DNA from: Alteriqipengyuania flavescens
GTDB taxonomy: Bacteria > Pseudomonadota > Alphaproteobacteria > Sphingomonadales > Sphingomonadaceae
Length of the DNA: 64,000 nt
Assembly: GCF_030406725.1 (NCBI RefSeq)
Contig: NZ_CP129107.1
Coordinates: forward strand, 1,654,501 to 1,718,500
Direction of reading: 5' to 3'
Shown: positions 1-64,000 of the stretch, one piece after another
How the letters are laid out: each line of letters starts with the position of its first letter
Numbering within the stretch: position 1 is the first letter of the stretch
Notes under the pieces: generated by a model
What the model was told of the DNA's origin: nothing
The model's input: the letters and a program-made list of their open reading frames with translations, nothing else
Database searches by the model: none
Program-made: the position numbers and the translations under genes

Positions 1-213
1 GCAATCGGGATCGGTGATGACGGTGGGGCCCGCGTCGAAGGTGAAGCCGTCCTTCTCCCAGAAATAGGCGCGGCCGCCGGGCTTGTCGCGCTTTTCCACG
101 AGCGTGGTGGCGATGCCGGCGGACTGCAGGCGGATGGCGAGCGCAAGACCGCCCATCCCCGCGCCGATGACGCAGGCGGTCTTGCCGGGAGATGTCGTGT
201 CGATGTCGCTCAT
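1..213 (-). CDS. crtI: Phytoene desaturase CrtI, N-terminal part (cut by window edge)
   Basis: Desaturates phytoene stepwise toward lycopene in carotenoid synthesis, as an FAD enzyme at the membrane. The visible 71 residues begin [11 protein letters not shown] and run into the dinucleotide-binding motif [15 protein letters not shown], then [14 protein letters not shown] and [11 protein letters not shown], all typical of CrtI. The start ATG overlaps the stop of crtY by four bases (ATGA), so the two genes are translationally coupled. The rest of the protein lies to the left of the window. Confidence 0.93.
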
Positions 214-1424
214 GGTGACTTCCTGCTCAGGGATGGCCGGCTTGAGAAGAGCGCGGAAACGGCTCTGCCGATAGATACGGGCGGACGGCCGGAGAGTATC
301 CGCACACGGTCGGCGAAAGTGGACTTTCCAGCATAGAACCGCTCGATCAGCGGCTGGCCGAGGCGATAAAACCGCTCGAATATGCGGTAGCGTTCGTCGG
401 GCTCGGCCGCACCGAACAGCATCGTGCCCAGCCGGCGATAGAATTTCGTCGCGGCCCAGTGGCGGCGCGCCTCCGCCTCCAGCAGGGCGGACAACTGCTC
501 GCCGGGCAGCGCGACGTTGTCCGCCACGAGCTGCGCGATGCGGACGGCGAAGGGCAGGGTGTAGCTGGTCAGCGGGTGGACGAAGCCGCCCTTTGCGCCC
601 GCCATGGCGACACCCTCTGTCCGTGCCGCATTCTGGAACGCCGCGAAGTCGCCGCCGGTGATGACCGGCAGGACGCCGGTCTCGTGCCCCAGGATCTCGC
701 CGTCCCAGCCGTGCGCCTGGCAATAGGCCTCGACCCGGCTGCCGAGCGCGCGGCGATCGAGCACCGGGCTGTCGGCGTAGTAGGTGTCCTCGATAAACAG
801 CTCGTCGAGGCCGAGCGGCAGGACATAAACGAAGCGGTAGGCACCGTGTTGCCGGACGGTCGCGTCCATGATCACGGGCCGCGCCACGCCGTGCGGTTTC
901 GCGGTGTGCATGTGGCGGCCGAGGAAGACCTGCCAGCCGCCCTCCAGCGTCGGCGCATCCTCGATCCCGCGGCAATCGATCACGCAGCGCGCGGCGATCC
1001 GCTCGCCATCGGACAGGGTGACGCCGCCGGCATCGAGCGTGTCGACGGCGCGGTTCAGCACCACGGTGCCCTGCGGCAGTTCGCGCATCAGCGCGGCGTG
1101 GAAATCCTCGCTCGCCAGCGAATTGTAACGAGCCTGCAAAAGGCGGCGATGGGCCGGGAAGGCGACGTCGTAGCCGCCGTCCCACTCGGTTTTTCGGAAC
1201 GGTTCGAGCAGCGCGCCCCCGCCTTCGCCCAAGTCGCTGTCGAACCAGCTCCAGCGGTGATTGCCGCCCAGTACCTCGCCCGCTTCGACAAGGCGGATGT
1301 CGAGCCCCGGGTCGCGGCGCGCGGCGGCCAGCGCGATCAGCCCGCCGGACAGTCCGCCGCCGACGATGGCGAGATCGCACCTGCCGCCGCCGGCCGGTGC
1401 CGGTTGGTTGTCCGCCGCCTGCAT
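210..1424 (-). CDS. crtY: Lycopene beta-cyclase CrtY
   Basis: Converts lycopene to beta-carotene by cyclising both ends. The 404-residue protein has an N-terminal nucleotide-binding motif ([18 protein letters not shown], about residues 18-35), followed by the CrtY signature [15 protein letters not shown] near residue 52, and its length fits the bacterial CrtY family. It directly precedes and overlaps crtI by four bases, so the pair forms one minus-strand operon. The downstream product (beta-carotene to zeaxanthin-type pigments) fits the yellow-orange pigments of Erythrobacteraceae; that last point is inference. Confidence 0.95.
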
Positions 1425-1463
1425 GGCCGCTGCTTTAGCGCAGCGCCGTGCGGGTGCAACGCC

Positions 1464-2192
1464 CTAGCGTTTGAGATACTTCTCGAAAACGCGCGTCATT
1501 GCCGCTTCCATCCGCCGTTCCTCGTCGGCTGTCAGCGGCAGGTTTTCCCCGCGCGTGCGGATTTCGACCATCTTGGGCTGCAGGGCGGCTAGCGACTGGA
1601 AAGCGGTGCCGGTGGAGCTGACCCGCGCCAGTTCCGCCTGTTCCTCCGCCGTCAGCGTGGCCAGCGAGCGCATCGTCGCCCGCGTGATGTCCGCCTCTAC
1701 CGCAGCGCTGCCGATATTCGGGCCGTCATCGCCCAGCACGGCGCTGTCCAATGCGTCACCAATCACCGACTTCGCGTCATAGCCTTCATTAATTCCGCGT
1801 TGCACCTTCTGCCCCAGCGGGGAGAGGTAGAATTCGGTAAGGTAGAGGGCTTCGTCCTCGGTCAAACCGCTGCGCAGCATGGCGATCATCTCGGGCCTGA
1901 TCACCGCCTGGCCGCGCTTGCCGTATTCCAGGAACAGCGGGCGCACGGCGACGGCCAGTTCCTTCCACATGGCCTCGCTTGCCCGGCCATCGAAAGGCAA
2001 CTGGCGCATCGCGTCTATGAAGCCGTTGACGGTCGCATCGACGGTCACTTCCATATCGATGGAGGAGCCCATTGCGTCGTAAAGGCCGACATAGACATCG
2101 GCCTGTGCCTCCTGCGCCTGCGCGGCGGGGGAGATGGCAAGAGAAACGGGCGCGAGGGCGAGTGCGGAAAGGCCGGCGAGGATGGTTTTCAT
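1464..2192 (-). CDS. Secreted DUF2059-like protein
   Basis: 242 residues. A signal peptide is evident (MKTILAGLSALALAPVSLA, then SPAAQAQEA with an AxA-type cleavage site), so the protein should be periplasmic. The middle contains LTEDEALYLTEFYLSPLGQKV, the pattern of the DUF2059 family, whose function is unknown. I chose the ATG at 2192 because it begins the signal peptide; the longer open frame upstream overlaps the regulator gene and looks non-coding. The gene is separated from crtY by about 40 bases and may share its transcript. Confidence 0.7.
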   Translation of the reverse strand: MKTILAGLSALALAPVSLAISPAAQAQEAQADVYVGLYDAMGSSIDMEVTVDATVNGFIDAMRQLPFDGRASEAMWKELAVAVRPLFLEYGKRGQAVIRPEMIAMLRSGLTEDEALYLTEFYLSPLGQKVQRGINEGYDAKSVIGDALDSAVLGDDGPNIGSAAVEADITRATMRSLATLTAEEQAELARVSSTGTAFQSLAALQPKMVEIRTRGENLPLTADEERRMEAAMTRVFEKYLKR

Positions 2193-2224
2193 GCCGCGCG
2201 TTATATCACCCCCGCGACGACTGC

Positions 2225-2563
2225 CTAGCGGGATTCGGCAGGCGCAGCGGCGGTGTCCGCAGCCGCCGTTTCCGCAGAAGCGACCAGCTCCCGCAAGGCG
2301 GCCATGTGCGCGGCGAAGGCGGACGTGCCGGTCCTGGTGAAGGCCGCCCACGTGCGCTGGCGCCCGTCCATCTTCGCCTTGGTGATCTTCACGTAGCCCG
2401 CGTCCGTCAATGCGGAGAGATGCTTCGACAGCACGGAATCGCTCACCTCCAGGATTTCGCGCAAGGTGGCGAAGTCGATCTGGTCGGCGCGCGACAGGGC
2501 CGCGGCGATCTGCAACCGGGCCGGCGGGTGCAGGACGGCGTCTATTGTGGCAGCACCGTTCAT
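2225..2563 (-). CDS. Winged-helix transcriptional regulator (HTH_34/ArsR-like)
   Basis: 112-residue DNA-binding protein. Residues about 20-85 form a winged helix: IDFATLREILEVSDSVLSKH is the helix-turn-helix and GYVKITKAKMDGRQRTW the wing. This looks like the small regulators of the HTH_34 type, which lack metal-binding motifs; no ArsR-type cysteine box is visible. Its ATG overlaps the stop of the upstream membrane-protein gene by four bases, so the two are coupled. I infer that it controls its own operon through the palindromes at 3028-3096. Confidence 0.85.
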   Translation of the reverse strand: MNGAATIDAVLHPPARLQIAAALSRADQIDFATLREILEVSDSVLSKHLSALTDAGYVKITKAKMDGRQRTWAAFTRTGTSAFAAHMAALRELVASAETAAADTAAAPAESR

Positions 2564-3012
2564 CGGGCTTCCCCGGAACGCAGCTCGGCGCGGTAGACGC
2601 CCTGCCACGCATAGCTGAGCGCGGTGGTCGCAATCATCGTCCCCCCGGTCAAAAGCCAGAATTCCGGCTGCTGCAATTGCGGCTGCGAGATGACGCTGCG
2701 CACCAGCATGACAGCGGCCACGAGGATGACGATGAGCACGAGGGCAATCCATCCGGTGCGCCCCTTGCGCAGGCCGTTCACGGTCATCCCGTGCGTCTTC
2801 CGGTCCGCCCGCTGCACGACCAGCGCAAGCACGACGACAAGACCGCTGACGAGGATATTGAGCGAATTGTCGAGCGTTTGCGCGAACAGCAGGATCCCGG
2901 CCATCGCCCCCACGATCGCATGGCGCCAGAATGGCCAGTGCATCCTGTCTGCCATCTTGCTGTCGGTTGCCGAGACCTTTCCCAGTGCGGCGGCTGCTTC
3001 ATTTCTGTCCAT
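2560..3012 (-). CDS. Four-helix membrane protein cotranscribed with regulator
   Basis: 150-residue inner-membrane protein with about four hydrophobic segments (around AIVGAMAGILLFA, NILVSGLVVVLALVV, WIALVLIVILVAAVMLV and EFWLLTGGTMIATTALSYA). No enzyme motif is visible. The first gene of a two-gene operon with the winged-helix regulator, an arrangement seen often for this regulator type in proteobacteria. Three palindromic operator-like sites lie immediately upstream. Function unknown; a role in sensing or membrane stress is only a guess. Confidence 0.75.
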   Translation of the reverse strand: MDRNEAAAALGKVSATDSKMADRMHWPFWRHAIVGAMAGILLFAQTLDNSLNILVSGLVVVLALVVQRADRKTHGMTVNGLRKGRTGWIALVLIVILVAAVMLVRSVISQPQLQQPEFWLLTGGTMIATTALSYAWQGVYRAELRSGEAR

Positions 3013-3024
3013 GATCGGTATCCT

Positions 3025-3571
3025 TCACTTTCCAATATGGAAAGAGATACGCGTCACTTTCCGATTCGGCAAGTGAAACCTTTCCACTTTGGAAAGTGCC
3101 GATCCGCTGCGCTTCCCTGCACCGCTCCGGAAGCGTTGTTCGGCGCGTTCGATCCGCTCTTTCAGCTTGTCTTCGAAGGCGTAGTCGAGGCCGTAGATGC
3201 GGTCGTCCTCACCCAGATAGGCGGTGGCCTTGATCCCCTCCGGCAACCTGTCCTTCAGCCCTTTCAGCCTGCCGCGCTCGATGCTCATCAGCCATTCGGT
3301 GTGGTTGTTGGCGAACATGACGTGGGCGGCGCTGTCGTCCTCGCCCGGAACATGCCGCAGGCAGGCCGTTCCGCGCGTTTCCCGACCCCCGGCATAGGCC
3401 GCGCGGCGCTTCATCCGGAACCGCATGACTGAATAGACGGCCAGCAGCAGGATTGCCCCGTTCGCGCCGTCAAAGATACGCAGGGCAAGCGGGCTCCCCG
3501 TCCAGCGAAACATAGCCGAGCGCGAGCGCCAAGGCGGCCCCGCCGATGACGGAAAGGATTACCGGTAGCAA
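3025..3571 (-). pseudogene. Small membrane-anchored protein, apparent frameshift
   Basis: Two frames look like one gene. A TTG at 3571 opens LLPVILSVIGGAALALALGYVSLDG, a hydrophobic start; after the four-G run (CCCC on the plus strand, 3496-3499) the sense continues one frame over as SPLALRIFDGANGAILLLAVYSVMRFR, a second hydrophobic segment, and then a soluble tail ending at 3025. Removing one G gives a smooth LDGSPLALRIFDGANG. The last ~24 codons are made of the operator palindromes, so the natural C-terminus is uncertain. It could be a homopolymer sequencing error instead of a true mutation. Confidence 0.5.
3028..3096. promoter_or_regulatory. Three operator-like palindromes before the regulator operon
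   Basis: Three inverted repeats lie within 70 bases just upstream of the membrane protein/regulator operon. Site 1 (3028-3044) is CTTTCCA-ATA-TGGAAAG, perfect. Site 2 (3055-3075) is a 21-base palindrome with one mismatched pair and arms CACTT/AAGTG. Site 3 (3080-3096) is CTTTCCA-CTT-TGGAAAG, perfect. Shared arms and close spacing indicate a dimeric repressor site array, most simply for the adjacent winged-helix protein. Regulator identity is inferred. Confidence 0.6.
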
Positions 3572-3639
3572 AAGGCCGCCCCCCGATCGTGTCGGAAGGC
3601 GGCCTCATAGCGCAGAAAGGCGACTCTTTTAAGCGGCGA

Positions 3640-5700
3640 TCAATCCTCGTCCGCCTCGTTGCCCACGCCGACGTTGGGACGCGGGGCCGGCATTTCGGCC
3701 TTGCGGTCGCCGGTCTTCAGGTAGGTGTCGAACCATTCCATCATCCGCACGTTGTAGTCGTAACGTGCTGCGGCGCCCTGGTTGCCGTGGCCTTCGCCCG
3801 GATAGAGCACCAGACGCACCGGCGTTTCGGGCTTGCGGACCTTGATCGACCGGTACAGCTCGTAGCTCTGCGTCGGGCTGACGCGGGTGTCTTCCTCGCC
3901 GTGCATGATCAGGATCGGCGTTTCCGCCTTGTCGACGTGGTAGACGGGGCTGACTTCCAGCATCTTCACCCAGTTGTCCCACGGCCAAGCGCGGCTGTGG
4001 ACGTTGTACATCTCGTACGGGATGTCCGTGGTGCCGAACTTGCTGATCTGGTTGGAAATGCCGACGAACATGACCGAGGCGGCGAATTCATCCGACAGCG
4101 CTGTTGCGGCCCATGCGCTGGCATAACCGCCATAGGACCCGCCGGTGATGCCGGTGCGGTCGGGATCGGCGATCCCGTCTGCCACCAGCGCCCGCTTGGC
4201 ATCGACGATGTCGGTGAATTCGGGGTCGGTGTAATTGCCCTGGTGCTGCTTGGCGAACGTCGTGCCGTAGCCGGTGGAGCCGCGGTAGTTGGGCAGGAAC
4301 ACGGCATAGCCCTGTCCTGCTGCGACCTGTCCGGGGCCCGAATAGGCGGTCACCCAGCCGTTGCTGTCGTGCGCTTCCGGCCCGCCGTGGACGTTGAGGA
4401 TCAGCGGGGCACCGCCGGCAGGCGCACCGCCGACCGGTTCGATCAGCACGCCTTCGATCTGCTGCCCGTCGCGCGCGGTATAGGTATAGGCGCGCTGCGT
4501 GCCGAAAGTGATCTCCGACAGCCACGGGTTGTGGCTGGTCCAGCGGGTGAACTGGCCGTTCGCCACGCTGAAGAGCTCGGTCGGATGCATCGGGCTGTCG
4601 GCGGTGACGACCATTGTGCCGCCGGCGTCCTCCACGCTGGCGAGGATCAGCGAACCGCCGTCGATCTCGCCCGCGATGCTGCCGTCGGCGTTGTAGGTTC
4701 GCAGCGCACTCTGCACGCCCTTGTGGATCACCGCGACCAGCCGGCCGTCGGGCAGGAATTCCGCATCCACGGCCGCTTCCGGCGCGCCGTCGTTGAGCGC
4801 GGTCATCGCGCCGCTGGCGGCATCGACGAAATAGAGCGTCGTCGCGGCCGGATCGTTCATGTCGACGCCGGCGATCATCGACAGGCGGCGGCCGTCCGGC
4901 GACATCTCGACATCGCCGATCTTGCCCGGCGTTTCGACTTCGCGCGTCACCCGCCCGCTGGCGAGGTCGAGGATGTGGACCCGCTTGGAGGTATAGCTGT
5001 CGTCCACGTTCGGCGTCGGCGCGCTTTCGATCAACGCGGTGCGGCCGTCGTTCGACACCTGGAAGGCGCTGACATAGCCGGGGATCTCGATGGCGACGGG
5101 CTCTGCATCCACTTCCGCGTCATAGCCGGTGGCGGCAGACGCGCGGAACATGCGGTTGAGACGGTCTTCCTCTTCATAGACGATCGCATCGAAGCCGGCC
5201 TTGCGCTCCGCATCGCGCTGCTTGTCGGCTTCGGCGCCCGCCAGCATGTAGACCGTGCCGCCGTCGGGTGACCAGGCATAGCTGCGCACGCCGGACTTGG
5301 CGACTTCGGCCACCTTCATCGGCGCGCCGCCGTCGACCGGAATGGCCCATACGGCGGTATCCCCGCCATCCTCGCGCCACAGGTAGCTGATCATCCGCCC
5401 GTCGGGGCTGAAGCGCAGGCCACGCACGCTCTGGTCGGGGGGCAGGAAGGGGCGGGCGCTTTCGGGCGCCCAGGCGAGGTTGAGCTGGGTGCGGGCGCCG
5501 CCGTCCTTCTCGCCCTCGGTCACGTCGGGGCGGCTGACGGTGGTGTAGGCGACGCGGCTGCCGTCGGGCGAGATTTCGACGTCGCCGACATATTCCAGCT
5601 TGGCGACGTCTTCGGCGGTCAGCGGGCGCGCCTGGGCGGCGGCGGGCACGACCAGGGCGGCACCAGTGGCCAGCAGGGCGGCGCGGGCGGTGAATTTCAT
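3640..5700 (-). CDS. S9 family (prolyl oligopeptidase-type) peptidase, secreted
   Basis: 686 residues with a clear signal peptide (MKFTARAALLATGAALVVPAAAQA). The N-terminal half is a WD40-like beta-propeller with repeated SPDG motifs; the C-terminal half is an alpha/beta hydrolase. The nucleophile Ser lies in GGSYGGYA, the acid in HGEEDTRVSP and the His in PGEGHGNQG, giving a complete catalytic triad. Length and order match acylaminoacyl-peptidase or dipeptidyl-peptidase-like S9 enzymes, which cleave short peptides in the periplasm. Not evidently in an operon. Confidence 0.93.
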   Translation of the reverse strand: MKFTARAALLATGAALVVPAAAQARPLTAEDVAKLEYVGDVEISPDGSRVAYTTVSRPDVTEGEKDGGARTQLNLAWAPESARPFLPPDQSVRGLRFSPDGRMISYLWREDGGDTAVWAIPVDGGAPMKVAEVAKSGVRSYAWSPDGGTVYMLAGAEADKQRDAERKAGFDAIVYEEEDRLNRMFRASAATGYDAEVDAEPVAIEIPGYVSAFQVSNDGRTALIESAPTPNVDDSYTSKRVHILDLASGRVTREVETPGKIGDVEMSPDGRRLSMIAGVDMNDPAATTLYFVDAASGAMTALNDGAPEAAVDAEFLPDGRLVAVIHKGVQSALRTYNADGSIAGEIDGGSLILASVEDAGGTMVVTADSPMHPTELFSVANGQFTRWTSHNPWLSEITFGTQRAYTYTARDGQQIEGVLIEPVGGAPAGGAPLILNVHGGPEAHDSNGWVTAYSGPGQVAAGQGYAVFLPNYRGSTGYGTTFAKQHQGNYTDPEFTDIVDAKRALVADGIADPDRTGITGGSYGGYASAWAATALSDEFAASVMFVGISNQISKFGTTDIPYEMYNVHSRAWPWDNWVKMLEVSPVYHVDKAETPILIMHGEEDTRVSPTQSYELYRSIKVRKPETPVRLVLYPGEGHGNQGAAARYDYNVRMMEWFDTYLKTGDRKAEMPAPRPNVGVGNEADED

Positions 5701-5824
5701 GGGGGTCTCTCTCCTGTTGGTACGTGGCGCCTACATACCGATTGGGGCGCTGCGTTCAATGGCGGCTTGCCGTAGCGGCCCCGTGGCCGCATGGTCTGGC
5801 CGTCTTCGAGGGGGAGAATTCACC

Positions 5825-6223
5825 TTGCGCCGTCTCCTGCCAGCCTGTCTTGTCGCCATTGCCGCTGTCGGCAGCGCGGCCATCGACACGCCCGCGCTGG
5901 CGCAGGACTATGTCATCCATGCCGGCAGCGTCATCGCCGATGCGGGCGGGGAGCCGGGCGGACCGGCGACGATCACCGTTTCGGGCGGGCGCATCGTCGC
6001 GATCGGGGACAGGTTCCTGATCGGCCAAGGCATGACCAGCCGCGAAGCCTTCGCCAGCGCCACCACGGTCGCCGTCGGGGTGCTGGGCATGGAGAACGAG
6101 ATCGGCCGCCTCGCTCCTGGCTATTCGGCAGACATCGTGGCGGTGAAAGGCAACCCGCTGGACGATGCGACCGCGCTCGAAAATGTCGACTGGGTCATGA
6201 TGCGGGGGCGGATCGCGGAATGA
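5825..6223 (+). pseudogene. Amidohydrolase remnant with internal deletion
   Basis: The open frame joins the two ends of an imidazolonepropionase-like amidohydrolase. The first part has a signal peptide (LPACLVAIAAVGSAAIDTPALA) and the start of the hydrolase (VIHAGSVIADAGGEPGG, VSGGRIVAIGD). It then jumps to the C-terminal end (GMTSREAFASATTVAVGVLGMENEIG, LAPGYSADIVAVKGNPL). The metal-binding HxH and the whole barrel, about 300 residues of the usual ~430, are missing, so it cannot be active. The start is a TTG at 5825, six bases after GGGGAG. Confidence 0.8.
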
Positions 6224-6259
6224 GCTATTTCGCGGGCTCACTTGCACACGGGGCGGACC

Positions 6260-6667
6260 GTGGCTGACGCGACAGACATACCTGCCTGGATCGCCCTGTT
6301 CATCGGGCTCTACTCGCTCGCCGCCGCGGTGGGCGAGTTTCGCATGCCCGGCACTTGGGCGGCGATGGTGGAGGACCTCGCGCAAAGGCCGGGGCTGCGC
6401 TTCCTCACCGGCGTGTTCGTCCTCAGCCTCGGCGCGGCGATCTACCTCGTCACGCCGTGGCGGCCGGGGGACCGGCTGGCGGTGGCCGTCAGCGTCGTCG
6501 GCGGGGTGTGCGTGGCGGAGGGGCTGCTGCTTTTGGCCGCAGGCGACCGGTTCATGGACTTCGCCCGCCGCCTGATGGGGCGGGGATCGACCGCATGGGC
6601 GGGGTTTGCCGCGCTGTTCGGGGCGGCGGCGCTGTTGACCGCCTTATCGCGCCTGCAAACGCTCTAG
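6260..6667 (+). CDS. Small integral membrane protein
   Basis: 135 residues and four hydrophobic stretches (WIALFIGLYSLAAAVGEF, FLTGVFVLSLGAAIYLV, LAVAVSVVGGVCVAEGLLLLAAG, TAWAGFAALFGAAALLTAL). The GTG at 6260 is preceded by GGGCGG at a suitable distance; a TTG at 6242 is an alternative start. No family recognised with certainty. Its end overlaps the end of the convergent SRAP-like gene by four bases. Confidence 0.7.
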   Translation: MADATDIPAWIALFIGLYSLAAAVGEFRMPGTWAAMVEDLAQRPGLRFLTGVFVLSLGAAIYLVTPWRPGDRLAVAVSVVGGVCVAEGLLLLAAGDRFMDFARRLMGRGSTAWAGFAALFGAAALLTALSRLQTL

Positions 6668-7296
6668 CGCCCGCCCGCCTCCCGGATCATCGATGACGGG
6701 TAGGGCGCGATCAGCGACTCCGCCCGCCGCCACTCCGCGCGCAGCCAGATATGCGCGGCGCCTTCGTGCGGCGGCAGGATGACCGGCATCCGTTCCTGCC
6801 CGATTGCTTTCCATGCGGCGTTGGCGGGGCAGGTGAGGAGGGCGAAGGCCGGAACCTCGCTGTTCACCCACACCCCGGCCAGCGCAAAGATGGTCTGATC
6901 GCCGCAGCCCAGCCAGTGCTGGCGCCGCCTGCCGCTTGCGGGATCGGCGCGGCCCCATGCCATGATCGACGTTGCAGGTACGAGACAGCGGAACTCGCTG
7001 TTGCGCAAGTTCCCGATCCAGAACGGGCTGTCCGGGTTGCGCACGGTCAGCACGCCGCTGCGCCCGTCATGCGGCACCCCGGGCGGCGGGGGCACGCCCC
7101 ACAGGCGCGGGACGACGCGGCGCGGCGGCTCGCTTGCCGGGCGCGGGCCGGCCACGAACTCGCGCCCCGACGTCACGACCGGGGCGAAGCTGCCAGGTGC
7201 GACATGGCCGCCGGCCCACGGATCGTCCCCCGCCCGCGTGGCAAAGCGCACCGCGACATCGGCGGCCATCGCGTCGAGGCGGAACAGCACGGTCAT
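6664..7296 (-). CDS. SRAP (HMCES/YedK)-like protein lacking catalytic residues
   Basis: SRAP proteins attach through Cys2 to abasic sites in single-stranded DNA and shield them. The 210-residue protein retains family landmarks (HVAPGSFAPVV, RLWGVP, RCLVPA, FALAGVWV, RMPVILPP). However, it starts MTVLFRL instead of MCGR, the FYEW glutamate is replaced (RCLVPATSIMAWG) and the HDRMPVIL histidine is replaced (GQERMPVIL). All three key residues are therefore absent. It is probably a non-catalytic paralogue, perhaps DNA-binding only; the function is unknown. Confidence 0.8.
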   Translation of the reverse strand: MTVLFRLDAMAADVAVRFATRAGDDPWAGGHVAPGSFAPVVTSGREFVAGPRPASEPPRRVVPRLWGVPPPPGVPHDGRSGVLTVRNPDSPFWIGNLRNSEFRCLVPATSIMAWGRADPASGRRRQHWLGCGDQTIFALAGVWVNSEVPAFALLTCPANAAWKAIGQERMPVILPPHEGAAHIWLRAEWRRAESLIAPYPSSMIREAGGR

Positions 7297-7392
7297 AACG
7301 CGTGACTAGAGCGCGGCGCTTGCGAGGGAAAGCTCCGGCAAGAACGCCTACCGCGCTTGCCAAGCCGCGCTTCGTGCGCGCAGACTGGCACC

Positions 7393-7740
7393 ATGGGCAA
7401 GTTCGTACCGGATCGCCGTGTCGTCCTCGTCTCGATCGGTATCGCGGTGGTGCGGTGGGCGTGTTGCTTGCGATGGGCCGAACGCCGATCTGCGAATGCG
7501 GCTATGTGAAGCTGTGGCACGGGCAGATCAACAATGCCGGCAACAGCCAGCACATCGCGGACTGGTATACGCCCAGCCACATCATCCACGGCATGATCTT
7601 CTACGCGCTCGGCTGGTGGCTGTTCGTGAAGCGCGGGCTGGGCGGGCAGGGGTCTGCACGCTGGGGGCTGGCGCTCGCCGTCTTGCTGGAGGCGGCGTGG
7701 GAAGTGCTGGAAAACACGCCGATGGTCATCAACCGCTTTG
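7393..7740 (+). pseudogene. DUF2585 membrane protein remnant (frameshift and truncation)
   Basis: An ATG at 7393 begins MGKFVPDRRVVLVSIGIAVV. Near 7445 one base is missing, and the protein continues in another frame as GVLLAMGRTPICECGYVKLWHG, HIADWYTPSHIIHG, FYALGWWLF and LLEAAWEVLENTPMVINR, typical of DUF2585. The conserved C-terminal part has decayed beyond about 7740, shortly before the TPP riboswitch. The gene is therefore broken in two ways. Function of the family is unknown. Confidence 0.75.
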
Positions 7741-7820
7741 CGCGCGCCGGGCCAGTGGATAGGGCGCGAGGTAATTTCGGCATCCTCTGTTTCTGGACTT
7801 CGCGCTGTCCGACGCCTATA

Positions 7821-7919
7821 CCCCTCCCATCCCCGGGGAGCGCGCTTGCGCTGAGAGGGGCGCGTAGCACCGCCCGACCCGTCGAACCTGAACCGATTAG
7901 CATCGGCGGAGGGAGTGGC
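7821..7919 (+). promoter_or_regulatory. TPP riboswitch (THI element) in the thiC leader
   Basis: Contains the conserved blocks of the THI box in order: GGGGAGC, GCGCTGAGAGGGG, GACCCGTCGAACCTGA, then GATTAGCATCGGCGGAGGGA. It binds thiamine pyrophosphate and, in proteobacteria, usually blocks the ribosome binding site of thiC when thiamine is plentiful. About 65 bases separate it from the thiC ATG. That spacer carries a short palindromic repeat (7933-7949) that may affect the expression platform. Confidence 0.95.
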
Positions 7920-7932
7920 ATGACCCGCTCAT

Positions 7933-9875
<1,943 letters not shown>

Positions 9876-9890
9876 GCAAGGCGGCGGCAG

Positions 9891-9921
9891 AAAAAAGGCC
9901 GGAAGTCTTCGGCTTCCGGCC
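9891..9921 (-). terminator. Terminator of the CsbD-like gene, between convergent genes
   Basis: GGCCGGAAG/CTTCCGGCC stem (9897-9905 with 9913-9921). On the minus strand it is followed by six T residues (9896-9891), a classical intrinsic terminator for the gene ending at 9946. It may also stop thiC transcription, where the trailing sequence is CTTGGTTT. Confidence 0.8.
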
Positions 9922-9945
9922 CTTGGTTTCAGCGCAGCCTATCGA

Positions 9946-10647
9946 TCAAAGTTCGTTGCCTTGATCGCCGCGGCGCTCGCCTTCGGCGCGCTGGCCTTCG
10001 CCCTTGCGTTCCTGCGCCTCGCCGGCCTGACGCAGCGATTCATTGCCGGTCACGTTGCCGACGGCCTGCTTGACGTTGCCTGCTGCCTCGTTGGCATAAC
10101 CCGATGCCTTGTAGCTGGTTTCGCCCGGGCCGTTGCCAATATCATTGCGGCTGTAGCTACGATAGCGTTCCGAGCTGTCGCTTGTATCGCGGCGATAGTA
10201 CCGGTCTGCGGTACCGGTCGTGCCAGCGCTGGCCACCGCGCCTGCAGCGGGCGAGCGCCAACCCTCGGACTTCCAGGAAGACGATTTGGTATCGATGTCC
10301 GACGCGTTGGAACGACCAATCACTTCACGCGCGCGTGCGGCGGTCTGGTCGTCCACCGTCACCGTGAGCAGCGTGTGCCCGCGATGAACACCTTCCTCGT
10401 AGGCATGCCGGTCCTCGTCGGGCAGACGGTAATCATCGTCGTCCCATCCGGCATCCGCCCACATCCCTCGATCGCTGGCGCTCGAGTACGCGCCGGCGCG
10501 GTAGCTGGGGTGGCTCTTGTCGTAGAGACCTCCGCGCCCCGCCCCGGTTCCGGCATCATCCTTGACGATCCCGAGCGAGCGAAGCTCGTTCTGGACCTGC
10601 TCCGCTTCTGCGCGGTTGTCGAACATGGCTGTTATCACTTGGCTCAT
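9946..10647 (-). CDS. General stress protein with CsbD-like C-terminus
   Basis: 233 residues. The N-terminal ~110 residues (SQVITAMFDNRAEAEQVQNEL, LLTVTVDDQTAARAREVI) resemble the YflT/GSP17M stress fold. The C-terminal part (ANEAAGNVKQAVGNVTGNESL) resembles CsbD, a family of abundant stress-induced proteins, and the tail is rich in Glu, Arg and Gly. The middle is low-complexity and Ser/Asp/Tyr-rich. No signal peptide. Its neighbours are other stress-type genes. The role is inferred from family membership. Confidence 0.8.
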   Translation of the reverse strand: MSQVITAMFDNRAEAEQVQNELRSLGIVKDDAGTGAGRGGLYDKSHPSYRAGAYSSASDRGMWADAGWDDDDYRLPDEDRHAYEEGVHRGHTLLTVTVDDQTAARAREVIGRSNASDIDTKSSSWKSEGWRSPAAGAVASAGTTGTADRYYRRDTSDSSERYRSYSRNDIGNGPGETSYKASGYANEAAGNVKQAVGNVTGNESLRQAGEAQERKGEGQRAEGERRGDQGNEL

Positions 10648-10710
10648 CGTACTTATCCTTGCTGGCTAGCCGCGCGAGAAGCTGCGAGGCCGGCTAATTG
10701 CATTTGTGGC

Positions 10711-11322
10711 TTATCGCTGAAGCAGCGTGATCTCGACGCGGCGATTGTCACGCGTTGCGGCGCTGCCCGTCTCTCCGCTGGCATCGGCGGTGATCTGGTC
10801 GGCAGCGACGCCACCCTCGATCAGCGCGACGCGAACGGCGGCTGCGCGGCGTTCCGACAGCTCCTGGTTCGCAGCCGCGTCACCTGCCGGATCGGCAAAA
10901 CCACGCAGCGAAACGCGAGCCGTCGACCGTGCCTTCAGCGCCGACGCCAAGTCAGCCACTTCCGCAGCTGCCGCTGATCCCAGTTCGGCGGACCCCGTAT
11001 CGAACGTGACCCGTTCTAGGCCGTAAGTCGCAGGCAGCGGCGTCGTCCCGGCCAGAGTACGGTCGAATTCGGCGCGCGAATAGGCAGGCACGGTGTTGGC
11101 GGTGTCGACTGGATTGACGGCGGCCACCGTCTCGGTCGTCTCGACATTATCGGCTGTGACCGGGCGGTCAGCATCGTTGTCGCAACCCTTGAGCAGGAAG
11201 AACAGCAATGCGAGCAGGGCCAGCGCGCCAAGCAGCAGAGGCAGCCAGTTGCGGGATTTTTCGGGCGCGTCGCGCAGTGAGGAGTGCCCGTGCACATTCT
11301 TATTGGGATCGTTTGTCACCAT
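10711..11322 (-). CDS. OmpA-family protein with single membrane anchor
   Basis: 203 residues. After a short cytoplasmic head, residues ~25-45 are hydrophobic (WLPLLLGALALLALLFFLLKG), followed by a linker and a C-terminal OmpA-like domain (VTFDTGSAELG, VSLRGFADPAGD, NQELSERRAAAVRVAL, RDNRRVEITL) that should bind peptidoglycan. I prefer the ATG at 11322 because GGGAG sits eight bases before it; an in-frame ATG at 11337 is the alternative. It follows the same strand as the CsbD-like gene. Confidence 0.82.
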   Translation of the reverse strand: MVTNDPNKNVHGHSSLRDAPEKSRNWLPLLLGALALLALLFFLLKGCDNDADRPVTADNVETTETVAAVNPVDTANTVPAYSRAEFDRTLAGTTPLPATYGLERVTFDTGSAELGSAAAAEVADLASALKARSTARVSLRGFADPAGDAAANQELSERRAAAVRVALIEGGVAADQITADASGETGSAATRDNRRVEITLLQR

Positions 11323-11418
11323 TCCAATGTCTCCCATTCCTGCATCCCCGACCCCTCACGGCCACCTTGGCCGCGCCGAGCGGATGCGATCACACCTAAA
11401 CGGTCATCGGGCATTTAA

Positions 11419-11995
<577 letters not shown>

Positions 11996-12021
11996 CTCCC
12001 CTCGTAAAGACTCACGAACGA

Positions 12022-12045
12022 GGCCCGTACGCGTGTGTACGGGCC
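12022..12045. terminator. Strong hairpin after the alcohol dehydrogenase gene
   Basis: GGCCCGTAC-GCGTGT-GTACGGGCC, a perfect 9-bp stem, ten bases beyond the stop of the minus-strand dehydrogenase. No clear T-run follows on either strand, so termination may be weak. Confidence 0.5.
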
Positions 12046-12055
12046 CCGCCAGGCC

Positions 12056-13237
12056 TTAGAGTTCTTCGGGCTTCATCACGCACTTGATACAGCCGTCATG
12101 CTTGTCGCGGAAGGTCTTGTAGAGATCCGGCCCGTCCTTCAGGTCGCCGCGATGGGTGATGATTCCCGACAGGTCGATCTCGCCCGCCTCCACCCGCTTC
12201 AGCAGCGGCGCGAGGTAGCGCTGCATGTGTGTCTGTCCCGATTTCATGGTGAGCCCCTTGTTCATGAAAGGCCCGATCGGGAACGTCACCTTATCGGCAT
12301 AGACGCCGGGGACGGACAGGGTCCCGCCCTTGCGCACCGACATGACCATTTCCTGCAGCGCAAACGGCTGGTCTGACATGCCGGTGGTGTGCAGCTCGAC
12401 CTTGTCCTTGATATCGCCGAGCACGCCGTGTCCGTGAGCTTCGGCGCCGACCGCGTCGATGCAAGCATCCGGCCCCCGGCCACCAGTCATCTCGTCGAGC
12501 GCCTCCTTGACGTCGGTCTGGCTGTAATCGATGGTTTCGGCCTTGCCGTAGCTCGCGGCGAGTTCAAGCCGTTCAGGCACCCGGTCGATCACGATGACCC
12601 GTTCCGCTCCCATCATCCACGCGCTGCGCACTGTGAACTGGCCGACCGGCCCTGCGCCCCACACCGCAACGGTCTTGCCCTTTTCATCGCCGATGGCGTT
12701 TTCCGCCGCCATCCAGCCAGTCGGGAAGATGTCGGACAGGAACAGCACCTTTTCGTCCGGCAGGTCGTTTTCCAGCTTGATCGGACCGACATCGGCGTGC
12801 GGCACCCTGACATATTCTGCCTGCCCGCCGGAATAACCACCGGTCAGATGGGAATAGCCGAAAAGTCCGGCGGGAGCGTGGCCCATCGCTTCGCGCGCGT
12901 TTTCCGCCGTGCGATTGGTCGTATCGCACAGGGAATACATTTCGCGCTGGCAGAACCAGCATTCGCCGCAGGATATGGTGAAGGGTACCACCACCCGGTC
13001 GCCGACCTTCAGGCGTTTGACATCAGCTCCGACCTCGACGACTTCGCCCATGAATTCGTGGCCCAGGATATCGCCCTGTTGCATCTTGGGAACGACACCA
13101 TCCATCAGATGCAGGTCGGAGCCGCAGATCGCCGTCGAACTGACCTTGAGAATGCAGTCCCGGGGATCCTCGATACGAGGGTCGTCGACCGTTTCGCAGC
13201 GGATATCGTTCTTTCCGTTCCAGACAAGTGCGCGCAT
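12056..13237 (-). CDS. Zinc-dependent alcohol/formaldehyde dehydrogenase-type MDR enzyme
   Basis: 393 residues of the medium-chain dehydrogenase family. Catalytic zinc ligands fit ICGSDLH and GHEFMGE; the structural zinc cluster fits [15 protein letters not shown]. The Rossmann motif is [10 protein letters not shown]. The extended form with the insert ([21 protein letters not shown]) resembles glutathione-independent formaldehyde dehydrogenases. The ATG at 13237 follows GAGAAAGG at good spacing. Substrate unknown. It stands alone; nothing nearby fixes its role. Confidence 0.88.
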
Positions 13238-13516
13238 GGTTTTGACCTTTCTCGTATTTTCAATCGGTGTGGCCACTCAGCACACAGCAGGTAGATAAGT
13301 TCCACGGTTCACTTATTGAAGCTGCGATTTGCGTCCCACCTCGCAAGGGGGAAGATAGACCGCCGGACCACGCTCGCCGCGCAGGCGGCGGCATCTCATT
13401 CCGAACTGGCCGCGGCCAAAAGCGGCGAATTACGCCGCGTTACCGCCAGGAACCGGTCCAGCGCCTGCAGGAAGTTCAACTTTCGGCTTTGCTGACCGGG
13501 GGAGGGCTGAACGGGG

Positions 13517-13777
13517 GTGTTCCTGTGCGCGCTGGCGCAGCACGGCACGGTCGCCGCGGCGGCGCGCTCTGTCGGGATGAGCCGGCAGGCGGCCTATCGT
13601 TTGCGCGCCCGGGCGCCGCAATTCGCGCTTCTGTGGGAAGAGGCGATGCGGCTGGGCCAGGCGGCGCGGCTGCGGGCGAGGGCGGCGCGGCGGCGCAAGC
13701 GCGTCCGCCCCGCTGCTCGACACGCGGATGCTGCCGGACAAGCGCCCGCTGTCGGAAACGGGGCCCTTCGCCAGTGA
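13517..13777 (+). pseudogene. HTH protein remnant
   Basis: FLCALAQHGTVAAAARSVGMSRQAAYRLRARA is a helix-turn-helix of a small protein family common in sphingomonads, followed by FALLWEEAMRLG. No credible start or N-terminus is in frame, and downstream the frame turns into an Arg-rich run while plausible coding (PLLDTRMLPDKRPLSETG) continues in another frame. I read it as a decaying gene. Between 13238 and 13516 I see nothing else that is coding. Confidence 0.55.
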
Positions 13778-13944
13778 CGGATCGGGGCAGGTGGGGGTTA
13801 CGCCTGGCCTCGCGCAAGGTGACGCGGCCCCGCGCGCAAGGTCACGGTTTTGACTTGCACGGTGCCGGATGTGCGCCGCGGGGTGACGCTTTCACGCGAA
13901 AGGTCACGCATTCGCGGCGCAGGGTTACGCTTCGCACGCTTTTG
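13773..13944. repeat. Direct repeat array with ~21-bp period
   Basis: The core GGTNACGC recurs at 13796, 13818, 13840, 13861 (as GGTGCCGG), 13882, 13902 and 13923, spaced 22, 22, 21, 21, 20 and 21 bases. A weaker unit (AGTGACGG) is at 13773. Between cores the sequence tends to CGCGC-AA. Seven or eight degenerate units lie on one DNA face (two helical turns apart). They lie between the HTH remnant and the end of the stress PNPOx gene. No function is assigned. Confidence 0.8.
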
Positions 13945-13976
13945 CGTCTGGAGGGTGTTCCACGTGCTCCACCGCG
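13930..13976. repeat. Dispersed ~47-bp repeat, copy A
   Basis: Core GGAGGGTGTTCCACGTGCTC at 13950, matching copy B at 15046-15092 in 24 of 27 core bases, with looser similarity upstream (GCTTCG..C). It directly follows the ~21-bp repeat array and precedes the end of the PNPOx gene. Confidence 0.65.
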
Positions 13977-13993
13977 CGCGGCGGGCTTGCGGG

Positions 13994-14440
13994 CTAGATG
14001 ACGAAGTCGCCTTCGTCCTCGCCGTCCCAGTATGCACAGCGGGTGGCGTGGACGTGCAGCATCACCAGGCCTTCGGTGTCGGTGCCGTCCTCGAACCAGC
14101 GCTCGAGGTCCTTCACCCAGTGCTTCTCGAACTCGGCCTTGTCGCGCACGATCTCTGCATCGCCTTCCAGCGCGATGAAAATGCCCGGCGCGCCGCTCTC
14201 CTTCGGGGCGCCCTGCAAGGACAGGCCGACCTTGGGGTTCTTCTCGATGTCCTTCGCCATGAGGCTGTCGGCCCAGGTGAAGTAGTAGCTGTCCCCATCG
14301 TAATCGACCTGGCGGTTGTTGCTCATCGGGCGCGCGCCGATCTGGCCGGCCCTGGTGTGGGTGTTCAGCATCACGAAGTCGATGTCCTTCATCGCTTCGG
14401 CAATATGGGCAAGGTGCTCTTTCGCGGTCTTGTCGACCAT
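13994..14440 (-). CDS. Pyridoxamine 5'-phosphate oxidase family general stress protein
   Basis: 148 residues of the split-barrel flavin-binding fold. It resembles the general stress protein 26 group: FVMLNTHTRAGQIGARPMSNN, YYFTWADSLMAKDIEKNP, GIFIALEGDAEIVRD. These proteins bind FMN or FAD and respond to stress. The ATG at 14440 follows GGAGAAGACGTT, a good ribosome site; the longer frame upstream runs through non-coding sequence. Confidence 0.85.
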   Translation of the reverse strand: MVDKTAKEHLAHIAEAMKDIDFVMLNTHTRAGQIGARPMSNNRQVDYDGDSYYFTWADSLMAKDIEKNPKVGLSLQGAPKESGAPGIFIALEGDAEIVRDKAEFEKHWVKDLERWFEDGTDTEGLVMLHVHATRCAYWDGEDEGDFVI

Positions 14441-14719
14441 AACGTCTTCTCCTTCGTGCTCCATCCCCGGCGTCAGCGCGCGGGGGGCGGTTCGGGTTCC
14501 GCCGGAGGGAAGGGGAGAGGCGAAAAATCCTCTTTTGGCAAACAATTAGGTGATCCGGCATCGCGTGCTAATGCGCCGCCGCTGAGGTCGGAATTTGCGA
14601 CGAACTTCGAGATTTGACGACCGCTGCACGCGGTATTCGGCAGCAGTGTAAATTGGACGACGACTTCCTTTCCCAGGAGAGGCACCGCTTTTTCGCAAAC
14701 CAGCCGGAACCTCCCAGCC

Positions 14720-14956
14720 ATGAACCAGAGCCAAGAATTCTACGCCGAACGTGCGGCAGAAGCTAAGGCAGAGGCGGGCAAGGCCACGCTGGACAATGTG
14801 CGCGACCGGGCGCTGCGGGCTCAGGCCACCTGGCAGATGCTGGCCGACCAGGCACATGCCGTGAAGCGCCGCCGCGAGCGGCTCGAAAGCGAAAAGGCCG
14901 CTGCGCGCGCTGCCGAAGTGCAGGTGCCTGCGGCAGGCGTTCCTTCCGCTGACTAG
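14720..14956 (+). CDS. Small helical protein, paralogue 1
   Basis: 78 residues, mainly charged helix: FYAERAAEAKAEAGKATLDN, VRDRALRAQATWQML and KRRRERLESEKAAA. It is clearly related to the protein at 15197-15409 (shared pattern FYxERAxEA...KAxLxNVRxRxLRAxxxW). No signal peptide or known domain. It may be a stress-induced small protein, judged from its neighbours only. Confidence 0.75.
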   Translation: MNQSQEFYAERAAEAKAEAGKATLDNVRDRALRAQATWQMLADQAHAVKRRRERLESEKAAARAAEVQVPAAGVPSAD

Positions 14957-15045
14957 CCGAAAGCATGGCGTCCTCGCGCCTGCGTGCATCGCCGCGCCGA
15001 AGCGCCCTGCCTGCGAAAAGCGCGCAATTCTGGCACAAATCGATG

Positions 15046-15092
15046 CTTCGTGCATTCTTCTAGCCGGAGGGTGTTCCATCTGCTCCATCGCG
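15046..15092. repeat. Dispersed ~47-bp repeat, copy B
   Basis: Core GGAGGGTGTTCCATCTGCTC at 15066, partner of copy A at 13930-13976. It lies between the two paralogous small genes in a 240-base stretch that I otherwise cannot assign. Confidence 0.65.
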
Positions 15093-15196
15093 GCCAGCGC
15101 CATCGTGCGCTCCCCCGGCGCTCCCCACGCCCCGCCGCCATGCAGATCCGGGCGCCGTTAACGAGAACCGGCAGAACGCCGACAAGGAGAGCGCCG

Positions 15197-15409
15197 ATGA
15201 GCCAGACTTTCGAATTCTACAACGAACGCGCCAACGAAGCCGCTGCCGATGCGAAGAAGGCGAAGCTCGCCAATGTGCGTCGTCGTCTCCTGCGCGCGGA
15301 ACGTTCGTGGCGTGGCCTTGCTGCGCGGGCGAAGGCGGTCGCGGAAATGCGCACGAAGGTGCTGCGCGAGAAGGCTGCGGAGCGTGACGCCGAGGCCGCC
15401 AAGGCCTGA
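15197..15409 (+). CDS. Small helical protein, paralogue 2
   Basis: 70 residues: FEFYNERANEAAADAKKAKL, ANVRRRLLRAERSWRGLAAR, then a charged tail. Paralogue of 14720-14956. The ATG at 15197 follows AAGGAGAG at proper spacing, which settles the start. Function unknown. Confidence 0.78.
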   Translation: MSQTFEFYNERANEAAADAKKAKLANVRRRLLRAERSWRGLAARAKAVAEMRTKVLREKAAERDAEAAKA

Positions 15410-15442
15410 ATTTACGCGAGAAGCCACAATTTCGCCGCAATC

Positions 15443-15467
15443 GGAACGATCGCGTAGTGGGGCCGTA
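15443..15467 (+). promoter_or_regulatory. Possible EcfG-type promoter before the fasciclin gene
   Basis: GGAAC (15443-15447), 16 bases, CGTA (15464-15467). The alphaproteobacterial general stress consensus is GGAAC-N16/17-CGTT, so one base differs. A second candidate (GGAAC at 15484, 17 bases, CGAT) lies closer to the start. Neither is certain. Confidence 0.35.
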
Positions 15468-15537
15468 GTTAGGCTGAAGGCGCGGAACAAGCGCCCAATC
15501 TTTTACGATCTACACAAAGACCGAAAGGCCTGACTCC

Positions 15538-16119
15538 ATGAAAAAGCTTACTCTAGCCCTCGCCTCCGCTGCCACTCTCGCGCTTGCCGCCTGTGGCGAT
15601 CCCGTCGAGGAAAGCACCGTCGAAGGCGATAATGTCGCTGCCGACCAGGCTGTGAACGACAATGTCGAAGGTCCGGGCACGATCGTCGAAGTCGCGCAGG
15701 GCGATGAGACGTTTTCCACCCTCGTGAGCGCTGTGACCGCAGCCGGCCTCGGCGAAGCGCTGTCGGGCGAAGGTCCGTTCACCGTATTTGCACCGACCAA
15801 CGATGCATTCGCCAAGATTCCGGAAGCGACGCTGACCGAACTGACGACCAACGATACGGACACGCTGGGCACGATCCTGCAGTACCACGTCGTCGAAGGT
15901 AACGTCGATGCCGCCACGCTGACCAAGGCAATCCAGAATGCCGGTGAAGACGGCTACACCATAAACACCGTGGGAGGCGGCACGCTGACCGCGATGATGG
16001 ACGGCAGCAACGTCGTGCTGACCGACGCGACCGGCGGCACCGCCACCGTGACTGCGACCGATGTCGAAGCATCGAACGGCGTCGTCCACGTCATCGACAC
16101 TGTGCTGATGCCCCAGTAA
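15538..16119 (+). CDS. Fasciclin (FAS1) domain lipoprotein
   Basis: 193 residues. A lipoprotein signal ends in LALAAC, so it should be anchored in the envelope. One FAS1 domain covers about residues 55-193, with the H1 box (FTVFAPTNDAFAKIP) and the H2 region (VVHVIDTVLMPQ). FAS1 domains mediate adhesion or bind other envelope molecules. A terminator follows at 16161, so it is probably monocistronic. Confidence 0.93.
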   Translation: MKKLTLALASAATLALAACGDPVEESTVEGDNVAADQAVNDNVEGPGTIVEVAQGDETFSTLVSAVTAAGLGEALSGEGPFTVFAPTNDAFAKIPEATLTELTTNDTDTLGTILQYHVVEGNVDAATLTKAIQNAGEDGYTINTVGGGTLTAMMDGSNVVLTDATGGTATVTATDVEASNGVVHVIDTVLMPQ

Positions 16120-16160
16120 TCGCTTGAATGCGAAACGCGCGCTACCACGACATGCAGTGC

Positions 16161-16200
16161 AAGGGCGGGCTTCCCGACAGGGAGGTCCGCCCTTCCGCTT
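16161..16200 (+). terminator. Terminator after the fasciclin gene
   Basis: AAGGGCGG (16161-16168) pairs with CCGCCCTT (16187-16194), and an inner stem TTCCC/GGGAG extends it. It is followed by CCGCTTA, a poor T-tract. Confidence 0.6.
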
Positions 16201-16228
16201 AGGGCACCGGCTGGTGTAGGGGAGGGCC

Positions 16229-16657
16229 ATGACCAAGCTTAGCCTGCGCATCACTGCGCCCCTCACGGCCCTGATCGTATCCGCCTGCAGCGGCGCGACC
16301 GAGCGCCGGACAGAGCCGGTGTTCGACGCCATCGCGCCGCAGGAAACTGTCACGCTTGTCGGCACCGAGCCCTTCTGGAATGGCGTGATCGAAGGAGGCG
16401 TCCTGACGTGGACCACTCCCGAAGACCTCGATGGCACGCAGGCCGAGCTTCGCCGCTTTGCCGGTAATGGTGGGCTCGGCTGGTCGGGCGAGCTTGCCGG
16501 CGAGCGAATCGATATCGCGGTCGGCCCCGGCCCATGCAGCGACGGGATGAGCGACCGCGAATATCCCTTCAACGCGGCCGTGCGATTGGGCGACAGGTCT
16601 CTTACCGGCTGCGCCTATACGGATGCATCGCCCTTCTCCGGCCCGGAAGCTCCCTGA
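16229..16657 (+). CDS. Envelope lipoprotein with GTEPFW motif (COG3650-like)
   Basis: 142 residues. The signal peptide ends in IVSAC, a lipobox, so it is a predicted lipoprotein. The motif LVGTEPFWNGVIEGG, followed by a beta-rich region with paired cysteines (GPGPCSDGMSD, TGCAYTD), matches small envelope proteins of the COG3650/MliC-like type. The biochemical role is unknown. Confidence 0.75.
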   Translation: MTKLSLRITAPLTALIVSACSGATERRTEPVFDAIAPQETVTLVGTEPFWNGVIEGGVLTWTTPEDLDGTQAELRRFAGNGGLGWSGELAGERIDIAVGPGPCSDGMSDREYPFNAAVRLGDRSLTGCAYTDASPFSGPEAP

Positions 16658-16746
16658 CCGCAGCTTTCGATAAATGATGCATAGGATTGCATCAGGCTGG
16701 TTAAGTCCGGCAAATGGTCTACATCTGTTCGCAAGGGAGCGATGGG

Positions 16747-17115
16747 ATGAGGGCGCGATCTGTGCTGCTAGTCGAGGACGAGCCTTTGATCTTGATGGAC
16801 CTGGAGTTCGCGGTCACGGATCGCTGCTGGCAGCCGCGTACGGCCAGCGGCTTCCGCAAGGCCATGGAATTTCTTGAAAAAGACGCGGCGATTGCCGCTG
16901 CCGTGCTCGATATCACGCTCAAAAACGGGGAGAATTGCCTGCCCGTCGCGCGCGAGCTGGAGCGAAGGCGGATTCCCTACGTGCTGCACTCGGGAGAGCT
17001 CGAACACTACAGCGCGGACATGGATGACCTGACCGGCGAACGCGTGGCCAAGCCGGCCAGCGCGGCCTCGGTTGTGGCGAAAGCGCTTGCCGGCCTTGCC
17101 GGCGATGCCGACTGA
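16747..17115 (+). CDS. Single-domain response regulator
   Basis: 122 residues and only a receiver domain: acidic pocket VLLVEDEP, phospho-acceptor Asp in AAVLDITLKNGE, Ser in VLHSGEL and Lys in VAKPAS. No output domain, so it probably works in a phosphorelay or by binding a partner. The ATG at 16747 is preceded by AAGGGAG. No histidine kinase is adjacent. Confidence 0.88.
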   Translation: MRARSVLLVEDEPLILMDLEFAVTDRCWQPRTASGFRKAMEFLEKDAAIAAAVLDITLKNGENCLPVARELERRRIPYVLHSGELEHYSADMDDLTGERVAKPASAASVVAKALAGLAGDAD

Positions 17116-17141
17116 CCGCACCGACAATCTGCAGAGCAACG

Positions 17142-17179
17142 AAAAGGGGCGGGCCGTTGTGAAACGGCCCGCCCCTTTT
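17142..17179. terminator. Bidirectional terminator
   Basis: A 17-bp perfect stem (17142-17158 with 17163-17179) whose ends are AAAA and TTTT, between the convergent response-regulator and S41 peptidase genes. It works for both directions. Confidence 0.92.
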
Positions 17180-17193
17180 CGGTTGGTCGATCC

Positions 17194-18666
17194 TCAGTAG
17201 ATGCCCGGGATACGGTGCTGGATGGCACTGCGCTCCTCGATCGCGGGGCGCAGCAGCTCCTGCCGGTTTGCCCGGGCAAGTCCACCCTGAACGCCCGGCG
17301 CACCGGCAACCGGGGTGCAGGTTCCGCGCCCGGCCAGCCAGTCGAGTGCCGCACGGGTCGATGCCTCGTTCGGGTCGCCCATCTGGGCCGAGATATCGTC
17401 GGTCGCCCGGCACGTGTTAGGCATCAGCGGCGCAATGCCGTCGTAGTAACTGCCGTTGTTGTCGGCGTTCGTGAGTTCGAAGGCCAATACGCGGAGGCGG
17501 TCGTCGCAAGCAGTCCGGTCAACAGCTTCTTGCCCAGCCGGTTTGCCGAGCGTGTTTTCCCCGATTAGCGCGAGATTATCGCCGCGATAGGGAATGAAGG
17601 CGGACATGATCAGCTCACTGGCAGAGGCAGTGCCGCTGAAACCGATGTACGCAATTTTAGTGCTGGCGATGCTGCCAGCTTCCTCTTCGAAATCTGCTCT
17701 TTGCGTAGCGTTCGCACGATTGGGACTTTGGTTGAGATAAAACTGCGGCTGGCCAACCAGATCGGCTGCCATCAAGTTCATCAAAGTTTGCGCAGTGTAA
17801 ACGTAGCCACCTCCATTATACCTCACGTCGACGATGATTTCATTTACGCCCGACTTTTGAAAATTTGAGAAAGCGCTGCGTAAATCGTCCTCCAAAGTTT
17901 CATTGTTAAAGAAGGTTCTGACATTGATATAGCCGACCTTCTTGCCGTTATCGTCCAGAATTTTTGCTCCGTAACGATCACTCACCGGGTCGACTTTATA
18001 GTTTGCTTTTGTAAGGCGAATCCACTCGTTTGTCACACCCGGTCCCGACACTCTAACATTGACCTCGACCCCTTTTTCCGGCGGTCCGAGCGCCTGACTA
18101 ACCAATGCCGTTCCGCCTTCCGAGATCAGCTGACCAATCGAGGCGTAAGTCCCGTCGGCAAGCTCAATCGCGCTGATGTAGAAGCCTCTATCAATGCCAG
18201 CTGCCAATGCTGGCGCTCCTTCGAACGCTTCGAGTACGTACAGGCGGCCAAACTGAAGAGATTCATCGTAATAAACCGAGAACCTCACACCCAATCCCGC
18301 TGTCGAACCCGTTGCGGCTTTCTCCTCTTCGGTGATCGAAGTGATGTAAGTGAAGCCGCGATCCCTATTTGCGTTGCGGGCCGGTTCCACCAGCGCATCG
18401 ATATAGGCTTGAACCGTGCTGAAGGACGCAGGGTTCACGCCGGAAGCCAGCAGGTTGGGGAAGAGATAATAGGTGTCGAGTTGCTGCTTCGTCCAATCCT
18501 GCCGCGCGGCCAGGCTGCAATCCGCCGTCGGCGTGGGCGTTGCGCCGCCTCCGCCGCCGCCCGTACTGCCGCCACCGGTCAGGCCGCCGCCGGAGCTGCC
18601 CCCGCCGCCGCACGATGCAAGGAATGCCGCCATGGTGATGGCGCTAACGAAACGTCCGGGACGCAT
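17194..18666 (-). CDS. S41 family (C-terminal processing type) lipoprotein peptidase
   Basis: 490 residues. The lipoprotein signal ends in FLASCGGGG and is followed by a Gly-rich linker. A PDZ-like segment spans the middle, and the peptidase core carries IVDVRYNGGGY, the nucleophile Ser in FSGTASASELI, and the Lys in GENTLGKPAGQ. It probably degrades tagged or misfolded periplasmic proteins. The ATG at 18666 starts the lipoprotein signal. The stretch around 17600-18350 has visibly more A and T than its neighbours. Confidence 0.9.
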   Translation of the reverse strand: MRPGRFVSAITMAAFLASCGGGGSSGGGLTGGGSTGGGGGGATPTPTADCSLAARQDWTKQQLDTYYLFPNLLASGVNPASFSTVQAYIDALVEPARNANRDRGFTYITSITEEEKAATGSTAGLGVRFSVYYDESLQFGRLYVLEAFEGAPALAAGIDRGFYISAIELADGTYASIGQLISEGGTALVSQALGPPEKGVEVNVRVSGPGVTNEWIRLTKANYKVDPVSDRYGAKILDDNGKKVGYINVRTFFNNETLEDDLRSAFSNFQKSGVNEIIVDVRYNGGGYVYTAQTLMNLMAADLVGQPQFYLNQSPNRANATQRADFEEEAGSIASTKIAYIGFSGTASASELIMSAFIPYRGDNLALIGENTLGKPAGQEAVDRTACDDRLRVLAFELTNADNNGSYYDGIAPLMPNTCRATDDISAQMGDPNEASTRAALDWLAGRGTCTPVAGAPGVQGGLARANRQELLRPAIEERSAIQHRIPGIY

Positions 18667-18840
18667 AAGCCGATACTCCAAGAATGACCCAAACCGCCGG
18701 GGCGGCTCTCCACTTGAGGTTATGCCTTGCACCACCCCGATTTGCAAATCTCTGCCGAACCCGCGGCCCGCCCCCTCGACGCGGCGCGGGCAGCCCGATA
18801 GGTGAGGCGCGAAACATCTATCGCAATCGAGGATTAATTC

Positions 18841-19431
18841 ATGCCGAACCCCGCCCCCGCGTGGCTCAACGCCGCCATCCCCGGACCTGCCGACGGCCTT
18901 GGCGCGCTAGCCATGGCCGGCTTGGCCGACGAACGGGCGATGGGCCGCGGCCTGTCTCTTAAATCCGCCGCATTTGCCAATGGCGGGGAACTGGACCCGA
19001 GCTTTACCGCCACGGAAGAGGATGCGGTCGCGCCGCCACTGGAATGGGCAGGTCCGCCGCCGGGGACGCAGGAACTGGTCCTCGTCGTCCAGTCGCCCGA
19101 CGGTGAAGGCGCCCCGGTGACGCACTGGATCGTCTGGGGCCTTCCGGGCCAGAAGGGCCAGCTGCTGGAAGGGGAGGCACCGCCCCGCGTCGGCAAGAAT
19201 TCCGCCGGCAATTCCGAATGGATGCTGCCCAACCCGCCCGCCGGAGCCGCGCCGCGCCGCTATGTCTTCCAGCTTTTCGCGCTCGATCTGCCGATCACGC
19301 TGATGCCAGGCGCTACGCTGGACGAGCTGCTGGATTCCTGCCGCGGCCACGTGATGGCGGCCACCGCGTTGACCGCAACCTTCGCCCACGATGGCGAAGA
19401 TGAGGCGTGGGACGACGAAGAATTGGACTGA
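18841..19431 (+). CDS. PEBP family (YbhB/YbcL-like) protein
   Basis: 196 residues of the Raf-kinase-inhibitor-like fold. The ligand-pocket sequence is visible: PPLEWAGPPPGTQELVLVVQ, THWIVWGLPG, NSAGNSEWMLPNPPAG and RRYVFQLFALD. Bacterial members bind small ligands of unknown identity. The N-terminal ~40 residues are an extension without a signal peptide, and the C-terminus is acidic. Confidence 0.88.
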   Translation: MPNPAPAWLNAAIPGPADGLGALAMAGLADERAMGRGLSLKSAAFANGGELDPSFTATEEDAVAPPLEWAGPPPGTQELVLVVQSPDGEGAPVTHWIVWGLPGQKGQLLEGEAPPRVGKNSAGNSEWMLPNPPAGAAPRRYVFQLFALDLPITLMPGATLDELLDSCRGHVMAATALTATFAHDGEDEAWDDEELD

Positions 19432-19516
19432 GGATAGGTTTTACGGATGGATTGACGGCGCGGCGGCTTTCGTAAAGCGTCCGAGTCCTCTGATTTTGAG
19501 GAAGGGATTTTCTACA

Positions 19517-19768
19517 ATGGCAGGCAAGAACAACGCACTTCAGAAGCCGGTGACCCTGTCGCCGGAGCTCGAGAATGTCGTCGGCAAGGGTCCGATGACC
19601 CGCGCACAGGTTACGTCGAAGGTGTGGGACCACATCAAGGCGAACAACCTGCAGGACAGCCAGGACAAGCGGATGATCAATCCGGACGACAAGCTGGGTG
19701 CCGTCATCGGCAAGGACCAGATCTCGATGTTCAAGATGACCGCTGCGGTTTCCAAGCACCTCAGCTGA
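19517..19768 (+). CDS. SWIB/MDM2 domain protein
   Basis: 83 residues, almost entirely one SWIB domain: ENVVGKGPMTRAQVTSKVWD, HIKANNLQD and KLGAVIGKDQISMFKMTAAV. In bacteria these are small proteins of unknown role, sometimes fused to topoisomerase I. The ATG at 19517 begins the conserved sequence. Its nearest neighbours are PEBP and a DoxX protein. Confidence 0.9.
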   Translation: MAGKNNALQKPVTLSPELENVVGKGPMTRAQVTSKVWDHIKANNLQDSQDKRMINPDDKLGAVIGKDQISMFKMTAAVSKHLS

Positions 19769-19772
19769 TTAT

Positions 19773-20210
19773 CTACGGGGTCGGCGGGTCTTCTCGCCGG
19801 CCCCGCCTTATCCAAACGTTCCCGGCCCACAGGGTCAGCGCGACCAGCAGCGGTTGCGCCACCATCCGGGGGAGGTGATAGGCAAGGCCAGCACCCCCGT
19901 CCTCCCGCGCCATATCCATCGCGAAGTGATTGATGTTGGCGGGAAATACGCACACCGCATAGGCCGCAAGGCCCCATGCGCCCCAGCGCGCCAATCTTGG
20001 CGAGAACGGTTGCGCAAGCGCGACGGCGCCCAGCAATTCGGCAATGCCCGTCAGCGCGACGACCGCTTCACGATATGGCACCCAGCCCGGCGTGATCGAC
20101 AAAAAGGGCTGCGGGCTGGCCAGATGCAGCACGCCAGCGACTGCATAGAGCAGGGCGATGACGAGTCTCGTGACTATTTTCGCGCGGCGCTTCGGATCAG
20201 TCTTTTCCAC
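19773..20210 (-). CDS. DoxX family membrane protein
   Basis: 145 residues with about four membrane helices (LVIALLYAVAGVLHLAS, AVVALTGIAELLGAVAL, WGAWGLAAYAVCVFPANINHFA, MVAQPLLVALTLWAGNVW). It matches DoxX-like integral membrane proteins. No ATG lies near the start; I propose the GTG at 20210, giving MEKTDPKRRAKIVTRLV, but this is uncertain. It ends five bases from the convergent SWIB gene. Confidence 0.75.
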   Translation of the reverse strand: MEKTDPKRRAKIVTRLVIALLYAVAGVLHLASPQPFLSITPGWVPYREAVVALTGIAELLGAVALAQPFSPRLARWGAWGLAAYAVCVFPANINHFAMDMAREDGGAGLAYHLPRMVAQPLLVALTLWAGNVWIRRGRREDPPTP

Positions 20211-20298
20211 GCGGTCCGCTATTCCCGTCCTCAGGCTTTTGCCAATTGCGTTTCTTGCGATAGGGAACTCCCTGTCGATTGCCCATGGAGACCTTCGA

Positions 20299-21576
20299 AT
20301 GATCCGCACCTTCGCGCTCGCTACCACTGCTTCGCTCGCCCTGCTGGCCGCTCCCGCAGCGGCGCAGGAGACTCGCACGCCGGAAGAGATTGCGGCTGCC
20401 GCGCTGGAGGCCGCGCCCGTGTTCGACGGGCACAACGACGTGCCGATCCAGCTGCGCGGCCGCTTCGGCAACGTGATCAACGAATTCGATTTCGCCGATA
20501 CGTCGGATACGGGGGAGACCCATCCGGCCGGGCGGGTGATGCACACAGATCTCGGCCGGCTGCGCGAAGGTGGCGTGGGGGCGCAATTCTGGTCGGTCTA
20601 TGTCCCGGCCTCGCTCGACGAACCGGAAGCAGTTCAGGCCACCATCGAGCAGATCGACGTGACCAAGCGCCTGATCGCGCGCTATCCGGACGAGCTCGCG
20701 CTGGCGTTGACGGCAGACGATGTCGCGGCGGCGATGGCTGCCGGTAAGATCGCCTCGCTGCTTGGCATGGAGGGCGGGCACTCGATCGGCTCGAGCCTCG
20801 CCGTGCTGCGCCAGACCTACGATCTCGGCGCGCGCTACATGACGCTGACCCATTCGAAGAACACGCCGTGGGCGGACAGCGCCACCGATACCCCCGCGCA
20901 TGACGGGCTCACCGATTTCGGCAAGGACCTGGTGCGCGAAATGCAGCGCATCGGCATGCTCGTCGATCTCAGCCATGTCAGCGAAAAGGTGATGCTCGAC
21001 ACGCTGGATATCGCCGGTGCGCCGGTCATCTTCAGCCATTCGGGCGCACGGGCCATCAACGGCCATGCGCGCAACGTGCCCGACAGCGTGCTGGCGCGGC
21101 TGGTGGACAACGGCGGCGTCGTGATGGTCGTGGCGCTGCCGGGCTTCCTGAGCGAGGCGCAGCGGCAGTGGTACGCGGACCGCCAGGCCGAGATCGCCCG
21201 GCTGGAGGCGCTATGGCAGGGCCAGCCCGACGCGCAGAGAGCCGCTCTTGCTGCATGGGACGAGGCCAATGAGATGCCGCTCGCGACGATTTCCGATATG
21301 GCGGACCATATCGACCACATCCGGATGGTTGCCGGCATCGATGCGATCGGGATCGGCGGCGATTACGACGGCATGACCACCGGCCCCGTCGGCATGGAAG
21401 ATGTCACGGGCTACCCTGCGCTATTCATCGAGCTAGCCCGGCGCGGCTACTCGCAGGCCGATCTCGAAAAGATCGCCAACGGCAATATCATGCGCGCGAT
21501 GCGGCAAGCGGAAGCCTATGCAGCGAGCCAATCCGGCGTGCCGCCCTACGAATATCCCGCTGCCCGGGAGGATTAG
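20299..21576 (+). CDS. Membrane dipeptidase family (M19) zinc peptidase, secreted
   Basis: 425 residues. The signal peptide is LATTASLALLAAPAAAQE. Zinc and catalytic residues of the M19 (renal dipeptidase) family are present: FDGHNDVP, GMEGGHS, LVDLSHVS, FSHSGAR and IGGDYDG. It should hydrolyse dipeptides, including D-configured ones, in the periplasm. The ATG at 20299 starts the signal. Not in an evident operon. Confidence 0.93.
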   Translation: MIRTFALATTASLALLAAPAAAQETRTPEEIAAAALEAAPVFDGHNDVPIQLRGRFGNVINEFDFADTSDTGETHPAGRVMHTDLGRLREGGVGAQFWSVYVPASLDEPEAVQATIEQIDVTKRLIARYPDELALALTADDVAAAMAAGKIASLLGMEGGHSIGSSLAVLRQTYDLGARYMTLTHSKNTPWADSATDTPAHDGLTDFGKDLVREMQRIGMLVDLSHVSEKVMLDTLDIAGAPVIFSHSGARAINGHARNVPDSVLARLVDNGGVVMVVALPGFLSEAQRQWYADRQAEIARLEALWQGQPDAQRAALAAWDEANEMPLATISDMADHIDHIRMVAGIDAIGIGGDYDGMTTGPVGMEDVTGYPALFIELARRGYSQADLEKIANGNIMRAMRQAEAYAASQSGVPPYEYPAARED

Positions 21577-21596
21577 TCTTTCAGCGGATCGTGGCC

Positions 21597-21905
21597 TCAG
21601 TTCATGAGGCTGTAGCGCCAGTCGGTTTCCTCGACATCGCCATCGGGCCGTTGGGCCAGGTGGCGATGGATGTAGCCGACCACCTTGTTCATGTGGTCGT
21701 ACTGGCTGTCCGTCAGGTCGGCCTTTTTCGTATTCTTGATCTCGACGATACGCCGGCCCGATTTGTGGCCGGTGCTCTCGCCGCCGTCGCTATCGCCGAC
21801 CGACTTCGATTCTTCGGTATCGAGCCAGTCTTCCAACTCTTTCGGCTGCATGTTCACGCAGTCTTAGAACTCGTCGTAGGTCTCGTCCTTCTTGTCGTCG
21901 TCCAT
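21597..21905 (-). pseudogene. DUF3140 gene interrupted by an in-frame stop
   Basis: From an ATG at 21905 the frame reads MDDDKKDETYDEF, then TAA at codon 14, then DCVNMQPKELEDWLDTEESK and the rest of a DUF3140 protein, ending MNKVVGYIHRHLAQRP and WRYSLMN. A single-base change such as AAA to TAA would explain it. A GTG (21857) or ATG (21851) downstream could restart translation and give an 84-86-residue product. It is the last gene of the DUF2945-DUF3008 operon. Confidence 0.72.
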
Positions 21906-21910
21906 CGCGC

Positions 21911-22102
21911 TCAATCCCCGTCGACGGTGTCGGGCAAGTCCTCGCGATCGGTGGAGGCCATATCCTTCAGCTCGCTTTCGGACATGCTGTCGTACATCTG
22001 CTTCGACGCGCCTTGCAGGTCGGACTTGTCCTGTTCGCCGCGCTTTGCGGCGAGCGCTGCGCCAGCGGCCTGCTGCTGCGCCTTCGACTTCGCCTTGGCC
22101 AT
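21911..22102 (-). CDS. DUF3008 small protein
   Basis: 63 residues: MAKAKSKAQQQAAGAALAAK, then QGASKQMYDSMSESELKDMA, the DUF3008 pattern. Small, soluble and highly charged, function unknown. The ATG overlaps the stop of the DUF2945 gene by one base (TGATG). Cotranscribed with it under the stress-type promoter at 22376-22401. Confidence 0.88.
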   Translation of the reverse strand: MAKAKSKAQQQAAGAALAAKRGEQDKSDLQGASKQMYDSMSESELKDMASTDREDLPDTVDGD

Positions 22103-22338
22103 CAGTCCTTGTCCCATGCCGACAGTTCGCTGCCGCGCTTCAGGACCTCGTCGCCGTCTTCCTGCTTGATCAGGTAGGCGGGGTTGTTCTCGTCGCCATC
22201 CTTCGTGATTTCGGACCCTTGGAGCGTGCGGGTGACCTCGCGCTCGAAACGCTCCTTCACCTGGCCGTGGCCTTCGCCGTCGCCCCAGTTCCATTTGACG
22301 TATTGCCCGCTCTGGAAGCCCTTGGATTGGTCGGCCAT
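22102..22338 (-). CDS. DUF2945 (TUDOR-like) small protein
   Basis: 78 residues: FQSGQYVKWNWGDGEGHGQV, then YLIKQEDGDEVLKRGSEL. Matches DUF2945, which has a small beta-barrel fold and is found in stress-response gene clusters. First gene of a three-gene operon with DUF3008 and DUF3140. A well-matched EcfG-type promoter lies 38 bases upstream. Confidence 0.88.
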   Translation of the reverse strand: MADQSKGFQSGQYVKWNWGDGEGHGQVKERFEREVTRTLQGSEITKDGDENNPAYLIKQEDGDEVLKRGSELSAWDKD

Positions 22339-22375
22339 TGCACTGTTTTCCTTTGCGAATTTCGCTCGGGAGACT

Positions 22376-22401
22376 AACGGCGCCGGACCGTTTGCGGTTC
22401 C
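22376..22401 (-). promoter_or_regulatory. EcfG (general stress) promoter of the DUF2945 operon
   Basis: On the minus strand GGAAC (22401-22397), 17 bases, CGTT (22379-22376), exactly the alphaproteobacterial EcfG consensus GGAAC-N16/17-CGTT. It ends 38 bases before the DUF2945 ATG. The site also sits in a GGCGCCGGA palindrome that may terminate the preceding transcript. Confidence 0.75.
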
Positions 22402-22413
22402 GGCGCCGCCGGA

Positions 22414-22758
22414 TCAGTTGTCGTCGGTCATGACCTCGGGCACGCTTTCGGGATCGGGCGCGCCTTCGCCCATGCGCGTGGTATCCGCCGGGTTGAGCGT
22501 CTCGGTATCCGAAAAATCATCGGGAACGCCAACCACGCTGTCGGTGCTATCTCCTTCGTCCAAAGCATCGGCCTTGCCGGTTGCGGTGGTTTCGCTTTCG
22601 ATGGCATCCTGGCTGAATGCGCCGCTGAGCCAGGCGATCGTCATCGCGGCGGCCGCGATCACTGTGCCGATGCCGAGCACCCAGCGCATGACGCCGCGGC
22701 TTTCGCCGCCCCGTACGTCATCGGCTTCGACGTGGATTTCTTCACCTTCGGTATGCAT
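22414..22758 (-). CDS. Small single-pass membrane protein, acidic
   Basis: 114 residues: an acidic head (MHTEGEEIHVEADDVRGGES), one membrane helix (WVLGIGTVIAAAAMTIAWLSG) and an acidic tail rich in Asp, Glu and Thr. No known domain. The ATG at 22758 follows GAGGG. An EcfG-like promoter is possible at 22809-22833. Confidence 0.7.
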   Translation of the reverse strand: MHTEGEEIHVEADDVRGGESRGVMRWVLGIGTVIAAAAMTIAWLSGAFSQDAIESETTATGKADALDEGDSTDSVVGVPDDFSDTETLNPADTTRMGEGAPDPESVPEVMTDDN

Positions 22759-22808
22759 GGTTTTGCCCTCGCTTCGCCGTAGTCCGGCGCATTTGCTGTT
22801 TGTCACTC

Positions 22809-22833
22809 AACCGCCATGTGCGCGGCGCGTTCC
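22809..22833 (-). promoter_or_regulatory. Possible EcfG-like promoter before the acidic membrane protein
   Basis: GGAAC (22833-22829), 16 bases, GGTT (22812-22809): one mismatch from consensus in the -10 box. About 50 bases before the ATG at 22758. Confidence 0.4.
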
Positions 22834-22848
22834 CCGCAATTCCGCCAT

Positions 22849-23673
22849 TCAGGCCCGCAGAAGTTCGTTGATCCCGGTCTTCTCCCGCGTCTGTGCGTCT
22901 ACCGTTTTGACGATTACCGCGCAGGCGAGCGACGGCCCGCCATCGGGATCGGGCAGGGTGCCCGGCACAACCACCGAATAAGGCGGGATTTTCCCGCGCG
23001 TGATCTCGCCCGTGGTGCGGTTCACGATCTTGGTGGACTGGGTAATGAAGACGCCCATCGCCACGACCGTGCCTTCGCCCACGATTACGCCTTCCACGAT
23101 CTCGCTGCGGGCGCCGATGAAGCTATTATCACCGATAATCGTTGGGTTCGCCTGCATCGGTTCCAGCACGCCGCCGATGCCGGCGCCGGCGGAGATGTGG
23201 CAATTCTCGCCCACCTGCGCGCATGATCCGACACTGGCCCAGGTGTCGATCATCGTCCCCGCGCCCACATAGGCGCCGATGTTCACGAAGCTGGGCATCA
23301 AGACCACGCCGGGCGCGATATAGCTGCCCCGGCGGGCGATGGCGCCTGGCACCACGCGGAAGCCCGCATCGGCAAAACGGTCCTCGTCCCAGCCGGCGAA
23401 CTTGGAGGGAACCTTGTCATAGGCCGGGTGGCCGGCGCTGCCGCCTTCCATCACGCCGTTGTCGCGCAGGCGGAAGCTAAGGAGGACGGCTTTCTTGAGC
23501 CACTGGTTGACGGTCCACCCACCGTTTCCGTCAGGCTCCGCCACGCGGCGCTGGCCGCTGTCGATCAGTTCGATCGCTTCTTCGACGATGCGCGCGGTTT
23601 CGCTGTCGCCGGGCGAAACTTCGCTGCGCTTTTCCCATGCCGCGTCGATCGCCTGGGCCAGTTGGTCGTGCAT
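22849..23673 (-). CDS. dapD: Tetrahydrodipicolinate N-succinyltransferase DapD
   Basis: Adds succinyl to tetrahydrodipicolinate in the succinylase branch of lysine and diaminopimelate synthesis. 274 residues. The N-terminal helical domain is followed by a left-handed beta-helix with hexapeptide repeats ([40 protein letters not shown]) and the family motif [10 protein letters not shown]. Length is normal. No other dap gene is adjacent. Confidence 0.96.
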
Positions 23674-23844
23674 ATTGGGATGATCCGTGTTTGTGTCTGG
23701 TTTGCGCTTGGCGGCTAGCTTGTACGCGGCCCGACCGCAAGGCTCGGCGGGGAGCCGGCGGGAAGGTTGCGCTTTGAGGCGTATGGTTCAGCAAGGCTTT
23801 AGGCTTCGGCGCTACTGAAGTCGTCCACGCCTGGGAGAATGTCG

Positions 23845-26241
23845 ATGGTCGAAACGCGCCGCACGATGCGCCTGCTTGCCTGCAGCGTGGCCTGCATGGC
23901 GATGGTGAGCCTGAGCGCGTGCGGCGGGCGGAGCGACACGATCTCCACACCGCGTCCCCAGCCGAGCCCCAGTCCCTCGCCAAGCCCCAGCCCGTCGCCG
24001 AGCCCCAGTCCTTCGCCGTCACCCAGTCCTACGCCTGTCCCGACGAACTTCAACACGACCGAATTCCGCACGTCCGACGGCCCGGGATTCCACTCCGCCG
24101 TCACCGCCTGGCAGCAGGGAGCGACAGGGCGGAACGTCGTTATCGCCGTGGCTGATTCCGGACTCGATACGGCCAATGCCGAGTTCGCCGGCCGCGTCCA
24201 TCCGGCCTCGACCGATATCGCGGGCAACCGCTCGGTTGTCCCGGAAGACGATCACGGCACCAATGTCGCGCTGGTCGCAGCCGCCGCGCGCGACGGCAGT
24301 GGCATCCTCGGCATGGCATACGAGGCGACGGTCATGGGGCTGCGCATCGACAGCCCCGGGACCTGCGGCACCGACACGCCGGAAGACCCATCGCTCGGCT
24401 GCGCCTTTACCGACCCGACTATCGCCGCTGCGATTAATTATGCCGTGGACAACGGCGCGCAGGTCATCAATCTCTCGCTCGGCGGCAGCAGGGGCAGCCA
24501 GGACGTGATCGACGCCGTGGCCCGCGCTGCCGCTGCCGGGATAGTCGTGGTGGTGGCCGCCGGGAACGACGGCGATTCCACCGGCCGCGGGATCGACCCC
24601 GACCGGCCCGACCCGTTCGCCCAATCGCTGCGCGATGCAGGCGGCGATGCCGTGATCATCGTGGGTTCGGTGGACGAGAACGGCACCTTGTCGACCTTCT
24701 CCAACCGTGCGCTCGATTACGAGGACGGCTTTATCGCCGCGCGGGGAGAGGTCATTTGCTGCGTCTATCTGGGCAGCCAGATCTACATCGACGATGAGGG
24801 CTTTCTCTACCTGTTTTCCGGCACCAGTTTCGCCGCGCCGCAGGTGGCGGGGGCGGCGGCGCTGCTGAAACAGGCCTTCCCGAACCTGACCGGGCAGGAC
24901 ATCGTCAACATCCTTCTCGACAGCGCGCGTGATGCCGGTGCGGCGGGGACCGACCCGGTTTACGGGCGCGGCATCCTCGACGTGGCGCAGGCCTTCGCGC
25001 CGCAGGGCCGCACCGGGCTGGCCGGTAGCACCGCCGCCCTGCCACTGGGCGACGTGATCGCGGTCGGTTCGCCGGCGATGGGGGATGCGCTGTCGGCCGG
25101 GCAGGGGGCGCTGGATGCCGTGCTGCTCGACGGGTATCGCCGCGCCTATCGCTACGATCTCGCCAGTGGCCTTCGCTCCGGCGCGCAGCAGCAGCGGCTG
25201 CAGGGCGCGGTAGGAGCGACCCATCGCAATGTCTCGCTCGGCGGGGAGCGGATGTCGCTCGCCTTCTCGATCGCCGACAACGGGCGCGCGGGCGGCCTCG
25301 CCGTGCCGCAGCCGCTCCGCCTCGATGCGGAGGATGCCGAAAAGGCGCGCGTCCTTGCCGGGCGTGTCGCCATGCGGCTCGATCCCGACCGACAGCTGGC
25401 CATCGGCTTCAACCAGACGGGCGAGGGACTGGCGGCGGGCTTGCAGAGCCGCGATCGGCCCGCGTTCATGATTGCAAACGGCGGCGCGGGCGATGCCGGC
25501 ACGCTACGCCAGTCCGACATCGCCTTCGCTTTCCGCCAGCGCATGGGCGACTGGGGCATCACCGCAAGCGCGGAGAGCGGCACCATGTACGCAGGCGATA
25601 TCCAGCAATTGCGCACCGACCTCAGCGGCGACCGCCAGCGCGAAGGCAGCCGCTCCTTCGCCATCGCGGCGGATCGCGATTTCGGCGTGTTCGACCTGTC
25701 CATCGGGGCCAGCGTGACGGACGAGGACCGCACCGTACTCGGCGCGCGGCTGCATGACGCGCTGTCGCAGGGCGGCGCACGCAGCACCTTTGTGGATGCC
25801 GATGCGGGTTGGGACTTCGCGCCCGGCTGGCGGCTGGGCGGATCCTACCGGCGCGGCTGGACCGCAGCGGAGGCGGGCGGGCTGGTGCTCGGCTCCGACA
25901 TCGTGAGCGACGGCTGGTCGTTCGACGTGGCGCGCGAAGGTGTGCTTGCGAGCGGCGACCGGGTGGGCTTCCGCATTGCGCAACCACTGCGCGTGCGCTC
26001 GGGCGGTCTGACGCTCGAATTGCCGGTGGGGTACGATTACGATGTCGAGGTGGTGACGTATGGCGAGCGCGCCTTGTCATTGACCCCGACGGGGCAGGAG
26101 ATCATGGCCGAGCTCGGCTGGCATGGCGCAATCTTCGGCGGCAATGGCGGCGCGGCGCTGTTCTATCGGCGGGAGCCGGGCCATTTCGCCGGGCATGCGG
26201 ACGACCGGGGCGTGGCCGTCCGCTGGTCGAAGGACTTTTAG
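23845..26241 (+). CDS. Subtilisin-like (S8) lipoprotein with C-terminal beta-domain
   Basis: About 798 residues. The lipoprotein signal ends in VSLSACGG and is followed by a Pro-Ser repeat linker (about residues 40-68). The subtilase domain has a complete triad: Asp in VIAVADSGLD, His in EDDHGTNVA and Ser in FSGTSFAAPQ. The last ~380 residues are beta-rich and end in Phe (WSKDF), like an autotransporter barrel, although a lipoprotein anchor and a barrel together would be unusual. The ATG at 23845 has better spacing to GGGAG than the one at 23839. Confidence 0.88.
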   Translation: MVETRRTMRLLACSVACMAMVSLSACGGRSDTISTPRPQPSPSPSPSPSPSPSPSPSPSPSPTPVPTNFNTTEFRTSDGPGFHSAVTAWQQGATGRNVVIAVADSGLDTANAEFAGRVHPASTDIAGNRSVVPEDDHGTNVALVAAAARDGSGILGMAYEATVMGLRIDSPGTCGTDTPEDPSLGCAFTDPTIAAAINYAVDNGAQVINLSLGGSRGSQDVIDAVARAAAAGIVVVVAAGNDGDSTGRGIDPDRPDPFAQSLRDAGGDAVIIVGSVDENGTLSTFSNRALDYEDGFIAARGEVICCVYLGSQIYIDDEGFLYLFSGTSFAAPQVAGAAALLKQAFPNLTGQDIVNILLDSARDAGAAGTDPVYGRGILDVAQAFAPQGRTGLAGSTAALPLGDVIAVGSPAMGDALSAGQGALDAVLLDGYRRAYRYDLASGLRSGAQQQRLQGAVGATHRNVSLGGERMSLAFSIADNGRAGGLAVPQPLRLDAEDAEKARVLAGRVAMRLDPDRQLAIGFNQTGEGLAAGLQSRDRPAFMIANGGAGDAGTLRQSDIAFAFRQRMGDWGITASAESGTMYAGDIQQLRTDLSGDRQREGSRSFAIAADRDFGVFDLSIGASVTDEDRTVLGARLHDALSQGGARSTFVDADAGWDFAPGWRLGGSYRRGWTAAEAGGLVLGSDIVSDGWSFDVAREGVLASGDRVGFRIAQPLRVRSGGLTLELPVGYDYDVEVVTYGERALSLTPTGQEIMAELGWHGAIFGGNGGAALFYRREPGHFAGHADDRGVAVRWSKDF

Positions 26242-26248
26242 CCCGAGA

Positions 26249-27337
26249 TCATCCCGCGGTCTGCGCCTTTTGCGCGAATTCCCAGGCGACCTCGGCCAGC
26301 GGCTCCACCCGCTCGCTCATCGCCTTCGCGTGAGCGGAGGATGCGGTGCCGTCGATGACGCGCTTCTTGATGCCCTGCATGATGCCTGCGAGGCGGAAGA
26401 AATTGTAGGCGAAGTACCAGTTCATGTCCGGCACGCCGCTGCGCCCCGTGGCTTCGCAATAGCGCTCCACCACTTCCTCCAGCTCCGGAATCCCCAAGGC
26501 CTTGCGGTCGATGTCGGCGACGCCCGAGCGGCCGCCGTTGTCGGTCACCCAGGCGAGGCAGAAATATGTGAAATCGGCGAGCGGATCGCCCAGCGTCGAC
26601 AATTCCCAGTCGAGGACCGCGAGAACTTCTGCGCGGTCCTTGGCGAAGATCATGTTGTCGATCCGGTAGTCGCCGTGGACGATGCTGGTGCGCTCCTGCT
26701 CCGGCACGCTGGCGGGCAGGTACTCGATCAAGCGCTCCATCGGCTCCATGTGACCAGTTTCCGACAGCTTGTATTGCTTGGTCCAGCGGCCGATCTGGCG
26801 TTCGAAATAATTGCCGGGCTTTCCGTAATCCTCCAGCCCCGCCTCGGCGAGATCGACCTGATGCAGCCGGGCGAGGACGTCGGTCATTTCGTGATACACC
26901 GCGCGCCGTTCTTCCGGCGTGCTGCCCGGCATCGACCCGTCCCAGATCGACCGGCCATCGACCATGCCCATGACGTAGAACATGGCACCGACCACATCGT
27001 CGTCGGTGCAAAGTCCGTATTGGGGTGCGACCGGGAAGCCGACCTTTTCGAGCCCCGACTGCACGCGGAATTCGCGGTCGACCGCATGGGCGCTCGGCAG
27101 GAGCTTGCCGAAGGGCTTGCGCCGCAGGACATAGTCGCCCGACGGGCCGGACAGCTTGTAGGTCGGGTTGGACTGCCCGCCCTTGAATTTCGCCTGTTCC
27201 AGCGGGCCTTCGAAACCTGGCACATTGTCCGCCATCCACGCGGCAAGCTTGTCCGTGTCGAGGATGTCATCGCCTTCGGGGGCGGTGGTGCCGGTAAAGG
27301 CCTTCTGGGCGTCCATCGGGGGCTGGATGGCAGTCAT
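26249..27337 (-). CDS. Aminoglycoside-phosphotransferase-fold acyl-CoA kinase (ACAD10/11 kinase-like)
   Basis: 362 residues of the APH kinase fold: ATP site KFKGGQSNPTYKL, catalytic HGDYRIDNMIF and metal-binding VLDWELSTLGDPLADF. Proteins of this kind next to an ACAD11-type dehydrogenase correspond to the kinase domain of ACAD10/ACAD11 and to LvaA of levulinate catabolism, which phosphorylate 4-hydroxyacyl-CoA. Here the matching dehydrogenase is two genes upstream in the same operon. No antibiotic resistance role is suggested. Confidence 0.85.
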   Translation of the reverse strand: MTAIQPPMDAQKAFTGTTAPEGDDILDTDKLAAWMADNVPGFEGPLEQAKFKGGQSNPTYKLSGPSGDYVLRRKPFGKLLPSAHAVDREFRVQSGLEKVGFPVAPQYGLCTDDDVVGAMFYVMGMVDGRSIWDGSMPGSTPEERRAVYHEMTDVLARLHQVDLAEAGLEDYGKPGNYFERQIGRWTKQYKLSETGHMEPMERLIEYLPASVPEQERTSIVHGDYRIDNMIFAKDRAEVLAVLDWELSTLGDPLADFTYFCLAWVTDNGGRSGVADIDRKALGIPELEEVVERYCEATGRSGVPDMNWYFAYNFFRLAGIMQGIKKRVIDGTASSAHAKAMSERVEPLAEVAWEFAQKAQTAG

Positions 27338-27345
27338 CGGTAACC

Positions 27346-28434
27346 TCAGTCGAAAACGATCACGCTGCGGGCGCTGGTCCCGGTGCGCATGGTGTCGAAG
27401 CCTTCGTTGACCTGGTCCAGCGATATCCGCTCGGCAATGATCGTGTCGAGATCCAGCAGGCCGCGCAGGTAGAAAGCGACGAGGCGCGGCAGATCGACGG
27501 GGAATTGGTTCATCCCCATAATCGCGCCCTGCAGCTTCTTGCCCGACAACAGGTCCATCGCGCCGAGCCCGACCTTGCAGTCGAGCGGCATCATGCCGAG
27601 GATCGTGGCCGTGCCGCCGCGGCGCAGCGATCTTACCGCCAGGTCGGCGCTGGCCTGCCGGCCGACCGCCTCGACCGCGTGATGCACCCCGCCGTCGCTG
27701 ATCGAGACGATCTGTGCCGCTGCATCGTCGGCCAGCGCGTCGACCGCGTGGGTCGCGCCCAGCGCCATGGCAAGCTCTCGCTTTTCGGGCAGCGGATCGG
27801 CGGCGATGACCTTGCCCGCACCGGCGATGCGCGCGGCGTTGATGGCGGCAAGGCCCACGCCGCCGCAGCCGACCACCACCACGCTTTCGCCCGGCACCAC
27901 GGCACAGGCGTTGAAGATCGCCCCGGCACCGGTCGTAACCGCGCAGCCGAGCAGGGCGGCCCGGTCGAGCGGCATGTCTTTGTCGATCGAAACGCAGGCA
28001 TGTTCGTGGATCAGCATCTGTTCGCCGAACGCGGACAGGTTGAGCATCTGGTTGACGGTCTCGCCGCCGTTACGCGTCAGGCGCGGCGGCGCGTCCTTGC
28101 CGCGCCTCGTATCCCCGCCAAGGCAGAGCGCCATGCGGCCCGTCACGCAGAACTCGCAGTGCCCGCAAAAGGCGGAGAGGCAGGAGACGACGTGATCGCC
28201 GGGTTTTACCGTCTTCACTTCCGAACCCACCGCGCGGACCACGCCGGCCGCCTCGTGCCCGGGCACGGTGGGCAAGGCGTGCGGATAGTGGCCGTCGATG
28301 AAGTGGAGGTCCGAATGGCACAGGCCGCACGCCTTGGTGTCGATCAGCACCTCGTGCGGTGCGGGATCTGCCACCTCGATGTCGCCGATGACGAGCGGCT
28401 GGCCCGGCTGCTCCAGTATTGCTGCCTTTGCCAT
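27346..28434 (-). CDS. Zinc-dependent alcohol dehydrogenase (MDR, class III-like)
   Basis: 362 residues. Catalytic zinc site (CGLCHSDLHFIDG, GHEAAGVV), structural zinc cluster (CGHCEFCVTGRMALC), Rossmann motif VVGCGGVGLAAI. It probably oxidises or reduces an alcohol intermediate of the pathway encoded around it. Start: ATG at 28434; a GTG at 28440 overlaps the stop of the upstream dehydrogenase (GTGA) and is an alternative. Confidence 0.88.
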   Translation of the reverse strand: MAKAAILEQPGQPLVIGDIEVADPAPHEVLIDTKACGLCHSDLHFIDGHYPHALPTVPGHEAAGVVRAVGSEVKTVKPGDHVVSCLSAFCGHCEFCVTGRMALCLGGDTRRGKDAPPRLTRNGGETVNQMLNLSAFGEQMLIHEHACVSIDKDMPLDRAALLGCAVTTGAGAIFNACAVVPGESVVVVGCGGVGLAAINAARIAGAGKVIAADPLPEKRELAMALGATHAVDALADDAAAQIVSISDGGVHHAVEAVGRQASADLAVRSLRRGGTATILGMMPLDCKVGLGAMDLLSGKKLQGAIMGMNQFPVDLPRLVAFYLRGLLDLDTIIAERISLDQVNEGFDTMRTGTSARSVIVFD

Positions 28435-28436
28435 CG

Positions 28437-29786
28437 TCACTGTGCCCCGCCGGCTCCGGCAGAGGCGCTCGCTGCGGCGCCGCCTCCGGCCACCTGCCTG
28501 CCGCCGCCGCCCTTCTTCTCGAATGAACTATCGCCTTCGCCGTCTTCGGGGACGTGCTTGGCGAATTCCATCCGGGCAATGGCGCGTTCGTGTACCTCGT
28601 CCGGCCCGTCGGCCAGGCGCAGCGTGCGCTGGTGGGCATAGGCGCGGGCAAGGCCGTAATCGTCCGAGACGCCGCCGCCGCCATGGGCCTGGATCGCATC
28701 GTCGATGATGCGCAGAGCCATGTTGGGCGCTTGCACCTTGATCATGGCGATTTCCTGCGCCGCAGCCTTGTTGCCCACCTTGTCCATCATGTCGGCCGCC
28801 TTGAGGCAGAGCAGGCGCGTCATGTCGATATCGATGCGCGCACGGGCGATCCGGTGCTCCCACACGGAGTGCTTGTAGACCGGCTTGCCGAAGGCTTCGC
28901 GCGCCTGCAGCCGGCGGCCCATCTTGGCGATCGCTTCTTCGGCGACGCCGATGGTGCGCATGCAGTGGTGGATGCGGCCCGGGCCGAGGCGGCCCTGCGC
29001 GATCTCGAAACCGCGGCCTTCCCCCAGCAGCATGGCCGATGCCGGGATGCGGACGTTCTCCAGCTCGATTTCCATGTGGCCGTGCGGGGCATCGTCATAG
29101 CCGAACACGGGCAGGTGGCGCAGCACCTTCACGCCCGGCGCATCGAGCGGCATCAGCACCATCGATTGCTGCGCGTGGCGCTTCGCTTCGAAATCGGTCT
29201 TGCCCATCACGATGGCGACCTTGCAGCGCGGATCGCCTGCGCCGCTGGACCACCACTTGCGGCCGTTGATGACGTATTCGTCCCCATCGCGCTCGATCCG
29301 TGTCTCGATATTGGTCGCATCGGAACTGGCGACGCGCGGTTCGGTCATCAGGAAGGCGCTGCGGATTTCGCCTTCCATCAGCGGCCTCAGCCATTCGTCC
29401 TTCTGTTCCCGCGTGCCGTAGCGGTGCAGCACTTCCATGTTGCCCGTGTCGGGCGCGGAGCAGTTGAAGACCTCGCTGGCCCAGCCGATGCGGCCCATTT
29501 CCTCGGCACACAGCGCGTATTCGAGGTTGGTCAGGCCCGGCCCTTCGAATTCGAAGGTCTCGTCGACGTGGTGGTGGCTGTCGTTGCGCGGCGGCATGAA
29601 CAAGTTCCAGATGCCGGCATCCTTCGCCTTGGCCTTCATGTCCTCGACGATCTGGATCACTTTCCAGCGATCGCCCTCGGCATCCTGCTGCGCGAAAGTG
29701 CCGGTGTGCGGGCGGACATTCGCTTCGATGAAGTCGCGCACGCGGTCGCGCCAGTAGGCCTGCCGTTCGGTGGGTTCGAAATCCAT
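28437..29786 (-). CDS. Acyl-CoA dehydrogenase, ACAD10/ACAD11-like
   Basis: 449 residues with the full acyl-CoA dehydrogenase fold. The hallmark segments [57 protein letters not shown] and [19 protein letters not shown] are those of the ACAD10/ACAD11 subfamily, which works on phosphorylated 4-hydroxyacyl-CoA. The last ~35 residues are a Gly/Ala-rich tail not usual in the family. First gene of an operon with the alcohol dehydrogenase and the kinase. Confidence 0.92.
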
Positions 29787-29889
29787 GGGGAATGTCCTGC
29801 TTGTTGGTGTCTATCGGTTCTGGTGGTCGCAAAACTGGCAGATGGCCCGCGCTGCGCCAAGGAAAATTAATCGTGCGGTTAAACGCGCT

Positions 29890-31377
29890 TTAGGGCACGA
29901 TGGTGCCGCCGTCCACATCGCCGCGGGCAGCCGTGTCAAGCGCGCGCTTCGCGCTCATGCGGGCGATGCGCGATTCGTGGTCGGCGCGGCTGATCGGGAA
30001 ATTGCCGAGCCAGTATGCCGCGATCAGCCCCATCAGGATGGTGGCTCCGGAGTACAACAGGATCATTTCCGACAGGATGGGGAAGGCCACGGTGCCCGGT
30101 TGCGAATCGGTCGGCAATTCGGACGCGGCGATGATCTGTCCGGTAATGAAGATGCCGAACCCGGTGGCGCATTTCTGGACCAGCCAGTTGCCCGAATAGA
30201 ACGCGCCTTCCGCCCGGCGATCCGTCCGCTCCTGGAACGCCTCGACGATTTCGGCGACCATGCTGGTGGCGGAAATCATCAGGACCACGCCCAGCGTGTT
30301 GGCAAAGGTCAGGAACAGGTACAGCAGGGCCGTGGACGCCGTGCTCCCCGGCTCGGGCCACAAACCCGCGACCAGCAGGAAATACGGCGTCAGGCCGATG
30401 GTGAAACTGCCGATGGAGGAGATTGCCGCGCTTTTCGGCTTGCCCCAGCGGCGGTGCATCGGGCCCACGATAAGGAACATGAGGACGACCGACAGGAAGA
30501 GGACGGCGGGATAGATCAGCAGCTCGGTTTGCTCGAACCGCCACACGAACAGGTTGAGGTAGTTGGAGATCGAGAAGGTCATGCCCTGGCTGACGTAGGC
30601 GGCAAGGCCGCCTGCGGCGAAGAACAGGAAAGCCTTTTCGGAAAACGCCTCGCGGATTTCGGAAAAGGCCGTTTTGATGGAGAAAGGCGGCGGCTTTACT
30701 TCGGGGTAATGGGCGATCAGGTGATGCTGGCCCGCCGCCGATCCCATCACCGACAGCGCCATCAGCGCGGCGCCGAAGATGCCGTAGGACAGGTAGCCGT
30801 CCGCCTGCAGGATGCCTTCGGAGCCCGGCATGAAGACCGCATAGGCCATGACCATCATCAGCAGGCCGCCGGTCCAACCGAACAGGAATCGGAAGCGGAA
30901 CAGCGTGGTCCGCTCGTCGTAATCCTGCGTCAATTCCGGCACGAGGCTGACCGAGGGCACCTCGCAGGCGGACAGCAGGATCCGCACGGTGATCGCTACG
31001 GCCAGCAGCTCGCCGAAAGACGGGGTGCTGCCTCCCGGCGGGTGCCACAACAGCACCCAGACGATGCCGAGCGGGATCGGCGCGGCATAGAGCCACGGCA
31101 GGCGGCGCCCCCAGCGGGTATAGGTGCGGTCGGAAAGATTGCCGAGGATGGGGTCGATTAACGCATCGGCGAGCAGGGCGATCAGCAACGCCAGGCTGAC
31201 CAACGCGGCGTCCATTCCCAGCACCTGGTTGTAGAAAATCAGGAGGAAGAACGAAAAGCCGCCGTCCTTAACCCCGAAAGCGACCGCGCCAAAACCGTGG
31301 ATCAGCTTGAGCTTGAGGGGCAGGGGGGAGGGAACCTTGGCGGCTGCCTTCGTCGTCGCGACTTCGGTCAAGCCCAT
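29890..31377 (-). CDS. MFS transporter of the GPH (MelB-like) type
   Basis: 495 residues and about twelve membrane segments. The N-terminal pattern FGVKDGGFSFFLLIFYNQVLG, then LADALIDPILGNLSDRT and RWGRRLPW, is that of glycoside-pentoside-hexuronide cation symporters. The gene overlaps the end of the SDR gene by ten bases and sits in the acyl-CoA cluster, so its substrate may be a carboxylic or glycosidic precursor; that is inference. Confidence 0.88.
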   Translation of the reverse strand: MGLTEVATTKAAAKVPSPLPLKLKLIHGFGAVAFGVKDGGFSFFLLIFYNQVLGMDAALVSLALLIALLADALIDPILGNLSDRTYTRWGRRLPWLYAAPIPLGIVWVLLWHPPGGSTPSFGELLAVAITVRILLSACEVPSVSLVPELTQDYDERTTLFRFRFLFGWTGGLLMMVMAYAVFMPGSEGILQADGYLSYGIFGAALMALSVMGSAAGQHHLIAHYPEVKPPPFSIKTAFSEIREAFSEKAFLFFAAGGLAAYVSQGMTFSISNYLNLFVWRFEQTELLIYPAVLFLSVVLMFLIVGPMHRRWGKPKSAAISSIGSFTIGLTPYFLLVAGLWPEPGSTASTALLYLFLTFANTLGVVLMISATSMVAEIVEAFQERTDRRAEGAFYSGNWLVQKCATGFGIFITGQIIAASELPTDSQPGTVAFPILSEMILLYSGATILMGLIAAYWLGNFPISRADHESRIARMSAKRALDTAARGDVDGGTIVP

Positions 31378-32210
31378 CGCTCCTTCATGGCTTCGAGGGC
31401 GGAAAACAGGCCCGCCTCTTCAGGGTCCCAGCTGTGCCGCGGGCCGAGCGTGATGCCGCCGTCGACGATGATCGACTGGCCGGTGACGAAGCTGGCCGCA
31501 TCGCTGGCGAGGTAGGCAACCGCTTCGGCGATGTCGCGCGGCTGCCCGCCGCGGCGCACGGGCTGGGCATTGGCGCTCATCTGGGCGATCATGTCCTTGG
31601 CCACGCGCTCCATTTCGCCCTCGATCTCCAGCGCGCTGGTAAAGATGCTGGTGTTGATGAAGCCCGGCTGCACCGCATTCACGCGGATGCCGAACTGGGC
31701 AAGGTCGGTGGCAGCGACCTTCGTCAGGTGGAGTACACCGGCCTTGGCGACCGAATAGGCGGTAGGCGCATAACCGGGTCCGACCGCGGCCACGCTGGAC
31801 GTGTTGACGAAGCTTGCGCCACTGCGCCCGCGCATGTGCGGAACGGCGTAGCGAATGCCGAATGCGACCGAGCGCAGCAGCAGGTCCATCGTGCGGTCCC
31901 ACTCGCCCGGCTCGATTTCGTGGATGCCGGGCCGCGCGCCGCCCGCGCCGGCGTTGTTGAACACGGTGTCGATCCCGCCGGACTTGGCAGCGGCGCGGTC
32001 CATCAATTCCTTGATGTCGCCCGTCGCACTGACATCACAGTGCACGAAGCGGACATCGCCGTCGATCTCGCCGGAGAGCGCCGCGCCGCCTTCCTCGTCG
32101 ATATCGGCAGCGTACACCTGCGCCCCTTCGCCGGCGAACAGACGGACAGATTCCTTGCCGATACCCGACGCTGCGCCGGTAATCACCACGGTCTTGCCGG
32201 AAAATCGTAT
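31368..32210 (-). CDS. Short-chain dehydrogenase/reductase with likely ATA start
   Basis: 280 residues with the SDR Rossmann motif TGAASGIGKE, NNAG segment (VFNNAGAG), and Ser-Tyr-Lys triad (VNTSSVAAVG, YAPTAYSVAKAGV). The first ATG/GTG in frame (GTG, 32189) falls inside the first beta strand. Upstream, ATA at 32210 would start MRFSGKTVVITGAASG, the normal family beginning, and GGGAGAG sits five bases before it. So either ATA is the start codon or an ATG was lost by mutation. It overlaps the MFS gene. Confidence 0.85.
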   Translation of the reverse strand: MRFSGKTVVITGAASGIGKESVRLFAGEGAQVYAADIDEEGGAALSGEIDGDVRFVHCDVSATGDIKELMDRAAAKSGGIDTVFNNAGAGGARPGIHEIEPGEWDRTMDLLLRSVAFGIRYAVPHMRGRSGASFVNTSSVAAVGPGYAPTAYSVAKAGVLHLTKVAATDLAQFGIRVNAVQPGFINTSIFTSALEIEGEMERVAKDMIAQMSANAQPVRRGGQPRDIAEAVAYLASDAASFVTGQSIIVDGGITLGPRHSWDPEEAGLFSALEAMKERWA

Positions 32211-32424
32211 CGGGTCTCTCCCACCCAGTGTCTTGGCATGCAGCCTAGCGACACGCTGCGCCGGGTCAATCGCCCCTCGGCTGCTGCAACAGGGCGGCGG
32301 GCCGTCTCAAGCGGTCTTGCGACTCTGCGAAAAGCACTTTAACCGGACGATTAAACCGATGGCAATCGGATTCCCCTCGCGCTGCCCGGAGAGCCTCCGG
32401 CGGCCCTTTTCAGGAGAGCATCGC

Positions 32425-33609
32425 ATGGCCGACCAACTCGAAGATTTCCGCGCCGAGACGCGCGCCTGGCTGGAGGAAAACTGCCCGGAGGAAATGCGCA
32501 AGCCCGTGCGCGACGAAGAAGACGTCTATTGGGGCGGCCGCAACGCAAGCTTCAAGAACGATGCGCAAAAGCAGTGGTTCGAAGCCTGCCGCGACAAGGG
32601 CTACACCGTGCCGGACTGGCCGAAGGAGTACGGCGGCGCGGGCCTTTCGCCTGCCGAAGCCAAGATCCTGCGGCAGGAAATGGGCCGCATCGGAGCGCGC
32701 CCGCCACTCAGCTCCTTCGGGATCTGGATGCTCGGCCCGGCGCTGCTCAAATTCGGCACCGAAGGCCAGAAGCAGCGCTTCCTCAACGAAATCGCGGCCG
32801 GCGAAATCCGCTGGTGCCAGGGCTATAGTGAGCCGGGCAGTGGATCGGACCTCGTGTCCATGCAGACTTATGGCGAGGACAAGGGGGACCATTGGGTGGT
32901 CAACGGCCAGAAGATCTGGACCTCCTATGCCGACGAAGCCGACTGGATTTTTTGCCTCGTCCGCACGGACAAGGAAAACAAGTACCAAGGCATCACCTTC
33001 ATGCTGTTCGACATGGCGGGCGAAGGCGTCTCGACCAAGCCGATCAAGCTGATTTCCGGCAACAGCCCCTTCTGCGAAACCTTCATGGACGATGTGAAGG
33101 TGCCCAAATCCTATGGCGAGGATTGTCCGGCTTATGTCGGCGAGATCAACCGCGGCTGGGACGTGGCGAAATACCTCCTTGGCCACGAGCGCGAGATGAT
33201 TTCGGGCGCGGGCGGCGGCGACCGCACCAGCGCCATCGGTGCGGCGATGAAGCGCAATGCGGGCGAATTGGACCCGGTGCTGCGCGCCGAGCTAGCCATG
33301 TTCGATGTCGAGGCGCTGGCCTACGGCGCGATGGGCGAGAAGTTCCTCGACGAGATGAAGGCCGGCAAGGGCCATCCCGCGCAGCCGAACATGATGAAAT
33401 ACGTCGGTACGGAGCTCAACAAGCGCCGCCACGAACTGATGATGTCGGCCGGCGGCAGCCGCGCTCTCGAATGGGAGAGCGAGGAAACGAACGGCGGCAA
33501 GGGTGCGCGAAACTGGCTGCGGACCAAGGCCAATTCGATCGAGGGCGGCACCAGCGAGGTGATGCTCAACGTCGTCGCAAAACGTATCCTCGAATTGCCG
33601 GGGGCGTAA
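32425..33609 (+). CDS. Acyl-CoA dehydrogenase
   Basis: 394 residues. FAD- and substrate-binding segments are present: WCQGYSEPGSGSDLVSMQT, VNGQKIWTSYAD and the C-terminal NSIEGGTSEVMLNVVAKRIL. It begins ADQLEDFRAETRAWLEENCP after AGGAGAG. It resembles the larger subunit of paired dehydrogenases that act on branched or ring acyl-CoA; the following dehydrogenase gene (33724) is probably its partner. Divergent from the SDR-MFS genes. Confidence 0.92.
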   Translation: MADQLEDFRAETRAWLEENCPEEMRKPVRDEEDVYWGGRNASFKNDAQKQWFEACRDKGYTVPDWPKEYGGAGLSPAEAKILRQEMGRIGARPPLSSFGIWMLGPALLKFGTEGQKQRFLNEIAAGEIRWCQGYSEPGSGSDLVSMQTYGEDKGDHWVVNGQKIWTSYADEADWIFCLVRTDKENKYQGITFMLFDMAGEGVSTKPIKLISGNSPFCETFMDDVKVPKSYGEDCPAYVGEINRGWDVAKYLLGHEREMISGAGGGDRTSAIGAAMKRNAGELDPVLRAELAMFDVEALAYGAMGEKFLDEMKAGKGHPAQPNMMKYVGTELNKRRHELMMSAGGSRALEWESEETNGGKGARNWLRTKANSIEGGTSEVMLNVVAKRILELPGA

Positions 33610-33618
33610 TTTCAACCG

Positions 33619-33702
33619 TCACCCCGGCCCGCGAGCAGGGGTCCCGCTTCTTGCAAGGCGGACTGGAAGAAAAGGTGGATCCCGGATCAAGTCCGGGATG
33701 AC
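33619..33702. repeat. Intergenic palindromic repeat element
   Basis: Between the two dehydrogenase genes. It contains the perfect inverted repeat CCCGGA-TCAAG-TCCGGG (33681-33697) and a weaker GTCACCCCGG/GTCCCGC part upstream. Sequences of the type GTCATCCCGGACTTGATCC are dispersed repeats in sphingomonad genomes. Confidence 0.6.
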
Positions 33703-33723
33703 GAGACAGGGACATTTATAACC

Positions 33724-34863
33724 ATGCCACTTTACCACGACGACGACCAGGCGATGCTCGCCGACACTGCCAGCCAGTTCATGGCCGAACAGGGCAGCAT
33801 CGAAAAACAGCTGCGCCACTGGCGCGACCGGGATTGCAAGGACGGCTTCGGCCACGGCCTGTGGGAACAGTTCGGCGAGATGGGTTTCACCGGCATCCTC
33901 GTGTCCGAGGACGATGGCGGCCTGGGGATGGGCCAGTACGAAGCCGGCATCGTGCTGGAGGAAATCGGCCGCAACCTTACCCCCTCGCCGTTTCTCACCA
34001 GCTCGGTCCTTGCCGCTACGGCACTTAAGCACGGCAGCGACGATGTTCGCGGCCGCTGGCTGCCGGGGATGGTCGAAGGCAAGAGCGTGTTTGCCGTCGC
34101 GATCGACGAAGGCGCCAAGCACCGGCCGGAGCGTGTCGCCGTGAAGGCCGAAAAGTCGGGCAACGGCTTCAAGCTGTCGGGCCAGAAGGATTTCGTGGTC
34201 CATGGCGCGAGCGCGGACATGCTCGTCGTCTCCGCCCGCACGTCGGGCAGCGACGATGACGAGGACGGCATCACGATGTTCGCCGTGCCGAAGGATGCTG
34301 CGGGCATGAGCCACGATGCGGTGCGGCTGGTCGACAGTTCGATGGCGACGCACACGAAGTTCGACGGTGTCGAGCTGGATGGCGATGCGGTGATCGGCGA
34401 AGTCGACGGCGGGCGCGAAGTGCTCAACGCCATGCTGACCGCAGGCCGGATCGGCGCGGCAGCCGAAGGCGTCGGCGTTGCCGCGGGCGCGATGGACATG
34501 ACGGTCAACTACCTCAAGGAACGCAAGCAGTTCGGCAAGCTGATCGGCGAGTTCCAGGCGCTGCAGCACCGCGCCGCGCACCTGTATTCCGAAGTCGAGA
34601 TCGCCCGCGCCGTAGCCTACAAGGCCGCGCAAATGCTAGACGGCGGCAGTTCGACCGCGGACCTGATGGCCAGCGTCGCCAAGGCAAAGGTCGCCAAGGC
34701 TGCGGGCCTTGCGGTCAAGGAAGGCGTGCAGATGCACGGCGGCATCGGCATGACCGACGAATACGACATCGGCCTCTACATGAAGCGCGATCGTGCGCTG
34801 CAGGAGTTCCTCGGCGACGCCTACTACCACGCCAACCGCGTGGCGGAACTCAGCGGCTATTGA
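33724..34863 (+). CDS. Acyl-CoA dehydrogenase (second subunit type)
   Basis: 379 residues. Recognisable acyl-CoA dehydrogenase segments: FTGILVSEDDGGLGMGQYEA, LKERKQFGKLIGEFQALQHR, VQMHGGIGMTDEYDIGLYMK. The middle is diverged (no clear YxxTEPxxGSD), as in the smaller partner of heterodimeric or paired dehydrogenases. It follows the first dehydrogenase with only a repeat element between them. Confidence 0.9.
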   Translation: MPLYHDDDQAMLADTASQFMAEQGSIEKQLRHWRDRDCKDGFGHGLWEQFGEMGFTGILVSEDDGGLGMGQYEAGIVLEEIGRNLTPSPFLTSSVLAATALKHGSDDVRGRWLPGMVEGKSVFAVAIDEGAKHRPERVAVKAEKSGNGFKLSGQKDFVVHGASADMLVVSARTSGSDDDEDGITMFAVPKDAAGMSHDAVRLVDSSMATHTKFDGVELDGDAVIGEVDGGREVLNAMLTAGRIGAAAEGVGVAAGAMDMTVNYLKERKQFGKLIGEFQALQHRAAHLYSEVEIARAVAYKAAQMLDGGSSTADLMASVAKAKVAKAAGLAVKEGVQMHGGIGMTDEYDIGLYMKRDRALQEFLGDAYYHANRVAELSGY

Positions 34864-34868
34864 GATAA

Positions 34869-35005
34869 ACTCCCCTCCCCTTGGGGAGGGGCCGGGGGTG
34901 GGGGTTCGGCGTCGGCAATGGCCACCACATCCGCAAACCCACCCCGCTGCGACTAGGCGACACGTCGCCAAGTCTCGCTGCCCCTCCCTCACGGGAGGGG
35001 ATTTC
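34869..35005. repeat. Intergenic GC-rich repeat element (~137 bp)
   Basis: Starts with CTCCCCTCCCCTTGGGGAGG and ends with CCCCTCCCTCACGGGAGGGG, two short inverted repeats framing GGCGACACGTCGCC. The whole has the build of a dispersed sphingomonad repeat. It fills most of the gap between the dehydrogenase and SDR genes. Confidence 0.6.
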
Positions 35006-35019
35006 CAGGAGAGAATGAC

Positions 35020-35817
35020 ATGAACCTCGAAGACCTTTTCAGCCTGAAGGGGCGCACTGCGCTCGTCACCGGTGGCAGCCGGGGTATCGGCCGCATGATC
35101 GTGGAGGGCTTCCTCGCTGCCGGGATCGACCGGGTCTACATCACGGCGCGCAAGGCGGAGGAGCTGCAGGCCACGGCGGACGAGCTCGGCGACAAGGTCG
35201 TCGGCATCCAGGGCGACATCTCTTCCATGGAAGGGATCGAGGCGCTTGTGGCCGACATTTCCGGGCGCGAGAGTAAGCTCGACATCCTCGTCAACAATGC
35301 CGGCGCTGCGTGGGGCAACGACTATCTCGACTTCCCCGAGGCCGGGTGGGACAAGGTGATGGATCTCAACGTCAAGACGCCGTTCTTCCTGACCCAGAAG
35401 CTGCACGGCCTGCTGACCGCAGCGGCGAGCCAGGACCGCCCGGCGAAGGTCATCAACATCACCAGCATCGACGGGCAGCGCGTCAACCCGTGGGAAACCT
35501 ACAGCTATCAGGCGTCCAAGGCCGCGCTGATCCACCTGACCCGCCGCATAGCTGCGCGGCTGGTGAAGGACCACATCTACGTGACCAGCCTGGCGCCGGG
35601 CGCTTTCCCGTCGAACATGAACAAGGTCGCCCGCGACCATGCGGAAGCGAGCGCGCAGGGCATCCCGAACAAGCGCGTGGGCGACAAGTTCGACATGGGC
35701 GGCACCGCCGTATACCTCGCCAGCCGTGCGGGCGATTACACCGTGGGCGAAACGCTCACCGTGGACGGCGGCATCGTCAACGCCCACCTGCCGAGCCATT
35801 TCGCCGAACCGGTTTGA
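35020..35817 (+). CDS. Short-chain dehydrogenase/reductase
   Basis: 265 residues. Nucleotide motif TGGSRGIGRM, NNAGAAWG, catalytic Ser in NITSIDGQ and Tyr-Lys in YSYQASKAAL. It resembles SDRs annotated as gluconate 5-dehydrogenase or 3-oxoacyl reductase-like. Third plus-strand gene of the acyl-CoA cluster, likely acting on a hydroxyacyl intermediate; the substrate is unknown. Confidence 0.9.
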   Translation: MNLEDLFSLKGRTALVTGGSRGIGRMIVEGFLAAGIDRVYITARKAEELQATADELGDKVVGIQGDISSMEGIEALVADISGRESKLDILVNNAGAAWGNDYLDFPEAGWDKVMDLNVKTPFFLTQKLHGLLTAAASQDRPAKVINITSIDGQRVNPWETYSYQASKAALIHLTRRIAARLVKDHIYVTSLAPGAFPSNMNKVARDHAEASAQGIPNKRVGDKFDMGGTAVYLASRAGDYTVGETLTVDGGIVNAHLPSHFAEPV

Positions 35818-35912
35818 GGCGCGACGTTCACGTCTGTTGCATTCGATGCAAGTTGACAAAACTCATTCGGTTTCGGCTTTTCGGAAATAGATCCATAGCC
35901 CGCCGGAAACGC

Positions 35913-35941
35913 AAAAGCCCCGCTGCGAGGCGGGGCTTTTT
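35913..35941 (+). terminator. Intrinsic terminator
   Basis: AAAAGCCCCGC (35913-35923) pairs with GCGGGGCTTTT (35930-35940), followed by T. About 95 bases after the SDR stop; a TTGACA at 35853 in between may mean a short separate transcript. Confidence 0.88.
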
Positions 35942-36075
35942 GCATGGTGCTTGAGCTACGATTTCAAGGAGCGCGAAGGGTGTATCGCAGCTGTGTGCGT
36001 GTAGGAAAATGATTTGGCCAATGTGGGATGGAACGCGGCATCGCGCCGACACCGACTCTCATTACCCCCGCTCAG

Positions 36076-36092
36076 CCTGAGCCTGTCGAAGG
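36076..36092. repeat. Short palindromic repeat copy
   Basis: CCTGAGCCTGTCGAAGG in the 573-base gap before gmk. The stretch 35942-36150 holds nothing else that I can assign. Confidence 0.75.
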
Positions 36093-36164
36093 TCCCGCAC
36101 CATGACTAGCCACCCGCCATGGAGTCTTGCACCTGCTTACGCCGCTGCAACGACGGGAACTACC

Positions 36165-36330
36165 TTGCCGGTCAAACGTAAACGGCGGATAAATTGCCGA
36201 CGCGGGACGAAGGCTCCGCAGCCGCGCGGCAAATCGAAGGCCGGGGGGCAAACAAGGGGGCATTATCAGCCGGACACTGGAGCCGAATCCCGCCTCTTGC
36301 CCCGAGTAGGCAAAGCTCGTGAGGCCAGAT
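36165..36330 (+). ncRNA. Candidate structured RNA with its own promoter
   Basis: TTGCCG-N17-GATAAA (36165-36193) resembles a housekeeping promoter. GGAAC-N16-CGTA overlaps it (36156-36180). Downstream there are strong stems: CGCGG/CCGCG (36201-36205, 36222-36226) enclosing GGCT/AGCC, and GCCTC-TTGCC (36292-36301) with GGCAA (36309-36313) and GAGGC (36321-36325). Coding frames here are unconvincing. I do not recognise the family and no clear terminator follows. Confidence 0.3.
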
Positions 36331-36340
36331 CGGCGCATGG

Positions 36341-36357
36341 CCTTCGACAAGCTCAGG
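36341..36357. repeat. Short palindromic repeat copy, inverted
   Basis: CCTTCGACAAGCTCAGG, reverse orientation to the copy at 36076, 34 bases from the end of gmk. It may serve as the transcription end for gmk. Confidence 0.75.
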
Positions 36358-36390
36358 CTGAGCGGGGGTGGGGTCTGGCCGGACCCGTCC

Positions 36391-37041
36391 TCACCCCATC
36401 AATTCGCGCACGAACGGGATCAGCCCGGTCTGCCGCGTGCGCTTCATGCGTTCCGCATGCAAGATCTCGCGGACCTTGGCGTAGCATTCGTCCAGATCGT
36501 CGTTAATCACGACGTAGTCGTATTCCGCCCAGTGGCTGATTTCCGCGCGGGCGCGTTCCATGCGGGCGTCGATCACTTCGGCGCTGTCCTGTGCGCGGCC
36601 TTCCAGCCGGCGGCGCAATTCGGCAATGCTGGGGGGCAGGATGAACACGCTGACCGTGTCCTGCTGGTCCTTCTGGTACAGCTGCTGCGTACCCTGCCAG
36701 TCGATGTCGAACAGGAAATCCTGCCCGTGCTTCAGCGCGTCGCGGATGCGCCCCTTGGGGGTGCCGTAGCGGTGGCCGAAGACATGCGCCCATTCGTAGA
36801 AATCGTCTTCCTCGACCATCCGGTCGAACTCCGCATCGTCGGCGAAATAATAATGCACCCCGTCCTTCTCGCCCGGCCGCATCGGGCGGGTGGTGACAGA
36901 GACCGACAGTTTGATCGCCTCGTCCGTCTCCAACAGCTTGCGCGAGATCGTGGTCTTCCCCGCGCCGGAGGGTGAGGAGAGGATGAACATCAGCCCGCGG
37001 CGGGCGAGATCGGTGTGCGAGAGCGCTTTGTGTTCAGCCAT
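36391..37041 (-). CDS. gmk: Guanylate kinase Gmk
   Basis: Phosphorylates GMP to GDP. 216 residues with P-loop SSPSGAGKTT, GMP-binding residues (VTTRPMRPGEKDGVHYYF) and lid region. Length is normal for the family. Its own transcript probably begins near 37060. Confidence 0.97.
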   Translation of the reverse strand: MAEHKALSHTDLARRGLMFILSSPSGAGKTTISRKLLETDEAIKLSVSVTTRPMRPGEKDGVHYYFADDAEFDRMVEEDDFYEWAHVFGHRYGTPKGRIRDALKHGQDFLFDIDWQGTQQLYQKDQQDTVSVFILPPSIAELRRRLEGRAQDSAEVIDARMERARAEISHWAEYDYVVINDDLDECYAKVREILHAERMKRTRQTGLIPFVRELMG

Positions 37042-37099
37042 GCCCGCGCTTGCCGCATGGGGCAGGGGGAAATCAACCCTGCGCGCAGTGTTGGCGGCC

Positions 37100-37516
37100 T
37101 TATTCCTCGGCCTGTTTGTTCAGCTGCTTCTCGCCGGCGCGGCGGGCACTTCGGCGACCGCGAGCACGATCCCACAGGGTCTTCGCCAGCAATCCGCCGC
37201 CGACCAATGCCGCACCGGGAAGCGAACGCGTCGCCACCTTCGTCGCGCCATAGGCTGCCAGCGTGTGGACCAGCGAGCGGTTTTCCACCGCGTCTTTCGC
37301 GAAATTGCGGCCATAGCGCCGTTGGAGCAGGCCTTTCTCAACCGTCTGGCGCGCGATGCGGCCCACGCTGCGCAGGACCAGGTCATGGATCAGCAGGTTC
37401 GTGGCGGCATTCGGGCTGGGGCCCGCGACCTTGGGGCCATCGCTGCCGATATCGTCGCCGATGTTGCGCAGCTTGCGTGCGCCGCGGTCCGTGATGTGCT
37501 TCGATCGTCTTGCCAT
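37100..37516 (-). CDS. Conserved small basic protein, unknown function
   Basis: 138 residues, basic, with a weakly hydrophobic stretch LPGAALVGGGLLAKTLWDRA near the C-terminus. Begins MARRSKHITDRGARKLRNIG. No known domain recognised. The gene is well framed between gmk and sspB on the same strand and codon use looks normal, so I take it as real. Confidence 0.7.
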   Translation of the reverse strand: MARRSKHITDRGARKLRNIGDDIGSDGPKVAGPSPNAATNLLIHDLVLRSVGRIARQTVEKGLLQRRYGRNFAKDAVENRSLVHTLAAYGATKVATRSLPGAALVGGGLLAKTLWDRARGRRSARRAGEKQLNKQAEE

Positions 37517-37554
37517 ATTGGCCCCCGGTCATGGCGGGCCTCGGGCCGCCCGCG

Positions 37555-38058
37555 TTATTTCTTGCGGCCGAAATCGACCGTGACGACATTGGAGCCGTCT
37601 TCGCTTTCGGTAACGAGCGGGCTTGCGCCCTGTTCCGGCGCGTCGTTTTCCGCATCGTCGTGCGGTTCGGGCGAAATGTCCGGCATGTTGGCCTGGAACT
37701 GCAGTCCGAAATCGACCGCCGGGTCGACGAAAGCGGTGATCGCGGAATAGGGAATCTGCAGCTTGGCCGGGATCTGGTTGAAGGAGAGGCCGACCTGGAA
37801 GCCTTGCTCGTCCACCTCCAGGTCCCAGAACTTGTTCTGCAGCACGATGGTCATTTCGTCGGGGAAACGTTCCGTCAGGTGCTTGGGAATGGAGACGCCG
37901 GGCGCGCCGGTCTTGAAGGTGATGTAGAAGTGGTGCTCGCCCGGCAAGATGGAGCCACTGGCCTGGATTTCGCCCAGCACCCGGCCGACAACGGCGCGCA
38001 GGGCCTCCTGCACGATTTCATCATAGGGGATCAGGCTGTCGGGCGTCTCTTCGCTCAT
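37555..38058 (-). CDS. sspB: ClpXP adaptor SspB family protein
   Basis: 167 residues. SspB-type adaptors bind ssrA-tagged or other substrates and hand them to ClpXP. The fold is visible in LIPYDEIVQEALRAVVGRVL, HHFYITFKTGAPGV, IPKHLTERFPDEMTIVLQ and NQIPAKLQIPYSAITAFVDP. The C-terminus ends VVTVDFGRKK, the ClpX-binding tail, after an acidic linker. The ATG at 38058 begins the conserved domain. Confidence 0.92.
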   Translation of the reverse strand: MSEETPDSLIPYDEIVQEALRAVVGRVLGEIQASGSILPGEHHFYITFKTGAPGVSIPKHLTERFPDEMTIVLQNKFWDLEVDEQGFQVGLSFNQIPAKLQIPYSAITAFVDPAVDFGLQFQANMPDISPEPHDDAENDAPEQGASPLVTESEDGSNVVTVDFGRKK

Positions 38059-38175
38059 GCGCCGAGTGATGGTGCCAGCATCCTGCCCGGTCAAGCGCAA
38101 TCGTGCGGTTTTGCGGGCAATCGCCCCCCGTTTCCCCCATTGCGCGCATGCCAGCAGGTTTTATAGGCTTGCCCC

Positions 38176-38769
38176 ATGCGCACCGCCTCTTATCGCCGCG
38201 ACACTGCGGAGACGAAAATCGCCGTCGAGGTCAATCTCGACGGGACCGGCAGCTACGATGTCTCGACCGGCATCGGCTTCCTCGACCACATGGTGGAACA
38301 GTTCAGCCGCCATTCGCTGTTCGACGTCACGATGAAAGTGGACGGCGACCTGCACGTGGACCAGCACCACACGACCGAGGACAGCGCGCTGGCGCTGGGC
38401 CAGGTGCTGGCCAGGGCGTTGGGCGACAAGGGCGGCATCGGCCGCTACGGCAGCGCCTATTCGCCGATGGACGAAACGCTGGCGCGCGTGTCGCTCGACA
38501 TTTCGGGGCGGCCCTACCTGGTGTGGAAAGCCAAATTTACGCAGGAAAAGCTGGGCGAATGGGACACCGAGCTGATCGAGCACTGGTTCCATTCGGTCGC
38601 GCAGACGGCGGGCATCACGCTGCACTGCGAGCTATTGTACGGCACCAACAACCACCACATCTGCGAAGCGCTCTACAAGGGCTTTGCCCGCGCGATGCGG
38701 CAGGCGGTGGAGATCGACCCGCGCAAGGGCGGGGCGATCCCCAGCACCAAGGGCACGCTGAGTGACTAG
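38176..38769 (+). CDS. hisB: Imidazoleglycerol-phosphate dehydratase HisB
   Basis: Dehydrates imidazole glycerol phosphate in histidine synthesis. 197 residues; metal-binding motifs [12 protein letters not shown] and [10 protein letters not shown] and the second set [12 protein letters not shown] are present. Monofunctional, with no phosphatase domain. First gene of the his cluster hisB-hisH-hisA-hisF-hisE. Confidence 0.97.
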
Positions 38770-38771
38770 AT

Positions 38772-38863
38772 CCGCCCGAAGGGCGGCAAGAGCGACGGCT
38801 CGCCCGCAGCGGGCGCAGCTAGCCTGCGCGTCTAGCGAGGACGCACCCGCGGAGGCGGGTGCG
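38772..38863. repeat. Three hairpins between hisB and hisH
   Basis: CCGCCC-GAA-GGGCGG (38772-38786), CGCCCGC-A-GCGGGCG (38801-38815) and CGCACCCGC-GGAG-GCGGGTGCG (38842-38863). Perfect stems in a 102-base intercistronic stretch. They may stabilise or trim the his mRNA, or be a repeat element. Confidence 0.7.
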
Positions 38864-38871
38864 CAAGACCT

Positions 38872-39492
38872 ATGACCATCGCGCTGATCGATTACGGCGC
38901 GGGCAATCTTCATTCGGTCCACAACGCGCTGAAGGCCGTGGGGGCCGACGTTGCGGTCACCGCCGATCCCGCCGTGGTGGCAGGAGCGGACCGGATCGTC
39001 CTGCCCGGCGTCGGCGCGTTCGGCGCCTGCGCGCGCGGGCTTCGCGGTGTCGAGGGGATGGTCGAAGCGCTCGACCACAGGGTACGGCGCGATGGCGTGC
39101 CTTTCCTCGGCATCTGCGTCGGCATGCAATTGCTCGCCACGCGCGGGCTGGAGTTCGAGGACGTGCCCGGCCTCGGCTGGATCGCGGGCGAGGTGCGGTT
39201 GATCGAGCCGGCCGACAACACGATAAAAGTGCCGCACATGGGCTGGAACGATGTGGCGCCGATGGGCCATCCGGGCGCCGCCGAGCTGGTCGAACCGGGC
39301 GAGGCCTATTTCCTGCACTCCTACGCTTTTCATCCCGAGCGCGGCCATGACATTGCCGCGATGACCGACCATGGCGGCGGGATCGTGGCCGCCGTGGCGC
39401 ACGAGAATATCCTCGGCGTGCAGTTCCATCCCGAAAAGAGCCAGCGCTACGGGCTCGACCTCCTTTCTCGCTTCCTCGACTGGAACCCCTGA
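38872..39492 (+). CDS. hisH: Imidazole glycerol phosphate synthase, glutaminase subunit HisH
   Basis: 206 residues of the class I glutamine amidotransferase fold. Catalytic Cys in LGICVGMQLL, and His-Glu in VQFHPEKSQ. It supplies ammonia to HisF. Its stop overlaps the hisA start by one base (TGATG). Confidence 0.97.
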   Translation: MTIALIDYGAGNLHSVHNALKAVGADVAVTADPAVVAGADRIVLPGVGAFGACARGLRGVEGMVEALDHRVRRDGVPFLGICVGMQLLATRGLEFEDVPGLGWIAGEVRLIEPADNTIKVPHMGWNDVAPMGHPGAAELVEPGEAYFLHSYAFHPERGHDIAAMTDHGGGIVAAVAHENILGVQFHPEKSQRYGLDLLSRFLDWNP

Positions 39493-40220
39493 TGATCGTT
39501 TTCCCCGCCATCGACCTCAAGAACGGCGAAGTCGTGCGGCTGGCCGAAGGGGACATGGGCCGCGCCACCGTCTATGGCGACGACCCGGCCGCGCAGGCGA
39601 TGCTGTTCGCCGACGCCGGGGCAGGGCACCTGCACGTCGTCGACCTCGACGGTGCGTTTGCCGGAGAAAGCCGCAATCGCGAGGCGGTGGAAGCCATCGT
39701 CTCTGCCTTTCCCGGCTACGTGCAGCTGGGCGGTGGGATCCGCACACCCGACGCGGTGGAGGGCTGGTTCAATCTCGGCGTGGCGCGGGTGGTCATCGGT
39801 TCCGCCGCGCTTAAGGACCCGCAGTTCGTGAAGGACATGGCGGCCGCATGGGAAGGCGGCATCGTGGTGGCGGTCGATGCGAAGGACGGACATGTAGCGA
39901 CCGAGGGCTGGGCCGAAGTCTCCGACGTGCCCGTGCACGACATGGCCCGCCGGTTCGAGGATGCGGGCGTCGCCAGCCTGCTGTTCACCGACATCGGCCG
40001 CGACGGGCTGCTGAAGGGCTGCAACATCGACGCGACGCTGGACCTGGCGCGGCGAACCGACCTGCCGGTGATCGCCAGCGGCGGGGTGAAGGGGCTGGAC
40101 GACATCCATGTCCTCTCCCTCCACGCGAACGAGGGTATCGAGGGCGTCATCACCGGCCGCGCGCTTTACGAAGGCCGGCTGGACCTCGGCGCGGCACTGG
40201 CGATGGCGGCGCGGGCGTGA
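39492..40220 (+). CDS. hisA: ProFAR isomerase HisA
   Basis: 242 residues, a (beta/alpha)8 barrel. Catalytic Asp near the start ([15 protein letters not shown]) and the second in VDAKDGHV, plus phosphate-binding GGGIR and ASGGV. It isomerises ProFAR in histidine synthesis and overlaps hisH by one base. Confidence 0.97.
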
Positions 40221-40233
40221 TGGCGGCGCGTGG

Positions 40234-40297
40234 CCTTCGACAAGCTCAGGCCGAGCGGGTCTTGGCGAAACGACCGCTCATGCTGAGCCTGTCGAAG
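40234..40297. repeat. Pair of palindromic repeat copies between hisA and hisF
   Basis: CCTTCGACAAGCTCAGG (40234-40250) and, in the opposite orientation, CTGAGCCTGTCGAAG (40283-40297). A doublet that occupies most of the 106-base gap in the his operon. Confidence 0.8.
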
Positions 40298-40326
40298 CAT
40301 ACGCGCCAACCGTTGGGCGACGACTT

Positions 40327-41163
40327 ATGACCGTCCGTGTCCGTGTCATCCCCTGCCTCGACGTGGCCGACGGGCGCGTGGTGAAGGGGGTCAATTTCGT
40401 CGACTTGCAGGATGCGGGCGATCCGGTCGAGCAGGCGCAGGCCTACGACGCGGCGGGGGCGGACGAGCTGTGCTTCCTCGACATTTCCGCGACGCACGAA
40501 GGGCGCGGCACCCTGCTCGACATCGTCCGGCGCACGGCCGAGGTGTGCTTCATGCCGCTGACGGTGGGTGGCGGCGTGCGTAGCGTGGAGGACGCGCGGG
40601 CGCTGCTGCTGGCGGGGGCGGACAAGGTCGCGGTCAATTCCGCCGCCGTCACCCGGCCCGAACTCGTCGCGGAGATTGCCGAGCGTTTCGGCAGCCAGTG
40701 CGTGGTGGCGAGTGTCGATGCCAGACGAATTCCCACCTCCGTTCGTCCTGAGCCTGTCGAAGGGCGTGGGCGCGAGCGTGCGCCAGGCTCAGCACGAGCG
40801 GACAGGGGCCAGGGCCGCTGGGAGATCTTTACCCATGGCGGACGCAAGGCCACCGGGATCGACGCGGTCGAGCATGCGGTGAAGCTGGCCGGCCTTGGCG
40901 CGGGCGAGTTGCTGGTGACCTCGATGGACGGGGACGGGACGAAGGCCGGCTACGACCTCGAACTCACCCGCACGATCGCCGACGCGGTTTCGGTGCCGGT
41001 GGTGGCGAGCGGCGGAGTCGGTACGCTCGATCACTTGGTCGAAGGCGTGCGCGAAGGCCATGCGAGCGCAGTGCTGGCCGCGTCCATCTTCCATTTCGGC
41101 ACGCACACGATTGCAGAGGCGCACGCCGCCCTGCGCGCGGCAGGGCTGCCCGCCCGTTCCTGA
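40327..41163 (+). CDS. hisF: Imidazole glycerol phosphate synthase, cyclase subunit HisF, with in-frame insert
   Basis: 278 residues; HisF is usually ~252-258. Catalytic Asp residues are in [13 protein letters not shown] and in ASVDARR. Directly after ASVDARR comes an extra segment ([20 protein letters not shown] and on) before [17 protein letters not shown] resumes. The insert is encoded by a palindromic repeat doublet at 40747-40804 and fits a loop on the active-site face. The rest is normal, so the enzyme may still work; whether it does is not known. Confidence 0.95.
40747..40804. repeat. Palindromic repeat doublet in frame inside hisF
   Basis: CCTGAGCCTGTCGAAGG (40747-40763) followed by the inverted half CAGGCTCAGCACGAGCGGAC (40784-40803). 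Together with flanking bases they account for the extra residues in HisF. Confidence 0.82.
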
Positions 41164-41261
41164 CAAGGCCTGACTAAGGATTGCGCACGGCGCGGTCTCA
41201 AATCGGGACGGCGTCGAGGACGCGCTTGTGCAGTGCAGCGATCAGGCGCTGGGGTGCCGCC

Positions 41262-41429
41262 ATGCGCACCTTTGCCCTTATCGTCCTGCTGCTGTCCGCC
41301 GCGCCTGCCGCTGCGAGCGGGGGTACCGAGGTGCCCGAGCCTTCCAGCCTCGCCATCTTCGGCCTCGGCGTGCTGGGCGTGATCGTCGGCCGCCAGGCGG
41401 CCAAGCGCCGTGCGGACGACGACGCCTAG
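41262..41429 (+). CDS. Very short PEP-CTERM sorted protein
   Basis: 55 residues: signal peptide MRTFALIVLLLSAAPAAAS, then six residues, then the PEP-CTERM signal VPEPSSLAIFGLGVLGVIVG and basic tail RRQAAKRR-type end. Almost nothing remains once both signals are removed. PEP-CTERM proteins are processed by exosortase, which is not in this window. The gene is placed between hisF and hisE. Confidence 0.78.
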   Translation: MRTFALIVLLLSAAPAAASGGTEVPEPSSLAIFGLGVLGVIVGRQAAKRRADDDA

Positions 41430-41465
41430 CTTGATTCCGCGTGCCCCGCGCGCCATGCGGGGGCC

Positions 41466-41780
41466 ATGGACATCCTCCACCGTCTCCAGACCACCATCGC
41501 GCAGCGTCGCAGCGCGCCTGCGGACAGCTCCTACGTCGCCCAGCTCAACGCGCGCGGCCTGCCCGTCATCGCCCGCAAGCTGGGCGAGGAGGCGACCGAG
41601 ACGGTCGTCGCAGCGCTCACCGGCAGCGATGAGGAGCTGACAGGCGAGGCGGCGGATGTGATATTCCACCTCCTCGTGCTGCTGGACGCCAAAGGCATCG
41701 CGCTCGCCGACGTCATGGCGGAGCTGGAACGGCGCGAGGGGACTTCGGGAATCGAGGAAAAAGCGAGCAGGAGCGACTGA
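41466..41780 (+). CDS. hisE: Phosphoribosyl-ATP diphosphatase HisE
   Basis: 104 residues of the MazG-like all-helical fold: ARKLGEEATETVVAAL and EAADVIFHLLVLLDAKG. It hydrolyses phosphoribosyl-ATP in histidine synthesis. Stop overlaps the HIT protein start (TGATG). Confidence 0.95.
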   Translation: MDILHRLQTTIAQRRSAPADSSYVAQLNARGLPVIARKLGEEATETVVAALTGSDEELTGEAADVIFHLLVLLDAKGIALADVMAELERREGTSGIEEKASRSD

Positions 41781-42160
41781 TGCCGATCGACGCCACGCAA
41801 GCCTACGACGACAACAATCTCTTCGCGAAAATCCTGCGCGGCGAGATCCCGTCCACCAAGGTGTACGACGACGAATGGGCCTATGCCTTCGAGGATATCA
41901 ACCCGCAGGCGGCAACCCACTGGCTGGTGATCCCCAAGGGGCGCTATGTCAGCTGGGACGATTTTTCCGCCACGGCTGGCGCGGAGGAGATCGCCGGTTT
42001 CGTGCGCGCCGTGGGCGAGGTTGCCCGCAAGGCCGGCTTCGTGGAGCCCGGCTATCGCCTGCTCGCCAATGTCGGCGGGCACGGCGGGCAGGAAGTGCCG
42101 CACCTGCACGTCCACGTCTTTGCCGGGGAGCCATTGGGCCCGATGATCGCCCGCCGCTGA
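41780..42160 (+). CDS. HIT family nucleotide-binding protein
   Basis: 126 residues, with the histidine triad VPHLHVHVFAG. HIT proteins of this type hydrolyse purine nucleoside phosphoramidates or adenylates. The N-terminal part NLFAKILRGEIPSTKVYDDE matches the HINT branch. Coupled to hisE by a one-base overlap. Confidence 0.94.
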   Translation: MPIDATQAYDDNNLFAKILRGEIPSTKVYDDEWAYAFEDINPQAATHWLVIPKGRYVSWDDFSATAGAEEIAGFVRAVGEVARKAGFVEPGYRLLANVGGHGGQEVPHLHVHVFAGEPLGPMIARR

Positions 42161-42264
42161 GAGTGCTGCGGCAAGGCGGTGCGGGCGACGAACCGACGCT
42201 GTCGTTCGATTAAAAGCGCGGCCCTCACGTTAACCCTGCTTGCCGAGCGACTCGGCGCTCCGCT

Positions 42265-42729
42265 ATGGGACAGGGCGTGTTGCCCAACCCCCCTTCCGGC
42301 GTCTTCGACGGCGCGCGCCACCTTTATGCGGTGCGGGTCTATTACGAGGACACCGATCTTTCGGGCATCGTCTATCACGCCAATTACCTGCGCTGGTTCG
42401 AACGCGCCCGGTCGGACATCTTGCGCATGCTCGGCATCGACCAGCGCGCCGCGATCGAGGCGGGCGAGGGGGCCTATGCCGTCGCCGACGTGCAGCTTGC
42501 CTACAAGCGGCCCGCCAAGCTGGACGACGACGTGCTGATCGAAACGCGTTGCACCGCGATGGGCGCGGCCAGCGTCACCATGGCGCAGGTCGCGACGCGC
42601 GCGGGCGAGGTGCTGGCGGAGGCGAGCTTGCGCATCGGCTTCGTCGCGCCCAATGGCCGCCCGCGCCGCCAGCCCGCCGAATGGCGCGAAGCCTTTACCC
42701 GGATCCTCGACGAAGAAAGCCAGCAATGA
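42265..42729 (+). CDS. ybgC: Acyl-CoA thioesterase YbgC of the Tol-Pal cluster
   Basis: 154 residues of the hot-dog fold: [20 protein letters not shown], then [11 protein letters not shown], the 4HBT motif with the catalytic Asp. First gene of the Tol-Pal operon and overlaps tolQ by four bases. Membrane phospholipid-related role inferred from other bacteria. Confidence 0.94.
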
Positions 42730-43432
42730 ACGTGACCAACTTCCTCGCCGCAGCCACCCCGGCGGCCCCGACCCGGCTCGATCCGGTCGAACTTTTCCTG
42801 CAGGCCGATATCGTGGTGCAGGTGGTCATGGCGCTGCTCCTGATCGCCAGCGTTGTCAGCTGGGCGATCATCATTGGCTTCTCCCTGCGTATCGGCAGGA
42901 TGGGCCGCGCCAACACCCGGTTCGAGCGGGATTTCTGGGAAAGCGAGGCCGAGGGGCAGATCCCCGATTTGCGCGGCAAGAGTGATATCGCCAGCGCCCG
43001 CGTGGCCCGCAGCGGCATGAGCGAATTCAAGCGCTCCACCGGCAAGGGCGCGGTCGATCGTGACGGCGCGCGCGAACGCATGGCGACTGCGATGGGCGCA
43101 CGGGTGGCGGCAGAGGCGGATACGCTGGCCGACCGGCTGGGCTTCCTCGCCACGCTGGGTTCCGTCGCGCCTTTCGTGGGCCTGTTCGGCACCGTCTGGG
43201 GCATCATGAACAGCTTCTTCCAGATCGGTGCGCAGCAGAACTCCTCGCTCGCCGTGGTCGCGCCGGGCATCGCCGAAGCGCTGTTCGCCACCGCCATCGG
43301 CCTGTTTGCCGCCATCCCGGCGGTCATCGCCTACAACCGCTTTTCCGGCCGGGTGAATTCCTTCGAGGCCCGGCTGCAACGCTTTGCCGACCGCTTCCAC
43401 GCGACGCTCAGCCGCGAGATCGAGACCCGCTG

Positions 43433-43433
<1 letters not shown>
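42726..43433 (+). CDS. tolQ: Tol-Pal subunit TolQ
   Basis: 235 residues, three membrane helices. MotA/TolQ/ExbB channel signature [20 protein letters not shown], then [10 protein letters not shown] and the last helix [20 protein letters not shown]. With TolR it uses the proton gradient to energise TolA during outer-membrane constriction at division. Overlaps ybgC and tolR. Confidence 0.96.
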
Positions 43434-43882
<449 letters not shown>

Positions 43883-43892
43883 CCGGTTGATC

Positions 43893-44762
43893 ATGGCATT
43901 CGCCCGCATCACGCGCGAAGAACGGATCGGCCTCGGCGTCGCGGCGGTCGCCCATGTCGCGCTGGCGTGGGTCCTGATGACGCGCGAGCAGCCGGTGCCG
44001 GTGCCGGAGATCAAGCCGAAGCCGGTGGTGGTGACCCTGTCGACCGATGTCGGTCTGACCTCGACCGCGCCGGATCCGGTGCCCGAAGCCGCGATGGCGC
44101 CGCCTTCCAGCTCGAACCTTCCGGATACGCCGCCGGCCAGCGTGCCCGACAGCTTCACGCCCGCGCCGTTGCCGACCCCGACGCCCGCAGCGCGCCCGAC
44201 ACGGACACCTTCTCCGGCGCCGACCAGCCGCGCCACGCGGCGGCCCGCGCCGACGCCGACCCCCACTTCGCGCGCGTCGGCCCGGACACCGACGCCTCGC
44301 TCCACGCCGACGCCATCTTCCCGAGCCAGCCGTAGCGCACCGACGCCCACGCCTTCGTCCCGCCGCGAAACCGGCTTCGACGGCGCGTTCGGCAACGGTT
44401 CGGGGACGAGCCAGAGCAGCAGCAGTTCCGGCACGCAGGCGGCCGAGATCGGACCGGCGGTGCGCAATTCGCTGGCGGCGGAAATCACGCGGCAGCTGCG
44501 CCCGCACTGGAGCGCGCCGCAAGGCGTCGACGTCGAACTGCTGGTCACGCGCGTACGCTTCAGCCTCAATCGCGACGGCAGCCTGTCGGGTTCGCCGCGC
44601 TGTATCAGCACCACCGGGGTGAATGCCTCGAACAGCGCCCAGAAAGATGCGCATTGCGAGCGCGCCATCCGTGCCGTGCGCCTCGCCGCGCCGTTCAACC
44701 TGCCCGAGCAATATTATGACGGTTGGAAGACCGTGACGTCGAATTTCGACAGAAGGCTATGA
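43893..44762 (+). CDS. tolA: TolA-like protein with Pro-Thr-Ser-Arg repeat linker
   Basis: 289 residues. A single membrane helix (GLGVAAVAHVALAWVLM) is followed by a long linker made of PTPTP, TSRA, SRS-type repeats (about residues 85-155) in place of the usual Lys/Ala-rich helical domain II. The C-terminal domain (AEITRQLRPHWSAPQGVDVE, VRFSLNRDGSL) matches the TolA/TonB C-terminal fold. Position between tolR and tolB supports the assignment. I use the ATG at 43893. Confidence 0.9.
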   Translation: MAFARITREERIGLGVAAVAHVALAWVLMTREQPVPVPEIKPKPVVVTLSTDVGLTSTAPDPVPEAAMAPPSSSNLPDTPPASVPDSFTPAPLPTPTPAARPTRTPSPAPTSRATRRPAPTPTPTSRASARTPTPRSTPTPSSRASRSAPTPTPSSRRETGFDGAFGNGSGTSQSSSSSGTQAAEIGPAVRNSLAAEITRQLRPHWSAPQGVDVELLVTRVRFSLNRDGSLSGSPRCISTTGVNASNSAQKDAHCERAIRAVRLAAPFNLPEQYYDGWKTVTSNFDRRL

Positions 44763-44764
44763 CG

Positions 44765-46162
44765 ATGAAGACTGTTTTGTTCGCAACCGCTTTTGCCGCC
44801 GTGTTCGGCCTCGCCGCGCCGCTGACGGCTGCCGCGCAGGATGGGCCTGCCACCAGCACGCCGATCGAAGCTTCGGACGCCGGGCAGGATGACGATGGCC
44901 TGTCGGTCACCGTCACCGATACCAGCGACTGGGAAAACCTCGGCATCGCCATCCCGGCCTTTGCGACCAACCAGGAAGTTTCGACCGCCGCGGGGCCGGG
45001 GAACACGACCGCGCTCGGCAATGCGATCGCCGACGTCATCTATAACGACCTGCGCTTCAACGGCCTGTTCGAACCCACCGGCCCGGCCGGCCTGCCGCGT
45101 CCGACATATCCGCAGATCACCGCGCCGAGCTGGCCTACCTGGCAGGGCCGCGATGCGGAAATGCTGGTGCAGGGCTATGTCCGCGCCGGCGGCGACGGGC
45201 GGCTGACGGTCGGCTGCTACCTCTACGATGTCGCGCTGCAGAACGAACTTGTGCGCGAAGGCTGGGTGGTGGAGCCCGGCGACTGGCGGCGCGCGGCGCA
45301 CAAATGCGCCGACCTAGTCTATTCGCGCCTGTCCGGCGAAAGCCCGTTCTTCGATTCCAAGATCGCCTATATCGCCGAAACGGGGCCGAAGGATAACCGC
45401 GTGAAGCGGCTCGCCATCATGGACAGCGACGGGGCCAACCACCGCTTCATCACCAGCGGCAGCACCACGGCGCTGACCCCGCGCTATTCGCCCGATTACC
45501 GGCAGATCGTGTACCTGTCGTACAAGGACGGCAATCCGCGCATCTACATTTACGATATCGGCTCGGGCAAGCAGACGCTGGTCGCGGAAACGGGCAACCC
45601 GACCTTCGCCCCCCGCTGGTCGCCGGACGGGCGCACGATCCTGTTCTCGATGGCGGTGAACGGCAACACGGACATTTATTCCGTGCCCGCGAGCGGCGGC
45701 AGCTGGACACGGCTGACCGATGCGCCGGGGATCGATGTCGGCGGCTCCTACAGCCCCGACGGGCGCCAGATCGTGTTCGAAAGTGACCGGTCCGGCAGCC
45801 AGCAGGTCTATGTCATGGATGCCGACGGCAGCGACCAGCGGCGGATCACCTTCTTCGGTGGCCGTGCGGCAACGCCCGAATGGTCCCCGCGCGGCGACCA
45901 GATCGCCTTCACCCACATCGTCGGCAATTTCCGTATCGCCGTGATGAGCCCGCAGGGCCGCGGCCTGCGTTACCTGACCGACAGCTGGCAGGACGAGGCG
46001 CCGACCTGGGCGCCCAACGGCCGCATCATCCAGTATTTCCGCACCGCGCGCGGTTCGGGCGAGGCGGCCTTGTGGCAGGTCGACCTGACGGGCCGCAACG
46101 AACGCCGCCTGCCGACGCCCGTGGGCGCGTCCGACCCCGCCTGGGGACCGGTCCTGCCATGA
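44765..46162 (+). CDS. tolB: Tol-Pal translocation protein TolB
   Basis: 465 residues. Signal peptide MKTVLFATAFAAVFGLAAPL, N-terminal domain, then a six-bladed beta-propeller with DPD/SPDG-type repeats (YSPDYRQIVYLSY, WSPDGRTILFSM, YSPDGRQIVFESD). It links TolA to Pal in the periplasm. I prefer the ATG at 44765 to the one at 44759 because AAGG lies eight bases before it. Confidence 0.96.
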   Translation: MKTVLFATAFAAVFGLAAPLTAAAQDGPATSTPIEASDAGQDDDGLSVTVTDTSDWENLGIAIPAFATNQEVSTAAGPGNTTALGNAIADVIYNDLRFNGLFEPTGPAGLPRPTYPQITAPSWPTWQGRDAEMLVQGYVRAGGDGRLTVGCYLYDVALQNELVREGWVVEPGDWRRAAHKCADLVYSRLSGESPFFDSKIAYIAETGPKDNRVKRLAIMDSDGANHRFITSGSTTALTPRYSPDYRQIVYLSYKDGNPRIYIYDIGSGKQTLVAETGNPTFAPRWSPDGRTILFSMAVNGNTDIYSVPASGGSWTRLTDAPGIDVGGSYSPDGRQIVFESDRSGSQQVYVMDADGSDQRRITFFGGRAATPEWSPRGDQIAFTHIVGNFRIAVMSPQGRGLRYLTDSWQDEAPTWAPNGRIIQYFRTARGSGEAALWQVDLTGRNERRLPTPVGASDPAWGPVLP

Positions 46163-46223
46163 TCGATTTCTGTTTTCGAGTTTGGGTCGCAAACCAACTC
46201 AACGGCTCTTTGGAGTTATGCCG

Positions 46224-46751
46224 ATGACACGTTTCCATACCATCCTGATCGCCTCCGCCGGCGCGCTGGCGCTTTCCGCCTGCGCGTCCAAGGAACCGAA
46301 GGAACTGCCGCCCGAACCGCTGCCCCCCGTGACCGACAATGGCGGCATGCCGGACTATGGCGACGACACTGCAGGCGTCGCCCAGCCCGGCACGCAGGAG
46401 CATTTCGTCGCCGGCGTGAGCGGGCAGAACGTGATCTATTTCGACACCGACCGCTACAACATCGACAGCGCCGATGCCGCCGCTCTGCAGACGCAGGCGC
46501 GCTATCTCGGCATGTATCCCAACGTCACCGTGACGGTGGAAGGCCATGCCGACGAACGCGGCACGCGCGATTACAACCTCGCGCTGGGGGAACGGCGCGC
46601 GAATGCGGCGAAGAATTACCTCGTCGGCCTCGGCATCAGCGCCGCGCGCATCCGCACCGTCAGTTACGGCAAGGAACGCCCGGTCGCGCTCGGTTCGAAC
46701 GAGGCGGCCTGGGCGCAGAACCGCCGTGCCGTGACCGTGGTGGTCAACTGA
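46224..46751 (+). CDS. pal: Peptidoglycan-associated lipoprotein Pal
   Basis: 175 residues. Lipoprotein signal ends in LALSAC, then an acidic linker, then the OmpA-like domain (VIYFDTDRYNIDS, VEGHADERGTRDYNLALGER, ISAARIRTVSYGKERP). Anchors the outer membrane to peptidoglycan. The ATG at 46224 is eight bases after GGAG, better than ATG 46218. Confidence 0.96.
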   Translation: MTRFHTILIASAGALALSACASKEPKELPPEPLPPVTDNGGMPDYGDDTAGVAQPGTQEHFVAGVSGQNVIYFDTDRYNIDSADAAALQTQARYLGMYPNVTVTVEGHADERGTRDYNLALGERRANAAKNYLVGLGISAARIRTVSYGKERPVALGSNEAAWAQNRRAVTVVVN

Positions 46752-46925
46752 TCAGCGGCTGAAGAAGTCCGCAGGCGCCGGGATGTCCGGCGCCTGCGCT
46801 TCGATCTGCAGGAAAGCGGGCGCGGCCCCGCGTTTGCCGTCGCCCGCGATATGCGGTGCGAACAGCGCAAAGGCCGACATGGCGAAGACCGACGCGGCGG
46901 CGGACAGGGCGAGTTGCTTGCTCAT
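46752..46925 (-). CDS. Small secreted or membrane-anchored protein
   Basis: 57 residues, read directly from the minus strand: MSKQLALSAAASVFAMSAF followed by ALFAPHIAGDGKRGAAPAF and a proline-rich end. It starts with a signal-like helix. It ends one base after the pal stop, convergent. Part of its 3' end forms the hairpin CGCAGGCGCCGG/CCGGCGCCTGCG (46770-46798), which may be the pal terminator. Moderate support only. Confidence 0.5.
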   Translation of the reverse strand: MSKQLALSAAASVFAMSAFALFAPHIAGDGKRGAAPAFLQIEAQAPDIPAPADFFSR

Positions 46926-47073
46926 CATCTCTTGCAGTTCGGGATCGCAGCTGGATTGTGCAACTGCAACATTGCACTTTGAAACCTTGATTGCGGGTTA
47001 AGTTCCCCCTCCGGGTGGCACTTTCGCTCCCTGTCCCCTATCTCGGCCCGTGAAATGAGGCGCACGCACGACC

Positions 47074-47610
47074 ATGGCCGCTAAGGGCCGCAGCAACGAC
47101 TGGGGTTTCCCCCGCTGGCGCGGATACGAAGCCAGTCGCGAGGCGGAAACCGTGCGCCTGTGCGACCGCCACGGGTGCGAGGAGAAGGGCGATTGCCCCG
47201 CTCCCAAGAGCCCGAACAGCCCCGACCGGTGGTATTTCTGCCAGCGCCACGCAGCGGAATACAACAAGGACTGGGACTATTTCGAAGGCCTCGACAAGGA
47301 AGAGGCGGCCAAGCGCGCCAGCGCCGAACAGGCGGAGAATGCGGGCTATGCCGAAGCGGCGCATTATGGCTGGGGCGGCAGCGGAGACGGCACCCGCAGC
47401 GCCGACGAGATGCGCGCGCTCGAGGTGCTGGAACTGGAACCCCATGTCGAATTCGCCGACATCAAGAAGGCCTTCCGCGCCAAGGCCAAGGAAGTGCACC
47501 CGGACGTGAAGCCCGGCGATGCGGAGGCGGCGAAGCAATTCCAGGCCGTGAGCGTGGCCTACGAAGTCCTGAAAGCCGCCGAGGAACGCCGCGAGTGGCG
47601 CGGCTCGTGA
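47074..47610 (+). CDS. DnaJ domain protein
   Basis: 178 residues. The C-terminal ~65 residues are a J domain (EVLELEPHVEFADIKKAFRA, the HPD in EVHPDVKPGD, QFQAVSVAYEVLK). The N-terminal half carries cysteines (CDRHGCEEKGDC, FCQRHAAEYN) that may bind zinc. It probably recruits DnaK to a specific client. Common in this group of bacteria. Confidence 0.9.
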   Translation: MAAKGRSNDWGFPRWRGYEASREAETVRLCDRHGCEEKGDCPAPKSPNSPDRWYFCQRHAAEYNKDWDYFEGLDKEEAAKRASAEQAENAGYAEAAHYGWGGSGDGTRSADEMRALEVLELEPHVEFADIKKAFRAKAKEVHPDVKPGDAEAAKQFQAVSVAYEVLKAAEERREWRGS

Positions 47611-47649
47611 CCAGTAGGTTTAGGACGGCACCTTCAGCGAGGCGTCGTC

Positions 47650-48099
47650 TTATTCACCCATGTAACAGTCGTCCGGGCCCGCTATCCATTCGCGCTCTTC
47701 GAAGCCGTCTCCGACAGGGAAAAAGCCACGAACAGTGTTGGTGTCTTCGTTATAAAACGAAAGTGAAGCCATCGTTCCTGCAAAATAGCAATTTGTCCAC
47801 ACTTCTCCCTCTTTGATCGAGGTCCGCGTAGTAGAAAGAATTTTCACTACCTCAACGCCTCCAGTTTGGCGCCGCGTAACAATTTCATTCAGGCTCAGTA
47901 TGAAAAGGTCTTCGCGGTAGAAGACCTCGTATGTACGCATTTGATTTTCCGTCAATCCGCCCCCTGCCGACGTCCATCCTCGGAAGTTTTCGCTGTTAGA
48001 TGAGTTGAAATAGTCACCCACTTCAGGTTCATCGAATACAGCGAATAAACTGAAACCAAGAATTGACGTTAGCAACGATACGGAAGCTGGGATAGACAT
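47650..48099 (-). CDS. Hypothetical protein of low GC content
   Basis: 149 residues with a short hydrophobic N-terminus (MSIPASVSLLTSILGFSLFA), probably a signal or anchor. No domain recognised. Base composition is far more AT-rich than neighbours, suggesting transfer. The ATG at 48099 follows AGAGGCGCGCG, a ribosome site. The AT-rich character extends to about 48190. Confidence 0.6.
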   Translation of the reverse strand: MSIPASVSLLTSILGFSLFAVFDEPEVGDYFNSSNSENFRGWTSAGGGLTENQMRTYEVFYREDLFILSLNEIVTRRQTGGVEVVKILSTTRTSIKEGEVWTNCYFAGTMASLSFYNEDTNTVRGFFPVGDGFEEREWIAGPDDCYMGE

Positions 48100-48187
48100 C
48101 GCGCGCCTCTGGCTTGATAAAAATAACCGCAAATGTAGAGGTCAATCTGAGCCTATGCGGATAAGCGTGTATCCTATAGATTGATTC

Positions 48188-49093
48188 CTACTGATAGTAA
48201 ACTTTTGTTTCCAGGGTTTTCTCTAGGGCCTCCGCGAAGCGTGTCCCGAGGCCCGGCCCTTCGAGCGGATAGAGGAACGGTTCTATCAGTTCCGCTTCCA
48301 TCACTGCCAGCGTGCCGCCCGCGCGGATCATGTCTATTCGGGCATAAAGCAGGTCGTCGAAGGGCAGGCTGGCGAGCACGGCCTCGGCCGCGGCAAGGTC
48401 GGCCGGGGCGGGCTCGATTGCGGTGTCGATGCCCCCGAACATGGACTGGATTCGGTAATCGCCCGCCGCCGGGAGTTTCAGGATCGCGTGGCTGAAAGCG
48501 CCGCCGACGAAGACGAAGCTGTATTCGCCCTCTTCCGCGATGGCGGGAAGGAAAGGCTGGATCATCGCCGGATGGCCGAGCGTCCAGCCGGCAGCAGGCG
48601 GATCGTCCCGCGTAAAGCTGTGTTGGCCGAGCGCGCCGGCGCCCACCTGGCGCTTCACCACGACGCGGTCCGTTCCGAAACGATCGAAGGCGGACAGGAC
48701 ATCGCCGCGCGAGGCATCGTCCAGCCACAGCGTCGGCACGGTCGCCGCGCCGCGCTCCGCCAGGTCCTGCAGGTAGGTCTTGCGGGCGTTCCAGCGTACC
48801 ACCTGCGGCGGATTGCAGACCGCGATGCCGCGCGCTTCCAACGCCTCTAGCCGGGTCAGGAATTCCTTCAGCCGGTCCTGGTAATCCCACGCCGTGCCCA
48901 GCATCACCAGCGCGAGGCCCTCGAATTGATCGAGCGGCGCAGCCCAGTCGATCTCCACCAGCTCGAACCCGCGGTCCGCCAGCGCGGGGCGCAGGGCATC
49001 CACCTGCCGGTCGTGTTCGTAGGCGTCGCTGCGCCGTTCGGGCGAGGCGGGAAGCGTGCCCGGACAGGCAAGGAAGCCGATTCGGGCCGCCAT
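48188..49093 (-). CDS. ATP-grasp family protein
   Basis: 301 residues. The ATP-grasp fold is visible in RVVVKRQVGAGALGQHSF, MIQPFLPAIAEEGEYSFVFV and LYARIDMIRAGGTLAVMEAE, with the Mg-binding ELIEP. It resembles the glutathione-synthetase/DcsG-like group that ligates amino acids; the substrate is not known. Ends just before the trans-sulfuration gene on the same strand, four bases apart, so the two are probably cotranscribed. Confidence 0.85.
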   Translation of the reverse strand: MAARIGFLACPGTLPASPERRSDAYEHDRQVDALRPALADRGFELVEIDWAAPLDQFEGLALVMLGTAWDYQDRLKEFLTRLEALEARGIAVCNPPQVVRWNARKTYLQDLAERGAATVPTLWLDDASRGDVLSAFDRFGTDRVVVKRQVGAGALGQHSFTRDDPPAAGWTLGHPAMIQPFLPAIAEEGEYSFVFVGGAFSHAILKLPAAGDYRIQSMFGGIDTAIEPAPADLAAAEAVLASLPFDDLLYARIDMIRAGGTLAVMEAELIEPFLYPLEGPGLGTRFAEALEKTLETKVYYQ

Positions 49094-49096
49094 GTG

Positions 49097-50410
49097 TCAG
49101 ACTTCGCCCAGCGCCTGGTCGAAATCTGCGATCAGGTCGTCCGCATCCTCGATCCCGATGGAAATGCGCACGAGGTTGTCGGAAATGCCGAGTGCCTGCT
49201 TGCGCGCATGCGGCACGGACAGATGCGTCATGCTGGCCGGGTGGCTGGCGAGCGTTTCGGTCCCGCCGAGGCTGACGGCCAGCTTGGCGATTTTCAGCGC
49301 GTCGAGGAAGCGGAAGCATTCTTCCTCCCCGCCCTTGATGAACAGGCTGAATGTGCTGCCGGCGCCCAGATCGTGCCGGTCGTAGATGTCCTTCTGCCGC
49401 GCGTCGGAAATGAAGCCGAGGTAGCCGAGGCCTTCCACCTTGTCGCGCCCGCGCAGGAATTCGCAGACCTTCGCGGCATTTTCGCCCGCGCGCTGCATGC
49501 GCAGTTCGACCGTTTCGAGGCTGCGCAACAGCATCCACGCGGTGTTGGGATCGGCGATGCCGCCCATCGTGTTGCGCAGCGCGCGGACCGGGTCCATCCA
49601 CTTCTTGGCGCCGGCGATGGAGCCTGCGACGAGGTCCGAATGGCCGCCGACATACTTGGTCAGCGAGTAGACCACGATGTCCGCCCCGTGGTCGAGCGGG
49701 CGCGACCACAGCGGGCCGAGGAAGGTGTTGTCGATAGCGATGGGAGACTCGAGTGACGCCGCATCGCGCGCATCACGCACCGCCTGCACGTCCACCAACG
49801 CGTTGGTCGGGTTGGCCGGGCTTTCGAGATAGACCATGGCGACCTTGCCGCCCTGTTCGTCGGCCTGCGCTTTCGCCCTGGCGAGGACATCGTCCAGCTC
49901 CTCGCGCGTGGCACCGGCGGGAAAGTCGAGATAGGTGACGCCGAATTTGGACAGGACTTTCGACACGAACCCTTCGGACGCGGCGTAGAGCGGGCCGGAA
50001 TGGACGATGACGTCGCCGGCGCTGCAATAGGCCAGCATCAGCACGGTTACCGCGGTCATGCCGCTGGAGAAGCACAGCGCATCCTCCGCGCCGTCCCAGA
50101 CTGCCAGCCGATCTTCCAGGATTTCCTGGTTCGGACCGTTGAAGCGGGAATAGACCAGGCCTTCCGCGCCGCCGGGGCGCTGGCCGGTGATGCCTTCGAA
50201 ATGCCGCTTGCCTGCCGCCGCATTCTCGAACGCGAACGTGCTGGTGAGGAAGATCGGCGCCTTCAGGCTGCCTTCGGACAGGGCGGGGTCGTATCCGTGC
50301 CCCATCATCAGCGTGGCGGGCTTCATCTGGCGGCCGTTCAGCTTGCCGACTTCGGGCTTCGGATTGCGGCGCGGGGTGGGCTTGTCGGTGGCGTCGATGG
50401 CGTCGGTCAT
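49097..50410 (-). CDS. Cys/Met metabolism PLP enzyme (cystathionine gamma-synthase family)
   Basis: 437 residues. Pyridoxal phosphate lysine in YSLTKYVGGHSD, phosphate-binding CFSSGMTAVTV, and IAIDNTFLGPL. Longer N-terminus than usual (~35 residues before the conserved core). The family includes cystathionine gamma-synthase, gamma-lyase and O-acetylhomoserine sulfhydrylase; I cannot decide among them. Upstream 50411-50592 has hairpin-forming sequence but no riboswitch consensus I recognise. Confidence 0.9.
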   Translation of the reverse strand: MTDAIDATDKPTPRRNPKPEVGKLNGRQMKPATLMMGHGYDPALSEGSLKAPIFLTSTFAFENAAAGKRHFEGITGQRPGGAEGLVYSRFNGPNQEILEDRLAVWDGAEDALCFSSGMTAVTVLMLAYCSAGDVIVHSGPLYAASEGFVSKVLSKFGVTYLDFPAGATREELDDVLARAKAQADEQGGKVAMVYLESPANPTNALVDVQAVRDARDAASLESPIAIDNTFLGPLWSRPLDHGADIVVYSLTKYVGGHSDLVAGSIAGAKKWMDPVRALRNTMGGIADPNTAWMLLRSLETVELRMQRAGENAAKVCEFLRGRDKVEGLGYLGFISDARQKDIYDRHDLGAGSTFSLFIKGGEEECFRFLDALKIAKLAVSLGGTETLASHPASMTHLSVPHARKQALGISDNLVRISIGIEDADDLIADFDQALGEV

Positions 50411-50592
50411 GACGGTGCTTCCTGTAACGGTCGCTCCCAGGAAGGCAGGAGCCGGATCGGGCGCGGCCCGGGGCGCTGGCGATCCTAACCTCCGCAGGAA
50501 CGCATCTCCGCCAGGCTGTGCGGTCGCCGGCAGCGACTATCGCCGGCGGGTACCGATTTCAACCGGAATGGCAGGCTTTTGCGCCGCTGCGG

Positions 50593-51074
50593 TCAGCTCA
50601 GCCCGGCGGCGGCGAAGCAGACCGCGACGATCAGCGCGATGCCGCACAGGTCGAGGACGAAGCCGGCACGCACCATCCGGCCGATGCGGATGTTGCCGGT
50701 CGACCATGCGATGGCATTGGGACCGGTCCCGGCGGGCAGCATGAAGCCCCAGCTGGCGGCGAGGGCGGCGGGCATCGCCAGCAGCATCGGATCGGCGCCC
50801 AGCGCGACGACCAGGCTGGCGACGATGGGGATGATGGCGCTTGCCGTGGCGACGGCATCGCCTCGGTCATCCACCACGCCGCCATCAGCACGACGAGGCC
50901 GGCGACGATGAAGGCCTGCTGCGACAGGCCCGCGGGTGCGGGCACGAACGCCGTGAATGCGAGCACCAGCGCTCCCGCCACCAGACCGATCCTGCCCGCC
51001 GTCACTACCGGAACTCCCCCATTGCGCGCCACGTCAGGGTTCGCGTGGCCAGGCGCAAGCTTGCTGTCAGGCAA
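50593..51074 (-). pseudogene. SLC13/DASS anion transporter remnant
   Basis: The upstream frame gives the first helices (IGLVAGALVLAFTAFVPAPA, FIVAGLVVLMAAWWMTEAMP); then the reading changes frame near 50870 and gives the C-terminal helices (VATASAIIPIVASLVVALGA, SWGFMLPAGTGPNAIAWSTG, CGIALIVAVCFAAAG). About 350 residues of the middle are missing. The gene is therefore an internal-deletion relic. Confidence 0.75.
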
Positions 51075-51121
51075 CAGCCGCGTTCAGGACCGCTCAAGCG
51101 CACCAGGGCTAGAAAGGCATC

Positions 51122-51781
51122 ATGTTCAGGAATATCGCCATTGCCGCCGCCGGCTCGCTCGCATTGTGCGGTGCCGCCTTGCCCGCAACCGCAGCCGCGC
51201 CCGGAACGCCGCAGGCGCAGGCGTGGACCATCGGACCGATCGTGCAGGGGCGGAACTATTCGGTCGGCATGCCGCGTCACCCGATGCAGTCGGGGTCGAA
51301 CATCGCCATCGACCTGCCCGGTCCGACCGAGCGGGACGGGCACGTTCATTACGTGACCTTCAACCCGGGCTCTCTCGAAGGCGCGCGGCGGATCGTGATG
51401 CGCTATCGGATCGACATGGATGCGGGAACGCGGATCGTGCCGCGCGAAAATCCGCGGCAAGCGGCGATGCTGTCGCTGCATTTCCAGCGTCGCGGCGATA
51501 ACTGGAGCGGGCGCGGAGAGTACGAGGCGTATCGCTGGTATTCGCCCCCGGCAAAGATGATGCCGCTGACGCGCGGCACACACACGGTCACCGTTTCGCT
51601 CGACGAGAACTGGAAAGCGGTCGGCAGGTCCTATGCCAAGAATAGTCCGCGCGCGTTCCAGGCGGCCCTGCGGAATACCGGCGCGGTCGGCTTCACCCTC
51701 GGTTCGCGCGGCGGCCGCGGGCACGGCGTCTACGCGACCGGCCCCGCTCGCATGACTGTCCTCGACTTCCGGGTCGAGTAA
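51122..51781 (+). CDS. Secreted protein of unknown function
   Basis: 219 residues. Signal peptide IAIAAAGSLALCGAALPATA. The mature part is beta-rich (SGSNIAIDLPGPTERDGHVH, YVTFNPGSLEGARRIVMRYR), which may be a carbohydrate-binding or concanavalin-like fold, but no family is recognised. A terminator follows. Confidence 0.78.
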   Translation: MFRNIAIAAAGSLALCGAALPATAAAPGTPQAQAWTIGPIVQGRNYSVGMPRHPMQSGSNIAIDLPGPTERDGHVHYVTFNPGSLEGARRIVMRYRIDMDAGTRIVPRENPRQAAMLSLHFQRRGDNWSGRGEYEAYRWYSPPAKMMPLTRGTHTVTVSLDENWKAVGRSYAKNSPRAFQAALRNTGAVGFTLGSRGGRGHGVYATGPARMTVLDFRVE

Positions 51782-51793
51782 CCTTCACAAACA

Positions 51794-51822
51794 AAAAAGG
51801 GCGCCCGGTGCGGCGCCCTTTT
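51794..51822. terminator. Bidirectional terminator between convergent genes
   Basis: AAGGGCGCC-CGGTGC-GGCGCCCTT flanked by AAAA and TTCC, between the secreted protein gene and infC. Confidence 0.85.
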
Positions 51823-51844
51823 CCTTATTCGGTCTTGCACCGGC

Positions 51845-52387
51845 CTATTTCGGCGAGATTACCATCAGCATCTGCCGGCCTTCGAGGCGGGGGAATGCTT
51901 CGACCTTGGCGATTTCGGTCGTGTCGTCCTGAACCCGCTTGAGCAGGTCCATGCCCAGGTTCTGGTGCGCCATCTCGCGGCCGCGGAAGCGCAGCGTGAC
52001 CTTGACCTTGTCCCCGTTCTCGATGAATTTCACCACGTTGCGCATCTTCACGTCGTAGTCGTGCGTGTCGATGTTCGGGCGCATCTTCACTTCCTTGATG
52101 TCCTGGGTCTTTTGCGTCTTGCGCGCCAGGTTGGCCTTTTTCTGGGCATCGTAACGGTGCTTGCCGACATCGAGGAACTTGCAGACCGGCGGGTCCGCAT
52201 TGGGTGAAACTTCGACGAGGTTGAGGCCGACTGCGGCGGCCTGTTCGATCGCTTCGCGCGTGAACATCACGCCCAGGTTCTCGCCCTGATCGTCGATCAC
52301 GCGAACCTTGTCTGACTGGATGAAATTGTCGAAGCGGGGCCCGCTCTTAACGGGGGGCGTGTTCATACGCCGGGGGGGACGAGGTAT
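51845..52387 (-). CDS. infC: Translation initiation factor IF-3, likely ATA start
   Basis: IF-3 keeps ribosome subunits apart and rejects non-standard start codons. About 180 residues, with the N-terminal (DKVRVIDDQGENLGVMFTRE) and C-terminal (RPNIDTHDYDVKMRN, VTLRFRGREMAHQNLG) domains complete. The first ATG (52366) has no ribosome site at proper distance. Seven codons upstream is ATA (52387) with AGGAGA seven bases before it, giving MPRPPRRMNTPP. infC begins with AUU in other bacteria for autoregulation, so ATA is plausible. Confidence 0.93.
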   Translation of the reverse strand: MPRPPRRMNTPPVKSGPRFDNFIQSDKVRVIDDQGENLGVMFTREAIEQAAAVGLNLVEVSPNADPPVCKFLDVGKHRYDAQKKANLARKTQKTQDIKEVKMRPNIDTHDYDVKMRNVVKFIENGDKVKVTLRFRGREMAHQNLGMDLLKRVQDDTTEIAKVEAFPRLEGRQMLMVISPK

Positions 52388-52463
52388 AAGTCTTTCTCCT
52401 GTGACTCGTTGAAATCAGCCTTCCATGTAGGGGCTAATCCCCCGCCGCGCTAGTAGGCGCAGG

Positions 52464-53168
52464 TCAGGCAGCCGCACGCCACAGCGGAAATGTGGCGAGC
52501 TTGCCACGGGTGGGCACCACCGCGTCGATGGTATTGGCGGGCTGCAGCGCCTTCAGGATCGCCGGATCGCCCGCATCCATCCCGCCGGTGAGCGCGCCGA
52601 AGGCCGGCATGACGATCCGCGCGCCGTCCGCCCTGCGCGCCACCACCGCGCAGGGCCGGCGGATCGCCCGGCGGCGAATCTTCAACTGCAGGCGCGGGTG
52701 AAAATGACCGGAAATCTCGGGCCGGGTTTCACCTTTCCGCGCGATATGCCGCAGGATGAAGCCGCCGAGCTCCACTTCCTTCGCCAGCGTCCCGCCCAGT
52801 TTCTTCTTCAGCTGCGGATCGTGGTTGCCGGTGATCCACACCCAGTCGGTCGCCCGCGTCAGCGCCGCGAGCATGCCCGCGGCATGCGGCTCCAGCCGGT
52901 CGACGCCCGCGCTGTCGTGGAAATTGTCGCCCAGCGTGATGACCCGCCGCGCGTCGGTAAGGCGGATTTCCTCCGACAGGCGCTCCAGCGTCTCGCGGCT
53001 GTCGTATGGCGGCAGGAACTGCCCGGTCGTGGCGTAGAAGCTCGCCTTTTCGAGATGCAGGTCCGCCACCAGCAGCGCGCGTTCGCGCGGCCAGTAGAGC
53101 GTGCGCCCCTCGGTCAGGACGAGCTCTTCACCGGCAAATTCGAAAGGGGCGAACGAAACGGGAACCAT
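52464..53168 (-). CDS. pdeM: Ligase-associated DNA damage response endonuclease PdeM
   Basis: 234 residues of the calcineurin-type metallophosphoesterase fold. Metal ligands: LLVADLHLEK, TLGDNFHD, ITGNHD, SGHFHP. PdeM acts with a DNA ligase and exonuclease in a bacterial damage response; those partners are not next to it here. The alternative is a general phosphodiesterase, but the pattern fits PdeM. Confidence 0.88.
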   Translation of the reverse strand: MVPVSFAPFEFAGEELVLTEGRTLYWPRERALLVADLHLEKASFYATTGQFLPPYDSRETLERLSEEIRLTDARRVITLGDNFHDSAGVDRLEPHAAGMLAALTRATDWVWITGNHDPQLKKKLGGTLAKEVELGGFILRHIARKGETRPEISGHFHPRLQLKIRRRAIRRPCAVVARRADGARIVMPAFGALTGGMDAGDPAILKALQPANTIDAVVPTRGKLATFPLWRAAA

Positions 53169-53213
53169 GACCGGCTATTGCCGCAAGGTTTCAGCGATGG
53201 CAAGTGGCATGCC

Positions 53214-54071
53214 ATGACCGATACCGACAACTGGACGCAAACCGCGCGCACGTGGTTCGAAACCCTGCGCGACCGCATCTGCGGGGAGTTCGAGACCATC
53301 GAGCGTGAAGCCGGCTCCGATGCCTCATTCGACTATGCCGAATGGGCGCGGGAGGAAGAGGGCAACGACAATCCCGGCGGCGGCGTGCGCGGGGTGATGA
53401 AAGGCAAGGTGTTCGAAAAGGTCGGCGTCAACGTCTCGACCGTGCACGGAAATTTCTCGCCCGAGTTCGCCGGGCAGGTGAATGGCGCCAGCGCCGATAA
53501 TCCGGGCTTCACCGCCACCGGAATCAGCCTGGTTGCCCACATGGCCAACCCGCACGTGCCCGCCGTGCACATGAACACGCGCTTCCTGACCACCGGCAAG
53601 TCGTGGTTCGGCGGCGGTGCGGACCTCAATCCGCCGATCCCCTATGCCGAGGACACGGAGGCCTTCCACGCCCGCCTGCGCGCGGCCTGCGCGGCCCACA
53701 ACCCGACCTATTACGAGCGGTTCAGGAAGTGGGCGGACGACTATTTCTACATTCCCCACCGCGGCGTGCACCGCGGGGTGGGCGGGATTTTCTACGACCA
53801 CCTGGAATGCGACGACGCGGCCGCGTTCGAGCGCAATCTGGCTTTCACGAAGGATGTCGGCGAGGCGTTCCTCGACATCTATCCCCAGCTCGTGCGCGGG
53901 CGCATGGCAGCCAGCTTCGACGAGGCGGACAAGCGCCGGCAGCTGGAATGGCGCGGCCGCTATGCCGAATTCAACCTGGTCTACGACCGGGGAACCCTGT
54001 TCGGCCTCAAGACCGGCGGCAATATCGACGCCATCCTGATGAGCCTGCCGCCCGAAGCCAGCTGGAACTAG
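53214..54071 (+). CDS. hemF: Oxygen-dependent coproporphyrinogen III oxidase HemF
   Basis: 285 residues. Converts coproporphyrinogen III to protoporphyrinogen IX in haem synthesis using O2. Conserved motifs: GVNVSTVHGNFS, VPAVHMNTRFL, WFGGGADLNP, FYIPHRGVHRGVGGIFYDHL and FNLVYDRGTLFGLKTGGN. Length is normal; ATG at 53214. Confidence 0.96.
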   Translation: MTDTDNWTQTARTWFETLRDRICGEFETIEREAGSDASFDYAEWAREEEGNDNPGGGVRGVMKGKVFEKVGVNVSTVHGNFSPEFAGQVNGASADNPGFTATGISLVAHMANPHVPAVHMNTRFLTTGKSWFGGGADLNPPIPYAEDTEAFHARLRAACAAHNPTYYERFRKWADDYFYIPHRGVHRGVGGIFYDHLECDDAAAFERNLAFTKDVGEAFLDIYPQLVRGRMAASFDEADKRRQLEWRGRYAEFNLVYDRGTLFGLKTGGNIDAILMSLPPEASWN

Positions 54072-54132
54072 GCGGCAAGGCTGGGCAGGGCGGGCGCACC
54101 GGACACGAGTCCGGCGCGCCCGCCTGCGGGGG

Positions 54133-54366
54133 TCAGAAACCGCCGAACGTGCCGACCGAGGAGCAGACTTCGGTCGTGCTCGGGAACGGGTTTTCGTAAC
54201 CGGGCAGGCCGCTCGGCTCGGTGGGGACGTCCCTGCACTCGATGATTTCGCATTCGCCGGAATACTGGTTGCACGACACGTAGACGTCGTGCGCAGAAGC
54301 GAAGGACGGTGCAAGTGCTGCGAGGGCCGCAAAGGCAATGCCGGCGCGCTTGGTGACGTTGTTCAT
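54133..54366 (-). CDS. Small secreted cysteine-containing protein
   Basis: 77 residues. Signal peptide AGIAFAALAALAPSFASA, then a ~50-residue mature part with four cysteines (VSCNQYSGECEIIECRD, TEVCSS), likely in disulfide bonds. No family recognised. Start ATG at 54366. The convergent hemF ends about 60 bases away, with a GC-rich hairpin between. Confidence 0.72.
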   Translation of the reverse strand: MNNVTKRAGIAFAALAALAPSFASAHDVYVSCNQYSGECEIIECRDVPTEPSGLPGYENPFPSTTEVCSSVGTFGGF

Positions 54367-54507
54367 GGTAACTCCCCTTGTGGTTGTCAGAGGCGTTGAA
54401 CGTAATGCGGCGTGTGCGCCGGCGTCTGTAGGACAGATGTAGCTAGTCCATGCGCACTAGGGGCGGCGGGACACGAAATAACGGATGCGCCGCTGACCGA
54501 TTTCGCT

Positions 54508-55848
54508 ATGGGCGAAACCATGCGGTTCTTGCGCAACCCGGTCAGGCTGATTCCTTTGCTGTTCATGACGGCGATCGCGATCGGCACGCTGCTGCTGTGG
54601 CTGCCCATCGCGACGGCGGACGGGACGCAGGCCGCGCTGTCGACGGCCTTCTTCACCTCCACTTCCGCAGTAGCCGTGACCGGGCTGATCGTGGTCGATA
54701 CCGCCACGTACTGGTCCCCCTTCGGCAAGGGCGTGATCCTGCTGCTGTTCCAGGTGGGCGGGTTCGGGATCATGACCGCGGCGACACTGTTCGGCCTGAT
54801 CGCGGGGCGCGGCTTCGGCCTGCGCGACCGGATGGCGACGCAGGTGGAACGAGACCGGCTGGAAGTGGGCGATGCGCGGTCGGTGCTGAAGCTGGTGCTG
54901 ACCATCACCCTGGTCGCGGAAGCCGTGATCGCCGCCATCCTGACAGCCCGCTTCGCGCTCGCTTACGACATGCCGTTCGCACAGGCGCTGTGGCACGGCG
55001 TGTTCCACTCGGTCAGCGCATTCAACAACGCGGGATTTTCCAGCTTTTCCGACAGCGTGATGTCCTACCAGTCGGACGCCGCGATCCTTGTCCCCATCAT
55101 GCTGGCCGTCATCATCACGGCGCTGGGTTTCCCGGTGATGCAGGACATCCGCGCCCACGGCCTCGCCTGGCGGCGCTATTCGCTGCACAGCAAGATCACC
55201 GTGGCGGGGACCATCGCGCTCCTCCTCGTCGGATTTGCGGGCATGTTGGCCATGGAATGGTCGAACGAGGCAACTTTGGCCCCGATGTCGACCGGCGCCA
55301 AGCTGCTGAATGCCGCCTTCCATGCGGTCATGCCGCGTACGGCAGGCTTCAACAGCCTCGACGTGGGCGCTTTCCACCAGGAAACCTATATCCTGAACTA
55401 CGGCCTGATGTTTATCGGCGGCGGCAGTGCGGGGACTGCCGGCGGCATCAAAGTCACGACCTTTGCCGTGCTGGCCGCTGCCGTGGCGTCGGAAATCCGG
55501 CGGGAGCGCGACACCGCGATGTTCGGGCGCCGGATCGAACAGCGCGTCGAGCGGCAGGCGCTGGCCATCGCCGTCATGGCCGTCTTGCTGGTCACGGCGG
55601 CGAGCATTTTCATCCTCGCGACGACGCCCTTGCGGATATACGAGGTGCTGTTCGAGACGATTTCCGCCTTTGCGACGGTCGGTCTTTCGACCGGGATCAC
55701 CGCCGACTTGCCGGTTTCCTCGCAAGTCGTCCTGTGCATTTTGATGTTCGTCGGCCGCGTCGGGACCATTACGGTGGCGACGGCGTTGGCTACAGGCTCG
55801 TCCGAACGGCCCTATCGTTTCCCGAAGGAGAACCCCATTGTCGGCTGA
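54508..55848 (+). CDS. ktrB: Potassium uptake channel subunit, TrkH/KtrB family
   Basis: 446 residues with the four MPM repeats of the family. Selectivity filter parts: SAVAVTGLIV, SVSAFNNAGFS, PRTAGFN and SAFATVGLSTG. Its size and single RCK partner suggest KtrB. Start: ATG at 54508 (GETMRFLRNPVRL), although a GTG or ATG nearby cannot be excluded. The stop overlaps the next gene by eleven bases. Confidence 0.9.
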   Translation: MGETMRFLRNPVRLIPLLFMTAIAIGTLLLWLPIATADGTQAALSTAFFTSTSAVAVTGLIVVDTATYWSPFGKGVILLLFQVGGFGIMTAATLFGLIAGRGFGLRDRMATQVERDRLEVGDARSVLKLVLTITLVAEAVIAAILTARFALAYDMPFAQALWHGVFHSVSAFNNAGFSSFSDSVMSYQSDAAILVPIMLAVIITALGFPVMQDIRAHGLAWRRYSLHSKITVAGTIALLLVGFAGMLAMEWSNEATLAPMSTGAKLLNAAFHAVMPRTAGFNSLDVGAFHQETYILNYGLMFIGGGSAGTAGGIKVTTFAVLAAAVASEIRRERDTAMFGRRIEQRVERQALAIAVMAVLLVTAASIFILATTPLRIYEVLFETISAFATVGLSTGITADLPVSSQVVLCILMFVGRVGTITVATALATGSSERPYRFPKENPIVG

Positions 55849-56503
55849 CAAGCGCGAACCCGTCCTCGTCATCGGCCTCGGCCGCTTCGGCAGCGCCGTG
55901 GCCGGATCGCTGGAGCGGATGGGGCACGAGGTGCTGGGGGTCGATTGCGATCCCGCGCTGGTGCAGGAAAACGCAGGCGCGCTGACGCAGGTGCTGGAGG
56001 CGGATGCCACCGACATGGCCACGCTGGAGAAGCTGGGCGCGGCCACCTTCCGCTCCGCCGTGGTGGGCATCGGCACCGATATCGAAGCGAGCGTGCTGAC
56101 CGTGCTCGCCCTGTCCGATCTCGGCGTGCAGTCGATCTGGGCGAAGGCCACGAACGACAAGCACGGCCGCATCCTGGAGCGGACCGGCGCGCACCACGTC
56201 GTCTTCCCCGAACAGCGGATGGGCGAGCGGGTGGCGCATCTGCTGAACGAGCGGCTGAAGGATTTCATCGCGTTCGGCGACGAATTCGCGATTGCGCGGC
56301 TGGCGGCGCCCGCCACCATCGTCGGCCTGCCGCTGGTGACGAGCGAATGCCGCAGCCGGTTCGGCGTGACGGTGGTCGGCGTGAAGCGGGCGGGGGAAGA
56401 CTTCCTCCACGCGACGCCCGACACGCTGATCCTGCCGGACGACGAGTTGGTCGTATCGGGCCGCATCGCCGATATCGAAGGCTTCGCCCGCTGCGGCGGC
56501 TGA
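55838..56503 (+). CDS. ktrA: Potassium uptake regulatory subunit, TrkA/KtrA-like RCK protein
   Basis: 221 residues. N-terminal RCK nucleotide-binding domain (VLVIGLGRFGSAVAGSLERM, VDCDPALVQ) and C-terminal TrkA-C domain (GVTVVGVKRAGEDF, LPDDELVVSGRIADI). A single RCK unit is the KtrA type. It starts with TTG at 55838, seven bases after GAAGGAG, overlapping ktrB. Gates the channel by ADP/ATP or NAD binding. Confidence 0.9.
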   Translation: MSADKREPVLVIGLGRFGSAVAGSLERMGHEVLGVDCDPALVQENAGALTQVLEADATDMATLEKLGAATFRSAVVGIGTDIEASVLTVLALSDLGVQSIWAKATNDKHGRILERTGAHHVVFPEQRMGERVAHLLNERLKDFIAFGDEFAIARLAAPATIVGLPLVTSECRSRFGVTVVGVKRAGEDFLHATPDTLILPDDELVVSGRIADIEGFARCGG

Positions 56504-56630
56504 CGCCCGCACCGAAGGCCCCCCCACAACCTCATCGGCCCATAACGCCATCGACAGGCGCTTCAGCGCACCGTAAGCCGCTGGCCGTTAAGCGAACTAC
56601 GACATTCGAATTTCCCGGAGAGACCGACCC

Positions 56631-58541
56631 ATGCGCCCCATTTTTACCTTGCCGCTTGCAGCCCTGCTCCTGACCGGCACCGCTTGCACCACGATGCCGA
56701 TGGACACGGTGACGAATGTGGGCGAGCCGAACATGGTCGCGCCGATTCTGACGAGCGCGGACGCGGTCGATAGCTCAAGCTACGCGCAGCCGCAGGTCGC
56801 CCGTGTGACCCACGTCGCGCTCGACCTCGCGCTCGATTTCGCGGGCAAGTCGCTCGGCGGTACGGCCGTGCTCGACATCGCTGCGCGCGATGAAGCGGAA
56901 GCTATCGTGCTCGACAGCAACGGGCTGCGGATCGACTTGGTCACCGACGGGGCGGGCAACGCGCTCGATTACGAGATCGGCGCGATGGTCGCCGAAGGGG
57001 GCAAGGGCGCGCCGCTGACCATCCGCATGGGCGACGCGCGCCAGGTCCGCATCGCCTATCGCGCGGCGGAGAATGCCGAGGCGCTGCAATGGCTGAGCCC
57101 GGCGCAGACAGCGGGCGGGGAGCATCCCTATCTCTTCAGCCAGGGCCAGGCGATCCTCAACCGCACCTGGATCCCGACGCAGGACAGCCCCGGCATCCGG
57201 CAGACGTGGGAAGCGCGCATCACTGCGCCCAAGCCCCTGACCGTGGTGATGAGCGGGATCGCGCAAGGCGCGCCAGAGGACCTTGGCAACGGCCGCCGCG
57301 CTTTCCGCTTCGAAATGGACAAGTCGGTCCCGCCCTATCTCATCGCGATCGCCGCTGGCGACATCGAATTCCGCGCGCTGAGCGACCGTACGGGTGTGTG
57401 GTCCGAACCCTCCATGCTCGATGCCGCAGCCGCCGAAGTCGCCGATACGGAACGCATGGTCGTGGCGGCGGAGAAGCTTTACGGCCCCTATCGCTGGGGC
57501 CGCTACGACATGATCGTCCTGCCGCCGGCCTTCCCCTATGGCGGGATGGAAAACCCGGTGATGACCTTCCTGACGCCGACCTTCATCGCCGGCGACAAGA
57601 GCCTCAACGGCCTCGTCGCGCACGAACTGGCGCACAGCTGGTCGGGCAACCTCGTCACCAATGCCGTGTGGGCCGACAGCTGGCTGAACGAAGGCGTGAC
57701 CAGCTATTTCGAGAACCGCATTCTCGAAGAACTCTACGGCAAGGAGCGCGCCGAACAGGAAGCCGCGCTCGCCTTCGCCAATATCGAGGACACGCTGGCC
57801 GAAGTCGGCAATGCGCCGGGCACGGCGCTCTACCAGCCGGAGAACGTCGACCCGGTCGGCAGCGCGATCATCTATGACAAGGGCGCCTATTTCCTTCGCA
57901 CGGTGGAAAGCATCGTCGGGCGCGAGCGGTTCGACGCATGGCTGGAAAGCTGGTTCGACCGCCATGCGTTCGAGCCCGCGACCAGTGCGATGATGCTGGC
58001 CGATATCCGCGCCAACCTGGTGCGGGGCGATGCGGCGCTGGAAGAGCGGCTGATGCTGGACGAATGGGTCTACGGCCCCGGCCTGCCGGGCAACGTCGCC
58101 CGCCCCGCGGCGGATGCCTTTGCCGAAGTGGATGCGGCGGTTGCCGCCTATCCGGCGAGCGGACCCGTCGCGTCGGCACGCTGGGCGAGCTGGAATTCGG
58201 CAGAGAGGCAGCGTTACCTGCGCGGCCTGCCGCAGGAAATCGACGCTGCAGGGCTGGCCCGGATGGACCGGTCGCTGGGCCTGACCCAGGGCACGAACAA
58301 CGAAGAGCTTTTCCTGTGGCTCAACCTTGCGCTCGCCAATCGCTATGACGCCGTCGTGCCGCGGACGGAGACGTTCCTCGCCAATGTCGGCCGGCGCAAG
58401 TTCGTGGCCCCGCTGTTCGCCACTCTGATGGGCGAAGGCGAATGGGGCCAGCCGATCGCGCGGCGGATCTATGCCCGGACCCGGCCCAGCTACCACGCGG
58501 TAACCACCGGCACCGTGGACCGGATCGTGAACGGCAGCTAG
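56631..58541 (+). CDS. M1 family zinc aminopeptidase, lipoprotein
   Basis: 636 residues. The signal ends in LLTGTAC, a lipobox. Zinc motif HELAHSWSGN with the third ligand in NEGVTSYF, and exopeptidase motif GGMENPV, as in leukotriene A4 hydrolase-like M1 peptidases. The C-terminal HEAT-like helical part is present. It probably trims periplasmic peptides. A terminator follows the stop. Confidence 0.93.
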   Translation: MRPIFTLPLAALLLTGTACTTMPMDTVTNVGEPNMVAPILTSADAVDSSSYAQPQVARVTHVALDLALDFAGKSLGGTAVLDIAARDEAEAIVLDSNGLRIDLVTDGAGNALDYEIGAMVAEGGKGAPLTIRMGDARQVRIAYRAAENAEALQWLSPAQTAGGEHPYLFSQGQAILNRTWIPTQDSPGIRQTWEARITAPKPLTVVMSGIAQGAPEDLGNGRRAFRFEMDKSVPPYLIAIAAGDIEFRALSDRTGVWSEPSMLDAAAAEVADTERMVVAAEKLYGPYRWGRYDMIVLPPAFPYGGMENPVMTFLTPTFIAGDKSLNGLVAHELAHSWSGNLVTNAVWADSWLNEGVTSYFENRILEELYGKERAEQEAALAFANIEDTLAEVGNAPGTALYQPENVDPVGSAIIYDKGAYFLRTVESIVGRERFDAWLESWFDRHAFEPATSAMMLADIRANLVRGDAALEERLMLDEWVYGPGLPGNVARPAADAFAEVDAAVAAYPASGPVASARWASWNSAERQRYLRGLPQEIDAAGLARMDRSLGLTQGTNNEELFLWLNLALANRYDAVVPRTETFLANVGRRKFVAPLFATLMGEGEWGQPIARRIYARTRPSYHAVTTGTVDRIVNGS

Positions 58542-58545
58542 CGGG

Positions 58546-58576
58546 CGCGCCCTTCTCGGTTCAAGGGGCGCGTTTT
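58546..58576 (+). terminator. Terminator after the M1 aminopeptidase gene
   Basis: CGCGCCCTT (58546-58554) pairs with AAGGGGCGCG (58563-58572), followed by TTTT. Confidence 0.8.
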
Positions 58577-58620
58577 AGGCCTTGCGCTTGCGAATGCTGC
58601 ACCGCACATTCGCAGGTGCG

Positions 58621-60711
58621 ATGTTGCGGCAGTACGAACTGGTAGAACGGGTCAAGGCCTACGATCCGGACGCCGACGAGGCGCTGCTCAACCGCGCCTA
58701 TGTCTATACCGTGCAGAAGCACGGCACGCAGAAGCGCGCCAGCGGCGATCCCTATTTCAGCCATCCGGTCGAAGTGGCCGGGCTGATGACCGACCTGCAG
58801 CTGGATCAGGACACGGTAATGACCGCGCTCCTCCACGACACGGTGGAGGACACGCTCGCCACGATCGAGGATATCGAGGCCAAGTTCGGCCCCGAGGTCG
58901 CGCGGCTGGTGGACGGGGTCACCAAGCTGTCCAAGATCGAGCAGATGCCCGAAGACGAGCGGGCGGCGGAAAACCTGCGCAAGTTCCTGCTCGCCATGAG
59001 CGAGGACATCCGCGTCCTGCTGGTGAAGCTGGGCGACCGGCTGCACAACATGCGCACGCTGCATTTCATCAAGAACCCCGATAAGCGCGCCCGCATCGCG
59101 CGCGAGACGATGGATATCTACGCGCCGCTGGCGGAGCGTGTGGGCATGTACGAATATATGCGCGAAATGCAGCTGCTCGCCTTCGAACAGCTGGAGCCCG
59201 AAGCCTACAAGCTGATCACCGGCCGGCTGGAGGAACTGCGGGGGGAAGGCGGCGCGCAGGTCGATGCCATCGCTTTCGAAATGAAGCAGGCGCTGGCCGA
59301 AGCGGGCCTCAACGTCGAGGTGTCGGGGCGCGAAAAACACCCCTATTCGATCTGGAAGAAGATGGCGGAACGCCACGTCAGCTTCGAACAAGTGACCGAC
59401 ATCATGGCGTTCCGCGTGATCTGCGAGAACGAGGTCGATTGCTACCGCGCGCTGGGGGTGCTCCACACCACGTGGCAAATGATCCCGGGGAAGTTCAAGG
59501 ACTACATCTCGACGCCGAAGAACAACGGCTATCGCTCGCTCCACACCAGCCTGATCTATGAAAACTCGATGCGGGTGGAAGTGCAGGTGCGCACCCGCGA
59601 CATGCATCGGACCAACGAATTCGGCCTCGCTGCGCACTGGGCCTACAAGCAGGACGAGCGGCCCGACGGGCAGGTTGGCTGGCTGCGCGACCTGATCGAG
59701 ATCGTCGATGCCGCGCACGATGCGGACGAACTGCTCGAACACACGAAGATGGCGATCTACCAGGACCGCATCTTCGCCTTTTCGCCCAAGGGCGCGCTGC
59801 ACCAGCTGCCCAAGGGCGCAACGCCGGTCGATTTCGCCTTTGCCGTCCACACGGACCTGGGCGCGCAGGCGGTGGGCGCGAAGATCAACGGGCGCCACGT
59901 GCCGCTGCGCACGGTGCTGGCGAACGGCGACGTGGTGGAGATCATCAAGTCCGAAAACAGCGAACCGCAGATGAGCTGGCTGGGCTTCGTCGTCACCGGC
60001 AAGGCGCGCGCCGCGATCCGCCGTGCCGTGCGGCAGAAGGAGCGCGAGGAAATCGCCTCCATCGGCCGCCAGCTCTTCGACGAGATTGCCGAGCGCATGC
60101 CCGCCAATATCGGCAAGAAGGCCACCAGGGCCGCGATCAAGCGGCTGGAGCTGGAGGACGAGGAAGACCTCATGTTCCGCATCGGCTCAGCCAAGCTGAC
60201 CGATGCGGAGCTGATGGAGGCGCTGGTCCCCGGCTCGACGGCGGAATTCGACGACGCGCAGCTTGCCGCGCGGCGCGATCACAAGCTGTCGATCAAGGGA
60301 CTGACTGCGGGCGTCGGCTTCGAGCTGGCCAAATGCTGCCACCCGGTGCCGGGCGACCGGATCGTGGGGCTGCGGCAGGAAGGCGAAAAGGTGGAAGTCC
60401 ACGCCATCGACTGCCTGCAGCTGGCCAATGGCATCGATGCCGACTGGATGGATTTGCAATGGGGCGAACGCAGCGCCGGCGCGCCGGGCCGCATGCGCGT
60501 GGTGCTCTACGACCGGCCCGGCACGATGGCGGAAATGGCGGGCATATTCGCGCGGAACGGCGGCAATATCGTCAATCTCGAAATGACCCAGCGGGACGAG
60601 CCCTTCCAGACCTACGAGATCGACCTGGAGGTGCAGGACCTGGCGCATCTGACCCGCACGCTCAGCTCCCTGCGCGCCAGCGACGCGGTGGCGCAGGCGG
60701 AACGGATCTGA
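58621..60711 (+). CDS. rsh: Bifunctional (p)ppGpp synthetase/hydrolase, Rel/SpoT family
   Basis: 696 residues with all four domains: HD hydrolase (ALLHDTVEDT, LVKLGDRLHNMRTL), synthetase (GKFKDYISTPKNNGYRSLHT, VQVRTRDMH), TGS (FAFSPKGALHQLPKGATPVD) and the C-terminal ACT (VVLYDRPGTMAEMAGIF). The basic KxKD in the synthetase suggests the bifunctional type, and both active sites look intact. Alphaproteobacteria usually have one such Rsh. It controls the stringent response. Confidence 0.95.
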   Translation: MLRQYELVERVKAYDPDADEALLNRAYVYTVQKHGTQKRASGDPYFSHPVEVAGLMTDLQLDQDTVMTALLHDTVEDTLATIEDIEAKFGPEVARLVDGVTKLSKIEQMPEDERAAENLRKFLLAMSEDIRVLLVKLGDRLHNMRTLHFIKNPDKRARIARETMDIYAPLAERVGMYEYMREMQLLAFEQLEPEAYKLITGRLEELRGEGGAQVDAIAFEMKQALAEAGLNVEVSGREKHPYSIWKKMAERHVSFEQVTDIMAFRVICENEVDCYRALGVLHTTWQMIPGKFKDYISTPKNNGYRSLHTSLIYENSMRVEVQVRTRDMHRTNEFGLAAHWAYKQDERPDGQVGWLRDLIEIVDAAHDADELLEHTKMAIYQDRIFAFSPKGALHQLPKGATPVDFAFAVHTDLGAQAVGAKINGRHVPLRTVLANGDVVEIIKSENSEPQMSWLGFVVTGKARAAIRRAVRQKEREEIASIGRQLFDEIAERMPANIGKKATRAAIKRLELEDEEDLMFRIGSAKLTDAELMEALVPGSTAEFDDAQLAARRDHKLSIKGLTAGVGFELAKCCHPVPGDRIVGLRQEGEKVEVHAIDCLQLANGIDADWMDLQWGERSAGAPGRMRVVLYDRPGTMAEMAGIFARNGGNIVNLEMTQRDEPFQTYEIDLEVQDLAHLTRTLSSLRASDAVAQAERI

Positions 60712-61073
60712 TGAAAGTCATCGGGTTGGATCACGTCCAGCTCGCCATGCCGGCGGGCGGGGAAGACCGCGCCCGCGCCTTTTATCGCGGCGTGCTGGGC
60801 CTTGCCGAAGTGCCCAAGCCCGCATCGCTTTCCGCGAACGGTGGCTGCTGGTTTGCGGGCGGCGGCGTCCATTTGCACCTCGGCCGGGAAGACGGCTTCC
60901 GCCCGGCGGCAAAGGCGCATCCTGCGCTGCTGGTGGACAATCTCGACGATGCCCGCGCCGCTTTTGCAAGGGCGGGCGTGCAGTTCCGCGACGGCAAGCC
61001 GCTCGACGGTTATCGCCGCGGCGATGTCGCCGATCCTTTCGGCAACCGCATCGAGATCATGCAGCGCGTTTGA
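60711..61073 (+). CDS. VOC (glyoxalase/dioxygenase-fold) protein
   Basis: 120 residues: GLDHVQLAMPAGGEDRARAF, VHLHLGREDGFRPAAKAHPA, and DPFGNRIEIM. One VOC fold; metal-binding His/Glu residues are recognisable but the reaction is unknown. The ATG overlaps the stop of rsh by one base, so it is coupled to it. Confidence 0.9.
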   Translation: MKVIGLDHVQLAMPAGGEDRARAFYRGVLGLAEVPKPASLSANGGCWFAGGGVHLHLGREDGFRPAAKAHPALLVDNLDDARAAFARAGVQFRDGKPLDGYRRGDVADPFGNRIEIMQRV

Positions 61074-61097
61074 TCCTGTCGCCGGGCAAGGCCCCTG

Positions 61098-62045
61098 TCA
61101 GGGCTGCACCCGGCGCACCGGAACCGGGATGTTGCAGATATCCGCGCCGCCTGCCGGAACGATGAAGAAGGGGCCCCGGCGGTTCGCGCGCGCCTGGGCA
61201 TAGGCGGCGAAGCTCTCGCTCTCGGTCGACAGGTATTCAAATTTTTCTTGCTCGGACACCGGCAAGTCGCTCGCGACGCGGACCTGCAGGATCGGCACGC
61301 GTTCCTCCGCCGTCTCGTAGAAGCCGAGCGCCCCGGTCCCGCGCGGCAGGCTGGAGAGGTGCTCGATCCCCTCGATCACCCTGCCGACGAGCGCGATGTT
61401 GCGGTCCAGATGCCGCGGCGCATGGCCGATCACGGTGTAAAGCTCCGCGCCCGAACCCGTGTCGGGCGAGTAATTCCGCCCCACGCCGACCATGCCGTAG
61501 CAGTGGACGGGCCAGTGTGAGTTTCCCTTTATGGCCATTGGCCAACCCTTCAGAAATGCGCCCAATCCGTACGCGTCCAAAAATCTGTCCTCACGCGAAG
61601 GATCGAGATCGTTCCGTGTGCCAGACATCACTCTTGGCGCCTCCTATTCGGCCTCCTCCATCACCCTCAACCCTTCGGGCAGCGGCTTGGCCTCGCCATC
61701 GGCCTCGGGATTGTCGTAATTCGGATCGCCCCACTGGACGACGTAGTTGTCCTGCACGCGGTTGACCGAAATGCCGTCGTACCAGCCGCTGCGGGCGAAA
61801 GTGCGGATATTTGCGATCCAGCCCTGGCTGAACGGCTTCGGCATCAGCTGGATGATGACTTCGCGCGGCTTGCCGTCGCGATCGGGGGCGAGGGTCATGA
61901 CCACGAGGTCTTCCGCCGCGATCGCCTGCCACTCGGCCGCATCGGCCTGCGTCACGATCTCGCCGGGCGACAGCGGAGCCTCATCCTGCGCGGCAGCGGG
62001 CAGGGCCAGCGCGAGCGCCGCTGCGGTGGCGAGCAGCGCCCTCAC
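61098..62045 (-). pseudogene. Cyclophilin-type peptidylprolyl isomerase, interrupted by an amber codon
   Basis: From GTG 62045 (which overlaps the previous stop, GTGA) the frame reads signal peptide LLATAAALALALPAAAQD, then MTLAPDRDGKPREVIIQLMP and on to VMEEAE, then TAG, then EAPRVMSGTRNDLDPSRED and the rest of the cyclophilin in the same frame, ending PAGGADICNIPVPV. The paralogue upstream has NEY at the corresponding place, so TAC/TAT probably became TAG. Readthrough or a restart is possible; otherwise it is a fresh pseudogene. Confidence 0.8.
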
Positions 62046-63001
62046 GGTGCGTCTCCAGCATCCAGCCGCTCGACGGGCACGCTCACGCCGCACACGTCCA
62101 CCCCCCCGGCAGGCACGCGGTAGAAGCTGTCGAAACGGTTGGCGGTGACGCCCACCATCCGCGCGAATGCCTCGCTGGTCGGGGAGAGCGTGCGGAAGCG
62201 CGGCCGCTCGCCCTGCGGCAATTCGTCGGCCAGCCGCGCCCTTAATATCGGCACCCGCTGCGCCGCATCGGCATAGACGCCCGCATCGCCGGTGCCGCGC
62301 GCCAGGACCGAGAGATGCTCGATCCCCGCGATGACCCGGCCAATTACGGCGATGTTGCGGTCGAGCCGGCGCGGCGCATGGCCGATCACGGCATACAGCT
62401 CCGCCCCCGTGCCGGTGTTCGGCGACAGGTCCCGCGCCACGCCGACGCTGGCATAGCAATGGGTCGGCCAGATCGTGCCCTCGTTCCACGCCACCGGAAA
62501 CCCGTCACGGAAGCCCGCGTGGGGCGCATAGGGATCGGTAATTCCGGGGAATGCCGCCGTGCGTCCGTCGCGCGGGCGGGGCGTCACATATTCGTTTTCC
62601 GGCACGCTCAGCAGCCCATCCGGCAGCGGCTTGGCCCTGGCCGGGTCATCCTCCCCGTCGCCCCACTGCGCCACCCAGTTGTCGACCACGCGATAGACGG
62701 TCGTGCCGTCCCACCAGTGCGCCCGGGCGAGCGTGCGCACGTTCCGGACCCAGCCTTCCGACAGCGGCTCCGGCATCAGCTGGATCACGATCCGGCGCGG
62801 TTGCCCCGCACTATTGGGCGCCAGGTCCATGACGAGCAGGTCCTCGGGCGCAATCGCGGTCCAGTCCGCCTCGCTCGCCAGCGCGACCATGTCGGCCGGC
62901 GTGGTGCCGTCGGGTTCGCCAGCGGCGACGGGCTGGGGCGGCGGGACGGTGGCGCAGGCGGCAAGCGACAGCGTGGCGGCGGCGGTAAGGAGGCTCTTCA
63001 T
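62042..63001 (-). CDS. Cyclophilin-type peptidylprolyl isomerase, lipoprotein
   Basis: 319 residues. Lipoprotein signal MKSLLTAAATLSLAACATVP. Cyclophilin segments: IVIQLMPEPLSEGWVRNVRT, WWDGTTVYRVVDNWVAQWGD, GTGAELYAVIGHAPRRLDRN. It should catalyse proline isomerisation in periplasmic protein folding. It is a tandem paralogue of the interrupted gene at 61098-62045, to which it is coupled by a GTGA overlap. Confidence 0.88.
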   Translation of the reverse strand: MKSLLTAAATLSLAACATVPPPQPVAAGEPDGTTPADMVALASEADWTAIAPEDLLVMDLAPNSAGQPRRIVIQLMPEPLSEGWVRNVRTLARAHWWDGTTVYRVVDNWVAQWGDGEDDPARAKPLPDGLLSVPENEYVTPRPRDGRTAAFPGITDPYAPHAGFRDGFPVAWNEGTIWPTHCYASVGVARDLSPNTGTGAELYAVIGHAPRRLDRNIAVIGRVIAGIEHLSVLARGTGDAGVYADAAQRVPILRARLADELPQGERPRFRTLSPTSEAFARMVGVTANRFDSFYRVPAGGVDVCGVSVPVERLDAGDAP

Positions 63002-63033
63002 GGCAAGGGTCTGCCACGCAGGCGGGCGCAGCG

Positions 63034-63438
63034 CTAGTCCGCCATCTCCTCCAGCGCGTGCATATCGTCGTCCGACAGGCCGAAGTGATGGCCGACCTCG
63101 TGGATCACCACATGGGCGACGAGGTGCTCCAGCGTCTCGTCTCCGCGCTCGGCCCATTCGTCCAGAATCGCGCGGCGGAACAGGCGGATTCGGGTGGGCA
63201 TGGTCCCCGAATGCTCGATAGACTGCTCGGTCAAAGCAACGCCTTCGTAAATGCCGGTGAGCTCGTAGGGATGCTCGCAGCCGACCGATTGCAGGGTCTC
63301 GTCGTCGGCATATTCCTCGACGCTGAAGACCACCGCGCCGAGGTGCTCGGCGAATTGCGGGGGCAGGCGATCCAGAGTTGCGCGGCCCATGGCTTCCATC
63401 TCGTCGGCAGAGGGGGCGAGGCCGATCGTGCGCGTCAT
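63034..63438 (-). CDS. Zincin-like metallopeptidase family protein
   Basis: 134 residues. HExxH motif in HVVIHEVGHHFGLSDDDMH, with SVEEYADDETLQSVG and LFRRAILDEWAERGDETLEH upstream, as in the COG3824 family of small soluble proteins. Enzymatic activity is not established for the family. It lies about 30 bases upstream of the cyclophilin gene on the same strand. Confidence 0.87.
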   Translation of the reverse strand: MTRTIGLAPSADEMEAMGRATLDRLPPQFAEHLGAVVFSVEEYADDETLQSVGCEHPYELTGIYEGVALTEQSIEHSGTMPTRIRLFRRAILDEWAERGDETLEHLVAHVVIHEVGHHFGLSDDDMHALEEMAD

Positions 63439-63504
63439 CGCCCACCCATGGCGCGACGGCCTTGCACCCGCAACCCCATACAGCTAGAGGCGCGCTTTCT
63501 GGTC

Positions 63505-63623
63505 GGCCTATCGCGCCGAGCGCTACTTGAGGCCGGCAGAAGTTGGCCTGTTGCGCGAAGCGCTGCTTGAGGCCGGAGGGTGTGTGCCTTCACCCTCGCA
63601 CTCAAGTAGCGAAGCGATAGTGC
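63505..63623. repeat. Two direct copies and one inverted relic of a 32-bp repeat
   Basis: Copy 1 (63505-63536) and copy 2 (63545-63576) agree in 27 of 32 bases: GGCCTRTYGCGC...GCTRCTTGAGGCCGG. A third, inverted and shortened (CTCAAGTAGCGAAGCGATAG, 63601-63620), is flanked by GCACT/AGTGC. All lie directly before the tRNA-Ser gene. Confidence 0.7.
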
Positions 63624-63635
63624 AAACGGGAATGC

Positions 63636-63726
63636 GGAGCGGTGGCCGAGTGGTCGAAGGCGCACGCCTGGAAAGTGTGTATACGGTAACCCCGTATCGT
63701 GGGTTCGAATCCCACCCGCTCCGCCA
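63636..63726 (+). tRNA. tRNA-Ser (anticodon GGA), CCA encoded
   Basis: Acceptor stem GGAGCGG/CCGCTCC, D-arm GGCCGAGTGGTCGAAGGC, anticodon loop CTGGAAA with GGA, a long variable arm (TATACGG..CCGTATC) as in class II tRNAs, T-arm GTGGGTTCGAATCCCAC, and 3' GCCA with CCA encoded. Reads UCC/UCU serine codons. It is followed at 160 bases by a tyrosine integrase gene, so it is probably the attachment site of an integrated element. Confidence 0.97.
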
Positions 63727-63840
63727 CCGGCCTTTGTAAGGCCTTCCAATCCTCTCCAATCTCGTGCGGAAGGCTTTACAATTCCGCCATTTCCGACTCC
63801 TATGGTGTCCAACGCTGCCCATCCCTAGCCGAACGAAGGT

Positions 63841-63881
63841 GGGGGTAAATTGGGGGTATTGGCCCGAAGGTATTGGGGGTA
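63841..63881. repeat. GGGGGTA repeats upstream of the integrase
   Basis: GGGGGTA at 63841, 63852 and 63875, spaced 11 and 23 bases, just before the integrase ATG at 63886. The position and spacing suit arm-type integrase-binding sites of an attachment region. Confidence 0.5.
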
Positions 63882-63885
63882 TCGG

Positions 63886-64000
63886 ATGTTGACGGACAAG
63901 GCGGTGCGAGCGGCTGCGGCGAGAGAAAAGGCTTACAAGCTTGCCGACAGCCGCGGTTTGCACCTGCACATAGCAGTGAGCGGACATAAAAGTTGGCGCT
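63886..64000 (+). mobile_element. Tyrosine integrase, N-terminal part (element continues outside window)
   Basis: MLTDKAVRAAAAREKAYKLA, then DSRGLHLHIAVSGHKSWR, the N-terminal DUF4102-type domain of P4-like tyrosine recombinases. The gene is cut by the window edge after 38 codons. Its place after tRNA-Ser indicates a genomic island or prophage that begins here. Confidence 0.88.

Follow-up and report, generated by a model that had tools for sequence, protein, structure and literature searches.

Phased direct-repeat arrays linked to small-terminase-like HTH genes in sphingomonad chromosomes

Background

In iteron arrays at plasmid origins, and in centromere arrays, direct repeats of approximately 20-22 bp lie close to the gene that encodes a DNA-binding protein. 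The repeats described here, from the chromosomes of sphingomonads, resemble them in both period and genetic setting. They differ in being dispersed in chromosomes, in being associated with a promoter-like motif and with a short terminal box, in having strongly degenerate spacers and in that no Rep or ParA/ParB gene was recognised nearby.

Further comparable arrangements are found in phages and in gene transfer agents (GTAs), which are domesticated viruses. At phage packaging sites, such as the pac regions of SPP1/SF6 and the cos site of PaP3, repeats lie beside a gene of the small terminase (TerS) family, the HTH domains of which are the presumed readers of the DNA (PMC4737164, PMC7672466). 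By contrast, the sphingomonad arrays are chromosomal, present in several copies per genome and composed of up to about eight phased units; they accompany a short protein without the long C-terminal part, and no adjacent large terminase (TerL) gene was recognised. Among GTAs, gp1 of the Rhodobacter capsulatus element (RcGTA) is the small terminase by function, and the GTA cluster of the genome studied here likewise opens with TerS followed by TerL. Whereas RcGTA gp1 has no detectable HTH, the array-linked protein keeps the HTH and is missing the C-terminal part; according to the same 2019 paper, no discrete GTA packaging start sites had been reported (PMC6854486). The terGTA repeats of the Caulobacter CcGTA are similar in lying downstream of a GTA-related promoter, yet they consist of three GC-rich repeats of 150 bp, located at a terminator that GafYZ bypasses, rather than of 21-bp phased sites (PMC11150451).

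A literature search with TTTCCTACA returned no publication on this bacterial group among the matches listed. Likewise, searches for dispersed Sphingomonadales repeats, Erythrobacter GTA or terminase genes, orphan terminase genes with repeats and the letters of the core and box, in a literature collection without bioRxiv preprints and many subscription papers, gave no description of the element among the matches listed. The array analysed here belongs to an apparently undescribed family of dispersed, precisely spaced DNA elements of sphingomonads.

Results

An array of eight phased units

The window, a 64,000-nucleotide stretch of the single 2,719,067-base contig of Alteriqipengyuania flavescens (genome G000), contains eight short units in one orientation at 13773-13930, as found by direct reading and pattern search (Table 1). 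Their start-to-start spacings are 23, 22, 22, 21, 21, 20 and 21 bp, the last six of these seven being the values given in the initial annotation; the direct repetition with a period of about 21 bp that it had noted was confirmed by reading, pattern search and a shuffle test. The pattern GGTNACG is matched by six of the eight units, the other two being degenerate, and GGTNACGC occurs exactly in units 2, 3, 6, 7 and 8 (13796, 13818, 13882, 13902 and 13923).

Chance was assessed through the longest run of any 7-mer with one inner wildcard recurring 19-24 bp apart, with one skip allowed. Such chains reach six copies at the array, a length attained by none of 300 dinucleotide shuffles of 13501-14300 (maximum four), while the other 78 of the 79 tiles of 800 bases in the window give a maximum of three; the array is therefore not attributable to chance. 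Tandem Repeats Finder did not report it. That all copies lie on one face of the helix, as originally suggested, holds roughly: the six intervals from 13796 span 127 bp, or 21.17 bp each, but over the whole array (150 bp, seven intervals) a helical repeat of 10.5 bp gives a drift of about 0.3 turn.

Table 1. Features of the array locus and its surroundings, in window coordinates
Feature	Position	Strand	Basis
Possible 3' remnant of DUF188/YqxD gene next to HTH remnant	13396..13548	-	9/20 residues identical, weak
HTH gene remnant, small-terminase-like DNA-binding domain	13517..13777	+	PHROG_4044 terminase small subunit, E 3e-8; alignment with relatives
Array unit 1, AGTGACGG, degenerate	13773..13780	+	Direct reading; the twin array (L040) likewise opens with AGTGACG, 23 bp ahead of unit 2
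Array unit 2, GGTTACGC	13796..13803	+	Pattern search
Array unit 3, GGTGACGC	13818..13825	+	Pattern search
Array unit 4, GGTCACGG	13840..13847	+	Direct reading
Array unit 5, GGTGCCGG, degenerate	13861..13868	+	Direct reading; in register with the intact unit 5 of L040
Array unit 6, GGTGACGC	13882..13889	+	Pattern search
Array unit 7, GGTCACGC	13902..13909	+	Pattern search
Array unit 8, GGTTACGC	13923..13930	+	Pattern search
Terminal box, tandem 9-bp motif GTGTTCCAcgTGctCCA; letters GTGTTCCACGTGCTCCA	13955..13971	+	Begins 32 bp from the start of the last core; same distance in L040
Second terminal box, no array (L137)	15071..15087	+	Pattern search

A twin array with identical spacing

A pattern search of the whole genome matched one other place, L040, near 1,524,500, which is flanked by reading frames that we take to be a PepSY-type gene on one side and rimO on the other. 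All seven of its spacings are identical to those of the window array. The cores of the two are 81% identical, a figure that is partly circular in that the core matrix had found the chains, and the 6-base spacer stretches are 48% identical, against 35% expected for unrelated spacers. As the chance agreement of two strings of seven spacings, drawn independently from the observed distribution, is only about 0.001, coincidence can be ruled out: either the two arrays descend from a common ancestor and have kept their geometry, or selection has acted on the geometry itself. Because spacings are retained while spacers change, the suggestion that the array is a decaying satellite is not favoured in general, although the window copy, with two degenerate units and a broken gene beside it, may be decaying.

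Arrays in related genomes

The consensus CGCAAGGTGACRCTTT is common to 37 collected arrays, of which 36 are distinct (L174 repeats L076), with a mean spacing of 21.2 bp, about two helical turns. With low-scoring units counted, spacings of 20, 21, 22, 23 and 24 bp occur 30, 109, 45, 10 and 3 times respectively, and they are partly specific to position when counted from the 3' end.

A strict pattern matched six of 149 genomes of the family. Three of these matches (G053, G059 and G133) proved on reading to be other repeats or coding sequence, leaving true arrays in the window genome, G079 and G093. In the latter two the array directly follows a small HTH gene downstream of thiC, as identified from the sequence, which is also the arrangement in the window. 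Comparison with related genomes had been named beforehand as the test that might overturn the initial annotation; with an array after an HTH gene downstream of thiC in two other genera, a twin of the same spacing elsewhere in the genome and further arrays in the family, the observation stands. In the thiC neighbourhood of the window, a fragment at 11434-11832 (+) repeats the C-terminal part of a complete gene read as ThiC (7983-9875, +), some 1.6 kb further on.

Profile searches found an HTH gene plus array in further genera. Model R1 matched 37 of the 149 family genomes at E 0.01, a tally that is not a count of arrays, as seven weak loci of the 12 viewed (L113, L114, L116, L117, L121, L122 and L123) had no element by eye. 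Two peptide patterns, applied to a collection with one genome per species, gave 16 named loci, 12 of them with an array, in Qipengyuania, Erythrobacter, Aurantiacibacter, Actirhodobacter and Novosphingobium and in records named as Sphingomonadaceae, Erythrobacteraceae or Alphaproteobacteria. Intact short HTH genes include those of Erythrobacter sp. NAP1 (L178), Qipengyuania citrea (L177) and Aurantiacibacter rhizosphaerae (L182). At E <= 1e-4, a sharper model, of the last three units plus the box (R2), had matches in 71 of the 397 family genomes, spread over 28 of 96 genera, many of these matches being the box alone; copy numbers per genome from this model are lower bounds, ten candidates having been scored in each.

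When 26 genomes were sorted (G300 being left out), 11 had arrays together with a short HTH gene above 65 bits, five had arrays and no short HTH gene above that score (G118, G353, G411, G199 and G279), and nine had no short HTH gene above 65 bits and, among the matches listed, only the box (G014, G369, G348, G408, G213, G254, G298, G286 and G242). The chain score in an other-strand control had a median of 10.7 and a maximum of 47.6, the latter exceeding two loci called arrays (L236, 43.0; L239, 45.3). L240 and L247, which lie near contig ends and were viewed off-centre, had no array in the stretch viewed. G094 has five arrays, and since the spacers are so alike within this genome (0.57-0.73) and in a pair from G162 (0.93), some of these copies may be duplicates.

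The HTH protein and small terminases

The window HTH gene is broken: there is no TTTCCTAC upstream, the N-terminal part is missing and the tail is in a different frame from that of its relatives. No other HTH gene was found in G000 at E 1e-12 with the short-HTH alignment. The weak DUF188 similarity on the opposite strand (Table 1) is to the C-terminal part of the protein preceding the HTH gene in G079.

PHROG_4044 was matched by all six short HTH proteins submitted (those of the window, L070, L071, L174, L177 and L182), as well as by L138 and by a long paralogue, L155. The latter matches 20 phage records, from Pseudomonas, Achromobacter and Rhodobacter phages, 12 of which are annotated as terminase small subunit; nothing in the phage collection matched the short protein of L070. 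An AlphaFold2 model of the HTH protein has three helices followed by a long fourth helix (pLDDT 77), and the top Foldseek matches to it were chains of the Sf6 TerS, with a probability of 0.99 but a best E of only 0.3. In the GTA cluster of G000, identified by PF09343 at 811,968, a TerS gene matching the same PHROG lies approximately 10 kb upstream, with TerL immediately after it. Since both match PHROG_4044 and the GTA copy heads its cluster before TerL, the array-linked gene is judged to be a paralogue of the GTA small terminase from which the C-terminal part is absent. No TerL was recognised next to the array-linked HTH gene when the reading frames surrounding it in the window, in G079 and in G093 were read. 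The GTA small terminase itself (L220 5442-6080; G000:C1:801441-802079) apparently has two HTH domains in tandem, seen as two PHROG_4044 stretches. The suggestion that the repeats are iterons of a replication origin is unsupported, given that they lie in a 2.72-Mb single-contig chromosome and that the HTH protein matches small terminases.

Arrays accompany the short form of the protein

The association of array and HTH gene proposed for the window was borne out by its recurrence at more than 20 other loci. Across 66 HTH genes, an array follows 31 of the 45 without the C-terminal signature of the long form and none of the 21 with it (Fisher p 3e-8, an optimistic value, given that the sequences are related and that the matrix was trained on some of these loci); all 31 array-linked proteins tabulated lack the signature. 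By a post hoc division on length, an array follows every one of 27 genes with at most 63 residues beyond the HTH and four of the 39 others (L080, L094, L187 and L280). In L094, L187 and L280 the HTH frame stays open across the array, which it translates into heptads of the QGDT or QADA type, and the array may be in coding use at these loci. The 14 genes with neither signature nor array all have at least 72 residues after the HTH, and may be long forms that the signature missed. Nine rows outside the training of the matrix (L272-L274 and L276-L281) all have arrays, the genomes concerned having been picked for array or box matches.

As arrays also occur without a detected short HTH gene, namely in the five genomes listed above, while that of the window adjoins a broken one, the partner of an array may be a longer paralogue, or arrays may outlive their partner.

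Anatomy of the element

The element begins with TTTCCTAC or TGTCCTAC, followed some 36 bases on by an ATG, sometimes an HTH gene and zero to about eight array units; at its 3' end the array is succeeded by a stretch resembling TTTTTGCCCCTGGAC, the tandem box and then, often, a gene start soon after. Motifs of the TTTCCTAC type are found upstream of 24 of 33 HTH loci, with the ATG 35-38 bases after the motif in 23 of the 24. In G000, TTTCCTAC with an ATG at 22-36 bases has 23 matches, some of which overlap or fall inside coding genes, against none in a reversed control. TTTCCTAC further lies 34 bases ahead of the ATG of a gene read as gloB (L164, G000:C1:2021322, -), and may therefore be a promoter component in wider use in the group.

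The box at 13955-13971, which the initial annotation did not include, belongs with the array to one element. It is GTGTTCCATGTGTTCCA in most copies of G000, where its pattern has 11 exact matches and six more with one mismatch. Two of the exact copies accompany the arrays and six have the upstream motif and box only (L133, L134, L139, L140, L141 and L143); of the others, L138 follows a long TerS-like gene, L142 follows a GTA-type holin gene and L137 is the second box of the window, which sits on the forward strand between two similar-looking small ORFs (14720-14956 and 15197-15409). The holin gene (PF11351, E 7e-28; G000:C1 about 2,679,600-2,680,160) is far from the GTA cluster, with the motif upstream and the box downstream. 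Similarly, a phage-lysozyme gene of G093 (PF00959; L221 8347-8943, -) has TTTCCTAC upstream and the box inside its reading frame, before the part that encodes the lysozyme domain. Just after the box in L133, L134, L143 and other G000 copies, inspection by eye showed what looks like an inverted repeat, GGNNAGGA ... TCCTACACCGATCCAACA. The expectation that a gene follows the box is borne out in part: among 29 loci chosen by hand, a same-strand open frame of at least 60 codons starts within 170 bp in 26, seven of these frames being judged spurious (L133, L138, L190, L191, L260, L267 and L270).

Box and spacers differ in how they vary between genomes. Across 16 array rows from six genomes, the 18 columns of the box are 90% identical within genomes (16 pairs) and 71% between them (104 pairs), a difference that comes mainly from G094 and G118, the boxes of G000, G093, G101 and G111 being nearly the same; the spacer columns of the same rows are 52% identical within genomes and 47% between. 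Further box variants exist in G079, G140, G162 and others. That the box is more alike within genomes than between them, and the spacers hardly so, suggests a trans-acting reader. Readings of the box as a LexA, parS or DnaA site were dropped as its 9-bp period and lineage variants do not fit.

Chromosomal positions

With the element masked and the flanks compared, copies were found before the same genes in genomes of different genera: lysK in G000, G093, G348, G369 and G408; ruvA in G094 and G408; a gene read as pyrC in G140 and G079 (Pfam amidohydrolase for G140); a saccharopine-dehydrogenase-type gene in G093 and G101; and, within one genus, folP in G213 and G093. At the lysK, ruvA, folP and pyrC sites, array units are present in one genome and the box alone in another. 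Where read, the surroundings of arrays are mostly housekeeping genes; the gene after L258, initially taken for DegP, is an M20 peptidase by Pfam. From these flanks, the positions of the element appear to be fixed rather than jumping, with many common to different genera.

Discussion

Of the readings offered at the outset, an array of binding sites for a protein fits best, and we infer such binding from the sequence. The explanation we prefer, and hold with middling confidence, is that the array is regulatory DNA, a platform of about eight partly conserved CGCAAGGTGACRCTTT sites two turns apart for a TerS-related HTH domain. With sites at this distance, the HTH domains would be aligned along one side of the helix. 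In the array-linked proteins, which are without the C-terminal part, the alignment of domains would be taken over by the DNA; our guess is that the missing part is the one that forms TerS oligomers, and the short proteins would have arisen from long ones. As the array lies downstream of the promoter-like TTTCCTAC and just before the tandem box, its occupancy is proposed to control transcription, the target being the HTH gene or, where the copy is an orphan, the next gene along. With the HTH gene broken in G000, the two arrays of that genome would be either relics or bound by a longer paralogue.

A wider version of this explanation, which we advance only tentatively, is that a GTA small terminase has been domesticated as a chromosomal DNA-organising regulator: the protein ring would have been shed in favour of DNA arrays that space HTH domains by two turns, with lineage-specific arrays and box co-evolving at fixed loci before housekeeping genes. 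In a bolder form still, the arrays may be dispersed packaging sites, marking DNA for entry into GTA or phage capsids.

Alternatively, the motif, HTH gene, array and box may have spread together in the past as a mobile element, now decaying or taken over as a 5' leader. Copies are dispersed, some without the HTH gene and others without the array; that of the window, with its two degenerate units, adjoins a broken gene; sites with array units in one genus have none in another (lysK, folP, ruvA and pyrC); and the stretch after the box in several G000 copies looks, by eye, like an inverted repeat. We nevertheless regard such an origin as unlikely, for many positions are common to different genera, geometry is kept despite spacer drift, no transposase gene was seen and no target duplication was noticed by eye.

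A role as pac-like sites of packaging initiation, where arrays recruit the terminase of a GTA or helper phage, nearby DNA is packaged preferentially and TerS plus array form a selfish unit riding on the GTA, draws on the membership of the HTH family in the small terminases, a paralogue of which heads the GTA cluster, and on the TTTCCTAC motif and box carried by the GTA-type holin gene and the G093 phage-lysozyme gene. Direct repeats in the SPP1 pac region, at the start of terS, provide a precedent, but the same paper also has the SF6 DNA-binding domain binding pac DNA without sequence specificity (PMC4737164), and RcGTA TerS is described as binding DNA weakly and with no clear sequence preference (PMC6854486). 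The short HTH proteins are without the C-terminal part found in long ones, and arrays, where their surroundings were read, lie mostly among housekeeping genes, not in a phage or GTA genome. PF09343 is present in 102 of 149 family genomes and has no match in the array-bearing G093, G094, G101 and G153, which makes a packaging role less likely, with the qualification that it is one GTA tail family, so that its absence is no proof that every GTA or prophage is absent; it was used in place of GTA_TIM (PF13547), which had no match above its cut-off in the 149 genomes. Altogether we consider packaging sites improbable.

It is more doubtful again that the element acts as RNA, the transcribed array and box forming a folded or protein-binding leader that controls translation of the next gene. 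The location of both downstream of a promoter-like motif, and of the box just before the next gene's start at several loci, would suit such a leader; RNA, on the other hand, would not require units to be two DNA turns apart. Rfam gave no matches to E 5 in 11 loci and a single match for the window stretch, which scored 13 bits where the cut-off is 50. Judged by eye, the arm of TGGAC type that precedes the box is mostly kept while the letters of the box change between lineages, so that no compensating stem is apparent. Candidate stems between array core and box, and between TGGAC arm and box, had been picked out by eye and were dropped, as changes in the box from one lineage to another are not mirrored in the partner. 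Finally, that the 21-bp units encode, or once encoded, a tail of xxxQGDT heptads on the HTH protein is highly improbable, for despite in-frame read-through in L094, L187 and L280, all spacings are divisible by three in only three of 37 arrays, the majority of the HTH frames displayed end within the array, and orphan arrays have no gene.

Should the preferred explanation of the array as a platform for a TerS-related HTH domain be correct, the pairing of a short paralogue of a GTA terminase with precisely spaced chromosomal arrays would represent a new re-use of a packaging protein. It raises the question of whether a bacterial chromosome carries sites that are read by terminase-type HTH domains, and the element would explain why motifs are dispersed between the genes of Erythrobacter-like bacteria.
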